Part shown: positions 1 to 63,158 of the stretch, piece after piece
How positions within the stretch are numbered: the stretch's first letter is position 1
Layout of the letters: each line of letters opens with the position of its first letter
NCBI GenBank assembly: GCA_002894685.1
Contig: NCRC01000020.1
Span: forward strand, 1 to 63,158
Length of the DNA: 63,158 bases
From: Salinivenus lutea
GTDB lineage: Bacteria > Bacteroidota > Rhodothermia > Rhodothermales > Salinibacteraceae
Reading direction: 5' to 3'
Made by a program: the position numbers and the translations under genes
The notes under the pieces: generated by a model
The model's input: only the letters and a program-made list of their open reading frames with translations
Databases searched by the model: none
What the model was told of the DNA's origin: nothing

Positions 1-110
1 GGCTGTTTTCTGGGGAATCGGGGCGAGGAGGTGAACACTGTCTCCCCGGGTGCGTAGGGGACTGTCAGTTGCGATCCCAAATACTTTTTGCACCAAACCG
101 ACACAGCGTC

Positions 111-587
111 GTGGCAGAAGCGAAAGAAGGAGACGAGGTACAGGTCCATTACACGGGAAAGCTCGAAGACGGAACCGTGTTCGACACCTCGGAGGACGGT
201 GAGCCGCTCAGCTTCACCATTGGAGAGGAGCGGGTCATTCCTGGGTTTGAGGAGGCCGTGACGGGCATGGAGCCCGGAGATTCCAAAACCACTGAGGTCG
301 ATCCGGAGCAGGCCTACGGAGAGCACCGCGAGGATATGGTCATGGAGATGGAGAAAGACCAGATTCCGAGCGAGGTGGATCCGGAGGTTGGGCAGCAGCT
401 CCAGCTCCGGCTCGAAAACGGACAGACCGTCCCGGTGCTGATCACGGCGCTCGGGGAGGACACGGTGACGATTGACGCCAACCACCCGCTGGCTGGCCGC
501 AAGCTCATCTTCGAAATTGAAGTCGTAGATGTGGCGGAAGGCGACGGCACGGCCGGAGGCGAGGGCGGCAACATCGTCACGCCGTAG
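111..587 (+). CDS. FKBP-type peptidyl-prolyl isomerase, SlyD-like
   Basis: Protein-folding enzyme that isomerises Xaa-Pro peptide bonds. The N-terminal part has the FKBP signature (VHYTGKLEDGTVFDTS, then GEERVIPGFEEAVTGM), followed by an inserted flap domain of the SlyD kind (about residues 60-120) and the return strand of the FKBP fold (HPLAGRKLIFEIEV). SlyD-type proteins combine isomerase and chaperone activity in the cytoplasm. The His-rich metal-binding tail of E. coli SlyD is absent; the C-terminus is Gly-rich and short. I chose the GTG at 111, which gives MAEAKEGDEV and matches the usual family start. An in-frame TTG at 69 would add 14 residues unlike the family. It appears to be monocistronic, with a terminator downstream. 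Confidence 0.9.
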   Translation: MAEAKEGDEVQVHYTGKLEDGTVFDTSEDGEPLSFTIGEERVIPGFEEAVTGMEPGDSKTTEVDPEQAYGEHREDMVMEMEKDQIPSEVDPEVGQQLQLRLENGQTVPVLITALGEDTVTIDANHPLAGRKLIFEIEVVDVAEGDGTAGGEGGNIVTP

Positions 588-650
588 CATTTGTCCGGTT
601 GGGTGTGGGCGGGCATGGGTCCGACCGACACACCGGCATCCGATTTGTGA

Positions 651-688
651 GACGCCCCTGTGCGGCCCGGCCGGGCAGGGGCGTTTTC
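651..688 (+). terminator. Rho-independent terminator after the FKBP gene
   Basis: ACGCCCCTG (652-660) pairs with CAGGGGCGT (676-684), with a further GC-rich self-pairing stretch in the loop, and the right arm runs into TTTT. It lies about 65 bp after the FKBP stop and before serC, so it should separate the two transcripts. Confidence 0.75.
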
Positions 689-752
689 TCTGTCGGCGGG
701 CCCGGCCGAGGGGGACTGCGTTTGTACGTTCGATTGCATCGTTTTGTCGATT

Positions 753-1871
753 ATGTCCGGTTCTTCGTCCAGGCTCGATTCCACTACCGTCGACCGCAGC
801 GAGCGGCAGTACAACTTTTCGGCCGGTCCCGCCACCCTGCCCGAGGAGGTGCTCCAGGAGGCCAAGGACGAACTCCCGGTGTACGACCACGTCGGGGCGT
901 CCGTCATGGAGATCAGCCACCGCTCGCCGGCCTACGACAAGATTGAAGAATCGGCCCGAGAGCACCTCCGGGCCCTGCTGGACCTGGGCGACGACTGGCA
1001 CATCCTCTTTCTGCAGGGCGGGGCCTCGATGCAGTTTCACCAGGTGCCCCTCAACTTTCTCCCCGAGGATGGCGTGGCCGACTACGTGGTGACCGGCCGC
1101 TGGGGGACGAAGGCGGTGAAGGAAGCGCGCCTCCTGGGCGACGTCCACATCGCGGCGTCCAGCGAGGACGACGATTTTCGCTCCGTGCCCGACGTGGCCG
1201 ACTGGGATCTCAGCGACGACGCGGCCTACGTCCACATCACGACCAACGAGACGGTCAATGGCAACCAGATGACCGACGACCCGGTGCTCGATGTGCCGGT
1301 GGTCACCGACGCCTCCAGCGAGTTCCTGGGGCGGCCGATGGACCTGGAAGGGTACGGCCTCGTCTACGCCGGGGCGCAGAAGAACCTCGGGCCCGCAGGG
1401 GTGACCGTGGTGCTGGTGCACGAGGACTTTCTGCAGCGGCGCACGCAGCCGCTCCCCACCATGCTCGATTACGGGACGCACGCCGAGCGGCGCTTCAACA
1501 CGCCGCCCGTCTTCCCGATCTACATGGTAGAGAAGGTGACCCGCTGGCTCCGAGAGCGGGGCGGGGTCGACGCGATTCACGCCATCAATCAGCGCAAGGC
1601 GGCCAAGCTCTACGACCGCATCGACCAGAATGACTTTTACCAGGGCACCGTGGCGCCCGCGGATCGCTCCATCATGAACGTGACGTTCCGTCTCCACGAC
1701 CCCGACCTGGAGCCGGTCTTTCTGAAGCAGGCCGAGCAGCGCGGGCTCATGAGCCTGAAGGGGCACCGAAGCGTGGGGGGCATCCGTGCGTCCCTCTACA
1801 ACGCGATGCCCGAGGCCGGCGTCGACGCCCTCGTGTCGTTTATGGACGCCTTTGAGGCGGCCCATCGGTAG
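753..1871 (+). CDS. serC: Phosphoserine aminotransferase
   Basis: PLP-dependent class V aminotransferase that converts 3-phosphohydroxypyruvate and glutamate to phosphoserine and 2-oxoglutarate in serine biosynthesis, and can act in pyridoxine biosynthesis. The start YNFSAGPATLPEEVL is the family hallmark. The PLP lysine lies in YAGAQKNLGPAG, and the tail contains the substrate-binding stretch KGHRSVGGIRASLYNAMP. At 372 residues it is close to the usual 360. ATG 753 is preferred because it leaves only a short N-terminal extension before the conserved core. No serA is visible nearby. Confidence 0.95.
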   Translation: MSGSSSRLDSTTVDRSERQYNFSAGPATLPEEVLQEAKDELPVYDHVGASVMEISHRSPAYDKIEESAREHLRALLDLGDDWHILFLQGGASMQFHQVPLNFLPEDGVADYVVTGRWGTKAVKEARLLGDVHIAASSEDDDFRSVPDVADWDLSDDAAYVHITTNETVNGNQMTDDPVLDVPVVTDASSEFLGRPMDLEGYGLVYAGAQKNLGPAGVTVVLVHEDFLQRRTQPLPTMLDYGTHAERRFNTPPVFPIYMVEKVTRWLRERGGVDAIHAINQRKAAKLYDRIDQNDFYQGTVAPADRSIMNVTFRLHDPDLEPVFLKQAEQRGLMSLKGHRSVGGIRASLYNAMPEAGVDALVSFMDAFEAAHR

Positions 1872-2056
1872 CCCTGCTTGGGGGACCCCGGGGCCGGGGG
1901 GCGACCGGCGGCTTGCACGCGGGCTCCCTTCTTCGTTTCTTTGCCGGCCCGAGACGGATGCCGTAACGATGGTGTTGGCCCGAAAACGAGAGGGATCCAC
2001 ACCAATTCACCGTACGGCACGCGGTATTCAATCCCCTCACCCCAGCCCTCGACGCG

Positions 2057-3223
2057 ATGGCGTTCACGATTGGCATTCCTCGCGAAACCGCGGACGGCGA
2101 GACGCGCGTGGCCCTGATTCCCGACGTGGCCGAACGCCTCCAGCAGACGATGGACGGGGCAACGGTTCGCGTCGAAGACGGGGCGGGGCGTGGGGCGTAC
2201 CACGCCAACGCCGATTACGAAGCGGCGGGGTGTACGGTGGTCGACCGCGACGCCGTGTTCGACGCCGACCTGGTGGCCAAGGTGGCCCCGCCGTCCGACG
2301 ACGAGGTGCAGTTGCTTGCCGACGGGCAGGCGTACATCGGCTTTCTGGACCCGCTCAACCGCCCCGAAACTGCGCAGGCGCTGGCTGAGCGGGGCGTCAC
2401 GAGCCTCGCGATGGAGCTTGTGCCCCGCATCTCACGGGCGCAGAAGATGGACGCCCTCTCGGCGATGAGTTCACTGGGGGGGTACCGCGCCACCCTCCGC
2501 GCCGCCGAACGGCTGCCCAAGTTTTTCCCGCTTCTCACCACCGCGGCCGGCACCATCCGGCCGGCGCGCGTGCTGGTGCTGGGGTCCGGCGTGGCGGGGC
2601 TCCAGGCCATTGCGACCGCCAAGCGGCTGGGCGCCAAGGTGTTTGGGTACGACATCCGCGAGCCGACCCGCGAGGAGGTGGAAAGCCTGGGCGCGAACTT
2701 CGTGGAGCTGGAGGTCGACATTGAGGCGGACCAGGACGAGAGCGGCTACGCCGAAAAGCTGGAAGAAGAGAAGCAGGAGCGACAGCCGGAGCTCCTGAAG
2801 CCGCACATCGCCGAGGCCGACGTGGTGATCACCACGGCCCTCATCCCCGGCCAGCCCGCGCCCCTCCTCATCAACGAGAATGCGGTTGAGGCCATGGACC
2901 CCGGCTCCGTGATTGTCGACCTCGCCGCGGCCAACGGCGGAAACTGCGCCTATACCGAGGCGGACGAGGCCGTCACGAAGCACGACGTGCAGATCCTGGG
3001 GCCCACCAACCTCCCGGCCGAGATGCCGGTGCACGCGAGTCAGCTCTACGCGAAGACCATTGCGGCGATGGTGGAGGAGGTTGTGGAGGACGGCACCGTC
3101 ACGCCGGACTTCGACGACGACATCTTTGCCGGCGCCTGCCTTACGCACGACGGCGACGTCCGGAACGAGCGGGTGCGCGGGCTCCTCGGGGAGGACGCAC
3201 CGGCGACGGAGGACGAGACATAG
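2057..3223 (+). CDS. pntAA: NAD(P) transhydrogenase alpha subunit part 1 (NAD-binding domain I)
   Basis: Soluble domain I of the proton-translocating transhydrogenase, which binds NAD(H) and passes hydride to NADP+ held by PntB. It starts with the typical IGIPRETADGETRVALIP and carries the Rossmann signature VLGSGVAGLQAIATAKRLGAKV followed by YDIRE, then the conserved PTNLPAEMPVHASQLYAKT near the end. As in the three-subunit enzyme of Rhodospirillum, this ORF ends after domain I and the membrane part is encoded separately by the next gene. The three genes form one operon with gaps of about 120 and 170 bp. Confidence 0.95.
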   Translation: MAFTIGIPRETADGETRVALIPDVAERLQQTMDGATVRVEDGAGRGAYHANADYEAAGCTVVDRDAVFDADLVAKVAPPSDDEVQLLADGQAYIGFLDPLNRPETAQALAERGVTSLAMELVPRISRAQKMDALSAMSSLGGYRATLRAAERLPKFFPLLTTAAGTIRPARVLVLGSGVAGLQAIATAKRLGAKVFGYDIREPTREEVESLGANFVELEVDIEADQDESGYAEKLEEEKQERQPELLKPHIAEADVVITTALIPGQPAPLLINENAVEAMDPGSVIVDLAAANGGNCAYTEADEAVTKHDVQILGPTNLPAEMPVHASQLYAKTIAAMVEEVVEDGTVTPDFDDDIFAGACLTHDGDVRNERVRGLLGEDAPATEDET

Positions 3224-3346
3224 ACCGTGAGGCGTGCCCCGGGCGTGGGGAAACGCTCAGGCTCCCGCGTCGCACCGCATACATCCCTCAGTTTTGCCTC
3301 CCGGCAGAGGCGCACTCATCAGTCCGTTCCAGTCTTTCAGACGGCC

Positions 3347-3679
3347 ATGCTCGACAACCTGATTATTTTTGTCCTCGCCGCCTTCCTGGGCACCGAGATC
3401 CTGAGCCGGGTGCCGCAGACGCTTCACACCCCGCTGATGTCGGGCGCCAACGCGATCAGTGGCATCACCGTTGTGGGAGCGCTCGTGGCGGCGGGCATGA
3501 CGCAGGGGCCCTGGTCCACGTGGCTCGGCTTCGGGGCGCTCGTGGTGGCCACGATCAACGTGGTGGGCGGCTTTCTCGTCACCGACCGCATGCTCAAGAT
3601 GTTTGGCCGAAAACAGGCGTCCCCTTCGCAGGTCGATGCGTCGGCCGCGGCGCAGCGGACGGACGGCACGGCGGGCTGA
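3347..3679 (+). CDS. pntAB: NAD(P) transhydrogenase alpha subunit part 2 (membrane segment)
   Basis: Small membrane subunit of 110 residues that, with PntB, forms the proton channel (domain II). Three hydrophobic helices are visible (about residues 3-18, 38-55 and 60-82), and the family hallmark SRVPQTLHTPLMSGANAISG is present. ATG 3347 is chosen because it gives the usual compact N-terminus MLDNLIIFVLAAFLGTEI. A longer reading from 3227 would add a basic, non-conserved stretch. It ends with a short hydrophilic, Ala/Ser-rich tail. Confidence 0.93.
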   Translation: MLDNLIIFVLAAFLGTEILSRVPQTLHTPLMSGANAISGITVVGALVAAGMTQGPWSTWLGFGALVVATINVVGGFLVTDRMLKMFGRKQASPSQVDASAAAQRTDGTAG

Positions 3680-3686
3680 GGCGCGT

Positions 3687-3742
3687 TTTTGTGTTGCGTA
3701 CTGCATATTGCGTGTTGCGTATTGCGTGTTGTGTGTTGCGTC
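3687..3742 (+). repeat. 7-bp tandem repeat, about 8 imperfect copies
   Basis: Eight consecutive heptamers, consensus TTGCGTR, fill the spacer between pntAB and pntB: TTTTGTG, TTGCGTA, CTGCATA, TTGCGTG, TTGCGTA, TTGCGTG, TTGTGTG, TTGCGTC. Copies three to five are exact matches to the consensus. The array begins 7 bp after the pntAB stop and is inside the presumed pnt transcript. It is much more AT-rich than its surroundings. Confidence 0.85.
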
Positions 3743-3851
3743 CCGCTTCGTTCGAGTCCCATCGTGTGCACGGCGCGGTCTCCGTGAGTGAACAGTAGGC
3801 CGTTTTCGCGAAGCATCCCCCCGATATTTTCTCCACCGCACGGTCTTTCCC

Positions 3852-5291
3852 ATGAAAACCGCGATCATCGACCTCACGTACCTGCTTTCAGCGGTGCTCT
3901 TCATCTTTGGGCTGAAGCGGATGCAGTCTCCCGTGACGGCCCGGACGGGCAACGCGCTGGCGTCGCTGGGCATGCTGGTGGCGGTGGTGGCGACGCTGTT
4001 TCTGTACGAGATTCTGTCGTGGCCCCTCATGATTGCGGGCGTGGTGCTGGGCGGGGCCATTGGGGTGGCGCTGGCACGCACGGTGGAGATGACGGCGATG
4101 CCGGAGCTGGTGGCGATCTTTAACGGGTTTGGGGGCCTCGCCTCAACGCTCGTGGCGGGGGCGGAACTTGCGCAGTACGTGGGTGGGGGGCGCCTGGTGG
4201 ATCCCGAGGGGTTCGGCATCGTGTCGGCCCTGACGATTTCGCTCTCCATTCTGATCGGGACGGTTACGTTCTCCGGAAGCGTGGTGGCGAACGGCAAGCT
4301 GAGCGGCTGGGTGACGGGCAATCCGATTTCGTTTCCTGGCCTGCGGGTGCTGACGGGGCTTCTCCTGCTGGGGGCCGGCGGGGCGCTCGGCACCATGCTG
4401 GCGGCGGCGCCCGGCTTTCCGGCCGTGCCGGGGGCGATGATCTGGGCCGCCGTGGGGCTCGGCGGGGCGGCCTTCCTGCTCGGCATCCTGCTCGTCATCC
4501 CCATCGGCGGGGCCGACATGCCGGTGGTGGTGTCGCTCCTCAACTCGTACTCCGGGCTCGCGGCGGCCGCGACTGGCTTCGTGCTCGACAACACCGCGCT
4601 TATCGTGAGTGGGACGCTGGTGGGGGCGGCCGGCATGATCCTGACCGTGCTGATGTGCGACGCGATGAACCGGTCGCTGGCGAACGTGATGCTCGGCGGC
4701 TTTGGGGGCGGCGATGGGGGGTCCGGCGGACTCGACGTGCCGGAGGGCAAGTCGGTCAACGAAACCTCGCCGGACGACACGGCCATTCTGGCGCGCTACG
4801 CCGACTCCGTCATCATCGTCCCCGGGTACGGCCTGGCGGTGGCGCAGGCGCAGCATGAGGTGCGCGAGATGGCCGACCGGTTGGAGGCCCAGGGCGTAAC
4901 GGTGAAGTACGCGATTCACCCGGTGGCGGGGCGCATGCCGGGCCACATGAACGTCCTGCTGGCCGAGGCCAACGTGGACTACGAGAAGCTCTACGAGCTG
5001 GAGGAGATCAACTCCGAGTTCAAGTCCACGGACCTGGCCATTGTTGTGGGGGCCAACGATGTCGTCAACCCGGCGGCCCGGACCGACGAGGGCAGTCCCA
5101 TCTACGGCATGCCCATCCTGAATGTGGATGAGGCGGAGACGGTCGTGGTCATCAAGCGCAGCCTGAGCCCGGGCTATTCCGGCGTGCCCAACGAGCTCTT
5201 CTACGCCGACAATACGAAGATGCTCTTCAGCGACGCGAAGGAGGCGGTGGCGGGCATCACCGAGTCGGTGAAGAAGATGCAGGAGGCGTAA
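3852..5291 (+). CDS. pntB: NAD(P) transhydrogenase beta subunit
   Basis: Membrane subunit carrying the rest of the proton channel and the NADP(H)-binding domain III. The first 290 residues hold about nine hydrophobic helices (for example around MIAGVVLGGAIGVALA). The C-terminal 180 residues are soluble and contain the NADP-binding signature VPGYGLAVAQAQHEVREM, the VGANDVVNPAA loop and the closing KRSLSPGYSGVPNELFY. At 479 residues it has the usual length. It uses proton motive force to drive NADPH formation from NADH. It is the last gene of the pntAA-AB-B operon. Confidence 0.96.
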   Translation: MKTAIIDLTYLLSAVLFIFGLKRMQSPVTARTGNALASLGMLVAVVATLFLYEILSWPLMIAGVVLGGAIGVALARTVEMTAMPELVAIFNGFGGLASTLVAGAELAQYVGGGRLVDPEGFGIVSALTISLSILIGTVTFSGSVVANGKLSGWVTGNPISFPGLRVLTGLLLLGAGGALGTMLAAAPGFPAVPGAMIWAAVGLGGAAFLLGILLVIPIGGADMPVVVSLLNSYSGLAAAATGFVLDNTALIVSGTLVGAAGMILTVLMCDAMNRSLANVMLGGFGGGDGGSGGLDVPEGKSVNETSPDDTAILARYADSVIIVPGYGLAVAQAQHEVREMADRLEAQGVTVKYAIHPVAGRMPGHMNVLLAEANVDYEKLYELEEINSEFKSTDLAIVVGANDVVNPAARTDEGSPIYGMPILNVDEAETVVVIKRSLSPGYSGVPNELFYADNTKMLFSDAKEAVAGITESVKKMQEA

Positions 5292-5323
5292 GGGCCCGAG
5301 CGAGAAGAGGCCGTCGTGCCTGT

Positions 5324-6073
5324 TCAGGCGGGGTCGCGGACGCGCCGGTCCTCCAGCATCGGGCGGAGGTATTCCCACACGTTGTTGGCCACGACGCGGT
5401 GGCCGGCGGCGGTGGGGTGGATGCCGTCGTCCTGCATGAGCGAGTCAACCGTCGCCACGTCCTCAAGGATGAACGGGATGAGGGTGACGCGGTCGTACCG
5501 GTCGGCAATGGACGGATACAGGTCGCGGAATTGCCGGGTGTAGTCGGCGCCCAGGTTGGACGGGATTTGCATGCCCGCCAGCAGCACGCGGGCGTCAGGG
5601 TAGGTGGAGAGGGTGGTGTCGATGATGGCGGTCAGGTTGTCGCGGGTCGAGGTCAGGTCGACGCCCCGCAGGCCGTCGTTGCCGCCCAGCTCCAGCAGTA
5701 GAATGTCGACCGGTTCGTTCAGCAGCCAGCCGATGCGGCGGAGGCCGCCGGCGGTCGTTTCGCCGCTCACGCCGGCATTCTGGACCGTGACGTTCCAGTC
5801 CAGCGAGTCGACTGTCTGTTGCAGCCGGGCGGGAAACGCCTGCTGGGGCGAGACGCCGCTGCCCGCGGCGATGCTATTGCCCAGGACGAGCACGCGGACG
5901 CCGCCGTCGGTCGTGGTGTCGGGCGCCGTCCGGGCCGTGTCCGCGGCGCCCGGGGCAGGGGCAGACGCCGCGGTGTCGGGGGAGGATGTGTCGGAGGCGG
6001 AACGATCGGCCCCGCAGCCGGCCAGACTCAGAACCCCGCAGAGCAGAAGCAGGTATAGGCGGGCGGTCGTCAT
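5324..6073 (-). CDS. SGNH/GDSL hydrolase lipoprotein, TesA-like
   Basis: Predicted lipoprotein esterase/thioesterase of 249 residues. A signal peptide ends in the lipobox LSLAGC (Cys20). A linker rich in Ser, Thr, Asp, Ala and Pro follows to about residue 57, then the SGNH fold: nucleophile Ser67 in LGNSIAAGSG (block I, with Asn replacing the usual Asp), oxyanion Asn132 in GGNDGLRG (block III), and Asp216/His219 in DDGIHPTAAGH (block V). The family includes E. coli TesA (acyl-CoA thioesterase I/lysophospholipase). It is divergent from the YbbA-like ATPase gene, as tesA and ybbA are in E. coli. The natural substrate is unknown. Confidence 0.85.
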   Translation of the reverse strand: MTTARLYLLLLCGVLSLAGCGADRSASDTSSPDTAASAPAPGAADTARTAPDTTTDGGVRVLVLGNSIAAGSGVSPQQAFPARLQQTVDSLDWNVTVQNAGVSGETTAGGLRRIGWLLNEPVDILLLELGGNDGLRGVDLTSTRDNLTAIIDTTLSTYPDARVLLAGMQIPSNLGADYTRQFRDLYPSIADRYDRVTLIPFILEDVATVDSLMQDDGIHPTAAGHRVVANNVWEYLRPMLEDRRVRDPA

Positions 6074-6196
6074 GGAGAGAAGGCAAAAGACGAGAAAGAC
6101 GATCGGACGGCCCAACCGAGGGCTGAGCGGGTGGGTTTCCGCCCCGGCCCGACGGCCCCCTGTGTTCACCAATGCTGTTACGCACGAGATTTGCAC

Positions 6197-6913
6197 ATGA
6201 GCGACACCCCGGTCCTTCAGGTCGATGCCCTCACCAAAACCTTTGACAGCGGGGGGCGCACCCTCACCGTCATCGACGATGTCTCGTTCGAGGTCGCGGC
6301 GGGCGAGACGTGCGCCATCGTCGGCCCGTCGGGCAGCGGCAAGACGACCCTGCTCGGCCTGTGCGCCGGGCTCGATCGTCCCACGAGCGGGTCGGTCACG
6401 CTCTGCGGGGTGGCCCTCAATCCACTGACGGAGGACGAACGGGCCGAGGTGCGCAACCAGCACGTGGGCTTTGTCTTTCAGACCTTTCGCCTGCTGCCAA
6501 CCCTCACGGCCCGGGAGAATGTGATGGTGCCCGCCGAGCTGCGCGGCACCGTCGACGCGCGCGACCGGGCCGAGTCGTTGCTGGAAGACGTGGGCCTCGG
6601 CGACCGGCTCGGCCACTACCCGTCGCAGCTGTCCGGCGGTGAGCAGCAGCGCGTGGCGATGGCGCGGGCCTTTATCAACGAGCCCGACGTGCTGTTTGCC
6701 GACGAGCCCACGGGCAACCTCGACGCCGACACCGCGGAGCGGACCGAGGATGTACTCTTTCGGCTCAACGAAACGGCGGGCACGACGCTCGTGCTCGTGA
6801 CCCACGACCGCGAGCTGGCCGGACGCACCCGCCGCACGCTCAGCCTCCGCGGCGGCCAAGTTGTTGACGACGAGCGCCGGTCCGCGCAGGAGGATCCCGC
6901 GACGATGGCGTAG
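6197..6913 (+). CDS. ABC transporter ATP-binding protein, YbbA/LolD type
   Basis: ATPase subunit of 238 residues with Walker A GPSGSGKT (43-50), a Q-loop around VFQTFRLLPTL, signature LSGGEQQRVAMARA, Walker B VLFADEPTGNLD and switch histidine LVTHD. It belongs to the MacB/LolD/YbbA group, whose members work with FtsX-like permeases in lipoprotein or export tasks rather than classic import. No permease is adjacent: the next gene is a convergent phosphohexomutase. ATG 6197 is preferred because earlier in-frame codons encode a non-conserved Cys-rich stretch. The partner permease must be encoded elsewhere. Confidence 0.88.
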   Translation: MSDTPVLQVDALTKTFDSGGRTLTVIDDVSFEVAAGETCAIVGPSGSGKTTLLGLCAGLDRPTSGSVTLCGVALNPLTEDERAEVRNQHVGFVFQTFRLLPTLTARENVMVPAELRGTVDARDRAESLLEDVGLGDRLGHYPSQLSGGEQQRVAMARAFINEPDVLFADEPTGNLDADTAERTEDVLFRLNETAGTTLVLVTHDRELAGRTRRTLSLRGGQVVDDERRSAQEDPATMA

Positions 6914-7003
6914 GGGAGGAGGGGGGCAAAAGAGCGATCGGCGACGTCCCCGGGGGGGAACGCCGCCGCGCCCTGTATCTCTACATCCGTCGACAGCCCT
7001 TGA

Positions 7004-8431
7004 TCACTCGTCGAGGCCGAGCTGACGGGAGGCATCTTTCACCAGCGCCTCCGCGGCCTCGGGCGACTCGGCTTCCGAGTACACCCGCAGCACCGGCTCG
7101 GTGCCGGAGGGGCGGATGAGGAGCCATCCCTTGTCGGTCACGTGCTTGAAGCCGTCGAGCGTCTGCACCTCCGTCACCTCGTGGCCGTCCACCGTGTCGA
7201 GCCCGCCCTTGTTGTCGAGGCGGTCCAGCACGTCGGCCTTCTGGTCCTCGCGGATGTGAATGTCGTCGCGGTAGTTGTAGTGCGGGCCGAACTCCTCCAG
7301 CAGCTCGTCCACGAGCGCCGAGAGGGGCTTGCCCCGCTCCACCATCATTTCCACGATGAGCAGGCCGATGTAGATGCCGTCGCGCTCGGGAATGTGGCCG
7401 GCGGCTGCGATGCCGCCCGATTCCTCGCCGCCCACGAGCACGCCGCCCTCGGCCATTTTGGTGGCGATGTGTTTGAAGCCGATGGGGGTGGTCTCCAGCG
7501 GGAGCCCGTACTGCTCGGCCATGCGGTCGAGCATGTGGGTGGTGGAGAAGGTTTTGACCACGGAGCCCGAGAGGCCGCGCTCCTCGTGGAGGTATTTGAC
7601 GAGCAGGGCGAGGAGCCGGTGCGAGCTGACGAAGTCCCCGTTCTCGTCCACCATGCCGATGCGGTCGGCGTCGCCGTCGTTGGCGAGGCCCACGGCACAG
7701 TCCGGGTCCGCGGCCACCGTGTCCGAGAGGGTTTGCAGCCGGTCGGCGATGGGCTCGGGGGCCACGCCGTGGAAGCCCGGGTTCAGGTCGTGCCGCAGCG
7801 GATGGACCTTGTCGTCGCCCAGCAGGTCGATCACGAGGTCCTGTCCGGCGCCGAACATCGCGTCGTGGGCGATGGTGAAGTCGGCCGCCGTGATTGCGTC
7901 GATGTTGAGGGTCTCGTGGAGGGCGTTCAGGTACCCGGAGCGCACGTCGTGGAGGGCAACGTGGCCGTCCGACGTCAGGTCGTCGAAGGATGGGAGCGTG
8001 TCGGGGAGGGCCGAGGCCGACGGAATGGCGTCCTCCACGGCGGCAATCATGGGCGGGGGCGCGGGCCCGCCGAAGTGCGCCTTGATCTTGTAGCCGTTGT
8101 ACTCGGGCGGGTTGTGGCTGGCGGTGATGACCACTCCGGCGTCGGCCTCCATCGCCTGTGTGGCCCAGCTCACGGCGGGGGTGGACACCATCGTGTCGGC
8201 AAAGGTGACGTGCACGCCCGCCGCCGCGAGGACCTGGGCGGCCCGTTCGGCGAAGGAGCGGCCCAGGAAGCGGGGGTCGTGCCCCAGTACGACGCTCGGG
8301 GTGTCGCCGTAGTCGTCGTGCAGCCACGTGGCCGTGGCGTGGGCAACGCGGGCGAGGTTTTCGAAGGTGTAATCGTCGGCAATGACGGCGCGCCAGCCGT
8401 CGGTGCCGAATGCAATTGAGGAGTCGGACAT
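7004..8431 (-). CDS. Phosphoglucomutase/phosphomannomutase family protein
   Basis: Alpha-D-phosphohexomutase of 475 residues. The phosphoserine loop is TASHNPPEYNG with Ser105. The metal loop is NDGDADRIGMV, the sugar-selectivity loop VGGEESGGI, and the phosphate-binding loop RPSGTEPVLRVYSE near the C-terminus; the order matches the four-domain fold. The GEESGG loop is seen in enzymes acting on glucose- and mannose-phosphates, so glucose 1-phosphate/6-phosphate interconversion is the best guess. A second, different family member lies at about 32.3-33.7 kb. It converges on the YbbA-like gene with about 90 bp between. Confidence 0.9.
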   Translation of the reverse strand: MSDSSIAFGTDGWRAVIADDYTFENLARVAHATATWLHDDYGDTPSVVLGHDPRFLGRSFAERAAQVLAAAGVHVTFADTMVSTPAVSWATQAMEADAGVVITASHNPPEYNGYKIKAHFGGPAPPPMIAAVEDAIPSASALPDTLPSFDDLTSDGHVALHDVRSGYLNALHETLNIDAITAADFTIAHDAMFGAGQDLVIDLLGDDKVHPLRHDLNPGFHGVAPEPIADRLQTLSDTVAADPDCAVGLANDGDADRIGMVDENGDFVSSHRLLALLVKYLHEERGLSGSVVKTFSTTHMLDRMAEQYGLPLETTPIGFKHIATKMAEGGVLVGGEESGGIAAAGHIPERDGIYIGLLIVEMMVERGKPLSALVDELLEEFGPHYNYRDDIHIREDQKADVLDRLDNKGGLDTVDGHEVTEVQTLDGFKHVTDKGWLLIRPSGTEPVLRVYSEAESPEAAEALVKDASRQLGLDE

Positions 8432-8599
8432 GGGAGAGGGCTCCAGTCAGAGTGGGACATGACGGTGAGCGGCCCGTGAGGGCCGCCCATAAGATAAGGG
8501 AGCCGCACCCGAAAAAGCCATCCGGCGCTGAGCGCGTGCTCCCCACGGGAGGAAGCGAGAGCGGGCGCGCCGGGGCGCGAACGAGTGGGACCAGGCTGC

Positions 8600-8634
8600 G
8601 TAAGGGAAGCCGGATAAATCGTTCGCTTCCTTAC
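8600..8634 (+). promoter_or_regulatory. Imperfect inverted repeat before the outer-membrane protein gene
   Basis: GTAAGGGAAGC (8600-8610) pairs with GCTTCCTTAC (8625-8634) with a single bulged G and a 14-nt loop. It ends 19 bp before the ATG at 8654. It could be an operator or a 5' leader hairpin; no known element is recognised. Confidence 0.3.
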
Positions 8635-8653
8635 ACCTGCACTGTCTGAGTCC

Positions 8654-9358
8654 ATGCGCATCCTGCAGGTCCTCGGGTGCTGTCTTCTCGGCGCCGGTCT
8701 TTTGCTCCCCACCCTCTCACACCACCACTCCGCCCAGGCGCAACAGGTCCGGATCGGGGCCGGCGGCGGCTGGGCCCCGGCCGTCACCGAGGTGACGTAT
8801 TCCGGAATCTTTGAGGGCCCGCAAGACTCTGAGGAGGTGGAGGCGGATGCAAGCACCACGTTTGGGCGTCACGTGTACGTATCGGCGGGTTTTGTTCGGG
8901 GGATCTCCAGCAACTTCGATCTCGGGGTGCGCCTCCGCGCCCAGGAGTCGCGGTTTGAGGGCGACGGATCGGACCTCACGGCGGGCTGCAGTGTGGACTG
9001 CACGCTCTCCAACTCTCTGGATGGGCGCCTGCGGGCATTGACACTGGAGGGCCGAATCGTCCTGACCTCCCTCGGGCGCATCGAGCCGTATCTGCTCGTG
9101 GGGCTTGGCGTCGTGCACACGACAATGGATGGGGCCACGGTCAATTTCGTGAACGACCCACGGCAGGTGGCTTTCTCGGACATTGAGGTGACGGATGCAG
9201 GGGGCGACGTGGGCCTGGGGGCCTCCATGCAACTGGCCGGGGGGCTGTTTTTGGACGCGGAGTTTCGCACCACGGGGAGCCTGCCGGGCGGAAAAGAGAA
9301 TGCTGTTACAGTGTTGCCGTTATCCCTTGGTCTCGCCTATCATTTTGGGCGTCCGTAG
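8654..9358 (+). CDS. Predicted outer-membrane beta-barrel protein, unknown function
   Basis: A 234-residue protein with a signal peptide (hydrophobic LLGAGLLLPTL, cleavage probably after the SAQA stretch near residue 30). The rest alternates polar and hydrophobic residues in strand-like stretches, for example HVYVSAGFVRGI, FDLGVRLRAQ, YLLVGLGVVHT and FLDAEFRTTG, and ends LSLGLAYHFGRP, the pattern of OmpA-like or OMP_b-brl porin-type barrels. Two closely spaced Cys (GCSVDC) may form a disulfide in an outer loop. No family name can be given with confidence. It stands alone, upstream of two secreted proteases in the same orientation. Confidence 0.7.
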   Translation: MRILQVLGCCLLGAGLLLPTLSHHHSAQAQQVRIGAGGGWAPAVTEVTYSGIFEGPQDSEEVEADASTTFGRHVYVSAGFVRGISSNFDLGVRLRAQESRFEGDGSDLTAGCSVDCTLSNSLDGRLRALTLEGRIVLTSLGRIEPYLLVGLGVVHTTMDGATVNFVNDPRQVAFSDIEVTDAGGDVGLGASMQLAGGLFLDAEFRTTGSLPGGKENAVTVLPLSLGLAYHFGRP

Positions 9359-9447
9359 CTGCTTCTTCTCGGGTGCGTGGCGCGTCGGTCATGAATGAGA
9401 ACCCGTTTTGTACGCTTTTCCTTCGTTGACGTCTTTCAAATCTCGTG

Positions 9448-11376
9448 ATGTCTTTTGTTCGAACCGCCGCGGCACTGTGCGTCGGCTTGTGTTTGTTTGT
9501 GTTTGGAGCGCCCCCAGCCGCGGCCCAACCGGCGTCCTGGGATGTGGTCGATCGCATGTCGTACGAGCAGGCCCTGGCCACCTACCAGGACTGCGGGCTG
9601 CGGAAGCTTGATCTGGACATGTTCGTCGAACGCTTTCCGGAAGGGGCCCTCCAGCGGGCGCCCGCCAATCAGACGGCCACCATCGAGGTGACCTACAGTG
9701 ACTCCTTCCCGGCGGATGCCCAGGCGGCATTCCAACGGGCGGTGGACATCTGGGAGACACACATCTCCTCGCCGGTGCCCATTCGACTGAATGCGCAGTG
9801 GGAGCCGCTTGGGGGGAATACGTTGGGGGCCGCGGGGCCACGGCTCGGTCTGATCGACACGAACGACGACGGCAGCGGCGACACGATTATCGGATTTCCG
9901 CTCCTGGATGCGTTGACCGAGACCGACCAATCGGAGGGCGGGTTTGACATGGTTGCCCGATTCAACAGTCAGCGGAGCGACTGGCACTTCGGGGAGGGGC
10001 CCGCCCCGGCCGGCACCATCGACTTTACGAGTGTGGTCCTGCACGAAATTACCCACGGCCTCAATTACGTCGACGTCTTCAACTACAACAACGGGACGGG
10101 GGGGTACGGGCTTGATTTTGACAGTGATGGACAGATCGACGGCGAGGAACGGTCGCCCGGGCCGTTTGGGCGTCTCCTCGTGGAGGACCCCCCGAGTAGC
10201 CCGATTCGGGTCCTGACGAACGAGGACCAGTTTCCCAATCCGTCGGAGGCCCTCGGCGATGCCTTGACGAGTGACCGTCTCTTCTTCGACGGGGAGCAGG
10301 CGATCCGGGGGGCGGAGCAGGGCGACGGCCCCGTCCCTCCGATGATGTACGCCCCGCTCTTTTTTCAGGCCGGATCGAGCATTGCGCACCTGGACGAGTC
10401 GGCCTACCCCCCGGAGTCCCCGAACGCCCTTATGACCCCGCAAATCGGGACGGCGGAGACCAACCGGCTCCCCGGCGCCGTCGTGTGTGGGCAAATGAAG
10501 GACATGGGGTGGCCCCTCGGCACGGGATGTCAGCAGTTCTTCCGCGATGTCTTTGCTCTGGACCTACAGTCGGCGAATACGGCCGACGGCAGCCGCACGC
10601 TCTCGTGGAGCGTGGGGGCGGACGCCAACATCGACGAGTACCTCGTGGATCGGATGTACTTTGACGGCGAGTTTGAGACGATCCGGGAGATTGACGCGTC
10701 CTCGCTGGAGGAGCCGTCGGTCACGCTGGACAGCCTCGGCCTCGGGGTGTTTTCCTTCCGGCTCCGCTGGGTACGCTCGGATGGGTCGCAGGGCACCTCC
10801 CTCGAAACGGTACGGGACACGGTCAACGTGGACAACGTAGCGACGGAAGTCGCGGGGCGGGACGAGCAGGGGCGGGGCACCGTCTCCTTCTCGTGGACGG
10901 AGCCGCCGGGCACGCCGTCGTCCGTGCGCTACCGGGTGGAGCGCCGGCTGGGGACGAGCGGGTCGTTTCGGCCGGTGACGACGACCAATCAGACGAGCTA
11001 TACGGCCGAGCGGCAAACGCCGGGCCGCTACCAGTACCGCGTGCGGGCGGAGGACGGGCAGGGCAATTCCATTGTGAGCGCGTCGGAGGACGTGGAGGTT
11101 GATTTCGACGGCGACGTGTACGCGCTGGGGCCCTATCCAAATCCCGTCCGCGACCGGGCGACCTTCGAGCTGACGGCCCGCGAGACACAGTCGGTGACGG
11201 TGGAGGTGTTTAATTCCCTCGGCCAGCGTATGTACTCGGAAGACCGGACCGTGGACGCGAACGTCCCCACCCGGATTACCATTGACGCCGACACGTGGGG
11301 GAGCGGGCTGTACGTGCTCCGAGTGCAGGGCGAAAGCGGCATCACGGAAACGCAAAATATGCTCGTCGTCCGGTAG
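9448..11376 (+). CDS. Secreted metzincin-like metalloprotease with type IX sorting tail
   Basis: A 642-residue exported protein. A signal peptide ends near AAAQ (about residue 27). The catalytic region has the zinc motif HEITHGLNY (first His at residue 199) followed by HLDES and ALMTP, which resembles the Met-turn of metzincins, and ends KDMGWPLG as in related uncharacterised peptidases. Two fibronectin type III-like modules follow (about residues 370-550). The last 85 residues are a Por-type sorting domain (YPNPVRDRATFEL, VFNSLGQRMY, SGLYVLRV), implying type IX secretion. ATG 9448 is used; a GTG at 9445 precedes it directly. The next protease gene starts 42 bp downstream. Confidence 0.8.
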   Translation: MSFVRTAAALCVGLCLFVFGAPPAAAQPASWDVVDRMSYEQALATYQDCGLRKLDLDMFVERFPEGALQRAPANQTATIEVTYSDSFPADAQAAFQRAVDIWETHISSPVPIRLNAQWEPLGGNTLGAAGPRLGLIDTNDDGSGDTIIGFPLLDALTETDQSEGGFDMVARFNSQRSDWHFGEGPAPAGTIDFTSVVLHEITHGLNYVDVFNYNNGTGGYGLDFDSDGQIDGEERSPGPFGRLLVEDPPSSPIRVLTNEDQFPNPSEALGDALTSDRLFFDGEQAIRGAEQGDGPVPPMMYAPLFFQAGSSIAHLDESAYPPESPNALMTPQIGTAETNRLPGAVVCGQMKDMGWPLGTGCQQFFRDVFALDLQSANTADGSRTLSWSVGADANIDEYLVDRMYFDGEFETIREIDASSLEEPSVTLDSLGLGVFSFRLRWVRSDGSQGTSLETVRDTVNVDNVATEVAGRDEQGRGTVSFSWTEPPGTPSSVRYRVERRLGTSGSFRPVTTTNQTSYTAERQTPGRYQYRVRAEDGQGNSIVSASEDVEVDFDGDVYALGPYPNPVRDRATFELTARETQSVTVEVFNSLGQRMYSEDRTVDANVPTRITIDADTWGSGLYVLRVQGESGITETQNMLVVR

Positions 11377-11418
11377 CGATGGGCCTCATCACAGACACGA
11401 TCACAACACGCTTCTCGT

Positions 11419-14067
11419 ATGCTTCGCGTTGGGTCTTTTTGCATAGCGGTCGTCTTGGCTCTTGGACTCCTGGGGCCGGCGGAGGCGCAGGCGCAGACGG
11501 AGGGCTTTGCGACGAAGTCGGTGGGAATGCTTTCGGTAGAGGCGGTGTCGGACGAGGTGCGGCGGGCGGCCCGCCAGGCGGTACGAGGGCCGGACGACGC
11601 GACCAAGAACGGCCCCATGTCGCGGCTTGGGACCGAGCTGGCGCTGCTCTACCATCAGCACGAGGCGGGCGGCCGGGCCGCGGTGCAGTCGCTCCGGGGG
11701 GACCGGTCGGGCCAGGCGAGTGTGCAGGGCCCAGCGGACCCGGCCCGGGGGGAGAGCCGGGTGTATTCGCCGGTCGCGGCGGACGGGCGCACGGTGGTTG
11801 TGGACGCGGTCGCCGCGACGGATGCTGCGACCCTGCTTGACGACCTGCGGGCCCTCGGGCTGGAGGACGGGGCCACGACCGGGGCCGTGGTGTCCGGGCG
11901 CCTTCCGATTGGGGCGCTCGAAGAGGCGGCACAACTCGCCTCGCTGCGCGGCATGTTGCCGTCGTACATGCGGGTCCACGTCGGGAGCGTGGAGTCGGAG
12001 GCGGACACGTCTCACGGAGCATTCCGGGCCCGGATGGAGAAGGGCGTCGATGGGGCCGGAGAAAAGGTGTGCGGACTCTCCGACAGTTATGATACGGCGA
12101 GCGGGACCATCACGTCGGCCTCCGACGATGTGGAGTCCGGGGACCTGCCGGGCGAAGGAAACCCGGAGGGGCGAACGGCACCGGTCGACGTGCTTGCGGA
12201 CTACAACGGGAGCGACCCGTCCCCCACCGACGAGGGCCGTGCCATGCTCCAGCTCATCCACGACATTGCCCCGGGCGCCACGCTGGGCTTCCACACGGCG
12301 TTCGGGGGCATAGGCAACTTTGCGTCGGGCATCCGCGAACTCGCCGCGGCCGGCTGCGGCGTGATTGTCGACGACGTCGGCTACAGCAGCGAGCCGTTCT
12401 ACCAGGATGGCCCCGTGTCGAACGCCGTCGACGAGGTCGTAACCAGCGACGGGGCGGCGTACTTCTCGTCCGCGGGCAACAACGGCCAGGAGTCGTACGA
12501 GGCCCCCTTCCGCAACTCGGGGGAGCCCGGGGTCATCAGTAGCAATTCCACGCGCCACGACTTCGACAGCTCGACCCTGTCGACCGATACGGAGCAGCGC
12601 GTGACGGTAGAGGCCGGCGGCACCTTTCAGGTGTTTTCGTTTCAGTGGACCGACCCGTCGGCGCAGGTGGAGGGATCGGCGGGGCCCGATACGGACCTCG
12701 ACATCGCGCTGGTGGACCAGGACGGAGATATTGTGGCGGAGTCGAGCACCGACAACATCGCCACCGGGGTGCCGTCCGAGACGATGGAGTACACCAACAG
12801 CACCGGCAGCGCCCAGTCGCTCGACCTCGTGATCGAGAAGGCCGCCGGTCCCGATCCGGACGAAATCAAGTACGTCTACTCGGGAAGTGACTTTACGGTT
12901 GAAGAGTACGACACGCTCGGGCCCACCCTCTTTGGGCATCCGATGGCGGAGGGGGCGATGGCGGTGGCCGCCGCGCCGTTCTACAACACCGCAGAGTACA
13001 ATTCCAATTCCGATCCGGCGGCGCTAGAGCCCTTTTCCTCGAAGGGGGGAATTCAGATCCGGTTCGACCAGAATGGGAATCCAACCACGGAGGATCGTGA
13101 AAAGCCCGATGTGACCGGCGCGGACGGCATCGACAACACGTTCTTCGGAAATGACATCGACGACACCTTCTTCAATGGGGTGGACGCTGATCCCCATCCG
13201 AATTTCTTCGGCACCTCGGCGGCCGCCCCAAACATCGCAGCGATTGGGGCGCTCATCCGCAGTGCCCGTCCGGATCTTTCTCCTGTGGAGGTGTACGACC
13301 GCCTGGAGTCGACGGCGGCCGACGTGACGGTCCGACAGAACCGGGAGGGCGACTTCGTCCAGATTGCGTCGGGGGTCGACCCCTGGAGCGGCCACGGGTT
13401 CGTGCAGGCCAACCAGGCCGTGCCTGTGCCCTCAGGAGTTCAGATCACTAATCTTCGAGGAGAAGCCGCTCCTTCTTCAGGGGAAATCACTTTGGATTGG
13501 CAGTTAGTTGGTACGGATAGTATAGGGGTGGATCGATTTGAAATAACCCAGCGATTCTTCGGAGGTGAAGATGCGAATCAGTTTCAAGTAAGAAGTGAAG
13601 GGATCGGTCAGTATACGCGACAAATTAGCAATCTGCCAGCTGGGAGTCACCATTTCCTTGTAGAGGCATTTTCAAAAATAGATACTGATGGAGATGGTGA
13701 GACCGACTCTGATACTCTTGTAGCGGAGGCGGAAGGTACTTTTACTTTGCGAAATCAAGAAGTGGACGTAAAAGTGTTTCCTAATCCCTTTAGTGAACAG
13801 ACGAGTTTGTCTGTAACGCTACCTGAGAAGTGGCAGGACCGTGAGATTGCAGTACAAGTACAAGTTTATGATGCGCTGGGACGGCGGTTGGGTACCCCTG
13901 TCCAGTCCACAACCATTAATAACGCCAAGTCCTTTACTCTGAGTTCGAAGATGAATACGGAGAAAGGCATACCACTGAGCAGCGGCATATATTTCTTCCG
14001 TGTGATCGGGCAGGGAGCGGACGGCACCGAATTCACGGAGACGGTGCAGGCGATTCACGTCCGATAG
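11419..14067 (+). CDS. Secreted subtilase/sedolisin-like serine protease with type IX sorting tail
   Basis: An 882-residue exported protein. The signal peptide ends near AEAQAQ. The S8/S53-type core carries a SDSYD motif, DEGRAMLQLIHDIAPGA where classical subtilases have HGTHVAG, the oxyanion stretch SSAGNNG and the nucleophile motif GTSAAAPNIAA, so the His of the triad seems replaced by Glu as in sedolisins. A fibronectin-like domain follows, then a Por-type sorting domain (FPNPFSEQTSLSV, VYDALGRRLG, SGIYFFRV) for type IX secretion. From about residue 670 to 857 base composition falls sharply, unlike the rest of the gene. It probably forms an operon with the metalloprotease gene just upstream. 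Confidence 0.82.
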   Translation: MLRVGSFCIAVVLALGLLGPAEAQAQTEGFATKSVGMLSVEAVSDEVRRAARQAVRGPDDATKNGPMSRLGTELALLYHQHEAGGRAAVQSLRGDRSGQASVQGPADPARGESRVYSPVAADGRTVVVDAVAATDAATLLDDLRALGLEDGATTGAVVSGRLPIGALEEAAQLASLRGMLPSYMRVHVGSVESEADTSHGAFRARMEKGVDGAGEKVCGLSDSYDTASGTITSASDDVESGDLPGEGNPEGRTAPVDVLADYNGSDPSPTDEGRAMLQLIHDIAPGATLGFHTAFGGIGNFASGIRELAAAGCGVIVDDVGYSSEPFYQDGPVSNAVDEVVTSDGAAYFSSAGNNGQESYEAPFRNSGEPGVISSNSTRHDFDSSTLSTDTEQRVTVEAGGTFQVFSFQWTDPSAQVEGSAGPDTDLDIALVDQDGDIVAESSTDNIATGVPSETMEYTNSTGSAQSLDLVIEKAAGPDPDEIKYVYSGSDFTVEEYDTLGPTLFGHPMAEGAMAVAAAPFYNTAEYNSNSDPAALEPFSSKGGIQIRFDQNGNPTTEDREKPDVTGADGIDNTFFGNDIDDTFFNGVDADPHPNFFGTSAAAPNIAAIGALIRSARPDLSPVEVYDRLESTAADVTVRQNREGDFVQIASGVDPWSGHGFVQANQAVPVPSGVQITNLRGEAAPSSGEITLDWQLVGTDSIGVDRFEITQRFFGGEDANQFQVRSEGIGQYTRQISNLPAGSHHFLVEAFSKIDTDGDGETDSDTLVAEAEGTFTLRNQEVDVKVFPNPFSEQTSLSVTLPEKWQDREIAVQVQVYDALGRRLGTPVQSTTINNAKSFTLSSKMNTEKGIPLSSGIYFFRVIGQGADGTEFTETVQAIHVR
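13431..13990 (+). other. Low-GC segment inside the serine protease gene
   Basis: The stretch encoding the C-terminal fibronectin-like and sorting domains is visibly AT-rich (by eye near 45% GC against 65% or more on both sides) and uses codons rare in the neighbours, such as ATA, TTA, AGA and AAT. The reading frame is unbroken and the composition returns to normal about 75 bp before the stop. Confidence 0.75.
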
Positions 14068-14099
14068 CGCAGGGCCCCGATTGGCGTTCGGGGCTGCGC
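14067..14099. terminator. Hairpin between convergent protease and gyrA genes
   Basis: GCGCAG-CCCCGA (14067-14080, with a two-base bulge) pairs with TCGGGGCTGCGC (14088-14099) around a 7-nt loop. There is no clean T-tract, so it may act as a bidirectional GC-rich terminator. Confidence 0.45.
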
Positions 14100-14133
14100 G
14101 CGGCTTTAGCGTTGGACGGAGGCCATGGCGGGG

Positions 14134-16860
<2,727 letters not shown>

Positions 16861-17123
16861 ACTCCGAAGAGGCGTTTGTGGAGGAGACCTACGAGACCAA
16901 TCGCGCCTGCGCTCGCGCGAGAAGTAACGTCAACGTAGAAAGTGAGAGGCCCAAGTGCTACCGATCCGGCGGGATTGACCGACTCTCTGCACGCTCTTGA
17001 AACGAGCGGCGGGGTCCCTTCGCCGCCGGGCCTCCGCGGGTCGGGAACGAGGCGGGCGGGCGTGGGTGTGGGCGTCCGGCTGTTCCCCTCCCCGCGCGTC
17101 GCTTCCGCCGGTCCGTTCGTGCC

Positions 17124-17999
17124 ATGCCGCCCAACGCCCCCCATTCCATCCGCACGCCCGAGGGGTTCGACCTGCAGGGACACCGGGGATGCCGCGGCCT
17201 GGCCCCGGAGAACACGCTCCCGGCCTTCCGGCGTGCGCTGGAACTGGGCGTGACGACGCTGGAGATGGACGTGGTGGTGGCCGGGGACGGAACGATCGTC
17301 GTGTCCCACGAGCCCTGGATGGCCGCCCACATTTGCCGGACGCCGGCGGGGGAGCGCATTGCGGCGTCCGACGAGCGGGCGCACAACATCTACGCGATGG
17401 ACTACGACCGGGTGGCGTCGTACGACTGCGGACGCCTGCAGCATCCCGACTTTCCGGAGCAGGCCCCGCAATCGGCGTCGAAGCCGCGCCTCCGCGACGT
17501 GTTCGACCTGGCGGAGGCGTACGTGGAGGCGCACGATCGCCCCCCGGTGTTCTACAACATCGAAGTGAAGAGCCGGCCCGAGTGGGACGGGACGTTTCAT
17601 CCCGACCCCGAGGCGTTTGTCCAGGGCGTGGGGGCGGTGGTCGCGGAGGAAGGCGTCGCGCCCCGCACGACGATCCAGTCCTTCGACCCACGTGTTCTGG
17701 AAGAAGTCCACCGGCAGGGGGCTGGGGGACGCGTGGCCCTCCTTGTGGAGGAGATCGGGGAGGAGGGCATTGGGCCGGCCCTGGGGGCGCTGTCCTTTCG
17801 GCCCGAGATCTATAGCCCCCACGCAGGGCTCGTGGATGCGGACCTGGTGGCCGCCGTGCACACCCGCGGCCTGGCCCTGATTCCGTGGACGGTCAACGAC
17901 CCCGACGAGATGCGCCGCCTGATCGCGCTCGGGGTCGACGGCCTGATTACCGACCGTCCGGACCGGGCCCAGGACGTGCTCCGCGCGGCGGGCCGGTGA
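17124..17999 (+). CDS. Glycerophosphodiester phosphodiesterase
   Basis: Hydrolyses glycerophosphodiesters from phospholipid turnover to sn-glycerol 3-phosphate and an alcohol. The GDPD TIM-barrel signature is complete: catalytic His20 in QGHRGCRGLAPENT, metal ligands Glu47 and Asp49 in LEMDVVV, general acid His62 in VSHEPW, and the closing PWTVNDPDEMRRLIALGVDGLITDRPD. The 291-residue protein shows no signal peptide, so it is probably cytoplasmic. It stands alone between gyrA (divergent) and the trehalose genes. Confidence 0.92.
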   Translation: MPPNAPHSIRTPEGFDLQGHRGCRGLAPENTLPAFRRALELGVTTLEMDVVVAGDGTIVVSHEPWMAAHICRTPAGERIAASDERAHNIYAMDYDRVASYDCGRLQHPDFPEQAPQSASKPRLRDVFDLAEAYVEAHDRPPVFYNIEVKSRPEWDGTFHPDPEAFVQGVGAVVAEEGVAPRTTIQSFDPRVLEEVHRQGAGGRVALLVEEIGEEGIGPALGALSFRPEIYSPHAGLVDADLVAAVHTRGLALIPWTVNDPDEMRRLIALGVDGLITDRPDRAQDVLRAAGR

Positions 18000-18041
18000 G
18001 GCGGGGGACGGCCACTGCGAGGGAAAAATGCCGGACGGGCC

Positions 18042-18070
18042 TTGCCATCGGTTGTCTGGAATGATATGCT
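18042..18070 (+). promoter_or_regulatory. Candidate promoter of the otsA-otsB operon
   Basis: TTGCCA (18042-18047) and TATGCT (18065-18070) are separated by 17 bp, a fair match to a sigma-70-type promoter. Transcription would start near 18077, after the first possible ATG of the otsA frame, which supports the later start at 18172. Confidence 0.4.
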
Positions 18071-18171
18071 TTTGTGAAGAGAGGGGAGCGAGATACAACG
18101 GACCGGGCCCGTTTTGTATTGTAGAAGACTCCCCCCGCCGCTTCTTTCTCACGCGACCCGTTTCTTTTGCC

Positions 18172-19536
18172 TTGAGTCTCACCGTCGTAGCGAACCGGGT
18201 GCCCATTCGACAAACCGATGACGGGTGGGAAACCTCCGTTGGCGGCCTCACCACGGCCCTGCTGCCCGTGCTGGAAGAGCAGGGCGGCGTGTGGGTAGGC
18301 ATGGGAGAAGATCCCGATCTGCCGGAGCGACAAGAGTACCCCGCCGACGACCCCGACTTTGTGGTGCGGCGCGTGCCCCTGAGCACGGAGGAGCTCGACG
18401 GCTACTACTACGGGATGGCCAATCAGATTCTGTGGCCCCTGTCGCACTACCTCGTTCAGCACCTGGAGCTGAACGATGCGTTTCTGGAAACCTACCGGCA
18501 GGTGAACCGGCGCTTTGCCGACGCCGTCCTCGAAGAAACGGAGGAGGGCGCCGACGAGACCATCTGGATTCAGGACTACCACCAGATGCTCTCGCCGGGC
18601 TATATCCGCGAGGACCGGCCCGATGCCACCATCGGCCATTTCTGGCACATTCCCTGGCCGGCGATGGAGGTCTTTCGGATCCTTCCCTGGTCGCGCGAGC
18701 TGCTGCGCGGCATGCTGGGCTGCGACCTCATTGGCTTTCACGTAGAGGAGTACGTGGACAACTTCCTGGAGAGCGCGGAGACGCTGCTCGACGCCGAGGT
18801 GGAGGGCAACGTCATCCACTACGAGGGCCGGGAGATCCGCGCCGAGGCCCATCCCATCGGCATCGACGTGGAGCGGTTCAAGAGCATGGCACACGACCCG
18901 TCCATCGAGGAGGAGGCGCAGAAATTTCGGGATCGCCTCGGCACCGATTATGTCGTGATCGGCATCGACCGGCTCGACTACACGAAGGGCATTCGCTCGC
19001 GGATGCTGGCGTTCGAGAAGTTTCTGGAGGAAAATCCGGAGTACCACGGAAAGGTCAGTTTTTTCCAGATTGCCACGCCGAGCCGCACGGAGCTCGAATC
19101 CTACCAGCAGATTCGCCGGGAGGTGGACGAGGTGGTGGGACGCATCAACGGGCGGTTTGCGCAGGAGAGCTGGGTGCCGGTCAACTACCGCTACCGCACC
19201 TACACGCAGTACGAGCTGTGTGCCTTCTACCGGGCCGCCGACGCGGCGCTCATCACGCCCCTCCGTGACGGCATGAACGTGGTGACGCAGGAGTTCGTGA
19301 CCGCCACGCAGGACGGCGTGCTCATTCTCTCGGAGCTCACGGGGGCGGCCTATCTGCTCCCCGAGGCCGTGCAGGTCAACCCCTACGACCACGGCGGGCT
19401 CGCCCGGGCCATCAAGACGGCGCTGGAGATGCCCCACGAGGAAAAGGTCGAGCGCCTGCGGGGCCTCAAGCGAACCATCGAGACGCTCGACGTTCACAAC
19501 TGGGCCGACGGCTTCCTGGAGGCGCTCCACCGGTAG
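18172..19536 (+). CDS. otsA: Trehalose-6-phosphate synthase
   Basis: GT20 glycosyltransferase that joins UDP-glucose and glucose 6-phosphate to trehalose 6-phosphate; trehalose is an osmolyte. Motifs include VVANRVPI and SVGGLTTALLP at the start, WIQDYHQMLSP, the phosphate- and UDP-binding GIDRLDYTKGIRSR, and LRDGMNVVTQEF near the end. The 454-residue form starting at TTG 18172 (MSLTVVANRV) agrees with the family. The ATG at 18028 would add 48 Cys-rich, non-conserved residues and lies upstream of a likely promoter. otsB follows after 43 bp. Confidence 0.92.
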   Translation: MSLTVVANRVPIRQTDDGWETSVGGLTTALLPVLEEQGGVWVGMGEDPDLPERQEYPADDPDFVVRRVPLSTEELDGYYYGMANQILWPLSHYLVQHLELNDAFLETYRQVNRRFADAVLEETEEGADETIWIQDYHQMLSPGYIREDRPDATIGHFWHIPWPAMEVFRILPWSRELLRGMLGCDLIGFHVEEYVDNFLESAETLLDAEVEGNVIHYEGREIRAEAHPIGIDVERFKSMAHDPSIEEEAQKFRDRLGTDYVVIGIDRLDYTKGIRSRMLAFEKFLEENPEYHGKVSFFQIATPSRTELESYQQIRREVDEVVGRINGRFAQESWVPVNYRYRTYTQYELCAFYRAADAALITPLRDGMNVVTQEFVTATQDGVLILSELTGAAYLLPEAVQVNPYDHGGLARAIKTALEMPHEEKVERLRGLKRTIETLDVHNWADGFLEALHR

Positions 19537-19579
19537 GCCGCGATCCTGTCATCCGGTTCATTTCACCCCCCGCCCGGCC

Positions 19580-20278
<699 letters not shown>

Positions 20279-20286
20279 GCAACCGG

Positions 20287-20928
20287 CTATTCGGGAGGGC
20301 CGGCGTCCTCGACGAGGGCCAGCAGTTCGGCCAGCATCATCGCCGTGGCGCCCCACACCGTGCGGCCGGCCACGTCGTAGTACGGCACCTCCACCGCCTG
20401 ATCGTGTAGCGTCCACGTCTCGACCACGCGCGTGTCCGGATCTAACAGGTGATGGAGCGGCGCGTGGAGCACCTCGGCCACCTCCCGGTCGGTGGGGCGC
20501 AGCGGCGGGGCGGGATCGACGACCCCCACGAACGGGTGGACGCAGAAGTTGGACGGAGGAATGTAGAGGGGCGTGAGCCCGCCCAGGAGGCGGACGGACT
20601 GCGGAACCAGGGCAATTTCCTCGTGGGCCTCCCGGAGCGCCGTGTCGCGGAGCGATTCCTTGTCCTCGCGCTCTCCCCCCGGAAACGAGATCTGCCCGCC
20701 GTGGTCCGGCAGGTCGTCGCGCCGCACCGTGAGGATCACCGACGGGAGGTCGTCGGAGGGCAGGAGGAGGGCCAGCACGGCGGCTTCCCGGCAGTGCCGA
20801 TCCTCTACCGAGAGGGCGTCCCGTCGCAGCTCGTAGCGCGGGGCCATGCGGCGGTGCGCCTCGTGGCCGGGGAGGGGGCGCTGGAGGCGCGAAGAGAGCC
20901 GGTCGAGGAACGAAACAGGGAGCGTCAT
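20287..20928 (-). CDS. Nudix hydrolase, CoA pyrophosphatase (NudL)-like
   Basis: Contains a full Nudix box, GGEREDKESLRDTALREAHEEI, preceded by LTVRRDDLPDHGGQISFPGG, the UPF0035 signature linked to CoA diphosphatases that cleave CoA to phosphopantetheine and 3',5'-ADP. The later segment PLYIPPSNFCVHPFVG is also typical of that group. I place the start at ATG 20928 (MTLPVSFLDRL), with 20934 as an alternative; an earlier ATG at 20985 would sit in the Hsp20 terminator. Product length is about 213 residues. The substrate is inferred from the family only. Confidence 0.85.
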   Translation of the reverse strand: MTLPVSFLDRLSSRLQRPLPGHEAHRRMAPRYELRRDALSVEDRHCREAAVLALLLPSDDLPSVILTVRRDDLPDHGGQISFPGGEREDKESLRDTALREAHEEIALVPQSVRLLGGLTPLYIPPSNFCVHPFVGVVDPAPPLRPTDREVAEVLHAPLHHLLDPDTRVVETWTLHDQAVEVPYYDVAGRTVWGATAMMLAELLALVEDAGPPE

Positions 20929-20984
20929 GGGCATCCACCGAGAAGCCGGCACGCGGGCGGAGGTTCCGAGCAGGGGACGCGCCA

Positions 20985-21024
20985 CAAAAAACGCCCCCGA
21001 CCGCTCAATGCGGCCGGGGGCGTT
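20985..21024 (-). terminator. Rho-independent terminator of the hsp20 gene
   Basis: On the minus strand AACGCCCCCGGCCGC pairs with GCGGTCGGGGGCGTT (one mismatch) and runs into TTTTTT (20985-20990). It begins 30 bp after the hsp20 stop. A second short perfect hairpin, CCACGA/TCGTGG at 21031-21046, lies between the stop and this terminator. Confidence 0.85.
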
Positions 21025-21053
21025 GAACGTCCACGAGGTTTCGTGGGGGCAGA

Positions 21054-21497
21054 CTACTGGATCTCGATCTGACGGGGCTTCACGTCCTCCGTCTTCGGCA
21101 CCGAGATGGTCAGCACACCGTTCTCGTACGTGGCCTCAATGCCGGCCGCGTCCACCGTCTGGGGGAGCGTGAAGGCGCGGTGGAAGTGACCGAACGGGCG
21201 CTCGACGCGCACGAATTCGGCATCATCCCCGGGCCGGTCGTTCGTGCGCTCGCCGCTCACAGTGAGCTCGTTGTCCTGATAGTTGATCGTCAGGTCGTCT
21301 TTGCTCATGCCGGGCACGTCGAGGCGGATGCGGTACGCCCCCTCGGTCTCGAGAAGGTCCATGCGCGGGGCCCAGACGGACTGCCGCGACGAGCGGTCGC
21401 CGTCCTGATCCCGCGAGGGGGAGAAGCGGCCAAACAGGCGGTCGATTTCGCGCTGAAGGTCGCCAAGGTTGCGGGTGCGGCGGGTCATACCAGTCAT
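21054..21497 (-). CDS. Small heat-shock protein, Hsp20/alpha-crystallin family
   Basis: ATP-independent holdase chaperone of 147 residues. The alpha-crystallin domain runs from about residue 45 to the end: YRIRLDVPGMSKDDLTINYQDNELTVSGER, then FGHFHRAFTLPQTVD and the closing ATYENGVLTISVPKTEDVKPRQIEIQ with the A-x-x-x-n-GvL motif. The short N-terminal arm contains LQREIDRLFGRF, typical for the family. It appears to be monocistronic with its own strong terminator. No CIRCE-like element is visible in the 276 bp upstream, so it is probably not under the same repressor as groESL. Confidence 0.95.
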   Translation of the reverse strand: MTGMTRRTRNLGDLQREIDRLFGRFSPSRDQDGDRSSRQSVWAPRMDLLETEGAYRIRLDVPGMSKDDLTINYQDNELTVSGERTNDRPGDDAEFVRVERPFGHFHRAFTLPQTVDAAGIEATYENGVLTISVPKTEDVKPRQIEIQ

Positions 21498-21773
21498 GGG
21501 AGGGTGGGAATCAATTCAGAAGAAGAACGGAACGAGAGCGAGGCGACGGCCCGTGGCCGCCGGCCCTCGCACAAGCACTCGCTCATTCTTCGTTACAACA
21601 CCCGTACCAGACCGGACCCGAGGCCCTGCAAAACTGTCAGAACGGCGGGGCGCCCGACGAGATGGCAATTCCGTCTTCGCCGGACGGAAAATGTGGCAAT
21701 CGCCTCTGTCCGGGCTCTGCCACAGTTTCGAGTCGCCTGACGGTTCGCCAGTTTTGCCGCGGAGGGGGGCGTT

Positions 21774-23051
21774 TTACTGACAGGAGGCGGGACGGACGGT
21801 GCCTTCGACCGATCCGAATCCGATCTGATAGTCGTCGCCGTCCGCGTGTCCGCGCATCACCACGTGGTCGCCGTCCTCCAGGAACGAGCGCGTCTCGCCC
21901 CCGGGGAGCTCCACGGGCTCCTGCCCGCGCCACGACAGCTCCAGCATGCTTCCGTAGCTGTCCTTGGTGGGACCGCTGATGGTGCCGGAGGCCATGAGGT
22001 CGCCGGGGCGCACATTGCAGCCGTTGACGGTGTGGTGGGCCAGCTGCTGGCACACGGTCCAGTACATGTGGCGGAAGTTGGTTTCGCAGACGGTGTGCGG
22101 GGCGTCCATCGACGGCGTCTGGAGGCCCACCTCCAGGGCCACGTCGAAGGTCCAGTCCGCGTCCTGCTGCAGGTAGTCGAGCGGGGCGGGGTCCTGCTCC
22201 GGCCCCGGTACGCGGAAGGGCAGCAGGGCCGCCGTCGGCACGATCCACGGCGAGATGGAGGTGGCGAAGCTCTTGCCGAGGAACGGCCCGAGCGGCTCGT
22301 ACTCCCAGCCCTGAATGTCGCGGGCACTCCAGTCGTTGACGAGGCAGAAGCCGAAGATGTGCTGCGGCGTCTCCTCGATGGGGATGGGCGTCTCGCGCGG
22401 GTTGCCGGGCCCGACGAAGAAGCCCACCTCGAGCTCAAAGTCGAGCAGCTGGGAGGGGCCGTACACCGGGGGCTGGTCGGCGTCGGGGCGCGTCTGGCCG
22501 CAGGGGCGTCGCACGTCCTCGCCGCTTAGGATGACGCTGCTGGCGCGTCCGTGGTAGCCCACCGGCAGGTGCTTCCAGTTCGGTTTTAGGGCATTTTCGG
22601 GGTCGCGAAACATCGAGCCCACGTTGCGGGCGTGGTGCTCCGAGGAATAGAAGTCGGTGTAGTCGCCCACGTCGACGGGCATCCGCATCGTGACGGACGC
22701 GCGCTCGTGGAGGGCCCGCTCGCGGAGGGCGGCATCGTCTCGCAGGTCGGCGGTGTCGGCGCGGAGGAGGGTTTGCAGCCGCTCGCGCACGGCCGACCAG
22801 GCGTCCTGCCCGAGGCCCATGAAGGTATTGAGCGTGGCCTCCGAAAACGGCTCGGCGGCCTGCACGTCGGGGTGTTCGAAGTGGCCTTCTTGCTGAAGCA
22901 CGGCGAGGTCGAGCACGTGGTCGCCAATGGCGACGCCTACGCGGGGCGACGAGGCGGCCGGCGGCACGAACACGCCGTACGGCAGGTTCTGGATGGGGAA
23001 GGGGCTCTGGGCGGCCCCGTCGAGGAAGGAGGTGAGGGACGAGTCAGCCAT
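21774..23051 (-). CDS. fahA: Fumarylacetoacetase
   Basis: Last enzyme of tyrosine catabolism via homogentisate; it splits fumarylacetoacetate into fumarate and acetoacetate. The 425-residue protein has the small N-terminal domain and the metal-dependent catalytic domain: [42 protein letters not shown] (acidic metal ligands) and [15 protein letters not shown]. It is preceded, 42 bp upstream on the same strand, by a gene of unknown function that probably shares its transcript. No homogentisate dioxygenase is seen in the window. Confidence 0.95.
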
Positions 23052-23093
23052 GTAGGGAGGAGGGTCGTGTTGGTGTGTGAGAAGGGCGGGAGG

Positions 23094-24098
23094 CTACAGC
23101 AGGTCGAGGTCGCGCAGATGGTCGATCGGCTCCTCGAAGCTGCAGCTGCCGAAGGAGAGGGCGAGGGCGTTTCGGGCGTGTTCGATGCCGTCGAGGGGGA
23201 CGGCGGCGTTCCGCCAGGCAAAACGCTCCTTCAGGAACTGAAAGTTGGTCGCGTCCTCGTCGCGCAGGACGGGAATGAGGTCGTCGGCGTCGAGCCCGTG
23301 CTCCGCGGCGAGAGCGGCGGCCCCGAAGATGTTAAGGAAGCCGTGCATCTCGGTGTCGAATCCGTCGTCGTAGTGGCGGAGGGGGTGGTGAAGGCCCGCC
23401 GTGGCCTTGAACGAGACGCCGGCGTCGCGGCAGGCCACGATGAGGGCGGCCACCTGTTCGACGCTGGGAATGTCGCTGGGCTCGGCTCCGCCGCACCGGA
23501 GCTTCAGGCCGAGCGTGGAACGGGCGGGCACGGCCTGCCGGCTGTTGTGCCCGGCGACGGCGGCGCAGAGGGGGCGCAGCCCTTCAATCGTGTCCGATGC
23601 GGTCGAGACCTCGAAGAAAAAGTCGAGCTGCGCGGTGCCGTCGGCCACCAGTCGCTGGTGTACGCTTTCGAAGAAGGAGCGGAGATCCGCCTGGGAACTC
23701 CCGATGAGCGACGTGGGAAGGGGAACCTCCATGAGGTCCACCGTGGCCCGCCCGCCATATTCCTCGTCGAAGGCGTCGATCACGTCCAGGTCGCGCCCGA
23801 GCGCATCGAGGAAGGTGTCCGGGGTGTCGCCCCCCGTGCCGAGGACCGAAAACTGGTAGGGGTCCCCGGCAGAGAAGGAGCGGTGGAAGGGGCTGAGGTC
23901 CGGCAGGCGGCGGACCGGGAGCACGAAGCGGGACAGCATCCACGCCTCCGATTCGTCTCGGTAGTCGGCGTAGTTCTGGAGGGCCCGACGGAGGGACAGG
24001 TCGGCCGGCGGGAAGAGGCCGGCGTAGTCCACGATCTTGTGGAGGAGGGCCTGGAGGCTGGGGGGGAGCGGCGTGTCGGCGGGTTCGGTAGACTCCAT
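23094..24098 (-). CDS. Conserved protein of unknown function linked to fahA
   Basis: A 334-residue soluble protein I cannot assign. It starts MESTEPADTPLPPSLQ and has the alternating helix/strand look of a TIM barrel in its second half: strand TLGLKLRCGG (around 195-203), helix SVEQVAALIVACRDAG, then FKATAGLHHPLRHYD (Lys231, His237 and His238), and MHGFLNIFGAAALA. The LKLRCGG and FKATAGLHHPLR stretches look like an active site. The GLFPPADLSL segment near residue 28 may be a substrate loop. It is the first gene of the operon with fahA, so a role near the end of aromatic amino acid breakdown is possible but unproven. Confidence 0.65.
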   Translation of the reverse strand: MESTEPADTPLPPSLQALLHKIVDYAGLFPPADLSLRRALQNYADYRDESEAWMLSRFVLPVRRLPDLSPFHRSFSAGDPYQFSVLGTGGDTPDTFLDALGRDLDVIDAFDEEYGGRATVDLMEVPLPTSLIGSSQADLRSFFESVHQRLVADGTAQLDFFFEVSTASDTIEGLRPLCAAVAGHNSRQAVPARSTLGLKLRCGGAEPSDIPSVEQVAALIVACRDAGVSFKATAGLHHPLRHYDDGFDTEMHGFLNIFGAAALAAEHGLDADDLIPVLRDEDATNFQFLKERFAWRNAAVPLDGIEHARNALALSFGSCSFEEPIDHLRDLDLL

Positions 24099-24240
24099 GG
24101 AGGGAGACGGGTTGGGGAAAAGCCACGGGCCGGGTGGCAGGAACAGGTGATAGCGCTTCCAAGAAAGAAATCCCGGCGCTCAGTTACAACGGGAAACACC
24201 GACGGTGTTCTGAGTTCACGAAGGCATGACGCGATCGATT

Positions 24241-24270
24241 TTGCATCGGCTGGTGCTGCCTTATAGATTG
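24241..24270 (+). promoter_or_regulatory. Candidate promoter of the TPR lipoprotein gene
   Basis: TTG (24241-24243) and TAGATTG (24264-24270) are 20 bp apart, close to the Bacteroidota consensus TTG-N19-21-TAnnTTTG. Transcription would begin near 24277, giving a leader of about 140 nt. The 316-bp gap 24099-24414 otherwise holds only this and the structured leader below. Confidence 0.35.
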
Positions 24271-24323
24271 CGAGCAGCATAAAGCACGCTCATCCGGGGC
24301 ACTGGGCTGTACTGCAGGACCGA

Positions 24324-24397
24324 GCGTGACGCAGGGCCTGAGGCCCTGCCCGGCCGAGGCCCCACAGACGACCGTCACGCACACGACCTGTTTTTTT
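24324..24397 (+). promoter_or_regulatory. Nested inverted repeats plus T-run in the leader of the TPR lipoprotein gene
   Basis: GCGTGACG (24324-24331) pairs with CGTCACGC (24373-24380). Inside it GCAGGGCC (24331-24338) pairs with GGCCCTGC (24342-24349) over a 3-nt loop. Seven T follow at 24391-24397, 17 bp before the ATG. The structure could be an attenuator or a stabilising leader. Confidence 0.4.
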
Positions 24398-24414
24398 GGA
24401 CCGATTCTGAACCC

Positions 24415-25668
24415 ATGATGACGACACGACGCCCCTTTTTCGCCTCGTTGCTTGCCGCTGCGCTGGTCCTGGCCACCATGGCCGGCTGCTCCGGCGGCAA
24501 TCCCTACATGAGTACGGCTGAGAGTGCCATGGAGGAAGAGAACTACGAGCGCGCCCTGGCCAACATTGACTCGGCCCTCGCACAGGATTCGGCCAATGTA
24601 TCGGCCTACCAGATGCGGGCACAGGTGCTCCGCCAGATGTCCGACACCACGATGGACCCGGACGAGTACCGCGAGCTCTGGGTCCGTGCCCGAGAGGCAG
24701 AGGAGCAGGCCATCCAGTTCAACCCGGGAGCGCGGAGCGACATTCAGGGACGCCGCCAGCTCGCGTACTTCAATGAATTCCAGCGCGGGGCCAACGCCTT
24801 TAACCGAGCCCAGCAGGAAGGAGACACGACGGCCTTTCGGGTGGCGGCGCTGTCGTTTGGGGCCGCCGGGGCGACGTACCCGGACTCGGCCAGCACGCAT
24901 CTGAACGAAGCGTACGCCCGCATTAACCTGGGCGAACGGGAAGAGTCCATCCCCGTCCTGGAGCGGTACATGGAGGCGGCCGATACGGCCGACACGAACG
25001 CCTACGCCATCCTCGGCCGGTTGTACATCTCGAACGACCGGATGGACGACGCCATCTCGCTGCTGGAGAAGGGCACTGAGGTGCACCCGGACAATGAAGA
25101 GATGCGTTCCCTTCTGCTAAACGCCTACCAACAGTCGGGCGACACCGAGCGAGCCATGGAGGCCTACCGCCAAGAGGTGGAGGAGAATCCGGACAACGCC
25201 ACGTACCGCTACAATTACGGCTCCATGCTTCTCAGCGCGGATCGCCTCGATGAAGCCATTGAGCAATTGCAGGCGGCCGTGGACCTTGAATCCGACAACG
25301 CGAAGGCGCAATACAACCTGGGCGCGGCGTACGTCAACAAGGCGGTGGCGACGAACGACAGCATCGCGACCATTGAAGACCGCGTACGGGAGGAGGACCG
25401 TGAGGCGACGGAGCAGGAGAGCCAGCAGATTCGGACGCTGGCCAAGCAGCGGCAGCAGGCCTTCCAGAATGCGATCCCGCCCCTCGAGCGGGCCCGCCAG
25501 CTGAGCCAGCAGGGCGATAGCGGCTACCTGGAGGACTCCTGCCGTGCCCTCTTCCAGGCGTACGTGCAGACGGAGCAGACGGACAAGGCCGCCGACGTGG
25601 AGCAGTGCGCCGGCTTTGAAGAAGGGCGAGCCGAAGAGATGACCGAAGAGCCGGGCGGCGAGAACTAA
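24415..25668 (+). CDS. TPR-repeat lipoprotein
   Basis: A 417-residue predicted lipoprotein: signal peptide with FASLLAAALVLATMAGC, the Cys being the lipidated residue at about 24. The mature part consists of tetratricopeptide repeats, for example AMEEENYERALANIDSAL near the start, PVLERYMEAADTADTNAYAILG, then NDRMDDAISLLEKGTEVHPDN, GDTERAMEAYRQEVEENPDN and DRLDEAIEQLQAAVDLESDN in a regular 34-residue rhythm. The last 130 residues are helical and charged, ending in a Glu-rich tail. Such proteins scaffold complexes at the cell envelope; the partner is unknown. A hairpin follows the stop. Confidence 0.82.
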   Translation: MMTTRRPFFASLLAAALVLATMAGCSGGNPYMSTAESAMEEENYERALANIDSALAQDSANVSAYQMRAQVLRQMSDTTMDPDEYRELWVRAREAEEQAIQFNPGARSDIQGRRQLAYFNEFQRGANAFNRAQQEGDTTAFRVAALSFGAAGATYPDSASTHLNEAYARINLGEREESIPVLERYMEAADTADTNAYAILGRLYISNDRMDDAISLLEKGTEVHPDNEEMRSLLLNAYQQSGDTERAMEAYRQEVEENPDNATYRYNYGSMLLSADRLDEAIEQLQAAVDLESDNAKAQYNLGAAYVNKAVATNDSIATIEDRVREEDREATEQESQQIRTLAKQRQQAFQNAIPPLERARQLSQQGDSGYLEDSCRALFQAYVQTEQTDKAADVEQCAGFEEGRAEEMTEEPGGEN

Positions 25669-25714
25669 CGCCTTCCCCCCTCTCGCCGGGGCTCCCCATT
25701 CGATCCGACCGTGC

Positions 25715-25742
25715 GAGCCCGGGCCCTGCAGGGTCCGGGCTC
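25715..25742 (+). terminator. GC-rich hairpin after the TPR lipoprotein gene
   Basis: GAGCCCGG-CCC and GGG-CCGGGCTC pair with one internal mismatch around a TGCA loop. There is no T-tract, so termination is probable but not certain. It lies 47 bp after the TPR stop and 67 bp before the next start. Confidence 0.45.
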
Positions 25743-25808
25743 TGGTCGTTGGGGCGTCCTATCGGAACGAATTCCTTCTCAGTACACCCCTTACAGCACC
25801 CACGCATC

Positions 25809-26996
25809 ATGTCTACTTCTGACGCCTCCGCCGACTACGACATCCCGTCGGGGTTCGGCACGCGCGCCGTCCACGCCGGGCAGGAACCGGACCCGGCCAC
25901 CGGGGCGGTCATGACGCCCATCTATCAGAGCTCCACCTTCGCCCAGTCCGCCCCCGGCGAGCACAAAGGCTACGAGTACTCCCGGGTGAGCAATCCCACC
26001 CGCACGGCCCTGGAGGGCAACCTGGCGGGCCTCGAAAATGCGGAGCACGGCATTGCCTTCGCCTCGGGCGTGGCCGGCATCGACGCCATTCTGAAGGGCG
26101 GGCTGCGCCCGGGGGACCACGTGGTGACGACGAACGACCTGTACGGGGGGACCTTCCGCCTCTTTAAGGAGGTGTTTGAGCCCTACGGGCTGGAGTTTAC
26201 GTTCGTCGACATGACGGACCTGGAGGCGACCGAGGCGGCCCTGCGGCCCGAGACCGAGCTCCTCTGGGTGGAGACGCCCACGAACCCGCTCATGCGCATC
26301 GCCGACATCGAGGCGCTCTGCGACCTAGCCGCGGCGAACGATGCCGACGTGGCCGTGGACAACACCTTCGCGTCGCCCTTTTTGCAGCAGCCGCTGTCCC
26401 TGGGGGCCGATCTGGTGCTTCACTCCGCGACGAAGTACCTGGGCGGCCACTCCGACCTCATCCTCGGGGCCGTCTGCACCGACTCCGATGAGTGGGAGGA
26501 GGCCCTCCGCTTCCAGGTCAAAAGCGCCGGCGCCTCGCCCGGCCCCATGGATTCGTTTCTCGCGCTCCGGGGGACCAAGACGCTTCACCTCCGCATGGAG
26601 CGGCATTGTGAGAATGCGCGCCGCCTCGCCGACTTTCTGGACGACCACGACAAGGTGGGGCGCGTGCGCTACCCCGGCCTCGCCTCCCACCCGGGGCATG
26701 ACATCGCCGCCCGGCAGATGGAGGACTTTGGGGGGATGATCTCATTCGAACTGACGGACGACCGGATAGAGGCCGCCAAGACGGTGCTCTCGGGCACCGA
26801 CGTGTTCCTGCTGGCCGAAAGCCTGGGCGGCGTGGAGAGCCTCATCGAGCACCCCGCGTCCATGACGCACGCCTCTATTCCGCCGGAGGAACGCCGCGAG
26901 ATCGGCCTCACCGACTCGCTCATCCGCCTGTCGGTGGGCGTCGAGGACATCGACGACCTGCGGACGGACCTCGACCGGGCGCTCGCGGCGGTGTAA
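25809..26996 (+). CDS. Cystathionine gamma-synthase or gamma-lyase (Cys/Met metabolism PLP enzyme)
   Basis: PLP enzyme of the trans-sulfuration family, 395 residues. Conserved parts include TRAVHAGQEPDPATGAVMTPIYQSSTFAQ, YSRVSNPTR, VETPTNPLM, the Schiff-base lysine in LHSATKYLGGHSD, and SLGGVESLIEHPASMTH. Family members either build cystathionine from an acyl-homoserine and cysteine or cleave it to cysteine; residues alone do not settle which. ATG 25809 gives the usual N-terminus; the 20 residues before it are not conserved. It appears to stand alone and converges on the DUF427 gene. Confidence 0.9.
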   Translation: MSTSDASADYDIPSGFGTRAVHAGQEPDPATGAVMTPIYQSSTFAQSAPGEHKGYEYSRVSNPTRTALEGNLAGLENAEHGIAFASGVAGIDAILKGGLRPGDHVVTTNDLYGGTFRLFKEVFEPYGLEFTFVDMTDLEATEAALRPETELLWVETPTNPLMRIADIEALCDLAAANDADVAVDNTFASPFLQQPLSLGADLVLHSATKYLGGHSDLILGAVCTDSDEWEEALRFQVKSAGASPGPMDSFLALRGTKTLHLRMERHCENARRLADFLDDHDKVGRVRYPGLASHPGHDIAARQMEDFGGMISFELTDDRIEAAKTVLSGTDVFLLAESLGGVESLIEHPASMTHASIPPEERREIGLTDSLIRLSVGVEDIDDLRTDLDRALAAV

Positions 26997-27011
26997 GGGG
27001 CGGTCGGGGCG

Positions 27012-27512
27012 TCACCAGCCGATCGTGCCCGCCCCGCCCTTGAACGGCCCGACGATGTCGTCCGTGATCCATCCGCCGTAAAAATCCCCCTCCTGGGCGC
27101 GAGCCTGCTCCTCGCCCACAAAGCACGCGTCCATTTTGCTGGGATAGAAGGCGAGGTGATCCGCGAGGGCCGCGTAGCGATCGGTGGGGTTTGGGTAGCC
27201 CCATGCGGCCTGCCGGGCCGAGCGGTCCCCGACCGTGGCCGTGTAGTACACGGCGCGCCCCTTGAACTCGCACATTGAGGTCCGCGACTCCCGCTGAAGG
27301 TGCTCCATCGCCACGTCGGCGGGCGGGAGGTAGTAGACCGGCGGGTGGCTCGTTTCGAGCACGCGCAGGGCCTCGGTCGTATCGGCGAGGACCGTATCGT
27401 TGAAGACGACCCGGATGCGCCGTTCCTCTGGCTTCAGGGCCGGCGGGCGCGGGTAGTCCCACACGGATTCCTGGTTCGGGCCGGGGTCGGGACGAGATGT
27501 GGGCGACGGCAT
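27012..27512 (-). CDS. DUF427 domain protein, last gene of the PYP operon
   Basis: A 166-residue protein with the DUF427 pattern: VWDYPRPPALKPEERRIRVVFND, DTTEALRVLETSHPPVYYLPPADV, then RTSMCEFKGRAVYYT and YGGWITDDIVGPFKGGAGTIGW. The family has a small beta-barrel-like fold and no firmly known function. ATG 27512 is chosen because it lies 14 bp after the ammonia-lyase stop and removes a non-conserved extension. The tight spacing indicates cotranscription with the tyrosine ammonia-lyase, coumarate ligase and PYP genes, which suggests, but does not show, a role in chromophore metabolism or light response. Confidence 0.8.
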   Translation of the reverse strand: MPSPTSRPDPGPNQESVWDYPRPPALKPEERRIRVVFNDTVLADTTEALRVLETSHPPVYYLPPADVAMEHLQRESRTSMCEFKGRAVYYTATVGDRSARQAAWGYPNPTDRYAALADHLAFYPSKMDACFVGEEQARAQEGDFYGGWITDDIVGPFKGGAGTIGW

Positions 27513-27526
27513 GTCGGAGGTTTGGG

Positions 27527-29029
27527 CTATGAGGGGGCGGGGAGGCGCCACTCTTGGGCGAGGGCGTCGATCTCGGCGCGGAGGGGCCGGTCCTCCACGA
27601 TCGGTTCTACGGAAGGCATCCAGTCGGGGGGCGGAGGCGCGGGGCCGTCCGCGCAGTCGGCGGCCCGCAGGTGGGTGAGCTGGGCGAGGCTGAGGCCGAG
27701 GACGGCCAGGATTGGGGCGAGGCGCTCGGTTTGTTCGTGGGCCGTGCGGGCGGCCAGGGCCCCCATCGACACGACGTCCTGATTGTCGTTGTTGGTCGGG
27801 ATCGACGAGGTGGCCGCCATCTGTGCGTTCTGTCGGAGCTCGGCCACCAGGGCCGTGGCGGTAAGCTGCGCGCCGGCGAGGCCGCTGGTGGGGCCCGGCG
27901 TCCAGGCGAGGAGGGGCGGTGCCCCGCCGTTCTGATCGGGCGAGAGAAGGACATCGAGTTGACGCTCGGCCAGCACCCCGACCTGGGTGAGGGCTTCGTT
28001 CAGCGCATCGGCGGCAAAGGCGATCTGCTGCCCCTGAAAGTTGCCGCCATGCAGGGCCGCGGGCCCCTCGGGATCGATCACGGGGTTGTCGGTCACCCCG
28101 TTCAGCTCTGTCTCAACTTGATTTCGGGCGTATCGAAACTGATCACGGGCGGCGCCGAGGACCTGCGGGGCGCAGCGGAGGGAGTACACTTCCTGGAGCG
28201 GGCGACTGTCCTGCTCGGCGGCCCCATGGCGGGTTGCCTCCGCCCGGATGGCGGCGGCGCTTGCCTGCTGGCCGTCGTGGCCGCGGGCGGCGTGGAGGCG
28301 GGGCGCGAGGGCCTCCAGCGAGCACCCGAGCAGGCGGTAGGCCCATCCGGTGAGGGCCTCGGCCCGCTCCAGCAGGCGGCGCCCCCGGGCGAGGGCCAGC
28401 GCGGCGGTCCCCGTCATGAACGCGGTGCCGTTCACGAACGCAAGCGCGTCGCGGGCGTCGAGTGAGACGGGCGGGAGATCGGCGTCCTGCAGGGCGGTCG
28501 CGGCGTCCACGAGCGTTCCGTTCTCCTCCAGCATGTGCCCCTGGCCGGTGTACGCCCGGGCCGCGTGGGCCAATGGGGTCAGGTCGCCGCTCGCCCCGAG
28601 CGATCCGATTTCGGGGACGGCGGGCGGCGGCGCCGCGTTCAGCAGACGAAGGAGGGACCGGACGGTCGAGGGACGAATCCCGGAGTGGCCCTGCGCCAGC
28701 GACTGCAGGCGCGACAGGACCATCGCCCGCACGATGTCGGGCGCCGCCCACTCCCCGCTCCCCGTGCTCAGGTGGGCGAGCAGCTGGTCGCTCTGGGCGG
28801 AGGCGTCCTCCGCGGCCGAGTGGTCGAGGAGGGGGCCGAACCCGGTCGTGAGGCCGTAGATCTCGTCCCCGCGCTCGTGTACGTCGGCGAGGGCGTCGCG
28901 CGAGCGCGGAAGGGCCTCGTCCGCGGCGGTCGTGAGCGACCCCTTCGGGACTGGGCGGCGGGCGGCCCGGTCGACCGATTCGCAGGTGAGGGAGGCGTCG
29001 GGGCCGAGGAGAAGGGGCGAGGCAGACAT
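27527..29029 (-). CDS. tal: Tyrosine ammonia-lyase (p-coumarate synthase for PYP)
   Basis: Member of the histidine/phenylalanine ammonia-lyase family, 500 residues, with the self-forming MIO group from Ala146-Ser147-Gly148 in IGSLGASGDLTPLAH and the catalytic Tyr58 in YGLTTGFGPL. The substrate-selectivity pair is His86-Leu87 (LLAHLSTG), equivalent to His89-Leu90 of Rhodobacter tyrosine ammonia-lyase; histidine lyases have Ser-His there. It would convert tyrosine to p-coumaric acid and ammonia. It follows the coumarate ligase gene by only 9 bp, and PYP lies just upstream, so it supplies the PYP chromophore rather than degrading histidine. No hutU, hutI or hutG is present. Confidence 0.85.
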   Translation of the reverse strand: MSASPLLLGPDASLTCESVDRAARRPVPKGSLTTAADEALPRSRDALADVHERGDEIYGLTTGFGPLLDHSAAEDASAQSDQLLAHLSTGSGEWAAPDIVRAMVLSRLQSLAQGHSGIRPSTVRSLLRLLNAAPPPAVPEIGSLGASGDLTPLAHAARAYTGQGHMLEENGTLVDAATALQDADLPPVSLDARDALAFVNGTAFMTGTAALALARGRRLLERAEALTGWAYRLLGCSLEALAPRLHAARGHDGQQASAAAIRAEATRHGAAEQDSRPLQEVYSLRCAPQVLGAARDQFRYARNQVETELNGVTDNPVIDPEGPAALHGGNFQGQQIAFAADALNEALTQVGVLAERQLDVLLSPDQNGGAPPLLAWTPGPTSGLAGAQLTATALVAELRQNAQMAATSSIPTNNDNQDVVSMGALAARTAHEQTERLAPILAVLGLSLAQLTHLRAADCADGPAPPPPDWMPSVEPIVEDRPLRAEIDALAQEWRLPAPS

Positions 29030-29038
29030 GAGGGCGAC

Positions 29039-30589
29039 CTAGGGCGACGAAGGAGTTTTGGAGCGGTAGGCCTCCGACAAAGAGGCACTCATCGCGCGGC
29101 GGTCGACGGTGCCCTTGGACTGCGTCTGCCAGGCCTCCGGGGCCACCGTGGTGTGCCAGACGAGGCGGCTGCCAAGCGAGCCGAGGGTGGCTCGGAGGGC
29201 GTCCAGGTCGGGCACCTCGGCGGTGGGCGACTGGGGACAGAGGGCGACCGCTACGTTGTCGCCGTCGGGGGTGAAGAGCAGCGCATCGCGAAGGGTGGCG
29301 TACGTCGTCTTGAGGGTCGACTCCAGGACGCCGGCCGGGACGAAGCGGCCGTTGGAGAGTTTGAAGGACGCGTCCTTCCGCCCCCGAAAGACAAGGCCGT
29401 CGTCACCGCGCTCCACCAGATCTCCCGTATGGACCGTGCGGGTCGGGTCGAGGCGTTCGAGGCGGCCGTCGCGCCAGTAGCCCACGCAGGCATTCGGGCC
29501 GTCAAACAGCAGTTCTCCGTCGTCCGCAATTGTGACGTTGCAGCCGACCGGGCGTCCCAGGTAGTGGGGGCCCCACTCGCCGCGCGCCCCAAGGGCAATG
29601 CCGGGCGAGGCTTCCGTTTGTCCGTACCCGGCCCGCAGGGAGGTGTCGGCGAGGGTGGTGGCGAGGGGGGCAGATACCGGCGCGCCGCCCACAATCCCGC
29701 CCTGCAGGTCGCGCACGAGGGCCCGGCCCGCCGAGTGGTCGAGCAGGCGCTGGATGGTGAGGGGGACGGCCGACAGATGCGTGGTGCCCCAGGCGTCCCG
29801 CAGGGACACCAGTCCGTCAGGGTTGCGTCCCCCGTCGGGGTCCCGGATCAGTTCGGCGTCCGCCAGAAGGGCGGGCAGGAGGTCGAGGACCAGCCCGAAG
29901 GCGTGGGTCCAGGGAAGAACGGAGAGCACCCGGGCGTTGCGGAGCGCGAGGTGCGGCAGGTGACTGGCCAGTACGGAGAGCACGTTGCGGTCCGAGAGGG
30001 CGACCCAGCGCCCGTGGTGGGTGCCGGAGGTCCGGAGGAGGAAGCGGACGTCGGGGGTCGGCTCTTCTCGGGGGGACCGCAGGGCCTCGGGGGTGGAGCG
30101 CGGACCGGCGAACTCGTCGGAGGCCCAGGCGTGGGGCCCGCCGTCGGGCGTCACCGCGGCGCGGGCGTCGAGCGGAGAGAGAAGAGACTCGGCGTCCGTG
30201 TCCGGCGGGGCGAACGCCACCGTGAGCTGCTCCCAGAGCGCGGCGACGAGGACCTGAACGAAGGCTGTGGAGGGCGGAAGGCTAAGGACGAGCCGGTCGC
30301 CCGGCTGCAGGTCGTGTGCGCGGAACGTATCGACCCAGAGGCGGGAGCCCGTCCAGAGGGAGGCGGCCGGGGTGATGGTGTCGTCCGCGATGAGGGCCGG
30401 GAGCGGCTCGTCGCAGAGGCGGTCGTGGAGCAGGTCGTGCCAGGGGTTGGGCGAGGCGGGGGCCGGTGTGGACGTGGGCGGGGGGCACTGATCCAGGGCC
30501 GCTCGGACGGCCGCCACGGCGTCGGGGGCATCCGACGTCTGGGGAAGGCCGGTCGACTCCGACGAGTCCGAGGTGCCGTTCATCCGCAT
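29039..30589 (-). CDS. pcl: p-Coumarate:CoA ligase-like adenylate-forming enzyme
   Basis: AMP-binding enzyme of 516 residues that would activate p-coumarate to its CoA thioester for attachment to PYP. Adenylation motifs are visible: RAGYGQTEASPG (A5), VHTGDLVERGDDGLVFRGRKD (A7-A8), FKLSNGRFVPAGVLES, and a late lysine in QSKGTVDRR (A10). The P-loop, normally TSGTTGxPKG, is degenerate: TSGTHHGRWVALS, lacking the Pro-Lys-Gly. Function is inferred mainly from position between PYP and the ammonia-lyase, a known gene partnership. Start ATG is 30589 or 30583. The gap to PYP is 60 bp and carries AGTTATCAC at 30604-30612. Confidence 0.82.
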   Translation of the reverse strand: MRMNGTSDSSESTGLPQTSDAPDAVAAVRAALDQCPPPTSTPAPASPNPWHDLLHDRLCDEPLPALIADDTITPAASLWTGSRLWVDTFRAHDLQPGDRLVLSLPPSTAFVQVLVAALWEQLTVAFAPPDTDAESLLSPLDARAAVTPDGGPHAWASDEFAGPRSTPEALRSPREEPTPDVRFLLRTSGTHHGRWVALSDRNVLSVLASHLPHLALRNARVLSVLPWTHAFGLVLDLLPALLADAELIRDPDGGRNPDGLVSLRDAWGTTHLSAVPLTIQRLLDHSAGRALVRDLQGGIVGGAPVSAPLATTLADTSLRAGYGQTEASPGIALGARGEWGPHYLGRPVGCNVTIADDGELLFDGPNACVGYWRDGRLERLDPTRTVHTGDLVERGDDGLVFRGRKDASFKLSNGRFVPAGVLESTLKTTYATLRDALLFTPDGDNVAVALCPQSPTAEVPDLDALRATLGSLGSRLVWHTTVAPEAWQTQSKGTVDRRAMSASLSEAYRSKTPSSP

Positions 30590-30649
30590 TGAGAAAAAAG
30601 GAGAGTTATCACACAGAAAAAAGCACCGTGCGCGAGCGACGCCGACACG

Positions 30650-31120
30650 TTAATACTTCTGGACCAGAATCCAATTGTTGCCCGCCTCGTCGCGATACAG
30701 GTGCACGTCCACGAGCGTCGGTCGCATCTTGTAGGTGTACGTGTAGCTGAACACCTCGTCGAGGTCGCCCCGCCGCACCCCTCGCTTAAAGCGTCCCCAA
30801 AACAGGCGGTTGTTCGTACACGGGGCCACCTGCGTGAAGAAGTTGCGGTCGATGGCCTCCTCCGGGGGGACGCCGCTCAGCTTGGACTCATAGTCGTTGA
30901 AAAACTGCACGACCCCGTCGTCATCAATCCGAATGATGCCAAACGACACGGCATTGAGTTCCTCTTCGGGGACGTGCCGGAGCTTCTCGCCGAGAGCGTC
31001 GTCCTCAAACTGCAGATCGTCCGCGGAAAGGCCATCTGCGGGCTCCTCAGACGACTCCGCCGGATCCGAGTCGAGGACCGAGGCGTCGTCGGGCGTATGC
31101 TGTGCGTCGTTCTCAGACAC
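30650..31120 (-). CDS. pyp: Photoactive yellow protein (blue-light photoreceptor)
   Basis: PAS-fold photoreceptor that binds p-coumarate as a thioester on a Cys. The sequence from NAVSFGIIRIDDDG to the end WILVQKY follows Halorhodospira PYP closely, with NFFTQVAPCT containing chromophore Cys101 (Cys69 in Halorhodospira numbering). Glu78 matches Glu46, which hydrogen-bonds the chromophore, while Tyr42 is Phe74, Thr50 is Ser82 and Arg52 is Val84. A GTG at 31120 is the only plausible start; it gives 156 residues with an acidic, halophile-type N-terminal extension of about 32. The longer open frame upstream overlaps the previous gene and is not coding. It is the second gene of the operon. Confidence 0.93.
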   Translation of the reverse strand: MSENDAQHTPDDASVLDSDPAESSEEPADGLSADDLQFEDDALGEKLRHVPEEELNAVSFGIIRIDDDGVVQFFNDYESKLSGVPPEEAIDRNFFTQVAPCTNNRLFWGRFKRGVRRGDLDEVFSYTYTYKMRPTLVDVHLYRDEAGNNWILVQKY

Positions 31121-31167
31121 AGGGTCGGGGGAATGAGTGAGGGGGAAGCGTGAAAGACGGCGATCCA

Positions 31168-32202
31168 CTACGTCGGCCGAAACAGAATCCAGTCGCCGGA
31201 CGCATCCTGGGGGCGGTACAGTTGAACGAGCAGGGTCGTGGTGGTGTCCGCTCCCGCGTAGGTGTACAGAAAGCAGGTGTTGGCGGGGGTGTCGTCCTGG
31301 GGGAAGCGGCGGAACAGAGCGGTATCGGACCCGGGCGCGGCGCGGTCGTCGAATGGGCGGCCGGCCAGGGCGTCGGCACGATCGGCCGAGAAGCCGGGCC
31401 ACTGAAGGGCCGCGCGGTTGGCGCGTTGAATGATGCCGTCGTCGTCCACACGGAGGGCGCCCGCCGGTACGGCATCGAGGGCGTCGTCGTCCATGTCGTC
31501 GAGCCGGTGGAGCGTGTGGGGAGGGAGCAGCGGGTCGTCCACCGTGTGACGACGGCGCTCGGCGTACAGATCCACCAGTTGGTCCTCCATACGGTCGATC
31601 AGCTCGAGCGTACGGTCGAGGTCGTCGATCCCGTGCGCGGCCAGCTGTTCTCGGTCGGCAGACAGCGCATCGAGCTGTTCGGAAAGGCGGCGGACCATCG
31701 CAAGAACGGCGTCGGGGTCCGAGGCGTCCAGCTCCGCCTGCGTCCGCTCAGATTGGGAATTAGAACCGTCGAGGAAGGCGTCCGGGGACGGGGGGGCGTC
31801 GGCGTCTCGTTCGGCGTACAGCACATCCAGTTGGTCGGTCAGGCCTTCCACCATCTCTACGACGGCGTCGGGCGAGCGTACGCCGAGGGCCCGCTGCAGC
31901 TTGTCCTCGCGGGCCAGGAGGAACTGAAGCTGCTCGTACGTGTCCTGGTCGTGTTCGTCCTCCGCGGCGGCCCGGGCGGTGGAGGCTTTTTCGGTGTAGA
32001 GGTCGTCCAGCTGGGCCTCCATGCTCTCCATCGCCTGCAGGGCGTCCTCAAAGCGACTGAAGTTAGAGTGCGAGAGTGCGGTCTGCAGGGTTCGCATCCG
32101 GGGCACCACCGCCTGCGGCTCCGACACCGACAGGAGGTCCATGAGGTCCTCCCACTGGTCCTGGTACCAGGAGTCGTCGGGCCGGTCGGGGGACTCAGTC
32201 AT
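31168..32202 (-). CDS. Coiled-coil protein with chromophore-less PYP-like PAS domain
   Basis: A 344-residue acidic protein. Residues 1-220 are helical and contain four copies of a 20-residue unit of the form D-A-x-x-x-M-x-x-x-x-x-QLDxLYAE(R/K) (Gln at 64, 124, 176, 208). Residues 232-344 align along their length with the PYP encoded next: DALDAVPAGALRVDDDGIIQ against NAVSFGIIRIDDDG, FLYTYAG against FSYTYTY, and a WIL ending. The chromophore Cys is Gly291 (AAPG), and the Tyr42 and Glu46 positions are both Ala, so it should not bind coumarate. It is the first gene of the operon, 47 bp before PYP. A signalling partner of PYP is my inference. Confidence 0.75.
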   Translation of the reverse strand: MTESPDRPDDSWYQDQWEDLMDLLSVSEPQAVVPRMRTLQTALSHSNFSRFEDALQAMESMEAQLDDLYTEKASTARAAAEDEHDQDTYEQLQFLLAREDKLQRALGVRSPDAVVEMVEGLTDQLDVLYAERDADAPPSPDAFLDGSNSQSERTQAELDASDPDAVLAMVRRLSEQLDALSADREQLAAHGIDDLDRTLELIDRMEDQLVDLYAERRRHTVDDPLLPPHTLHRLDDMDDDALDAVPAGALRVDDDGIIQRANRAALQWPGFSADRADALAGRPFDDRAAPGSDTALFRRFPQDDTPANTCFLYTYAGADTTTTLLVQLYRPQDASGDWILFRPT

Positions 32203-32248
32203 CGCAGGGAGAGGGGGGGTGGGAACCCTCACGTTGGATTGAGCAGAC

Positions 32249-32257
32249 AGTTATCAC
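32249..32257 (-). promoter_or_regulatory. AGTTATCAC motif before the PYP operon
   Basis: The 9-mer AGTTATCAC occurs here, about 47 bp upstream of the first gene of the operon, and again at 30604-30612 just upstream of pcl. Extended to GTTATCACTC it equals one arm of the groES CIRCE-like repeat, but the second arm is missing here. Promoter element or half operator; weak evidence. Confidence 0.25.
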
Positions 32258-32280
32258 TCCGTGAAATCAGCGAGCCCGGA

Positions 32281-32318
32281 CAACCGTTCCTGCTCAGCGA
32301 CCGAATTCCGCAACCGTT
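32281..32318. promoter_or_regulatory. Direct repeats CAACCGTT upstream of the PYP operon
   Basis: CAACCGTT occurs at 32281-32288 and 32311-32318, exactly 30 bp apart (about three helical turns) and about 80-115 bp before the first gene of the PYP operon. The spacing suits binding of a regulator to one face of the DNA. Confidence 0.35.
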
Positions 32319-32335
32319 ACACCGGACGTGCGGCG

Positions 32336-33748
32336 CTAGGCCGGGGTGTCGAGCGACTTGAGCAGGTCCTGGAGCTCGTCCTTGAAGCGATCGGCGAGGG
32401 CCTGCGCGTCGGCGTCGGTGGGCGCCTCGGTGTAGACGCGGAGGATGGGCTCGGTGTTGGAGGGGCGCACGTGAACCCAGGAGTCGGAAAAGCTAATCTT
32501 GAGTCCGTCGATGGTGGAGGTGTCCGCGTCCGCGTACTGCTCGGCCAGTGCAGTTAGCAGGCGGTCCGGCGACTGGTCGGGGAGGGGCAGCTGGTCCTTT
32601 GCCATCGCGTACTGCGGGAGGTCGGCGTGCAGGGCGCTGAGGGGGCGTCCCGTTTCGGCGAGGTGCTGGAGGAGGAGGGCGGTGCCCACGAGGGCGTCGC
32701 GGCCGTAGTGGAGGTCGGGCAGAATAACGCCGCCGTTGCCCTCGCCCCCCAGCACGGCGTCGACCGCCTTCATGCGCTGGACCACATTGATCTCGCCGAC
32801 GGCGGAGCGGTGGACGGGTTGGCCGTGGCGGGCCGCGACGTCGTCGATGGCGCGGGAGGAGGATAGATTGGTAACGAACGGGCCGGATCGGTGGCCCCAC
32901 ACGAAGTCGGCCGCCAGCACCTGTGTGAGTTCCTCGAGAATGAAGGTTCCCTCGTCGTCCACCAGGGCGAGGCGGTCGGCATCGGGGTCCACCGCCAGCC
33001 CCAGGTCGGCCCCCACCTCGGGCACGGTGGCGGCGAGTTCCGTGAGGTGGGCGGGGCGGGGCTCGGCCGGGTGGGCAAAGCGGCCGGTCGGTTCGCAGTT
33101 CAGGCAATGGATGTTCTCCTCGGCCACGCCCAGGCGATGGAGGAGGCGCGGCAGGGCCTCCCCGCCGACCGAGTTGACCCCGTCCACGGCGACCGTGAAG
33201 TTCTGACGGGCAATCCGGTGCGGGTCAATCAGGTCGAGCCCCAGGATGGCGTCGATGTGGGGGCCGATGACGCTTTTCGTCGCGTACGTTCCCATCTCGT
33301 CGTGACGGACCGGCGCGGCGGTGCCGGCCTCGGCCCGGTCGATCACCGCCTGTCCCTGCTCCGGCGTCAGGAATTCGCCCGACTCGTTGAGCAGCTTCAG
33401 GGCGTTCCACTCCTCCGGGTTGTGGGAGGCCGAGAGCACGATTCCCCCGATGGCCTTCTCGAACAGAATTCCCATCTCGACGGTGGGCGTCGGCGCTGGG
33501 CCCACGTCGATTACGTCGCACCCCATGCCGCGCAGCGTGCCCGTCACGATCTGGGCGCAGGCGTCGCCCGTGGTCCGTGCGTCCCGCCCAACAACGACGA
33601 CGGGCCGCCGCCCCAGGGCCTGGGCGCGCTCGCGGCACCACGTGCCGTAGGCGCCGGCGTACCGCACCAACACTGAGGGGTCGAGGCCGTCCCCTACGAT
33701 GCCACGGATGCCGGAGATGGAGGCGATGAGCGTACCGGAGGAAGACAT
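32336..33748 (-). CDS. Phosphohexomutase, phosphoglucosamine/phosphomannomutase type
   Basis: Alpha-D-phosphohexomutase of 470 residues. It begins TLIASISGIRGIVGDGLDPSVL, as GlmM-like enzymes do. The phosphoserine loop is LSASHNPEEWNALKLL, the metal loop DPDADRLALVDDEG, the sugar loop GGEGNGGVI and the phosphate loop RPSNTEPILRVYTEAP. The EGNGG sugar loop resembles the archaeal/bacterial phosphoglucosamine or phosphomannomutase branch and differs from the GEESGG of the paralogue at 7.0-8.4 kb, so the two probably act on different sugars. ATG 33748 is used; the longer reading adds a basic, non-conserved stretch. Confidence 0.87.
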   Translation of the reverse strand: MSSSGTLIASISGIRGIVGDGLDPSVLVRYAGAYGTWCRERAQALGRRPVVVVGRDARTTGDACAQIVTGTLRGMGCDVIDVGPAPTPTVEMGILFEKAIGGIVLSASHNPEEWNALKLLNESGEFLTPEQGQAVIDRAEAGTAAPVRHDEMGTYATKSVIGPHIDAILGLDLIDPHRIARQNFTVAVDGVNSVGGEALPRLLHRLGVAEENIHCLNCEPTGRFAHPAEPRPAHLTELAATVPEVGADLGLAVDPDADRLALVDDEGTFILEELTQVLAADFVWGHRSGPFVTNLSSSRAIDDVAARHGQPVHRSAVGEINVVQRMKAVDAVLGGEGNGGVILPDLHYGRDALVGTALLLQHLAETGRPLSALHADLPQYAMAKDQLPLPDQSPDRLLTALAEQYADADTSTIDGLKISFSDSWVHVRPSNTEPILRVYTEAPTDADAQALADRFKDELQDLLKSLDTPA

Positions 33749-33919
33749 GGACGCAGGCTGTTCGGGAAAAAGTCGAAAAGGCCCGGAGTGACGGGACGTC
33801 GCAGGGTAGCGAAGGGCTCCCAGATGGTTCCGTTCGCGCCCTCTTAATGGAACCGGGAAGGCCCCCTGCCGTGCCAAAAATCAGGAGAAAATACAGTCCT
33901 CACTCTCCCCCTGCGGCGC

Positions 33920-34906
33920 ATGGCGTTTCCCAACGAAGCACATTCGACGACCGAGCGGCGATGGCGTCGTCGCTTTTCCGGACTTACGGTGTTCACCACC
34001 GTTCTGCTCATCTGCTGGGGCGGGGTTGTGACCAGCATCGGGGCCGGCATGGCGTTTCCGGACTGGCCCACCTCGCTCGGGTCGTACAACCTCATCAACC
34101 CGGTCGATGAGTGGTGGGCCGTGCCCGCGTACCTGGCCGAGCACGGGCACCGGCTTATTGCCAGCCTGGTGGGGATGATGACGGTGGTGCTGGCCGGGTG
34201 GACCTGGTGGGCCGACCCGCGCCGGTGGATGCGATGGCTCGGCGTCGGCGCGGTCGTCCTGGTTATCGCACAGGGCATCCTGGGCGGACTGCGTGTGCTG
34301 TGGGTGTCGATTGACCTGGCGACGGTGCATGCCTGCGTGGCGCAACTGTTTTTCGCTATCCTTGTGGCAATGACCCTGTTTACGACCGACACGTGGCAGC
34401 AGGGGCGTGGCGTCCTTGCGGACACGGACAAGGCGCGCCGGCTGCGCTGGGTCACCTACGCCACGACGGCGACGGTGTACATCCAGATCGTGCTCGGGGC
34501 CTTGCTCCGGCATGCGGGCGGAGGAATCTCGGGCGGGTTTACGGCCGTCCACGTGACGGGGGCGTTCGTGGTGGTCGGGCTGGTGATGGCTGCGTTTGTG
34601 ATGGCGGAAAAACACTTTGACGAGAATCCCGTGGTGCGCCGGGCGGCCTGGGGACTCCTCGGGACGATGGGGCTGCAGTTTGCCCTGGGGCTCGCGGCCC
34701 TCGTCGTGATGCTTTACGAGCAGGCCCAGCCGGGCCTGAGCCTCGCCCCGGTTCTGCTGACGGTGGGGCACCTGGTCGTCGGGGCGCTCCTGTTCGGAAT
34801 GTCGATCGTTACGACCCTGTTGGTGGCGCGCCCGCAGCTCGCAGAATCGTCTGACGGACGGGCTCGTTCGTTACCCTCCGAGCCTGTACTTGCGAACAGG
34901 TCGTAA
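33920..34906 (+). CDS. ctaA: Heme A synthase (COX15/CtaA family)
   Basis: Membrane enzyme that oxidises the C8 methyl of heme O to a formyl group, making heme A for aa3-type cytochrome oxidase. The 328-residue protein has about eight hydrophobic helices. Conserved heme-ligand histidines are visible in YLAEHGHRLIAS, TVHACVAQLFF, VHVTGAFVVVG and LTVGHLVVGALL. GGVVTSIGAGMAFPDWP is the typical first extracytoplasmic loop. It is followed after 48 bp by ctaB, its pathway partner, in one operon. Confidence 0.93.
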   Translation: MAFPNEAHSTTERRWRRRFSGLTVFTTVLLICWGGVVTSIGAGMAFPDWPTSLGSYNLINPVDEWWAVPAYLAEHGHRLIASLVGMMTVVLAGWTWWADPRRWMRWLGVGAVVLVIAQGILGGLRVLWVSIDLATVHACVAQLFFAILVAMTLFTTDTWQQGRGVLADTDKARRLRWVTYATTATVYIQIVLGALLRHAGGGISGGFTAVHVTGAFVVVGLVMAAFVMAEKHFDENPVVRRAAWGLLGTMGLQFALGLAALVVMLYEQAQPGLSLAPVLLTVGHLVVGALLFGMSIVTTLLVARPQLAESSDGRARSLPSEPVLANRS

Positions 34907-34954
34907 TTCCTCCGCTGCCCCTGCACGTGCTCCCACTCCGCACTCTCCTCCTCT

Positions 34955-35908
34955 ATGTCGAACGCTCCTGAACGCTCCTCATCGGACGCCCCGGCCGCGG
35001 TGTCGGTGGCGCGAGAGGCCGGGGGCGTTCGGTCGCCATCGCGATCCGTGACGGCGGTGCTCCGCGACTACCTGGAGATGGCCAAGCCGGAAATCTCGTC
35101 CGTCGTCACCCTGTCGGCTTTTGCGGGGTTTCTTGTGGGGTCGCCGGCGGGGCTGGACGGCTGGACCCTGTTCTGGACGATGGTCGGGGTGGCCCTCTGC
35201 GCGGGAGGGGTCGGCATGCTGAATCACGTGTTGGAGCGCCGATACGACGCACAGATGAAACGCACGACGTCGCGCCCGCTTCCGGCCGGTCGGGTGTCCC
35301 CGGGGCGGGCCCGCACGGTGGGCGTGCTCATGGTGTGCGCGTCGGTGGGGCTTCTGTGCCCCCTCGTGAACGTCCTGACGGCCGTCATCGCGGCGCTCAC
35401 GGCGGTGCTCTATCTGTTCGTGTATACGCCGCTGAAGCGGGTGACGAAGTGGAATACCCTGATTGGGACGGTGCCGGGCGCGCTCCCGGCCCTGGGAGGG
35501 TACACGGCGGCGACCGGATCGCTGGGCGCGGGCGGATGGGCTGTGTTCGGGGTGCTGGCCTGCTGGCAGATGCCCCACTTCCTGTCGCTGGCCTGGATGT
35601 ACCGGAAGGACTATGCCCGCGGCGACTACGCGATGCTTCCGGTGGTGGAGCCGGAAGGGGACTCGACGGCGCGGCAGATGGTCGGCTTCTGCGTGCTTCT
35701 CCTTCCGCTGAGTGTGGTTCCGACACTGGTGGGGGCCGCGGGGTGGCTCTACGGCCTTGGGGTGCTGCCGATCGGGCTCTGGTTCCTGTGGACGACGCTC
35801 GTGTTCTACGGAGAGCGGACCGGCCGAAACGCCCGCCGCGTACTGAAGGCCTCGGTCCTCTACGTGCCGGCCCTCACGGTGCTTCTGCTGGCCGACTGGT
35901 GGATCTGA
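34955..35908 (+). CDS. ctaB: Heme O synthase (protoheme IX farnesyltransferase)
   Basis: UbiA-family prenyltransferase that adds farnesyl to protoheme to make heme O. The key motif LNHVLERRYDAQMKRTTSRPLPAG carries the Asn, Asp and Arg-Pro pattern of the prenyl-binding loop, and a second acidic loop is at WMYRKDYARGDYAMLPV. About eight or nine hydrophobic helices follow a 30-residue polar N-terminus, and the protein ends LLLADWWI. It supplies heme O to the heme A synthase encoded just upstream. Cytochrome oxidase subunit genes are not in the window. Confidence 0.95.
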   Translation: MSNAPERSSSDAPAAVSVAREAGGVRSPSRSVTAVLRDYLEMAKPEISSVVTLSAFAGFLVGSPAGLDGWTLFWTMVGVALCAGGVGMLNHVLERRYDAQMKRTTSRPLPAGRVSPGRARTVGVLMVCASVGLLCPLVNVLTAVIAALTAVLYLFVYTPLKRVTKWNTLIGTVPGALPALGGYTAATGSLGAGGWAVFGVLACWQMPHFLSLAWMYRKDYARGDYAMLPVVEPEGDSTARQMVGFCVLLLPLSVVPTLVGAAGWLYGLGVLPIGLWFLWTTLVFYGERTGRNARRVLKASVLYVPALTVLLLADWWI

Positions 35909-35966
35909 CTCGGGCGGAGGGGACGCCGCTCGCCTCTTTTGTTTCTCTAGACTCGATTGCCCGTTT

Positions 35967-36938
35967 ATGGCTGACCCCGCCGTCGACATTCAGGGGGTTA
36001 CGCATCAGTACGGAGAGCACACCGCACTCCGCGATGTGTCGCTGCGCGTGGAGGCCGGGCGGCTGTACGGCCTGCTCGGTCCCAATGGCAGTGGAAAGAC
36101 GACGCTCTTCCGGATTCTCTCGACCCTGATGCCCCCGACGGACGGCACGGCCCGTGTGTTTGGGACGGACACGACGTTGGATCCCGTGGCGGTGCGCCAG
36201 GCGCTCGGGGTGGTCTTTCAGGAGGCGGCGCTGGATGGGGCGCTCACGGTGCGCGAAAACCTTCGGTTCCAGGGGGCGCTTTATCGCCTGCGCGGCGCGG
36301 CCCTCCAGGACCGGATCGACGAGCTGTTGGCCCGGTTCGATGTGGCCGACCGGGCGGACGACCCGGTGGAGGAGCTGTCCGGTGGACTGCGTCGGCGGGT
36401 GGACCTGGCCCGCGGGCTGCTCCACCGGCCGCGCCTGCTGCTTCTTGATGAGCCGACGACGGGGCTGGACCCGGCGGCCCGCCGCTCGTTCTGGAGGGCG
36501 CTTCGTCGCCTCCAGGAGGCGGAGGGCACCACGCTCCTCATGGCCACCCACTTGATGGACGAGGCCGAGCGCTGCGACCGCGTCGGGATTCTGTCGGAGG
36601 GAGCCCTCGTGGCGGATGGGTCCCCGTCGGCCCTGAAGGGAGAACTCGGCGAAGAGACGCTGTGGCTGGATGCCGATGAGCCGCGCGCGCTCCGGGACCG
36701 CATTGAAGCGCAGTTCGGCGTATCGACCCGCCTCGTCGGAGCGCGTGTGCAGGTGGCACCGCCGGACCCCCCTGCGTTCCTGGCGTCGCTGTACGAGGCA
36801 TTTGGCGAGTACATTCAGAGTGCCACCATTCGCACCCCGACGCTGGAAGACGTGTTCATGGTCCATGCCGGCACGTCTCCGGAGGCGCCCCGAGGGCGGG
36901 TGCTCGCCCGCGGAGGCCAGACGGACGAGTCTTCCTGA
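35967..36938 (+). CDS. ABC-2 type transporter ATP-binding protein
   Basis: ATPase of the DrrA/NodI-like exporter group, 323 residues. Walker A is GPNGSGKTTLFRIL, the Q-loop GVVFQEAAL, the signature LSGGLRRRVDLARGLLH, Walker B LLLDEPTTGLDPAARRSFW and the switch MATHLMDEAERCD. A C-terminal extension of about 90 residues ends TLEDVFM, as is usual for this class. It forms a pair with the permease that follows after 70 bp. Position behind ctaA-ctaB suggests possible cotranscription, but the substrate cannot be told from sequence. Confidence 0.92.
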   Translation: MADPAVDIQGVTHQYGEHTALRDVSLRVEAGRLYGLLGPNGSGKTTLFRILSTLMPPTDGTARVFGTDTTLDPVAVRQALGVVFQEAALDGALTVRENLRFQGALYRLRGAALQDRIDELLARFDVADRADDPVEELSGGLRRRVDLARGLLHRPRLLLLDEPTTGLDPAARRSFWRALRRLQEAEGTTLLMATHLMDEAERCDRVGILSEGALVADGSPSALKGELGEETLWLDADEPRALRDRIEAQFGVSTRLVGARVQVAPPDPPAFLASLYEAFGEYIQSATIRTPTLEDVFMVHAGTSPEAPRGRVLARGGQTDESS

Positions 36939-37008
36939 CCCCGCAGGCCCCTCGTCCCCGTTGGTTCTTTTCCGTCCCGTTTTCTTGTCTGCTCGACCGT
37001 ACGTCGCG

Positions 37009-37788
37009 ATGCACGTTCTCCGCACCATTGGCGCCCTGACGGGCCGTGAAATTCTGAAGTTTGTGCGCGACCGGAGCCGTGTGCTTGGGGCCGTTGCGCA
37101 GCCGCTGGCCCTGTGGGTGCTTCTGGGGCTGGGGTTCCAGGGGACCTTTCGCCCGCCGGCGGGGATGGACGTGGAGGGGGGATACGTGGCGTTTCTGTTT
37201 CCCGGCATTCTGGCGCTCGTCCTGCTTTTTACCGCCATCTTTTCCACGATCTCGGTGGTGGACGAGCGCACCTCGGGGTTCCTCCAGGCCGTGATGGTCG
37301 CCCCTACGTCCCGGACGGCCCTGGTGCTGGGGAATGCGCTGGGGGGCACCGTCCTGGCGACGGGCCAGGCGCTGCTGTTTCTTCTGGCCCTCCCGCTTCT
37401 TGGGGTCCGCCCCACCCTCGAAGGGATGGCCCTGGTCGCTGGGATCTGTGTGCTGACGGGGATCGGGTTTACGGCCCTCGGGTTTGCCATCGCCTGGCGG
37501 ATGGACACCACGCGCGGCTTTCACGCTGTCATGAACCTCGTCCTGCTCCCGCTCTGGTTTCTGTCGGGGGCCATGTTTCCGGTGGAGGGGGCCGCCCCCA
37601 TGCTCCGCGCGCTCGTGTGGGCGAACCCGGTGTCCTACGCGGTGAGCGGGCTCCGGCACGGGCTCTACACCGGAACGGAGGCCGCCCTGGCAGGGCCCGT
37701 CGTGTGTCTCCTGGTCACGACTGCCTTTGCGGCGCTCATGCTCGCCCTGGCCGTGTGGCAGGTGCGGCAGCCCTTCTTCCGCACGTAA
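37009..37788 (+). CDS. ABC-2 type transporter permease
   Basis: Membrane component of 259 residues with six predicted helices, starting in the cytoplasm with LTGREILKFVRDRSRVLGAV. The ABC-2 signature VDERTSGFLQAVMVAPTSRTALVLGN and the late LPLWFLSGAMFPVEGAAPMLRALVWANPVSY are typical. It works with the ATPase encoded directly upstream. ATG 37009 is chosen; the longer frame overlaps the ATPase gene in another frame. Exported substrate unknown. Confidence 0.9.
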   Translation: MHVLRTIGALTGREILKFVRDRSRVLGAVAQPLALWVLLGLGFQGTFRPPAGMDVEGGYVAFLFPGILALVLLFTAIFSTISVVDERTSGFLQAVMVAPTSRTALVLGNALGGTVLATGQALLFLLALPLLGVRPTLEGMALVAGICVLTGIGFTALGFAIAWRMDTTRGFHAVMNLVLLPLWFLSGAMFPVEGAAPMLRALVWANPVSYAVSGLRHGLYTGTEAALAGPVVCLLVTTAFAALMLALAVWQVRQPFFRT

Positions 37789-37846
37789 CCGTCGGCGGGA
37801 CGGCTCGTATCCGTTGTGCATTCCTCTTGCAACGGCACGCCGGGCC

Positions 37847-38479
37847 ATGTCCATCCTCGAGTACCTCACCGTCCTCGTCTCCATCGTCGTGGGGCTCGGG
37901 GTGACCGACCTCGCGGAGAGCGTTCGGTATCTCATCAATCCGGACCAGTCGGTGCGCTGGCACTGGCTCCCCCTGACCTGGAGCGTCGCGGCCCTCCTGA
38001 TGGTCGTGGCCTGCTGGTGGGGCTTCTTCGACTTCCTGAAGGCGGAGGTGTGGCGGAGCCCGGTCGCGTTCATGCTCATCCTGTTCACGTCGCTGAGCCT
38101 GTACCTGCTCTGTGCGTTTGCCCTGCCGGACATCGACTGGAAAGAGGACGTGCTTTCGTTTCCGCCGGAGGGGGAGGAGCACCTCGACCTGAAAGCGTAC
38201 TACTTCTCGGAGTCGCACCGGATGCTCTTTTTCGGGACGGCCATCGTCTTTGTCGTTCTGTTCGCCGTCGTCGCGCACGTTCAGCACGCAGCCGAGCAGA
38301 GCGCATCCATTCCGGGCGCCCTCTGGTCGGCCACGCGGACGAGCCTCCCCTTCGTGGCCACCTACGGCCTGCTCATTGTGACGGACCGCCGGTGGGTGCA
38401 TGTGGTGCTCACCATCGTGGGGGTGGGGCTCGCGTTCCTCCTGCTCTTTGCGCTCACCCCGATGCTGGCGGAGGGATGA
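37847..38479 (+). CDS. Conserved membrane protein, unknown function
   Basis: A 210-residue protein with about six hydrophobic segments: EYLTVLVSIVVGLGVTDL at the start, WSVAALLMVVACWWG, FMLILFTSLSLYLLCAFAL, a short acidic loop with DIDWKEDVLSFPPEGEEHLD, then three more helices, ending LLFALTPMLAEG. The pattern is seen in uncharacterised proteins of many phyla, and I can give no function. It follows the ABC permease by 58 bp, so it may be part of that transcript. ATG 37847 gives a clean membrane-protein N-terminus. Confidence 0.7.
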   Translation: MSILEYLTVLVSIVVGLGVTDLAESVRYLINPDQSVRWHWLPLTWSVAALLMVVACWWGFFDFLKAEVWRSPVAFMLILFTSLSLYLLCAFALPDIDWKEDVLSFPPEGEEHLDLKAYYFSESHRMLFFGTAIVFVVLFAVVAHVQHAAEQSASIPGALWSATRTSLPFVATYGLLIVTDRRWVHVVLTIVGVGLAFLLLFALTPMLAEG

Positions 38480-38546
38480 GGGCGATCGCCCCCGCATCGC
38501 CGCCCGGCGAAACGTCGGAAGAGGGTGGAGCGTTCGACCCCTTGTT

Positions 38547-39644
38547 ATGCCCAACGCACCCACCGCCTCCCATACTGTCGGCACTGCGGACGACCGCGTG
38601 GACCTCAAAACCATGGACCGCGCGGGTCTGGAGGAGTTTGTCGCCGCGCACGGCGCGCCCCGCTACCGGGGCGAGCAGCTCTTTCACTGGATCTACGGAA
38701 AGGGCGTGTCCGACTTCGAGTTGATGTCGGACCTCCCGAAGCGGATGCGACAGGGCCTGCGGCGCGACGCCACCGTGGAGGACATTGAGGTCGTCGAGCA
38801 GCAGCAGGCCGCCGACCAGACGGTGAAGACGCTCTTTCGGCTGCCCTCGGGGCGCCAGGCCGAAACCGTCCTGATCCCGGCCATCGACGAGCGCGGGGAG
38901 GCCCATCGGCTCACGGTCTGCGTGTCGAGCCAGGTGGGCTGCGCGATGGGGTGCGAGTTCTGCGCGACCGGCCGCATGGGCTTTCGCGAAAACCTGACGC
39001 CGGGCGCCATCTTCGACCAGGTGTGGCACATGAACGAGGTCGCCGAGGCCCGCTTCGGGCGGCCCGTGACGAACGTCGTGTTCATGGGCATGGGGGAACC
39101 GCTCCTCAACTACGACGCGGTGCTCGACAGCATCGACATCCTCACGGACGAGGACAGCCTCAACCTCTCCGCGCAGAAGATCACGGTGTCCACCGTCGGC
39201 CTCGCCCGTCGCATCAAAGACCTGGCGGACGACCAGCGGCGAACCAACCTCGCGGTGTCGCTCCACGCGCCGGACAACGAGACGCGCAGCCGCATCATGC
39301 CGGTGAACGAGGCCGAAAAGACGAGCCTCCCGGCGCTCAAGGAGGCGCTTCAGTACTACTCGCGCACGACCGGCCGCCAGATCACGTACGAGTACTGCCT
39401 CTTCAAGGGCGTCAACGACCGCGAGGCGGACGCCCGCAACCTGGCGGAGATCACGCGTTGGGCCCCGAGCAAGGTGAACCTGCTGATGTACAATCCGGTC
39501 GAGGGCCTCAACTTCGAGCGCACCTCCGAGGAGCAACTCGACCGGTTCGTCGAAGTGCTTGTGCAGGAAGGTGTGACCGTGACCGTGCGTCGGAGCCGGG
39601 GGCAGGACATCGACGCGGCCTGCGGCCAGCTCGCCGACGACTGA
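38547..39644 (+). CDS. rlmN: 23S rRNA (adenine-C2)-methyltransferase RlmN
   Basis: Radical-SAM enzyme that methylates C2 of A2503 in 23S rRNA and A37 of some tRNAs. The cluster-binding Cys are in GCAMGCEFCATGRMGF (Cys132, Cys136, Cys139, pattern CxxxCxxC). Other conserved parts are FMGMGEPLLNYD, ITVSTVGLA, NLAVSLHAPDNETRSRIMPVN and ITYEYCLFKGVND; the late Cys in VRRSRGQDIDAACGQL is the methyl-accepting Cys. The 365-residue length is typical. ATG 38547 is chosen because longer frames overlap the upstream membrane protein gene. Confidence 0.95.
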   Translation: MPNAPTASHTVGTADDRVDLKTMDRAGLEEFVAAHGAPRYRGEQLFHWIYGKGVSDFELMSDLPKRMRQGLRRDATVEDIEVVEQQQAADQTVKTLFRLPSGRQAETVLIPAIDERGEAHRLTVCVSSQVGCAMGCEFCATGRMGFRENLTPGAIFDQVWHMNEVAEARFGRPVTNVVFMGMGEPLLNYDAVLDSIDILTDEDSLNLSAQKITVSTVGLARRIKDLADDQRRTNLAVSLHAPDNETRSRIMPVNEAEKTSLPALKEALQYYSRTTGRQITYEYCLFKGVNDREADARNLAEITRWAPSKVNLLMYNPVEGLNFERTSEEQLDRFVEVLVQEGVTVTVRRSRGQDIDAACGQLADD

Positions 39645-39713
39645 TGCCCCTGTGGTGCCCGACGACGCGTCTGCCTCTCCTCCGTTCCTATCGGATCATC
39701 TCTCCAACGTCTC

Positions 39714-39977
39714 ATGTGGAACTCCAACGCGCCGGACTGGCTGAGCCGCCTCCTCCAAGGGGTGCTCGGCATTCTCGGCTTCTACGCCGCCGTCCGGTTT
39801 CTGCCCCGTGTCCTTAAGAGCATGACGCGCCGCTTCGTTTTCGGGCTCATCGGCGAAATCCTGCTGGTGGCCCTTGGGCTGTTCCTCACCCGCCGGGCCA
39901 CCGAGCGCCCTCCTCGCGACGGCCCCGCTCCGGCGGGCACAAACGACCGCGGGACGAGGGGGAGCGGAGGCGCCTAA
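39714..39977 (+). CDS. Small membrane protein, unknown function
   Basis: An 87-residue protein with two hydrophobic stretches (around LQGVLGILGFYAAVRFLP and FVFGLIGEILLVALGLFL) separated by a basic turn KSMTRR, then a disordered Arg/Pro/Gly tail. It sits between rlmN and the HerA-like gene in the same orientation, 69 and 105 bp away. No family is recognised. Composition matches the neighbours and a start ATG is present, so it is probably real. Confidence 0.5.
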   Translation: MWNSNAPDWLSRLLQGVLGILGFYAAVRFLPRVLKSMTRRFVFGLIGEILLVALGLFLTRRATERPPRDGPAPAGTNDRGTRGSGGA

Positions 39978-40082
39978 AAGAGCCGGGGGAGGCCCCTCCG
40001 CCTCCGGTTCGCGTTCGTGGCCGCCCGGTCCGAGAGACGATTCCTCCGCATCCGCGCCGACTCTGCCTGATCCGATGCCATC

Positions 40083-41771
40083 ATGTTTGAGGATTCTCCC
40101 TTTCGTGCCGAGCACATCGGCGTCATCACGCACGGGTCGCTGAACGAGGGGATCGAGATGAAGCTCGACCCGAGCGAGTCGGTCGAGGACGTGGTGGCGG
40201 GCACGTTCGTGGTCATTCAGGGAGAGAAGCACGACTTTTTCTGCATGATCACGGACGTGGAGATCGAGGCGGCCAACGAGCAGATTCTGCTCAATCCGCC
40301 CGATCCCTCCGACGACCTCCTCCGCGAGGTGATGCAGGGCAGCGGCACCTACGTGACGGTGCAGCTGAAGCCGATGCTCATGATGCCGAACGCCGACCAC
40401 CCGGAGCTGACGGAGGAGGAGCCGGCGTCGGTCAATACGATCCCCGCTCATTTCTCGCCCGTGGCGCAGGCCGAGGCCGACGACGTGGCGCGCGTCTTTG
40501 GGGACGAGACCCGTGGCGACGGGCGCACGTACTTCCACGTCGGCCACCCCATCGGGATGGAGGAGAGCCCGGTCTGCATCGACCTTTCGAAGTTTGCCGA
40601 GCGCTCGAACGCCATCTTCGGCAAGACGGGGACCGGCAAGACCTTCCTCACGCGCCTGCTGCTTGCGGGGACGATCGTGACGGGGCGGGCCGTGAACCTC
40701 GTGTTCGACATGCACTCGGAGTACGGCTATGGGAGCCAGGCGGAGGGGGAGAACGGACAGGCACAGTTCGTGAAGGGGCTGCGCGACCTGTTTCCGAGCA
40801 GGGTGAGCCTCTTCTCGCTCGACCCGTCGACCACCCGCCAGCGCGGCCACACGCCGGACCACGAGGTGCACCTCCACGCCGACCAGATCCAGCCGGCGGA
40901 CATCCTGCCGCTGCGCGACACTCTCAACCTGAACGCCACCGCCGCCGAGAGCAGCTACCTCCTCCGAAATCAGTACGGCGACCAGTGGCTCACGACGCTC
41001 CTGGAGGCGCAGTCCACCGAGGACTTCGAGCGGCTGGCGGACGAGACCGGCGCGCACAAGAATTCGATCGAGGCGCTGCGCCGCAAGCTCGCGCCGTTCC
41101 AGGAGTACGACTTCTTTACCACGCGGCCCTCGCCGGACGACTACGACGTCCTCGACGCGCTGCTCGAAAACCTGGAAGGGGGGACGTCGGTGGTGCTGGA
41201 GTTTGGGCGGTACGACGACCTGCGGGTGTACCTGCTGGTCGCCAACGCCCTCACGCGCCGCATCCGGCGGGCCTACGAGCAGAAGACGAACCGCTACCGG
41301 CAGACGAAAAACGAGGCCGACAAGCCGCGCCCCCTCATGATCACGATTGAGGAGGCGCACAAATTTCTGTCGCCCGACATTGCGCAGGAGACGCCCTTCG
41401 GCAAGATTGCCCGCGAGATGCGGAAGTTTTTTGTGAGCCTGCTGGTGGTGGACCAGCGGCCGAGCGCGATCGACGAGGAGGTGCTCAGCCAGATCGGCAC
41501 CAAGATGGTCGCCAAGCTGAGCGACGACAAGGACATCGGCGCGGCCCTCGTGGGCACGAGCGACGCCTCGTCGCTCCGCGAGATTCTGGCCTCCCTCGAC
41601 GTAAAGCAGCAGGCGCTCCTGCTGGGCCACGCGGTCCCCATGCCGATCGTCGTCAAGACGCGCACCTACGACCAGGACTTCTACGACGCGCTCCGCACCC
41701 ACCCGGCCACGATGGGGGGCTCCGACGGCGACGCCGATCCGGACGAGGAGATGGACGACCTCTTCTACTGA
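40083..41771 (+). CDS. herA: HerA-type bipolar DNA helicase/ATPase (DUF87)
   Basis: Hexameric FtsK/HerA-superfamily ATPase of 562 residues. The N-terminal HAS-barrel-like domain (residues 1-130) is followed by the ATPase: Walker A IFGKTGTGKTFL (about 180-190), Walker B-like NLVFDMHSEYGYG and, later, MITIEEAHKFLSPD, and an arginine-finger region around LLVVDQRPSAIDEEVLSQIGTKM. In archaea HerA works with the nuclease NurA in DNA end resection; no NurA is next to it here. Bacterial homologues have been linked to DNA repair or anti-phage systems. It converges on the exported methyltransferase gene. Confidence 0.85.
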   Translation: MFEDSPFRAEHIGVITHGSLNEGIEMKLDPSESVEDVVAGTFVVIQGEKHDFFCMITDVEIEAANEQILLNPPDPSDDLLREVMQGSGTYVTVQLKPMLMMPNADHPELTEEEPASVNTIPAHFSPVAQAEADDVARVFGDETRGDGRTYFHVGHPIGMEESPVCIDLSKFAERSNAIFGKTGTGKTFLTRLLLAGTIVTGRAVNLVFDMHSEYGYGSQAEGENGQAQFVKGLRDLFPSRVSLFSLDPSTTRQRGHTPDHEVHLHADQIQPADILPLRDTLNLNATAAESSYLLRNQYGDQWLTTLLEAQSTEDFERLADETGAHKNSIEALRRKLAPFQEYDFFTTRPSPDDYDVLDALLENLEGGTSVVLEFGRYDDLRVYLLVANALTRRIRRAYEQKTNRYRQTKNEADKPRPLMITIEEAHKFLSPDIAQETPFGKIAREMRKFFVSLLVVDQRPSAIDEEVLSQIGTKMVAKLSDDKDIGAALVGTSDASSLREILASLDVKQQALLLGHAVPMPIVVKTRTYDQDFYDALRTHPATMGGSDGDADPDEEMDDLFY

Positions 41772-41786
41772 GCCGCTCGTCCGGCG

Positions 41787-41819
41787 GGGCGACGGGCGGG
41801 GCGGACGGGCCCGTCGCCC
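41787..41819. terminator. Strong hairpin between convergent herA and methyltransferase genes
   Basis: GGGCGACGGGC (41787-41797) and GCCCGTCGCCC (41809-41819) are perfect 11-bp arms around an 11-nt loop. It lies midway between the two stops and has no T-tract, so it would serve both directions as a GC-rich terminator. Confidence 0.55.
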
Positions 41820-41824
41820 GCAGG

Positions 41825-42460
41825 CTACTCCATGTCGGGCGTGTCCGTCGTGTCGGGCGTTTGGAGGAGCCGCTCAGGAACCGTTTCGGGCACGGTCCAG
41901 ACGAAGACGAGCTCCAGGTTCGTGGGCCCATCCTCGCCCATCTCGATCTCCTGGTCCGGTTCCCAGTCGCCCATCCGGAAGTCGTGCGAGACGATGCGGT
42001 CGCCTGGATCGAGCTCGCGGAGGAGCTTCGGGCGCAACTTCACGTTGATTTCGGGCCACAGGTAGAGGGCCACCACGGTGGCCTCGCTGAGGTCGGTCTT
42101 GAACAGGTCCTTCTGTCGGAACTCGACCCGGTCGGATACGCCGGCGTCTTCCGCGTTTGCACGCGCCTTCTCGACCAGGTCGGGGTCAATTTCGACGCCG
42201 ACGGCCCGCGCGCCGAACTCCTGAGCGGCCATGATGGGGATGCGCCCGTCCCCGCTCCCAAGATCGAAGACGACGTCGTCGCTCGATACGTTGGCGGCCT
42301 CCAGCATTTGCCGAACGACCCGATCGGGCGTAGCCACGTAGGGCGCGTCCTTCTCGATCGAATCCGAGGGCGCCGTGTCGGGCGCCTGGGCGCTCGCGGA
42401 CAGAGGGAGGGCAGTTGCCACCAGGAGGCTTAGCGCAAAAATCGGAAGGACGCGGGACAT
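41825..42460 (-). CDS. Exported SAM-dependent methyltransferase-like protein
   Basis: A 211-residue protein with a clear signal peptide (MSRVLPIFALSLLVATALPLSASAQA) followed by a Rossmann methyltransferase domain: VVFDLGSGDGRIP (motif I, residues 64-74), VGVEIDPDLVEKARANA (motif II), FRQKDLFKTDLSEATVVALYLWPEIN and LDPGDRIVSHDFRMGDWEPD. The domain resembles the YLWP-type lysine methyltransferase-like family found with signal peptides in many bacteria. SAM is not known in the periplasm, so the reaction is unclear. ATG 42460 is preferred to the longer frame because it gives a proper signal peptide. Confidence 0.78.
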   Translation of the reverse strand: MSRVLPIFALSLLVATALPLSASAQAPDTAPSDSIEKDAPYVATPDRVVRQMLEAANVSSDDVVFDLGSGDGRIPIMAAQEFGARAVGVEIDPDLVEKARANAEDAGVSDRVEFRQKDLFKTDLSEATVVALYLWPEINVKLRPKLLRELDPGDRIVSHDFRMGDWEPDQEIEMGEDGPTNLELVFVWTVPETVPERLLQTPDTTDTPDME

Positions 42461-42620
42461 AGGCGGAGGGGAGGCCCGTTCGAGTAAACAGAAGAAAAGT
42501 CCGTCCGGGAGAAGGAGCACCGGCGCACTTTAGTTCCCGCCTCTTGGTGTCCGGCCCGGAAGGAGGGGTGGGGGCGCTGTGGGGAAGTTTCGCAAAATCG
42601 TGTGGGGCCGGGGGGCGGAA

Positions 42621-42652
42621 TTGAAATGAACCGCTCCGCGCCAGTATCTTTT
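42621..42652 (+). promoter_or_regulatory. Bacteroidota-type promoter of the acyl-CoA synthetase gene
   Basis: TTG (42621-42623) is followed after 21 bp by TATCTTTT (42645-42652), seven of eight matches to TAnnTTTG. The start of transcription would be near 42660, about 55 bp before the ATG. The surrounding stretch is noticeably AT-rich. Confidence 0.5.
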
Positions 42653-42715
42653 TACTCTCTAGGGCGCACTCCAATCCAGCGCTCTGTCCCTCCATTCATA
42701 TCACCTCGTCCCCCT

Positions 42716-45466
42716 ATGGCCGATTCCTCGGCATCGTCCGATACGACCCCTACGAGCGATCCGTCGTACGACCTTATCGCATCGGGTCGTCAGCCGCTCG
42801 ACGCGATCTTCCGCCCCGAAAATGTTGCTGTGGTTGGGGCAAGCGAGTCGCCCGGCAGTGTGGGCCGCACGCTGCTCTGGAACCTTGTGAGCAATCCGTT
42901 TGGCGGAACCATCTATCCGGTAAATCCGAAGCGCGACAGCGTGCTGGGCATCGAGGCGTACGATAGCGTGTCGGACATTGAGGCGGACGTGGACCTGGCC
43001 GTCATCGCCACGCCGGCGCCCACAGTGCCCGGCATCGTGGAGGCGTGCGGGGAGGCCGGGATTCGGGGACTCATCATCGTCTCGGCCGGCTTCCGCGAGG
43101 TGGGGGAGGAGGGGGCCGAGCTGGAACGGGACATCCGGCAAATCGCCCGCGACTACAACATCCGCATCGTGGGGCCGAACTGCCTGGGCGTGATGCGCCC
43201 CCCCAATGGCCTGAACGCGACCTTTGCCGGCGCGATGGCCAACGAGGGCAACGTCGCCTTTGTGAGTCAGAGTGGCGCCCTCCTCACGTCCATCCTCGAC
43301 TGGAGCTTTCGCGAGAACGTGGGCTTCAGCGCGTTCGTCTCCATCGGGTCGATGCTCGATGTGGACTGGGGGGACATGATCGAGTACCTGGGCGACGACC
43401 CGAGGACGGACAGCATTGTCCTGTATATGGAGTCGATCGGCAACGCCCGGTCGTTCCTGTCGGCGGCGCGCGACGTGGCGCAGAGCAAGCCGATTATCGT
43501 CATTAAGGCGGGGCGTACCGACGCGGCGGCCGAGGCGGCGGCGTCCCACACCGGCACGCTCACCGGCAGCGACGACGTGCTCGACGCGGCCTTCCGCCGG
43601 TCGGGCGTGCTGCGGGTCGACGACATCAACGACCTCTTCTACATGGCCGAGGTGCTGGGCAAGCAGCCCCGCCCCGAAGGCCGCAACCTCACCATCCTCA
43701 CGAACGCCGGCGGGCCCGGCGTCCTGGCGACGGACGCGCTGATTGGGGGCGGGGGCGAGCTCACCCCCCTGTCGGAGGAGGCCCTGGACGACTTCAACGA
43801 CATCCTCCCCGCGGCCTGGAGCCACAGCAACCCCGTCGACATTCTGGGCGACGCCGACCCGGAGCGCTACGCGAAGTCGCTCGAGGTGGCGGCGAACGAT
43901 GAGAACAGCGACGGCCTGCTCGTGGTGCTCACCCCCCAGGCCATGACGGAGCCGACGAAGACGGCCGAGCACCTGCGCCCCTACGCCCGCGACAACCGGA
44001 AGCCCATCCTCGCGAGCTGGATGGGGGGCGACGCGGTGGCGACCGGCGAGAAGATTCTGAATGAGGCGGGGCTGCCCACCTTTGCGTACCCCGACACGGC
44101 GGCGCGCGTCTTCAACCACATGTGGCGCTACAGCTACAACCTGCGCGCCCTGTACGAGACGCCCAGCCTGCCGGCCGATGAGGAAGGCATCCCGGACCGC
44201 GACACGGCCGCCAACATCGTCGAGGAGACCCACGAGAGCGGGCGCGTGCTCATGACCGAGTACGCCTCCAAGCGATTGCTCTCGGCCTACGGCATCCCGA
44301 CGGTGGAGACGCGCATCGCCGAAACGGCCGACGAGGCGGTGGCCGCCGCCCAGGAGATTGGCTATCCGGTCGCCGTCAAGATTCACTCCACGTCCATTAC
44401 CCACAAGTCGGACGTCGGCGGCGTCAAGCTGGGCCTTGGCACCGACGAGGCCGTTGCGGACGCCTTCCGTACGATTGAGGGCAACGTGACCTCCGACGGT
44501 TTCGACGGGGTGACGGTGCAGCCGATGATCGACCGCACGGACGGCTACGAGCTCATCATCGGGAGCAGCATGGACGAACAGTTCGGCCCCGTGTTGCTCT
44601 TCGGGTCCGGCGGTCAGCTGGTGGAGGTATACAAGGACCGGGCGCTCGGCCTGCCCCCGCTCAACACCACGCTTGCGCGGCGCATGATGGAGCAGACCGA
44701 CATCTACGAGGCGCTAGAGGGCGTGCGGGGGCGCGACCCGGTGGACCTCGACGCCCTGGAGGCGATGCTCGTGCGGTTTAGTCAGCTGGTGGTGGAGCAG
44801 CCGCGGGTGAAAGAGATCGACGTCAACCCGCTCCTGGCCCGGCCCGGCGAGGACGGACTGCTGGCCCTGGACGCCCGGGTGGTGCTCCATCCCTACTCGA
44901 CAGACGAGGACGATCTGCCCACGCCCGCCATCCGGCCGTACCCGCGGCAGTACATCGGCACCCATACGATGCTGAACGGGGAGGAAGTGACCGTGCGGCC
45001 CATCCGGCCCGAGGACGAGCCCAAGCTTGTGACCTTCCACGAGCGGCTCTCCGAGCGGAGCGTCTACCTGCGCTACGCCAGCCTCATGAAGCTGGAGCAG
45101 CGGGTGGCCCACGAGCGCCTGGCGCGCATCTGCTTCATCGACTACGACCGGGAGATGGCCCTGGTGGCCGAGGACGCGGACGGGCGGATCATTGGGGTCG
45201 GGCGCCTCACGCAGCAGCCGGGCCGCAACGAAGCCGAGTTCGCGATGCTCGTGATCGACGAGTACCAGGGCGAGGGGGTGGGAACCGAGCTTCTGCACCG
45301 CCTCGTGCAGGTGGGCAAAGACGAGGGCCTGGACCGCATCACGGCCGACATCCTACAGCAGAACCAGGCCATGCAGCGCGTCTGCGAGAAGCTCGACTTC
45401 CAAATCGTGCGGAGCGAGGACCCGGCCGAGGACATGGTGAAGGCCGTGAAGTCCCTCGACGCGTAG
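42716..45466 (+). CDS. ADP-forming acyl-CoA synthetase fused to GNAT acetyltransferase (Pat-like)
   Basis: A 916-residue fusion. Order of domains: CoA-binding Rossmann domain (about 25-150, [17 protein letters not shown]), succinyl-CoA ligase-like domains (150-480) with His278 in [12 protein letters not shown], which matches the phosphohistidine of ADP-forming synthetases, an ATP-grasp domain (about 500-730, [25 protein letters not shown]), and a C-terminal GNAT domain (about 765-916, [14 protein letters not shown] near 850). E. coli PatZ has the same plan and acetylates acetyl-CoA synthetase. The kept His suggests that synthetase activity may also survive. It is transcribed alone, with a bidirectional terminator after it. 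Confidence 0.88.
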
Positions 45467-45550
45467 CCCGGCGGATGGGACGGAGGCACATTGTCTCCGT
45501 CCCGTCTCCCCAAGCGTCCTTCTTTGTGGGGGAAACAGGAAGCCAAATAA

Positions 45551-45591
45551 AAAAGCCGCCTTCTCCCGGATGTCGGGAGAAGGCGGCTTTT
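45551..45591. terminator. Bidirectional rho-independent terminator
   Basis: AAAAGCCGCCTTCTCCCG (45551-45568) and CGGGAGAAGGCGGCTTT (45574-45590) form a near-perfect 17-bp stem with a 5-nt loop, flanked by an A-run on the left and a T-run on the right. It serves the acyl-CoA synthetase gene on the plus strand and groEL on the minus strand. Confidence 0.9.
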
Positions 45592-45644
45592 CGTTTTCCG
45601 TTGGCGTTGTGCGCCGGGTGGGCGCGAAACGCGCGGGGGTGGAG

Positions 45645-47366
<1,722 letters not shown>

Positions 47367-47405
47367 TCAGTACAGGGTGTCCGCAACCGCGGTCGTCGCG
47401 GAAGG

Positions 47406-47696
47406 CTACTCTTCGATGATGCCGAAGATGTCGCTCTCACGCATGATGAGGTACTCCTCACCGTTGAGCGTCACCTCGGTGCCGGCGTACTTGCCGTACA
47501 GGACTTCCTGTCCTTCCTCGACCGTCATGTCAATCTTACTGCCGTCTTCGACGCGGCCAGGGCCAACTGACTTGACGGTGCCCCTCTGCGGCTTTTCCTT
47601 CGCCGAATCCGGGATGTAGAGACCACTGTCGGTCTTATCGTCCGCCGGTTTCGGCTGGACGACGACGCGGTCGCCGAGAGGTTTGATGTTCGTCAT
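47406..47696 (-). CDS. groS: Co-chaperonin GroES (Hsp10)
   Basis: Forms the seven-membered lid of the GroEL cage. The 96-residue protein begins [36 protein letters not shown], has the roof-loop region and ends with [19 protein letters not shown], all typical. It is the first gene of groES-groEL; the operator at 47744-47778 lies 48 bp upstream of its ATG, within the leader or promoter region, implying repression by an HrcA-type protein that is not encoded in the window. Confidence 0.97.
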
Positions 47697-47743
47697 AATG
47701 CGTTCGGGGGGACTTGTGAGTGATGTGCAGATGAGAATTCGCA

Positions 47744-47778
47744 GTTGTTATCACTCGCCCGTGGTGAGTGATAACAAC
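47744..47778. promoter_or_regulatory. CIRCE-like operator upstream of groES
   Basis: GTTGTTATCACTC (47744-47756) and GAGTGATAACAAC (47766-47778) are perfect 13-bp inverted arms separated by 9 bp. Architecture and spacing equal the CIRCE element (TTAGCACTC-N9-GAGTGCTAA), with GC changed to TC and GA at the matching positions of the arms. It is the expected binding site for the heat-shock repressor HrcA. Confidence 0.88.
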
Positions 47779-47917
47779 GCCGGTATAGGCAACATGAGCG
47801 GGGGGGCTGTGTTCCAGTCGAAGGCACGAGAGGGGTGAAGATCGTTTAGCGACTGCCAGGGCGCCGGGCACCCCCCGACCGGGCAACGGCTGTCCGTCCA
47901 CAACACAACACAGGCGA

Positions 47918-48421
47918 ATGAGCAGCCCCGATCGCACCGACTCTCCGCATGGGTCGTTTCCTACGGGGGCGTGGCTCGCAGGCGTGGCCCTCTTTGGGGG
48001 CCTGGTTGTCGTTGTCCTGCTGCCGCCCGTCGTGCCGCCGTCGCTGCGCGCCGTGCTCATGGAGGGCTTTTCGTCGGTATGCCACCAGCTGCCGGGCCGG
48101 TCGCCCCACCTCCACGGGGTGCAACTCGCGGTCTGCGATCGATGCCTCGGCATTTACGTGGGGCTCGCCTTGGGCAGCGGGGCGACCCGCTGGGGCCGGA
48201 CGATGTGGCACCGGGTGCGGGCGTGGGGGCCGCTTCCGCTCGCACTGGTTCTCGTGCCGGCTGGGGTCGACTGGGCGCTCCCCGTGCTGGGCCTGTGGGA
48301 GAGCGTCCCCCTGAGCCGAGGCCTCACGGGATTCCTGGCCGGACTGGGGGGCGGCGGCCTTGTGGTCGATCGGATTTTCACGTCCTGGGGGGCGGCCCCT
48401 TCGTCGACCGGCGGAGGCTGA
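47918..48421 (+). CDS. DUF2085 membrane protein
   Basis: A 167-residue membrane protein of the DUF2085 family: MEGFSSVCHQLPGRSPHLHGVQLAVCDRCLGIYVGLALG carries the conserved CHQ and CxRCxGIY motifs, with three Cys and two His that look able to bind a metal or form a redox site. About three or four hydrophobic helices are present (around GVALFGGLVVVVLLPPVV, LPLALVLVPAGVDWALPVL and GLGGGGLVV). Function is unknown in the family. It is divergent from groES; the next gene follows in the same orientation after about 100 bp. Confidence 0.82.
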   Translation: MSSPDRTDSPHGSFPTGAWLAGVALFGGLVVVVLLPPVVPPSLRAVLMEGFSSVCHQLPGRSPHLHGVQLAVCDRCLGIYVGLALGSGATRWGRTMWHRVRAWGPLPLALVLVPAGVDWALPVLGLWESVPLSRGLTGFLAGLGGGGLVVDRIFTSWGAAPSSTGGG

Positions 48422-48523
48422 GCGGCCTTTCGGTTGCGACGCTTGTTCTATAGGTTGCGGACAGCGCCTGGGGCGCCACGGACTCGGCGTCCCGCCCGTT
48501 CATCACGTCGACTGGTTTCGTCT

Positions 48524-49054
48524 ATGACTCCACGTCAGCAGTCCATTCTCGTCGGTGCGGTCGTGATCGGTGTTCTGAGCACGTCGTACCTGAGCTTTAT
48601 CAACGTCATCTGCTGTCTCGGCGTCATCATTGGCGGGGTCGTGGCGACGCAGCAGTACGCCACTCGGGCGTCCGCCGCGGGCAAGAGCCCGGCCCTGACG
48701 GCCGCGGACGGCGCGGTTCTCGGGTCGCTGGCCGGAGTGGGGGGCGCGGTGCTCGGGCCGCTGTTCGACCGGGCGCTGCGTCCGCTGGGGCTGGATTCGC
48801 AGACCATCTCGCGGGACATGGTGGAACAGTGGATGCAGGGCATGGAGGAGCAGCAGGGGATGTCCCCGGAGATGATGCAGCAGCTTCAGGGGGAGGGAAG
48901 CATGATGATGTTCATCGGGGGCCTGCTGTTCAACATTGTGCTCTACGCCATCTTCGGGGCGATCGGCGGGGCGATTGGGGCGTCGCTCTTCGGGAACGAT
49001 GCGTCCGACGGCTCCGGCGGCGTGCAGACGGTTGAGGCCGAGGTGGTCGAGTAG
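48524..49054 (+). CDS. Membrane protein, unknown function
   Basis: A 176-residue protein with two N-terminal hydrophobic segments (ILVGAVVIGVLSTSYLSFINVICCLGVIIGGVVAT), a Gly-rich third segment (DGAVLGSLAGVGGAVLGPLF), a Met/Gln-rich amphipathic stretch (VEQWMQGMEEQQGMSPEMMQQL) and a final helix FIGGLLFNIVLYAIFGAIGGAIGASLF. The tail is acidic. The twin-Cys ICCLG in helix one is notable. I do not recognise a named family. ATG 48524 is chosen because the longer frame adds a basic stretch overlapping the previous gene's end. Confidence 0.65.
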   Translation: MTPRQQSILVGAVVIGVLSTSYLSFINVICCLGVIIGGVVATQQYATRASAAGKSPALTAADGAVLGSLAGVGGAVLGPLFDRALRPLGLDSQTISRDMVEQWMQGMEEQQGMSPEMMQQLQGEGSMMMFIGGLLFNIVLYAIFGAIGGAIGASLFGNDASDGSGGVQTVEAEVVE

Positions 49055-49062
49055 GAGGGTCT

Positions 49063-50187
49063 TCAGTCGAACAGGGACGGCTCGGTCTGGCGGCGCTCCA
49101 GCTCTTCGATCAGGCGCCGGTTGGCGCGCGGAAAGGCGTAGTCGTCCAGTTCGTCGAGTCCGACCCACTGGAAGGGTTGCCCCTCGCGGGCCTCCGGCGT
49201 GCCCTCGTCGATGCGGCACCGGAAGGCGTGGAGGGTGATTTTGAAGTGGGAATAGGCGTGCGAGAGCGTATAGAAGGGCTCCTCCACGGCGACCTCGAGT
49301 CCAAGCTCCTCCCGCACCTCGCGGCGGCAGGCCGTGGCCATTGACTCGCCGTCCTCTTGTTTGCCGCCGGGAAATTCCCAGAGCCCCCCGAGCAGTCCGT
49401 CGTCCGGGCGGCGCTGGATCAGGAGGCGGTCCCCGTCGTCGTTAAAGACCAGGCCGACGGCGATGTCGTGGTGGGGCACGGGCGTCGACTCGGGCGTGAT
49501 GGGGTAGTCCTCCTCGGTGCCGGCCGCGTGGGCCTGGCACACCTCCTGCAGCGGGCACCGGTCGCAGAGGGGCGTGCTCGGGGTGCAGACCAGCGCCCCC
49601 AGCTCCATGAGGGCCTGGTTGAAGTCGCCGGGCTGGTCCGGATCGAGCAGGTCATTGGCAAGGGCCCGGAGCGCGTTCTGGGCGGCGGTGGAGGTGGCGT
49701 CTTCTTCGACCGCGAACACGCGCGACAGCACGCGCGTCACGTTGCCGTCGAGGACGGCGTGCGGTTTTTGGTAGGCAATGGAGAGCACGGCCGCGGCGGT
49801 GTAGGGGCCGATGCCCTTGAGCTCTTTGATGGCGTCCATCGTGTCGGGCACGGTGCCGTCGTGGGCGTCCACGACGGTCTGGGCGGCCTCGTGGAGGTGG
49901 CGCGCCCGGGCGTAGAAGCCGAGGCCCTCCCAGTACTTCAGCACGGTGTCGCGGTCGGCGGCGGCGAGGGCCTCCACCGTGGGAAAGGCCTCCAGGAAGT
50001 GAGGGTAGTAGTCGCGCACCGTATCCACGCGCGTTTGCTGGAGCATGATCTCCGAGACCCAGATGCGATACGGATCGTCGGTGTTGCGCCAGGGCATCGA
50101 GCGTTTGTGCTCGTCGTACCAGTCGAGCAGCCTGGTGCGGAAGGCGTCGCGCTGGCGATCGGTCGGGGAGAGGGCGTCGAGAGACAC
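49063..50187 (-). CDS. mutY: A/G-specific adenine DNA glycosylase
   Basis: Removes adenine mispaired with 8-oxoguanine. The HhH-GPD domain has Glu46 (SEIMLQQT), the hairpin LKGIGPYTAAAVL and catalytic Asp147 (VLDGNVTRVL). The iron-sulfur loop is CTPSTPLCDRCPLQEVC (C-x6-C-x2-C-x5-C). The C-terminal domain has a complete Nudix consensus, GGKQEDGESMATACRREVREEL, which is often degenerate in MutY. Length is 374 residues; the start codon is GTG. It ends 8 bp from the stop of the convergent membrane protein gene. Confidence 0.95.
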   Translation of the reverse strand: MSLDALSPTDRQRDAFRTRLLDWYDEHKRSMPWRNTDDPYRIWVSEIMLQQTRVDTVRDYYPHFLEAFPTVEALAAADRDTVLKYWEGLGFYARARHLHEAAQTVVDAHDGTVPDTMDAIKELKGIGPYTAAAVLSIAYQKPHAVLDGNVTRVLSRVFAVEEDATSTAAQNALRALANDLLDPDQPGDFNQALMELGALVCTPSTPLCDRCPLQEVCQAHAAGTEEDYPITPESTPVPHHDIAVGLVFNDDGDRLLIQRRPDDGLLGGLWEFPGGKQEDGESMATACRREVREELGLEVAVEEPFYTLSHAYSHFKITLHAFRCRIDEGTPEAREGQPFQWVGLDELDDYAFPRANRRLIEELERRQTEPSLFD

Positions 50188-50226
50188 GAGTGGGGGAGGC
50201 GTCGGGAAAAAAGCGGCGGGTGGGGA

Positions 50227-50604
50227 TTAGGAGGGCTGGACCTCCACGCGCAGGACGAGGGTGTCGGGGGCGGCATCGGGCCGTTGGGCCTGCAGGTGGA
50301 GCCGGTAGGTCCCCGGTGCGACCCCGCGCGTGATCCAGGTGAGGGAGCGCCCGGCGACGCCGCTGAGGGCGGGGCCGCGGAGCATTCGGTAGGACCCGGC
50401 GCCGTTTTCGTCGCCGCCCGGCAGCGTGTGGATCAACGTCTCCCCGGCAACGACGCGGGCCTCGAGGGTGTCGGGGAGGGAAGGCTGTGCAACCCACGGC
50501 TCGGGCGCGGGTTCGACCGTTCGGAGCGCCGGACGGGACGACGCCGCGCCGAGCAGGCAGAGGCAAATCCCGAAGGCAGCGGTAGCGACGATGGGTCGGG
50601 ACAT
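50227..50604 (-). CDS. Small secreted protein, unknown function
   Basis: A 125-residue protein with an N-terminal hydrophobic segment VATAAFGICLCLLGAASS that looks like a signal peptide. The mature part ends in an Ig-like beta-sandwich pattern, LTWITRGVAPGTYRLHLQAQRPDAAPDTLVLRVEV, reminiscent of putative-Ig domains that bind ligands on the cell surface. Its ATG lies only 20 bp from the ATG of the divergent Omp85 gene. It is 39 bp upstream of mutY on the same strand and could share its transcript. Confidence 0.55.
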   Translation of the reverse strand: MSRPIVATAAFGICLCLLGAASSRPALRTVEPAPEPWVAQPSLPDTLEARVVAGETLIHTLPGGDENGAGSYRMLRGPALSGVAGRSLTWITRGVAPGTYRLHLQAQRPDAAPDTLVLRVEVQPS

Positions 50605-50624
50605 GCAGCAGGGGAGACGCAGCA

Positions 50625-52424
50625 ATGAGCAGTGAGCACACCATTCTATACCCGACGATCGGGGCCGTGTTGCTCCTTGCGATGGGCGCGGGGCCGTGCC
50701 CTGTGCGGGCCCAGAGCGGCGCCGCCGGCGCCCCGTCCGAAGCGCCAACCTGGGCGCTGCGGGTGGAGGGGGAGCCGGTCGACTGGCCGGGGGCGCGTCC
50801 GAGTGCGCCGGTCGACAGCGTCCGGGCCGTCGCCCAGCGGACGCTGCGCCGGATGCGAAAGAACGGCTACTACTACGCCCGCATCGATTCTGCCGTCGTG
50901 GACACGAGCGGGCCGTCGCCGACCGTGCGGGTGCACGCCCACCGCGGGCCGCAGGTCACCCTCGCGTCGATTCGGATTGACGGAGCGGAGGCGGTGCCAA
51001 CCGCAGAGCTGCGTCGGCTCCTGAACACCGAGCGGGGCGACCCGCTGGTGCCCGACGTGCTCGAAGCCGACATCCAGGCGCTGCTCGATCGATACGAGCG
51101 GGCCGGGCACCCGCTGGCCGAGATTCACGTCGACCGGGCCGCGATCGACTCTACGGCCCGCTCGCAGCTCCGCCTGATCCTCCGTGTGGACGAAGGGCCG
51201 TCCCTGTGGCTGAAACGGGTTGTGCCCGCCGAGGAGGAGACCCGGACCACTCCGGCCCTGCTGGCGCATCTCGCCGACCTGCCCGTTGGGGCGCCCCTCA
51301 CCGACTACGATCCGGAGGCGATTCGGGAGCGGCTGGCGCAGAGCGCGCTCTTTCGGGACGTGGGGACGCCCGACCTGCGGGTGGGGCCGGACGGGGGCGC
51401 CACCCTTCGAATTCCGGTGGAGGAGGCCCCGCCCGGGTCGTTTGATCTTGCACTCGGGTACCTGCCGGGGGCCAGTCCCGGCCAGCAGGGGCAGGTTGTG
51501 GGGAGCGGCCATTTGTTGCTGGAGCACCTGTTCGGGGGCGGTCGGCGCGTGGACCTGACGCTCGATCGGCGCCCGGGCCGCGCGAGTCTCTTCGACCTTG
51601 TCGTGTCCGATCCGTTTGTGCTTGGCCTGCCCCTCCGAGTGCAGGCCGACTTTCGGGGCGAACAGCGCGACTCCACCTTCAGCAAGCGGCGCTACGGGGG
51701 CGAGGTCGGGTACCGGTTCGACAGCGGGCTGGAGCTGGTCGGCAGCCTGCGCCGGGAGGTCGTGCAGCCGGGCCCGGCCGGCACCCAGCTGCGGGGCGAC
51801 CGGCAGCGCATCGCGCGGTCGCGCACCGTCTTCTATGGGGTCGGGGTGCGCTACGAGAGCCGGACCCGCCCGGTTACCCCCCGCCGCGGCCTTCGGCTCG
51901 ACGTGCACGTGGAGCAGGGGCGGACGGAGCGCACCGTGCGGCGGCGGACGGCGGCGGGGGACACGACGCGCACCTCGCGGGAATTGCGGCAGGAGCGGCT
52001 GCACGCCACGGTGCGCACGTACTGGCCCGTCGCGGGGCGGCAGGTCGTGGCGCTCGGGGCAGACGCGTCCGTGCTCCGCAGCGACACGTACGACCGGAGC
52101 GATCTCTTCCGCTTCGGCGGGGCCACCTCGCTGCGGGGGTACGATGAGGACCGCTTCCTCGGCAACGTGACCGCCCGTGCTCTGGTCGAGTACCGACTCC
52201 TGCTCGACCGGCGGTCCTATGCGTATGCCTTTGGCGATCTGGGCTACCTTCGCCGTCCGGCCCTCCAGGAGGCGGAGCGCCGGCAGTCGTGGCGGCCCGG
52301 GTACGGGGTTGGGGTGCAGGTGCACACCGGCATTGGCCAGGTGCGCGCCAGCTACGCACTAAACCCGGAGGTGGCCTCGCCCGCCGAGGGGCGTGTGCAC
52401 GTGGGGCTGTCCGTCCAGCTGTAG
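50625..52424 (+). CDS. Omp85-family outer-membrane protein, TamA/BamA-like
   Basis: A 599-residue outer-membrane protein with a signal peptide (AVLLLAMGAGPCPVRAQ). About three POTRA-like modules occupy residues 45-260 (for example RTLRRMRKNGYYYARIDSAVVDT and GPQVTLASIRIDGAEAVP), followed by a 16-strand Omp85 barrel. The conserved loop-6 motif is present as SLRGYDEDRF, and the barrel ends VGLSVQL with a terminal hydrophobic residue as expected. It may insert proteins into the outer membrane or move lipids. The precise type (BamA, TamA or a single-gene relative) cannot be fixed here. rsmE follows after 56 bp. Confidence 0.85.
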   Translation: MSSEHTILYPTIGAVLLLAMGAGPCPVRAQSGAAGAPSEAPTWALRVEGEPVDWPGARPSAPVDSVRAVAQRTLRRMRKNGYYYARIDSAVVDTSGPSPTVRVHAHRGPQVTLASIRIDGAEAVPTAELRRLLNTERGDPLVPDVLEADIQALLDRYERAGHPLAEIHVDRAAIDSTARSQLRLILRVDEGPSLWLKRVVPAEEETRTTPALLAHLADLPVGAPLTDYDPEAIRERLAQSALFRDVGTPDLRVGPDGGATLRIPVEEAPPGSFDLALGYLPGASPGQQGQVVGSGHLLLEHLFGGGRRVDLTLDRRPGRASLFDLVVSDPFVLGLPLRVQADFRGEQRDSTFSKRRYGGEVGYRFDSGLELVGSLRREVVQPGPAGTQLRGDRQRIARSRTVFYGVGVRYESRTRPVTPRRGLRLDVHVEQGRTERTVRRRTAAGDTTRTSRELRQERLHATVRTYWPVAGRQVVALGADASVLRSDTYDRSDLFRFGGATSLRGYDEDRFLGNVTARALVEYRLLLDRRSYAYAFGDLGYLRRPALQEAERRQSWRPGYGVGVQVHTGIGQVRASYALNPEVASPAEGRVHVGLSVQL

Positions 52425-52480
52425 GCCCACGCCCGACCGTGATTCGCATGTGTTCTGCTTTGCACCAGAAGACCGTGTCC

Positions 52481-53221
52481 ATGACGACGAACTTCTACGC
52501 GCCGCCCTCTGCCATTCGCGGATCCCGCGTGGTGTTGCCCGACGACGAGGCGCGCCACGCCCGGGCCGTTCTGCGTGCCGCCGTCGGAGACGAGCTGACG
52601 GTCGTCGATGGGGAGGGCGGCTGGTATCGGGTGGAGGTCCAGCACGCAAGCACTGACAAGCTCGTCGGGACCATCGTGGAGCGACGGCGCGGGGTAGGGG
52701 AGCCGGCGGTGGACGTGACGGTCGGGCTCGGCCTTCTCAAGAAGCGGCAGCGGTTTGAGACGTTTGCCGAAAAGGCGGTGGAGCTGGGGGTGCGGCGAAT
52801 CGTGCCCCTCCGCACCGCCCACGTCGAAACGGACACCTTCCGCCGTGAGCGCGTGCGAAAAGTCATGGTGGCCGCGCTCAAGCAGTGCCGCCGGAGTCGA
52901 CTGCCGAAGCTTGACCGGCCGCGCACGATGGACGAGGTGCTCGAGGAGGCCGTCGCGGACCGGCGGTTCGTGTGTCACGGGGCCGGGGCCGAGAGCACCC
53001 TGCACGGTGCGTTGCGGGCCGGATCGCAGCCGGAGTCTGTCCTTGCGCTTGTGGGGCCGGAGGGGGGCTTCCACGAATCCGAGGTGGCGACGGCCCGGGC
53101 GGCCGGGTGGAACGTGGTGTCCCTCGGGGCGCGGCGCCTTCGGGCCGAGACGGCCGGGCTCCTGGCGGTGGCGGCGGCGGTTTACAGCCCGGGATCGGGC
53201 GGATCGAATCCTGACGTATGA
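52481..53221 (+). CDS. rsmE: 16S rRNA (uracil1498-N3)-methyltransferase
   Basis: SPOUT-family methyltransferase that modifies U1498 of 16S rRNA near the decoding site. The small N-terminal PUA-like domain (FYAPPSAIRGSRVVLPDDEARHARAVLR) leads into the knotted domain with GLLKKRQRFETFAEKAVELGV, LVGPEGGFHESEV and SLGARRLRAETAGLLAVAA, the SAM-binding knot. The 246-residue length is usual. ATG 52481 is used since the longer frame overlaps the Omp85 gene. Probably cotranscribed with the Omp85 gene and the Nudix gene that follows after 75 bp. Confidence 0.94.
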   Translation: MTTNFYAPPSAIRGSRVVLPDDEARHARAVLRAAVGDELTVVDGEGGWYRVEVQHASTDKLVGTIVERRRGVGEPAVDVTVGLGLLKKRQRFETFAEKAVELGVRRIVPLRTAHVETDTFRRERVRKVMVAALKQCRRSRLPKLDRPRTMDEVLEEAVADRRFVCHGAGAESTLHGALRAGSQPESVLALVGPEGGFHESEVATARAAGWNVVSLGARRLRAETAGLLAVAAAVYSPGSGGSNPDV

Positions 53222-53296
53222 AAAACGAGCACATGGGGAGCACGCCCTCCCCCGTCTCGTTCAGTCGGTCGCTTTTTCCAAGTCCCTTTCCGATCC

Positions 53297-53854
53297 GTGC
53301 CCTCGCTCGAAGAAACCCAACTGTCCTCCGAGCAACTGGTGGACGGTGTACTGCTCAAGGCGTTTCGGGATGAGGTGCGCCTCCCCGATGGGGGCACCTC
53401 CGTCCGCGAATGGATCGACCACCCGGGCGCGTCGGCCATCGTGCCGATTTTTGAGGACGGCCGGACGCTTCTGATCCGTCAGTTTCGCTACCCGCCGCGC
53501 CGCACCTTTCTGGAGGTGCCGGCCGGGAAATTTGATGCCTCCCACGAGGCGCCGGCGGACGTGGCGGCGCGGGAGCTCGAGGAGGAGACCGGGTGGCGGG
53601 CGGACCGGTTCGAGCGGCTGGGGGCGGCGTATCCGTGTATCGGGTACAGCAACGAATGCATTCACGTGTTCGCGGCCCACGGACTGGAGCGGGGCGAGCA
53701 GGATCTGGCCGCGGGCGAGTTCGTGGAGGTCGTCCCCATGGACCTTGCCGAAGCGGTGCGGCGGGCCCGGCAGGGCGAACTGAAAGACATGAAGACCATT
53801 ACAGCCCTCGTCTACGCCGCGGCCCACGCGAACGATACGGGACCTGCATCGTAG
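53297..53854 (+). CDS. Nudix hydrolase, ADP-ribose pyrophosphatase-like
   Basis: A 185-residue Nudix enzyme of the ADP-ribose/nucleoside-diphosphate-sugar group (NudF-like): RQFRYPPRRTFLEVPAGKFD leads into AARELEEETGW. The Nudix box has six rather than five residues between the Gly and the first Glu (G-KFDASH-E), a one-residue insertion, while REL-EEETG is intact. The later segment YPCIGYSNECIHVFAA fits the family's substrate loop. The start is GTG 53297. It would hydrolyse ADP-ribose or a similar compound to AMP and sugar phosphate. It lies between rsmE and secG in the same orientation. Confidence 0.85.
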   Translation: MPSLEETQLSSEQLVDGVLLKAFRDEVRLPDGGTSVREWIDHPGASAIVPIFEDGRTLLIRQFRYPPRRTFLEVPAGKFDASHEAPADVAARELEEETGWRADRFERLGAAYPCIGYSNECIHVFAAHGLERGEQDLAAGEFVEVVPMDLAEAVRRARQGELKDMKTITALVYAAAHANDTGPAS

Positions 53855-53943
53855 ACACACTCAGATTTTCCTATTGGGCTCCGGGACGTGCGCCACGCCG
53901 ACCGGACGCGTTGATTGTTCTCACAGAAGCGGACCGCAGCGTT

Positions 53944-54351
53944 ATGTTCACGTTTACAGTTGTGCTCGTCGCTCTCATCGCGGCGGTGCTCATTCTGGTG
54001 ATTCTTCTCCAAAGCGGCCAGGGGGGCGGCCTGTCCGGCATCGCGCAGAGTGGCGGGGCCCGACAGGTGCTGGGGACGCGTCAGGCGCCGGACACGCTGG
54101 AAAAGGCCACCTGGACCCTCGGCACGATCTTCATTACGCTCTGCGTGGTGATGAACTTCTTCGTGGGCACCGAGGAGGAGCAGCGGAGCGTGATTCAGGA
54201 GCGGGCCCAGCAGCAGGGACAAACGCAGCAACAGCAGCCGTCCCAGTCGCCGGGCGGGGGACAGGACGCCGCGCCGCTTCCGGGAGGGGGCGGAACGCAG
54301 GGCGGGCAGGGCGGCAGTGGACAGCAGGGCGGCGCCTCGGGGAATAACTAG
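53944..54351 (+). CDS. secG: Protein-export membrane protein SecG
   Basis: Auxiliary subunit of the SecYEG translocon. Residues 1-75 show the canonical two-helix design: FTVVLVALIAAVLILVILLQSGQGGGLSGIAQ, then LEKATWTLGTIFITLCVVMNFFV. The remaining 60 residues form an unusually long hydrophilic tail of Gln, Gly, Ser and Pro (QQQGQTQQQQPSQSPGGG), which would lie on the periplasmic side or in the membrane surface; E. coli SecG has a much shorter tail. ATG 53944 is chosen since the longer open frame overlaps the Nudix gene. Confidence 0.92.
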   Translation: MFTFTVVLVALIAAVLILVILLQSGQGGGLSGIAQSGGARQVLGTRQAPDTLEKATWTLGTIFITLCVVMNFFVGTEEEQRSVIQERAQQQGQTQQQQPSQSPGGGQDAAPLPGGGGTQGGQGGSGQQGGASGNN

Positions 54352-54412
54352 CGCCCCCCGACCGAGAGGGGGGGGAGGCAGGCGCCGCGCGGCGCTCCCG
54401 GCGCCCACGTAC

Positions 54413-54457
54413 GACAAAAATGACGAACGGCAGCCCCCGTCTGGAGGCTGCCGTTCG
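54413..54457 (-). terminator. Rho-independent terminator of the RNase P RNA gene
   Basis: CGAACGGCAGCC (54424-54435) pairs perfectly with GGCTGCCGTTCG (54446-54457) around a 10-nt loop. On the minus strand it is followed by CATTTTTGT. It lies 14 bp beyond the 3' end of rnpB. Confidence 0.85.
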
Positions 54458-54470
54458 TGTGTATACGCGG

Positions 54471-54896
54471 GGTGTGCAGGTCGGTAAGCCGAATTTGGTC
54501 GTCTGTGCCGACGCCGCGTCGACGGGCACAGGACGGACGTCATCTATCTGGGACGGTCGTCGCCGACCGCCTCGAGCGGCCTACCTGCACCGATGGTTGG
54601 CGGGCCACCTCCGCGCCGGTGGACCCGGCGCCCGGTGCGACTTGGCCTTTCACCCCGTGGGGTTTGCCGGGCCGCTTCGGTCACCCGAAGCGCCGGTGCG
54701 CTCTTACCGCACCCTTTCACCCCTTACCGCGGCCGAGGCCGTGGCGGGACTGCTCTCTGTTGCACGTGCCGTCGCGTTGGCCTACGCCAACACGCCTTCC
54801 CGTTAGGAAGCACGGTGCCCTGTGGTGTTCGGACTTTCCTCACCGCCGGCCCGAGAGGATCGGGACCGACGGAGCGACATCCAAACCTGCACACTC
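54471..54896 (-). ncRNA. rnpB: RNase P RNA, bacterial type A
   Basis: Catalytic RNA that matures the 5' ends of tRNAs. On the minus strand the hallmarks occur in order: GTGTGCAGG at the 5' end, GAGGAAAGTCCG (P4 left side, near 54837), GCAACAGAGAGCA, the GGGTGAAAGGGTGCGGTAAG stretch typical of J5/15 and P10-11, AGATAGATGACGTCC, and AATTCGGCTTACC (P4 right side) before CCTGCACACC, which pairs with the 5' end as helix P1. The length is about 426 nt. The ends are set by the P1 pairing and may be off by a few bases. Several open frames across it are artefacts. Confidence 0.95.
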
Positions 54897-54953
54897 ATCT
54901 CATCGAACGCCCGAAGGCGTTCCGAGGTTCGTGCGCTGGCCGGGGAACCGCAA

Positions 54954-54991
54954 ATAAAAAAGCGCAGCGGCCGGGGGGCCGTCTGCACGCT
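54954..54991 (-). terminator. Rho-independent terminator after the DUF164 gene
   Basis: On the minus strand AGCGTGCAGACGGCC pairs with GGCCGCTGCGCT (two bulged bases and one unpaired site) over a C-rich loop and runs into TTTTTTATTT. It starts 10 bp after the stop of the DUF164 gene and separates it from rnpB. Confidence 0.75.
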
Positions 54992-55000
54992 GGGGGAGGC

Positions 55001-55777
55001 TTAGAGGTCGACCTTCTCTTTCATCTCGTCGATCGTTTCGTTGTATAGGTCCTGATCGACGATGATGCGGCCGGTGTGCTCGCAGGCGACGATGTTCTTT
55101 CGCTTGCGAATCTCGACCTGTCGCTGCGGCGGCACGGCAAAGCCGGCGGCGGCGCCGCGCTTGAGGGGGACGACCGCGCGTCCGTCGCGGAGCCGATCGC
55201 GGAGCTTCGAGTAGGCTTTCAGGTAGCGGGAGCCGACCTCCTCCTCGGCCTCCTCGCGGATCTCTCCGAGTTTGGACTCTTCCTCCTCGGTGTCCTGGCG
55301 CACCTCTTCCAGCTTGGCGCGCTTCTCGTCGAGCACCTTCTCGAGTTCGTCGAGCCGCTCCTGCGTCTCCTCGATGGCCGCCTCGCGAGATTCGATCGTT
55401 TCTTCGGACTCCTCGATCGTCTCCTCGGCCTCTTCGATGCGCTCCTTCTGGCTCTCGATCTCTTTCGTGAGCGCGTCGTACTCGCGGTTGTTGCGGACTT
55501 CGAGCTGCTGCTCTTCGTACTTGTCGATCAGGCCCTCGGCCTCTTTGATGTCGAGCTCGGCCTGCCGCTTGGCGACCTTGCTCTCCTGCATCTCCTCCTC
55601 GTAGTTCTCGAGGCGCGTTTCGAGACCGGCCTTCTCGTCCTCAAGGTCCCGAATCTCTTCGGGCAGGTCGCCGCGCAGCTTGTGAATCTGGTCGATGCGG
55701 TTGTCGATGTGTTGCAGCCGGACCAAGGCGCGAAGTTGGTCCTCCACGGAGGGTCGTTTTTTCTGGGCCGTTGCCAT
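55001..55777 (-). CDS. Coiled-coil DUF164/zf-RING_7-like protein with degraded zinc ribbon
   Basis: A 258-residue protein. Residues 15-180 form a long charged coiled coil (EEEMQESKVAKRQAELD, then ERIEEAEETIEESEETIESREA). The C-terminal domain corresponds to the C4 zinc ribbon of the family, in which two CxxC pairs bind zinc around the PPQ and EIR stretches. Here AVPPQRQVEIRKRKNIVACEHTGRII keeps the framework but only one Cys, so metal binding is probably lost. The family is widespread, and its role is uncertain. A TATCTTTG promoter element lies 110 bp upstream, so the gene appears monocistronic. Confidence 0.83.
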   Translation of the reverse strand: MATAQKKRPSVEDQLRALVRLQHIDNRIDQIHKLRGDLPEEIRDLEDEKAGLETRLENYEEEMQESKVAKRQAELDIKEAEGLIDKYEEQQLEVRNNREYDALTKEIESQKERIEEAEETIEESEETIESREAAIEETQERLDELEKVLDEKRAKLEEVRQDTEEEESKLGEIREEAEEEVGSRYLKAYSKLRDRLRDGRAVVPLKRGAAAGFAVPPQRQVEIRKRKNIVACEHTGRIIVDQDLYNETIDEMKEKVDL

Positions 55778-55886
55778 AAATTATGTGGGTGTTGGAATCG
55801 TTCGAACGCCGGTGAACGCCATTTAATGAGTACATTTCGGGGGAACGAAAGTTCGTACCTCTGTTCCCGGATCCTTCCATTTCGTG

Positions 55887-55894
55887 CAAAGATA
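55887..55894 (-). promoter_or_regulatory. Bacteroidota -7 promoter element of the DUF164 gene
   Basis: TATCTTTG on the minus strand is a perfect match to TAnnTTTG. No clear TTG lies 19-21 bp upstream. Transcription would start near 55880 and leave a leader of about 100 nt. Confidence 0.45.
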
Positions 55895-55920
55895 CATCGG
55901 AGAACGATTGTAGGGCGGGC

Positions 55921-57054
55921 CTAGGGGCGGGTGTGGGTGCGCATGGGGCTGGTTCGCGTGTCGGTGCGCCGCCAGTCTACGCCCGCAAAGCGGTCGGCGA
56001 GCCAGTCGCGCAGGAGGGCCTCGGTGAGGGCTTCGGTTTCGTAGTGGCCGGGGTCTACGAGCGCCATGTCGGGCGTGCCGTCCCGGCCCAGCACGTCGAA
56101 GAACTCGTGGTACGTGACGTCGGCGGTTACGTAGGCGTCGGCCCCGGCGCTACGGGCCGTGCCGATAAAGTCGCTGCCGGCCCCGCCGCAGACGGCAACC
56201 CGCTCGACGGACGCGTCGTCGGCGCCGGCGTAGCGGAGGCTCTCGGCGTCCAGGCGGTCGGCCACGCGGTCGAGGAAGGCGGGAAGTGGTTCGGGGGCGG
56301 GGAGGTGCCCCAGGGCGCCCAGTCCGGCCCGGGTGTTTTTCTGGTGCACGGGGTACAGGTCGTAGGCAACCTCCTCGTAGGGATGGGCGGCCTCCAGCGC
56401 GCCGAGCACCGGGCCCAGGTTCCAGCGGGCGACCTCTACTTCCAGCTTCCGCTCGTCGGCGGATTCCACGTCGCCCCCGGCCGTGCCGATGTGCGGGTCC
56501 GTGTCGTCGCCGGGCTTGAAGAAGCCGGTGCCCGCCACGGAGAAGGCGCACGCCTCATAGTCCCCAATCCGGCCCGCGCCGGCGTCCGCCAGGGCCTCGC
56601 GCACGGCATCGAAGGCGCCCTCGGGAACGAACACCACGAGCTTGTAGAGGGTCTCCTCGAACCCGTCCAGAAACCCGACGTCGGTGAGGTCGAGCCGGTC
56701 GGCGAGGGCAAAGGACACCCCGTCGGGGGCCGCGTCGAGGTTGGTGTGGATGCTGTAGAGCCCGATCTCCGCCTCGGCGAAGCGGAGGGCCAGATTGGAC
56801 ACGTAGCTGTCGGCCGTCACGCCGTCGAGGGGACGGAAGAGGAGCGGGTGGTGGGTGACGACGAGGTCGGCGTCGTGCGTGCGGGCTTCTTCGAGCACCT
56901 GCGGGGTTGCGTCGAGGGCCAGCAGGGCCGTGTCGACCGAGCGGGCGGCGTCGCCCACCTGCAGGCCCACGTTGTCGTAGTCCTGCGCCGAGCCGGGCGG
57001 GGCCCAGGCTTCGAGGGCGTCGGCAATGTCGGCGATGGCGGGGGCGGAAGCCAT
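55921..57054 (-). CDS. Nif3-like dinuclear metal centre protein (DUF34)
   Basis: A 377-residue protein of the NIF3/YbgI-YqfO family. The first part has DYDNVGLQVGD and VTHHPLLFRPLDG with metal-binding His, then IHTNLDAAPDGVSFALADRL. A middle PII/CutA-like domain (about 140-250; LYKLVVFVPEGAFDAVREAL, HPYEEVAYDLYPV) is typical of the long YqfO type. The end VALVDPGHYETEAL supplies more metal ligands. Often annotated as GTP cyclohydrolase 1 type 2, but the true function is debated. ATG 57054 gives the standard start. The epimerase-like gene lies 31 bp upstream on the same strand. Confidence 0.9.
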   Translation of the reverse strand: MASAPAIADIADALEAWAPPGSAQDYDNVGLQVGDAARSVDTALLALDATPQVLEEARTHDADLVVTHHPLLFRPLDGVTADSYVSNLALRFAEAEIGLYSIHTNLDAAPDGVSFALADRLDLTDVGFLDGFEETLYKLVVFVPEGAFDAVREALADAGAGRIGDYEACAFSVAGTGFFKPGDDTDPHIGTAGGDVESADERKLEVEVARWNLGPVLGALEAAHPYEEVAYDLYPVHQKNTRAGLGALGHLPAPEPLPAFLDRVADRLDAESLRYAGADDASVERVAVCGGAGSDFIGTARSAGADAYVTADVTYHEFFDVLGRDGTPDMALVDPGHYETEALTEALLRDWLADRFAGVDWRRTDTRTSPMRTHTRP

Positions 57055-57085
57055 GGACAGGGAACAGGTTGGTGAAAGGGGAGGC

Positions 57086-58003
57086 TTACATCGATTCCAG
57101 GTACCGGAGGTTTGAGACGGTGTAGCGCCGGGGCGAGAGGCCGAAGTCCCGGAGGAAGGCGGACGCGTCGCCGGTGTTGCCCTCGACCAGCATCTCGAAC
57201 TGGGTGGGCGAAATGGGGAGGAGGCCCAGCCGGCCGACGGTGGAGACGCCCAGGCGGGCGAGGGGCAGGGGCACGTGCACCGTGGGCTTCGGCTCCAGTC
57301 CCGCGCCCCGGGCGATCCGATCAAGCACGTCGACGTAGGGCAGGCGGTCCGGCCCGGCGGCGACGTAGATCTGTTCGTGGGCGGCCTCGAGCGTGAGGGC
57401 CTGCACGAAGGCGTCGGCCACGTCGGTGGCGTGCACGGGCTGCAGCTCGTAGGTGCCGTCGCCGAAGACGGGGAGGAGGGGGAAGGGACGGATGAGGTCG
57501 CGCAGGAGGCGCGAGGAAAACTCGGGCCGGTCCGGGTCCGGGCGCCCGAAGAGAAGGGCGGGGCGGAAGATGGTCCAGTGCGCGAACGCGGCCCCCGAGA
57601 CGACCTGCTCCGCCTCCCACTTCGTCCGCTGGTAGGCCGTGCCGCCGGTCGGGCGGGCCCCGTTGGCACTCATGTGAACGAACCGGTCGACGCCGGCCTC
57701 CTGGGCCGCCGCGACCACGTGTTGCGTGCCCTCGACATGCAGCCGCTCGAAGGTGACGCCCTGGGCCGGCCGCTCGTCGATGATCCCCACGAGGTGGATG
57801 ACGGCGTCGCAGCCGTCGAGCGCGCCGGCGAACGAGGAGGGATCCGTCACGTCGCCCTGCACGGGCTCGATGGCGGGGTCCGCCACCGCCAGGTCGGCCG
57901 CCGATCCCCGCACCAGGCAGCGCGGGGTGTGGCCGCGGTCGAGCAGCGTGCGCAAGATGTAGGAGCCAACGTACCCGGAGGCTCCCGTGAGGAAGACGCG
58001 CAT
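57086..58003 (-). CDS. NAD(P)-binding epimerase/NmrA-like protein (complex I 39-kDa-like)
   Basis: Extended short-chain dehydrogenase fold of 305 residues. The NAD(P)-binding loop is FLTGASGYVGSYILR, followed by DVTDPSSFAGALDGCDAVIHLVGII and YQRTKWEAEQVV. The catalytic Tyr-x-x-x-Lys is present as YQRTK, but the upstream Ser lies in MSANGA, as in the atypical NDUFA9-like group, whose members often have structural or redox-sensing roles. The C-terminal helix region ends VSNLRYLESM. It lies between pfkA and the Nif3-like gene in one orientation and is probably cotranscribed with both (21 and 31 bp gaps). Confidence 0.85.
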   Translation of the reverse strand: MRVFLTGASGYVGSYILRTLLDRGHTPRCLVRGSAADLAVADPAIEPVQGDVTDPSSFAGALDGCDAVIHLVGIIDERPAQGVTFERLHVEGTQHVVAAAQEAGVDRFVHMSANGARPTGGTAYQRTKWEAEQVVSGAAFAHWTIFRPALLFGRPDPDRPEFSSRLLRDLIRPFPLLPVFGDGTYELQPVHATDVADAFVQALTLEAAHEQIYVAAGPDRLPYVDVLDRIARGAGLEPKPTVHVPLPLARLGVSTVGRLGLLPISPTQFEMLVEGNTGDASAFLRDFGLSPRRYTVSNLRYLESM

Positions 58004-58024
58004 GGGGGAGAGGGACAGGAGTGG

Positions 58025-59149
58025 TTATTCGGCCGACGAGGGGGCCGTCTCCACCTCGCGGTCGAAGTCGGAGACGCCCAACGAGGTTCCGACCTGCCGG
58101 GCCGCCTGGATGAGCGGGTCGTCGAGCGGCACGGTCCGAATGTTGTCCGCGACGTCGGACAGGGGAACCTGGGTGAATGTATTTCCCTGCAGGGCCACCA
58201 TCACATCGTAGTGCTGTTCGGCGACGAGGGTGGCGGCGCGCGTCCCGAAAATGGTGGCGAGGTTGCGGTCGTACGAGGTGGGGGTGCCGCCGCGCTGCAT
58301 GTGGCCGAGGATGGTGGTGCGCACCTCACTGTTGATTTCGTCCTTGAGTTGCTCCGCCAGCACGCGCCCGATGCCGCCCAGGCGCACGGGGTCGGTGCTC
58401 GCCTCGATGCGCTCGCGCACGGCCCGTTCGCCCCCAATTGGCTTGGCCCCTTCCGCGATGGCGATGATGGTGAAGCGCTGGCCGCCCTGCTCGCGCTCCT
58501 CGCACACCTCCGCGACGGCCTCCACGTCGTACTCAACCTCAGGAATCAGAATGACGTCCGCGCCGCTGGCCGTTCCGGCGTGTAGGGCAATCCAGCCCGA
58601 GTAGCGGCCCATGGTCTCCACGATCATCACGCGGTGGTGGCTCTGGGCCGTGGTGTGAATGCGGTCGATGGCCTCCGTGGCGATGGACACCGCGGTGTCG
58701 AAGCCGAAGGTGCGGTCGGTGCCCACCAGGTCGTTGTCGATGGTCTTGGGCACGCCCACGATGTTGAGGCCGAGGTCCGAGAGGCGGTTGGCGATGGACA
58801 TCGTGCCGTCGCCCCCAATGGCCACCAGGGCGTCGAGGTCGAGGTCGCGGTACGTCTTGACGGCCTTGGCGGAGACGTCGGCGCCGCCGCTGGGGTGGTA
58901 GTTGAAGGGGTTGGCCTTGTTGCTGGCGCCCAGGATGGTGCCGCCCCGCGTGAGAATGCCGCTGACGTCCTGGTACGAGAGGGACTGAATGTTGCGGGAG
59001 ATGAGGCCGTGGTAGCCGTCGCGGATGCCCACGACCTCGGAGTTGTGCTGCAGGATGAGGGTTTTCGTGACGGCACGGAGCGCGGCGTTGAGGCCGGGGC
59101 AGTCGCCCCCGCCGGTGAGAACGCCGACGCGCATCGGGTGGGAAGGCAT
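58025..59149 (-). CDS. pfkA: 6-phosphofructokinase
   Basis: Glycolytic kinase that phosphorylates fructose 6-phosphate. The 374-residue protein has GVLTGGGDCPGLNAALRAV, the phosphate-donor loop AIGGDGTMSIA (Gly115, equal to E. coli Gly104), the catalytic PKTIDNDLVGTDRTFGFDT (Lys135, E. coli position 124), METMGR-like VETMGRYSGW and ILGHMQRGGTPTSYDR. Gly104 indicates ATP as donor, while Lys124 is more common in pyrophosphate-dependent enzymes; the mixed pair is known from ATP enzymes of actinobacteria. ATG 59149 is preferred, 59134 possible. It is the first of three same-strand genes. Confidence 0.92.
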   Translation of the reverse strand: MPSHPMRVGVLTGGGDCPGLNAALRAVTKTLILQHNSEVVGIRDGYHGLISRNIQSLSYQDVSGILTRGGTILGASNKANPFNYHPSGGADVSAKAVKTYRDLDLDALVAIGGDGTMSIANRLSDLGLNIVGVPKTIDNDLVGTDRTFGFDTAVSIATEAIDRIHTTAQSHHRVMIVETMGRYSGWIALHAGTASGADVILIPEVEYDVEAVAEVCEEREQGGQRFTIIAIAEGAKPIGGERAVRERIEASTDPVRLGGIGRVLAEQLKDEINSEVRTTILGHMQRGGTPTSYDRNLATIFGTRAATLVAEQHYDVMVALQGNTFTQVPLSDVADNIRTVPLDDPLIQAARQVGTSLGVSDFDREVETAPSSAE

Positions 59150-59432
59150 GCAGAGAGGCGAGACGATCAGGGGAAAACAGAGGGTGTTATAATGACCACT
59201 GGGAAACTGCTCTGCAAGGCATTCGGGCGGCCTCATCCGAAAACTCCGTGTGGTGTCGACGTCGTCGGCCGGGCTGTAGGGGACGAGGAGACGGCGACGG
59301 TCGGTCGAACGTCCGGGATCGGACGAGCAGAAAGGATGATGACCGTCGTCGATCCGGGCTGTACTCTCTGGTCTCCAGTCCCCTCGGCGGAGGCCCCGCC
59401 GGTTCCCTCCCTTGCCCCGGTCCGTTTGTGCC

Positions 59433-60449
59433 ATGTCGCCGCTCGTCAGTGTCGTTCTGCCAGTCTTCAACGAAGAACAACGGGTCGGGGCTGCCGTCCG
59501 CAGCATTCTTGCCCAGTCGTTTCCCAACTTCGAGCTCCTCGTCGTAGACGACGGCTCGACGGATGCGACCCCGGCCCGGCTGGCAGAGATTCGCGATCCT
59601 CGGCTCCACGTCCTCCGGCTCGACCCCAACGGGGGGCGGGCGGCGGCCAAGAACCACGCGCTGGACCGGGCGCGGGGCACGTACGTGGCGTTCATGGATG
59701 GCGACGACGAGGCGGTCCCGCACCGGTTGGACGTGCAGGTGGCCTTCCTGGAGGCCCACCCAGACGTCGACATTCTCGGGTCGGCGCTCCGCACGATGGG
59801 CGGTCCCCGATCCGAGGTGTGGCGCCCGCGCCCCGACCACCCGCACATTCAGGCCGAGTTTTTGATCAGTTGTGCCGTCTACGGGGCCACCGCCATGGTG
59901 CGCCGAGCGTTTCTGGAGCAGCACGCGATTCGGTTCGTCCCCGGGCACTACGTTGAGGACTACGAGATGTGGACCCAGGTCCTCCACACGGCCCGGTTTG
60001 CCAACCAGCCCGACGTGCTCCTGAATCACCACTTTGTGCCGGAAGACCGGGAAGAGGACACCCGCGCCAAGCAGGAGGCCATCGCCCCCGTGTCACTGGC
60101 GCAGCTTCGGGGCATGGGCCTCGCCCCCACGGCCCGGCAGCAACAACTGCACTCGGCGCTCTGCCGCCCCGCCGGGTACCACCTGGAATCGGACGCAGAC
60201 GTGCACGACTGCATTGAATGGGTCGACACGCTGACGGCGCAAAACCGAGCGCAGGGGGGGTACGACGACGCGGCCCTCGCCGATGTGCTCGACCAGCGGA
60301 TGGTCGAAATTCTGGCCCCCGTGCCGGGCCACCGCCGCGCCCTCGCCCGCCGGGTGGTCGACAGCCCGTTCGTGCGGCGTCGACTGCGACACAGCGTGCA
60401 GGTGCGGGCCCGCGACACGTGGACCCGGATGCGGCGCGCCCTGCGATAG
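59433..60449 (+). CDS. Family 2 glycosyltransferase
   Basis: GT-A fold glycosyltransferase of 338 residues. The N-terminal 210 residues show SVVLPVFNEEQRVGAAVRSILAQSFPNFELLVVDDGSTDAT, then GRAAAKNHALDRARGTYVAFMDGDDE with the DxD-like DGDD, and a later acceptor-site VEDYEMW. There is no membrane segment. The C-terminal 100 residues are basic and helical, without a known domain, possibly for membrane contact. Sugar donor and acceptor cannot be told. It stands alone, divergent from pfkA over a 283-bp gap that contains the extended -10-like TGTTATAAT at 59185-59193. Confidence 0.88.
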   Translation: MSPLVSVVLPVFNEEQRVGAAVRSILAQSFPNFELLVVDDGSTDATPARLAEIRDPRLHVLRLDPNGGRAAAKNHALDRARGTYVAFMDGDDEAVPHRLDVQVAFLEAHPDVDILGSALRTMGGPRSEVWRPRPDHPHIQAEFLISCAVYGATAMVRRAFLEQHAIRFVPGHYVEDYEMWTQVLHTARFANQPDVLLNHHFVPEDREEDTRAKQEAIAPVSLAQLRGMGLAPTARQQQLHSALCRPAGYHLESDADVHDCIEWVDTLTAQNRAQGGYDDAALADVLDQRMVEILAPVPGHRRALARRVVDSPFVRRRLRHSVQVRARDTWTRMRRALR

Positions 60450-60474
60450 GGCCCGGGCGCGTCCGCCGCAGGGG

Positions 60475-61101
60475 TTAAAACGACACCGACAGCGCGGCGC
60501 CCGTGGGGGCCACGTGAACGGAGAGGGCCGCCGTCGCATCGAGCAGGGACGAGAGGCGCGCCCGCGAGGCCAGGAGGGCGATGCCGTCCAGCACAAAGAG
60601 GCCGACGCCCTGCAGGATGAGGGCGCTCCCGAACCCCCGCCAGCGGGCTGCCGCATCGAGGCCCCGGTAGCCCGCCGCGAGCATGGTGCCGCCGACGGCG
60701 GAGTACGCCACGTTCAGGCCCAGGTTGAAGAGCAGGATGTCGTGAAACTGACGCTCCGCCGCGAGGGCGGCCGCCGGGTCCGTGCGGGCGGTGTCGGCGG
60801 CAGTCGCGAGGCCGACCGCCGCGATGCCGATGTTAACGGCGCCCCACCCGGCCGACATGGCCCCGGCGTTCCACCGCGCCGCGGACGCCCCGGTGCGGGA
60901 CGAGGCCCCGACCAGGGCGAGCCCGCCGAGCACGTTGGCCCCGCCCCAGGCCGCTACGCGCCACAGGTGGCCCCGCTGGGCCGAATGCAAATCCGTGGAG
61001 AGGGCTTGCACGGCGTCCAACGACTGGGCGACGGCATCGACGGTGCCGAGGAGGCACAGTGCGGCGACGAGGAGGGAGGGGACACCCCAGCGGAGAAGCA
61101 T
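60475..61101 (-). CDS. Membrane protein with signal peptide, unknown function
   Basis: A 208-residue Ala/Gly-rich protein. The N-terminus WGVPSLLVAALCLLGTVDAVAQ is a typical signal peptide. Four further hydrophobic segments follow (WRVAAWGGANVLGGLALVG, WGAVNIGIAAVGLA, LLFNLGLNVAYSAVGGTMLAAG, GSALILQGVGLFVLDGIALLA), with WNAGAMSAGWGAVNIG a recognisable recurring pattern. It ends PTGAALSVSF. Similar proteins occur across Bacteroidota without assigned function. It lies 31 bp downstream of nadA on the same strand. Confidence 0.6.
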   Translation of the reverse strand: MLLRWGVPSLLVAALCLLGTVDAVAQSLDAVQALSTDLHSAQRGHLWRVAAWGGANVLGGLALVGASSRTGASAARWNAGAMSAGWGAVNIGIAAVGLATAADTARTDPAAALAAERQFHDILLFNLGLNVAYSAVGGTMLAAGYRGLDAAARWRGFGSALILQGVGLFVLDGIALLASRARLSSLLDATAALSVHVAPTGAALSVSF

Positions 61102-61132
61102 GGCGCAGAAGGGAAGGGAAAAGAAGGGGGCG

Positions 61133-62215
61133 CTATCCAATCTCCAGCATTCGTTCAACGGCCGCGAGGGCCCGCCGCCGCGTGTCCTCGGCGACATCAA
61201 TCTCGTACTGCCCCGCCGCCAGGTTGCGCCGGGTGTCCTGGAGCGTAATCTGATTCATGTGGGGGCATCGCTGCCAGCACATGCGCAGCAGGTTTTTGTC
61301 CGGGTTCTCGCCCAGGATGTTGTCGCCCATCGAGCACTCGGTAAGCAAAAGATAGCTCTCCGCGTCGGTGTTCTCGACGTAATCGATCATCGACGAGGTG
61401 CTGCCCGAGTGGTCGGCCGCCTCCACAACCTCGGGGCTGCACTCGGGATGGGCGAGCACCACCGTGTCGGGGTGCTCCTGGCGGGCCTGCTCGATGTCCT
61501 CCACCTGAAACATATCGTGGACGACGCAGCGGCCCTCCCACCCGATCAGGTCGGGATCGCTCGGCGCGCCGTCGCCCCCCGCCGGCGCGGCCTCCGCGTC
61601 CTTGCGTTGCCGCTTCTGGGGAAAGAGGATGTCCTTGTCGGTCTGCTGCGCCACGTTCTTCGCCAGGTACTCGTCCGGAATGAAGATGACGCTGTCCGAG
61701 TCGAGCGACTCGACGACGGCGGCGGCGTTGCTGGAGGTGCAGCAGATGTCGCTCTCGGCCTTCACGTCGGCGTAGGTGTTCACGTAGGTCACGACCGGGA
61801 CGCCGGGGTAGCGCTCGCGCAGCTTTCGCACGTCCGCCGCGCTGATGCTTTCGGCCAGGGAGCACCCGGCCTCCTCAGCGGGCAGGAGAACCGTCTTGTT
61901 CGGGTTCAGGATCTTGGCCGTCTCGGCCATGAAGCGGACGCCGCAGAAGACGATCGTGTCGGCTTCGGCCTCGGCCGCCCGCCGGCTCAGCTCCAGCGAC
62001 GAGCCGGTATAGTCGGGGATTGTATGGAAGAGGGCCGGCTCCATGTAGTTGTGGCCCAGGATGACGGCGTCCTGCTCCTGTTTTAGCTGGTTGATCTCTG
62101 CGGCTAGCTCGGCTTTCTCCTGCAGCTCGCGGTCGCTGGGCCGGTCTTCCAGTCGTTCGGCCAGCACGTCGCGCAGGGCGGCGGGAGTGGTGAGGCGGGC
62201 GGTCTCGTGTCGCAT
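61133..62215 (-). CDS. nadA: Quinolinate synthase A
   Basis: [4Fe-4S] enzyme that condenses iminoaspartate with dihydroxyacetone phosphate to quinolinate in de novo NAD synthesis. The three cluster Cys are in PAEEAGCSLAES (Cys118), the CCTSSNAA region with AHPECSPEV, and NLLRMCWQRCPHM. AVILGHNYMEPAL starts the first of three repeated domains. The 360-residue protein has a hydrophilic insert of about 28 residues (PQKRQRKDAEAAPAGGDG and following) before GRCVVHDMF. nadC lies 46 bp upstream in the same operon; nadB is not in the window. Confidence 0.95.
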   Translation of the reverse strand: MRHETARLTTPAALRDVLAERLEDRPSDRELQEKAELAAEINQLKQEQDAVILGHNYMEPALFHTIPDYTGSSLELSRRAAEAEADTIVFCGVRFMAETAKILNPNKTVLLPAEEAGCSLAESISAADVRKLRERYPGVPVVTYVNTYADVKAESDICCTSSNAAAVVESLDSDSVIFIPDEYLAKNVAQQTDKDILFPQKRQRKDAEAAPAGGDGAPSDPDLIGWEGRCVVHDMFQVEDIEQARQEHPDTVVLAHPECSPEVVEAADHSGSTSSMIDYVENTDAESYLLLTECSMGDNILGENPDKNLLRMCWQRCPHMNQITLQDTRRNLAAGQYEIDVAEDTRRRALAAVERMLEIG

Positions 62216-62261
62216 TGGGAGGGAAGAAAGGATCGGTCGGGGGGAGTGCGAGGCGGGACGG

Positions 62262-63158
62262 TCAGTCGGTGCGGAGGCTGAGGTCCAGGGCGGCGGCCGA
62301 GTGCGTGAGGGCGCCCACCGAGATGCGGTCGACGCCCGTCTCCGCCACCGCGGGCAGAGTGTCGAGGGTGATGCCGCCGGAGGCCTCCAGGGCGACGGCA
62401 TCGGGGGCGCGCGCCACGGCCGTCCGGATCGTGGGCACGTCCATGTTGTCGAGAAGCACAATGTCGGGGGCGTGGGGGCAGGCCGCGTCAAGTTCATCGA
62501 GGGACGTCACCTCAATCTCAATGGGGTACTGGTCCCCATGCGTGTCGCGGGCCTGTTGGAGGGCCGCGGCGACCCCGCCCGCCGCGTCGATGTGATTCTC
62601 TTTGATCAGCACCATGTCGAAGAGGCCCATCCGATGGTTGGTGCCGCCGCCCTGCCGCACGGCGTACTTGTTGGGCCGGCGCAGGCCGGGCACGGTCTTT
62701 CGGGTGTCGAGGATGGCGGCGTCGGTGTGGGCCACGGCCTCTACGTACTGGCGGGTGAGGGTGGCGATGCCCGACAGGTGGCCCAGCAGATTCAGGGCGG
62801 GGCGCTCGGCGGTGAGGAGGCTCCGCCCCGGGCCCTCGAGGGTGGCCACGAGGTCGCCGGCGGAGACGACGGCGCCGTCCGTGCGATGGGCCGTCACGGT
62901 GAGGTCCGCGTCCACCAGCCAGCAGAGGGCCCGGGCGAGGGGAAGGCCCGCGACGACGCCGTCCGCTTTGGCAATCAGCCGTCCCCGCAGGCGGGCCGCG
63001 GCGGGGACCGTGGCCGCACTCGTCACGTCGCTCCGGGCGAGGGGCCTGTCCACCGGAGGCCACGTGCCCGCGGAAGAGCCGTCCTCGGCCAGGCACTGCC
63101 GCAGGAGCGTGGCGACGGTGGGGTGTTGAAGGCTGGGCGGAAGGCCGGGGGCGGGAAA
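62262..63158 (-). CDS. nadC: Nicotinate-nucleotide pyrophosphorylase (carboxylating), 5' end outside window
   Basis: Converts quinolinate and PRPP to nicotinate mononucleotide, using the product of NadA. Conserved parts: ADGVVAGLPLA, ERPALNLLGHLSGIATLTRQYV, LDTRKTVPGLRRPNKYAVRQGGG, NHRMGLFDMVLIKENHI, IEIEVTSLDEL and LEASGGITLDTL. A GTG at 63053 could be read as a start, but the frame stays open to the window edge and encodes PSLQHPTVATLLRQCLAEDG, which resembles the N-terminal helix of NadC, so the true start is probably beyond 63158. The gene is therefore partial here. Operon order is nadC then nadA. Confidence 0.93.
   Translation of the reverse strand, partial: FPAPGLPPSLQHPTVATLLRQCLAEDGSSAGTWPPVDRPLARSDVTSAATVPAAARLRGRLIAKADGVVAGLPLARALCWLVDADLTVTAHRTDGAVVSAGDLVATLEGPGRSLLTAERPALNLLGHLSGIATLTRQYVEAVAHTDAAILDTRKTVPGLRRPNKYAVRQGGGTNHRMGLFDMVLIKENHIDAAGGVAAALQQARDTHGDQYPIEIEVTSLDELDAACPHAPDIVLLDNMDVPTIRTAVARAPDAVALEASGGITLDTLPAVAETGVDRISVGALTHSAAALDLSLRTD

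Follow-up and report, generated by a model that had tools for sequence, protein, structure and literature searches.

A chromophore-less PYP-like domain fused to helical repeats beside pyp in Salinivenus: a candidate adaptor of the PYP pathway

PYP ranks with the most intensively studied photoreceptors, yet in the accessible parts of PMC9664959 and PMC13250908 its partner is described as unidentified. In the window, the 63,158 nt of Salinivenus lutea DNA analysed here, the gene directly upstream of pyp encodes a PYP-like domain without the chromophore site. An earlier note had read it as a PYP paralogue, duplicated next to pyp and fused to a coiled coil, that could pair with PYP and pass on its state. 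The features concerned are as follows.

31168..32202, minus strand: dark gene (putative PYP adaptor), 344 aa and stop; ATG at 32202, stop at 31168-31170
32098..32202 (borders approximate), minus strand: N-terminal cap with WYxxxW motif, from alignment A6; common to the S. ruber-like short protein
31987..32049, minus strand: helical repeat 1, partial (hp HMM, 24.1 bits)
31807..31938, minus strand: helical repeat 2 (hp HMM, 61.7 bits)
31651..31749, minus strand: helical repeat 3, overlapping repeat 4 (hp HMM, 22.5 bits)
31555..31683, minus strand: helical repeat 4 (hp HMM, 52.3 bits)
31171..31527 (borders approximate), minus strand: chromophore-less PYP-like domain, residues 226-344 (TIGR02373, PDB and 25-member dark profile)
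31330..31332, minus strand: codon of Gly291, at the chromophore-binding Cys69 position (alignment with PYP)
30650..31120, minus strand: pyp, photoactive PYP; Cys69 and Glu46 present, Phe at 42
29039..30589, minus strand: AMP-binding enzyme (PF00501, E 8.1e-21)
27527..29029, minus strand: aromatic amino acid lyase (PF00221, E 1.6e-133)
27012..27551, minus strand: DUF427 (NTP_transf_9) gene, a frequent neighbour of the operon (PF04248, E 4.7e-35)

The dark gene, pyp, the AMP-binding enzyme and the lyase lie on the same strand, which suggests a single transcript; pyp likely begins with a GTG at 31120, 47 nt past the dark gene, and is followed by spacers of 60 nt before the AMP-binding enzyme and 9 nt between this and the lyase. 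By analogy with known pyp operons, the two enzymes are probably a p-coumarate:CoA ligase (pCL) and a tyrosine ammonia lyase (TAL), respectively. Most loci of the window's kind have a DUF427 gene after TAL or pCL, including those from which pyp is missing. The PYP and the dark protein are 99% and 97% identical to those of Salinivenus iranica CB7, and the host appears to be a sister species of S. iranica.

The earlier description of a PYP-like domain with a lost site is borne out at these positions, with the addition that the gene is on the minus strand, which had been omitted. Residues 1-225 comprise the helical repeats and the N-terminal cap, so the fusion of a helical region to a PYP-like part (residues 226-344) is likewise confirmed, as is the loss of the three chromophore contacts: in Halorhodospira halophila numbering, Cys69, Tyr42 and Glu46 are replaced by Gly291, Ala261 and Ala265. 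Position 50 is occupied by Pro269. One correction is that the neighbouring photoactive PYP has Phe, rather than Tyr, at position 42. The note had also proposed that a profile search favouring generic PAS families would count against it, and this comparison came out in favour of PYP. The alignment with PYP spans the whole length of the domain; phmmer against the PDB gives a PYP as the best match (E 5e-5, residues 234-340), and TIGR02373, the NCBIfam PYP model, matches with E 2e-6 and 27.9 bits, although its curated cut-off of 143.05 bits is reached neither by the dark domain nor by the neighbouring PYP (105 bits). Pfam PAS_4 (E 1.2e-3, 19.5 bits against a gathering cut-off of 23.1) and PAS_8 (16.3 bits against 21.8) both fall short, and a generic PAS domain was rejected on these scores. 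The 25-member dark profile matches 33 PDB chain sequences at E <= 1e-3 (best E 6.5e-25), all of them PYP, PYP portions of Ppr or tags derived from PYP. On its profile matches, the domain is closer to PYP than to other PAS families. It shares with PYP (TIGR02373, or PAS_PYP of PMC9664959) the fold signature and whole-length alignment, but differs in lacking Cys69, Tyr/Phe42 and Glu46, in being fused to helical repeats and in scoring below the TIGR02373 cut-off. The window's copy is reduced, without the residues around a 'GRFxxG' stretch that most of 25 aligned relatives keep.

Loss of the site extends to the whole group of 27 dark domains, in which the window and L053 are counted apart. Position 69 is Ser in 13, Gly in seven, Ala in six and Asp in one, and never Cys; position 42 is Ala (14), Leu (7), Val (5) or Ile (1). 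At position 46, Ala predominates (21), with two Gly and one each of His, Gln, Asp and Glu, and position 50 is Pro in 24, Gly in two and Leu in one. As the Glu46 and Asp46 domains are the two from other families (L064 and L065), the loss common to all dark domains is that of Cys69 and Tyr/Phe42. By comparison, Cys69 and Glu46 are present in 34/34 Rhodothermales PYPs. The PYP core positions F62, F63, P68, F75, F79, F92, Y94 and W119 are retained in the dark group, and the PYP loop 97-103 is largely unconserved. Judged from these residues, a dark domain is unable to bind p-coumarate through Cys69.

PYP-like domains without Cys69 are also described in the available text of PMC9664959, mainly as methylobacterial Ppr-PYP for which neofunctionalisation is proposed; many of these are found in Ppr-type kinases, and the same portions describe neither helical repeats nor pairing with a neighbouring photoactive pyp for them. 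Some Salinibacter dark domains may be included in the data sets of that paper. PMC9664959 and PMC12826048 survey PYP homologues, Cys69 losses and operons, and in the parts of both that are available there is no mention of a helical partner, a Salinibacter dark PYP beside pyp, or the companion domain n17 described below. In the main text, the word 'coiled' is absent from PMC12826048 and 'coiled coil' from PMC9664959, and a search of open-licence literature turned up nothing on a PYP-CheA fusion or on a dark or helical partner of PYP.

In a maximum likelihood tree of 96 domains, limited by its few columns (129) and long branches, the dark domains form one group (support 100/95) beside a separate group of the Rhodothermales PYPs (98/89). 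The tree leaves out L070-L086, which are the places of G-numbered loci, L120-L122, whose genes are those of L104, L096 and L094, the PYP fragment L068 and the generic PAS kinase L069. The 27 dark domains cover three Rhodothermales families, and the dark and PYP subtrees have the same first split, with the two other families branching first. Forcing the dark domain and PYP of the window together with their S. iranica orthologues is rejected (p-AU 0.0115), and a single group of dark domains and Rhodothermales PYPs is not rejected (p-AU 0.466), the groups for these tests having been picked after the tree was seen. A recent local duplication, which the earlier note had considered the simplest origin, is rejected on the tree and the AU test; that part of its interpretation is not supported, while the kinship with PYP, the lost contacts, the helical fusion and the linkage to pyp all stand. 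An early duplication within the Rhodothermales lineage is possible, given the second of these results, and the topology and AU tests make the loss of the chromophore site look single and old.

The dark profile matches 22 of 114 genomes of the order at E <= 1e-5, comprising 21 with PYP and one, G056, in which the match is a generic PAS kinase and which was left out of the PYP-positive genomes for this reason. A dark domain is found in 15 of the 21, the exceptions being G002-G006 and G010. Twenty-two of the 27 dark genes lie directly 5' of pyp and two directly 3'; the remaining three (L051, L057 and L058) do not adjoin it, L058 stopping 0.8 kb before a contig end. An additional pyp with no dark gene near it, as far as the fetched stretch goes, occurs in Longimonas halophila (G014) and in its relative G021. 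In the two other families (G064 and G076) the gene order is dark-pyp-pCL-TAL, and in G076 pCL and TAL lie within one 1023-codon reading frame (L065:4807-7878). As 19 of the 21 PYP genomes of the order belong to one family, both linkage and co-occurrence are confounded by kinship. The counts do not represent independent events, since pairs and genomes are related, and several genomes are incomplete.

Two kinds of locus can be distinguished within the Salinibacteraceae. Short dark genes (344-614 codons) are accompanied by all of pyp, pCL, TAL and DUF427 in 8/10 cases, and long dark genes (783-1225 codons) by pyp, with n17 in 9/10 and TerC in 4/10 of the fetched stretches. The PYP residue 42 is Phe beside 9/10 short dark genes and Tyr beside 6/10 long ones, so a clean rule pairing short with Phe42 and long with Tyr42 fails. 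A third dark paralogue of 356-390 codons, with a strongly diverged PYP-like domain, is found directly after pyp in two genomes (L043:10536-11606 and L047:11059-12231), and G008 carries a PYP fragment of about 40 matched residues away from its intact pyp genes (L068:7515-7895).

The helical part of the protein is built of a 32-residue unit, with copies 31-33 residues apart where one directly follows another and mostly 46-80 elsewhere. The 27 Rhodothermales dark proteins, the window's among them, yielded 61 units, and the HMM built from these (hp) was used to scan 34 PYP loci outside the order, in 6,397 stop-to-stop frames covering 362,606 bases; the near-identical pairs L090/L091 and L109/L110 were counted apart. 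A match with E < 1e-3 within 1 kb of pyp is found in 24 of the 34, that of L107 being inside the PYP frame itself; L098 has one 4.7 kb away, so that 24 of the 25 loci matching at this level have it close to pyp. Six further loci match with E between 1e-3 and 0.1, five of them in the N-terminus of the PYP frame, where those of Bdellovibrionota are weak (E 0.005-0.07), and the element is absent from L102, L112 and L123 by the hp HMM. A second matching frame is present in only one of the 31 loci with any match at E <= 1. A rough binomial estimate for this placement arising by chance is 7e-14, for an assumed p of 0.25, and in control sequence of 114,239 bases, including the window, matches occur in the dark gene and nowhere else. 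The outside loci were detected chiefly with patterns taken from Rhodothermales PYPs, and are thus biased towards similar PYPs rather than a fair sample; five proteobacterial plasmid stretches of about 8 kb each, holding six PYPs, showed no trace of the element or of n17.

By record labels, the outside loci with the element span about ten phyla: Spirochaetota, Ignavibacteriota, Kapaibacteria, Armatimonadota, Planctomycetota, Myxococcota, Gemmatimonadota, Bdellovibrionota, Verrucomicrobiota, Pseudomonadota, Hydrogenedentota and others. There it is often a short protein of no known family. Twelve such members in alignment A7 are 47-85 aa from the nearest Met, others reaching 261 codons, and in Leptospiraceae the short protein comes first, followed by pyp, the AMP-binding enzyme and the aromatic lyase. 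The A7 consensus is EQLxxLYxEKExLExxLGxSxxExIIAMxRSLEEQLxxLY, and from sequence the element reads as a putative helical hairpin. Pfam on the 15 A7 members returned four unrelated families, one member each, and NCBIfam none. The A7 profile is a mixed one, as three of its 15 rows come from the window and S. ruber-like genomes; it matches all 21 PYP genomes of the order and none of the 93 others; in the phylum sample it matches 10/394 genomes, all with PYP, and gives no match in the PYP genomes G374 and the divergent G444, these searches having scored part of the candidates in some genomes. The window gene, with four hp matches and pyp immediately downstream, is itself such a PYP-adjacent helical element. 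A plain coiled coil was rejected as a description since the repeat unit marks PYP loci. The helical region had been recognised correctly in the earlier note, which missed that its repeats are found beside pyp in other phyla; this leaves the helical part no weaker a candidate for contacting PYP than the dark domain.

A second companion of pyp is n17, a domain of about 140 aa without a Pfam family, which is encoded divergently beside most long dark genes (L035:10122-10565 and homologues). In the window's genome it lies beside TerC on another contig than the dark gene (G000:C32:18180-18605). It is present in 21/21 PYP genomes of the order against 1/93 others (G062, weaker), and in 12/394 genomes of the phylum sample, which are ten PYP genomes and the PYP-less G154 and G231 (weak). 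Outside the order, 27 of 32 PYP genomes from the scan have n17 and in the other five it was not found; in 16 of 32 loci it falls within the stretch fetched around pyp. The n17 profile has a single PDB match (E 0.35), Pfam returned nothing for 11 members of alignment A5, and NCBIfam gave nothing for one of two n17 proteins and a weak sub-cut-off match for the other. Ten long n17 proteins were scanned, of which two have CheW, four have no informative domain and four, from Bdellovibrionota, are CheA-like: these combine HATPase_c and Hpt domains, the Hpt of one scoring under its cut-off, with a C-terminal n17, are encoded directly before pyp and had no CheW domain called. In L089 (Armatimonadota), one of the four without an informative domain, coiled-coil sequence follows n17, and the element protein and pyp come next.

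These fusions suggest a CheA-type output elsewhere than in the window's organism. No CheW domain (PF01584, E <= 1e-5) was found in the window's genome, an assembly that is 99.59% complete, or in 14 of the 15 dark-bearing genomes as a whole, and one is present in four of the six PYP genomes that have no dark domain in the order (Fisher 0.011, ignoring kinship and incomplete assemblies). CheA-type phototaxis is accordingly unlikely as the output here. This separates the present case from the single-domain PYP of Leptospira, likened to CetA/CetB in the accessible part of PMC9664959: there too a separate protein encoded nearby is thought to receive the signal, but that partner is a chemoreceptor. 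Similarly, Ppr-CheW in Rhodocista centenaria, as given in the available portion of PMC2993699, physically links a PYP-containing protein to chemotaxis proteins, which agrees with the CheA-like n17 fusions, but in that case CheW binding is by a kinase domain within a fusion protein, whereas here the repeat, dark and n17 parts are separate.

The site between the phosphohexomutase gene (PGM_PMM domains in the window) and pCL presents a graded series in several genomes of the genus. With pyp and TAL, the dark gene has 542-568 codons in G001 and G008 and 344-345 in the window and S. iranica; in G011 it has 364-402 codons, depending on the start, and both pyp and TAL are absent. The six genomes without a dark domain, which we take to be S. 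ruber-like and to include Salinibacter altiplanensis (G006), have in its place a protein of 94-99 aa consisting of the N-terminal cap and one repeat, without a PYP-like domain. Its locus lacks pyp in 6/6 and TAL in 5/6, the contig of the sixth ending there, and pyp is located elsewhere in these genomes, beside n17. The reading frames of the short protein are:

L034:5475-5930: S. ruber-like short-protein ORF
L036:4674-5330: S. ruber-like short-protein ORF
L037:5059-5373: S. ruber-like short-protein ORF
L040:6222-6521: S. ruber-like short-protein ORF
L042:6095-6397: S. ruber-like short-protein ORF
L050:5787-6080: S. ruber-like short-protein ORF

The dN/dS of this protein is 0.08-0.39 in 13 of 15 pairs, with dS saturated in the other two. 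A short repeat protein under purifying selection where there is no dark domain means that the helical part outlives the dark domain. Between the window and S. iranica, on few changes, dN/dS is 0.185 for the dark gene, 0.061 for pyp and 0.195 for the dark domain alone (7 nonsynonymous and 12 synonymous), and a pseudogene was rejected on the value for the gene. At 94% identity between the two nearest species, against 99% for PYP, the dark domain evolves faster.

The preferred reading, tentative and falling just short of an even chance, is that the window protein serves the PYP pathway as an adaptor and carries a PYP mimic that is permanently insensitive to light. The architecture, the absence of the site throughout the group, the linkage, the co-occurrence and the selection are observed, whereas all binding steps and the direction of the switch are inferred. 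The helical element would contact PYP or relay its state, the repeats and n17 together reading it, and the dark domain would be an old PYP duplicate held in cis as the mimic. In the dark, this mimic would occupy the site used by PYP on the repeats or on the n17 protein; in the light, activated PYP from the same gene cluster would displace or replace it. The parts differ in strength: that the helical element is a true PYP partner seems probable, and the dark domain's role as competitor is plausible without being probable. Counted for the adaptor reading are the linkage of the dark gene to pyp, the shared first split, the loss of Cys69 in 27/27, the co-occurrence of element and n17 and the S. 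ruber-like series. Counted against it are the three unlinked dark genes of 27, the second pyps (G014 and G021) and the six PYP genomes without a dark domain, as well as kinship confounding, scan bias, PYP loci without the element, the gaps in n17 and its presence in PYP-less genomes.

The model of the earlier note, in which the dark domain heterodimerises with photoactive PYP and the light state passes through the dimer into the helical part, would fit with the tendency of PAS domains to dimerise, the retention of the core positions from F62 to W119, the gene linkage and the matching first splits. It nevertheless appears unlikely, as the dark domain is present in 0/32 of the stretches fetched for outside PYP loci (L087-L118), most of which have the helical element, the S. 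ruber-like genomes retain the element without it, and loop 97-103 is largely unconserved in the dark group. Since the element occurs without a dark domain in both settings, signalling through it cannot generally need a PYP heterodimer. It is more doubtful still that the dark domain works as a PAS sensor of some other ligand, through which the protein would integrate light via PYP with a second cue. The pocket is not drifting freely, with Ala46 in 21/27 and Pro50 in 24/27, and Cys69-changed PYP homologues have been proposed as redox sensors in the accessible part of PMC9664959; against this, position 69 is variable, and among the few neighbours identified none that recurs makes a ligand, apart from the chromophore genes.

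A relic with a structural role only, such as a folding cap for repeats that do all the work, would account for the faster evolution of the dark domain and for its absence from the six S. ruber-like genomes, where PYP, n17 and the short repeat protein are all retained. However, the domain is found in three families of the order and has a dN/dS of 0.195, on few changes, making this explanation improbable. The last alternative, that the element matches outside the order are a generic coiled-coil resemblance whose adjacency reflects the chromophore operon only, has some basis in the weak matches in the N-terminus of Bdellovibrionota PYPs and in the longest dark protein, which matches SMC/Rad50 coiled-coil models far under their cut-offs. 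It is barely credible in view of the proximity to pyp in 24/25 loci, a second matching frame in 1/31, control matches confined to the dark gene, and the absence of matches from all 93 PYP-less genomes of the order.

A wider extension of the adaptor reading is possible, if rather speculative: many PYPs may act via one module, composed of a short pyp-adjacent helical protein and n17, that connects them to different outputs such as the CheA-like kinases of Bdellovibrionota, with a Rhodothermales scaffold having captured a blinded PYP copy. The short protein would in this lineage have grown into a repeat scaffold of up to about 1200 residues, and the captured copy would act as an internal competitor in the dark state, comparable among photoreceptors to a pseudokinase. 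The dark domain would be the paralogue of a photoreceptor, retained for its shape once the chromophore was lost, and the S. ruber-like genomes, with the helical part kept and the dark domain gone, provide a natural comparison. The short helical protein, the dark adaptor and n17, being pyp-adjacent in many groups, are specific, small and expressible candidates for a PYP partner, which makes the question of that partner testable at the bench.

Among the Rhodothermales PYPs themselves, a conserved N-terminal motif is observed (LYSFLxx, PYSYLRE or xSxLDxx; alignment A4, columns 195-210), for example in L063:9358-9891 and L059:14613-15239 among others. It precedes an acidic, probably disordered linker, and is a possible docking motif.
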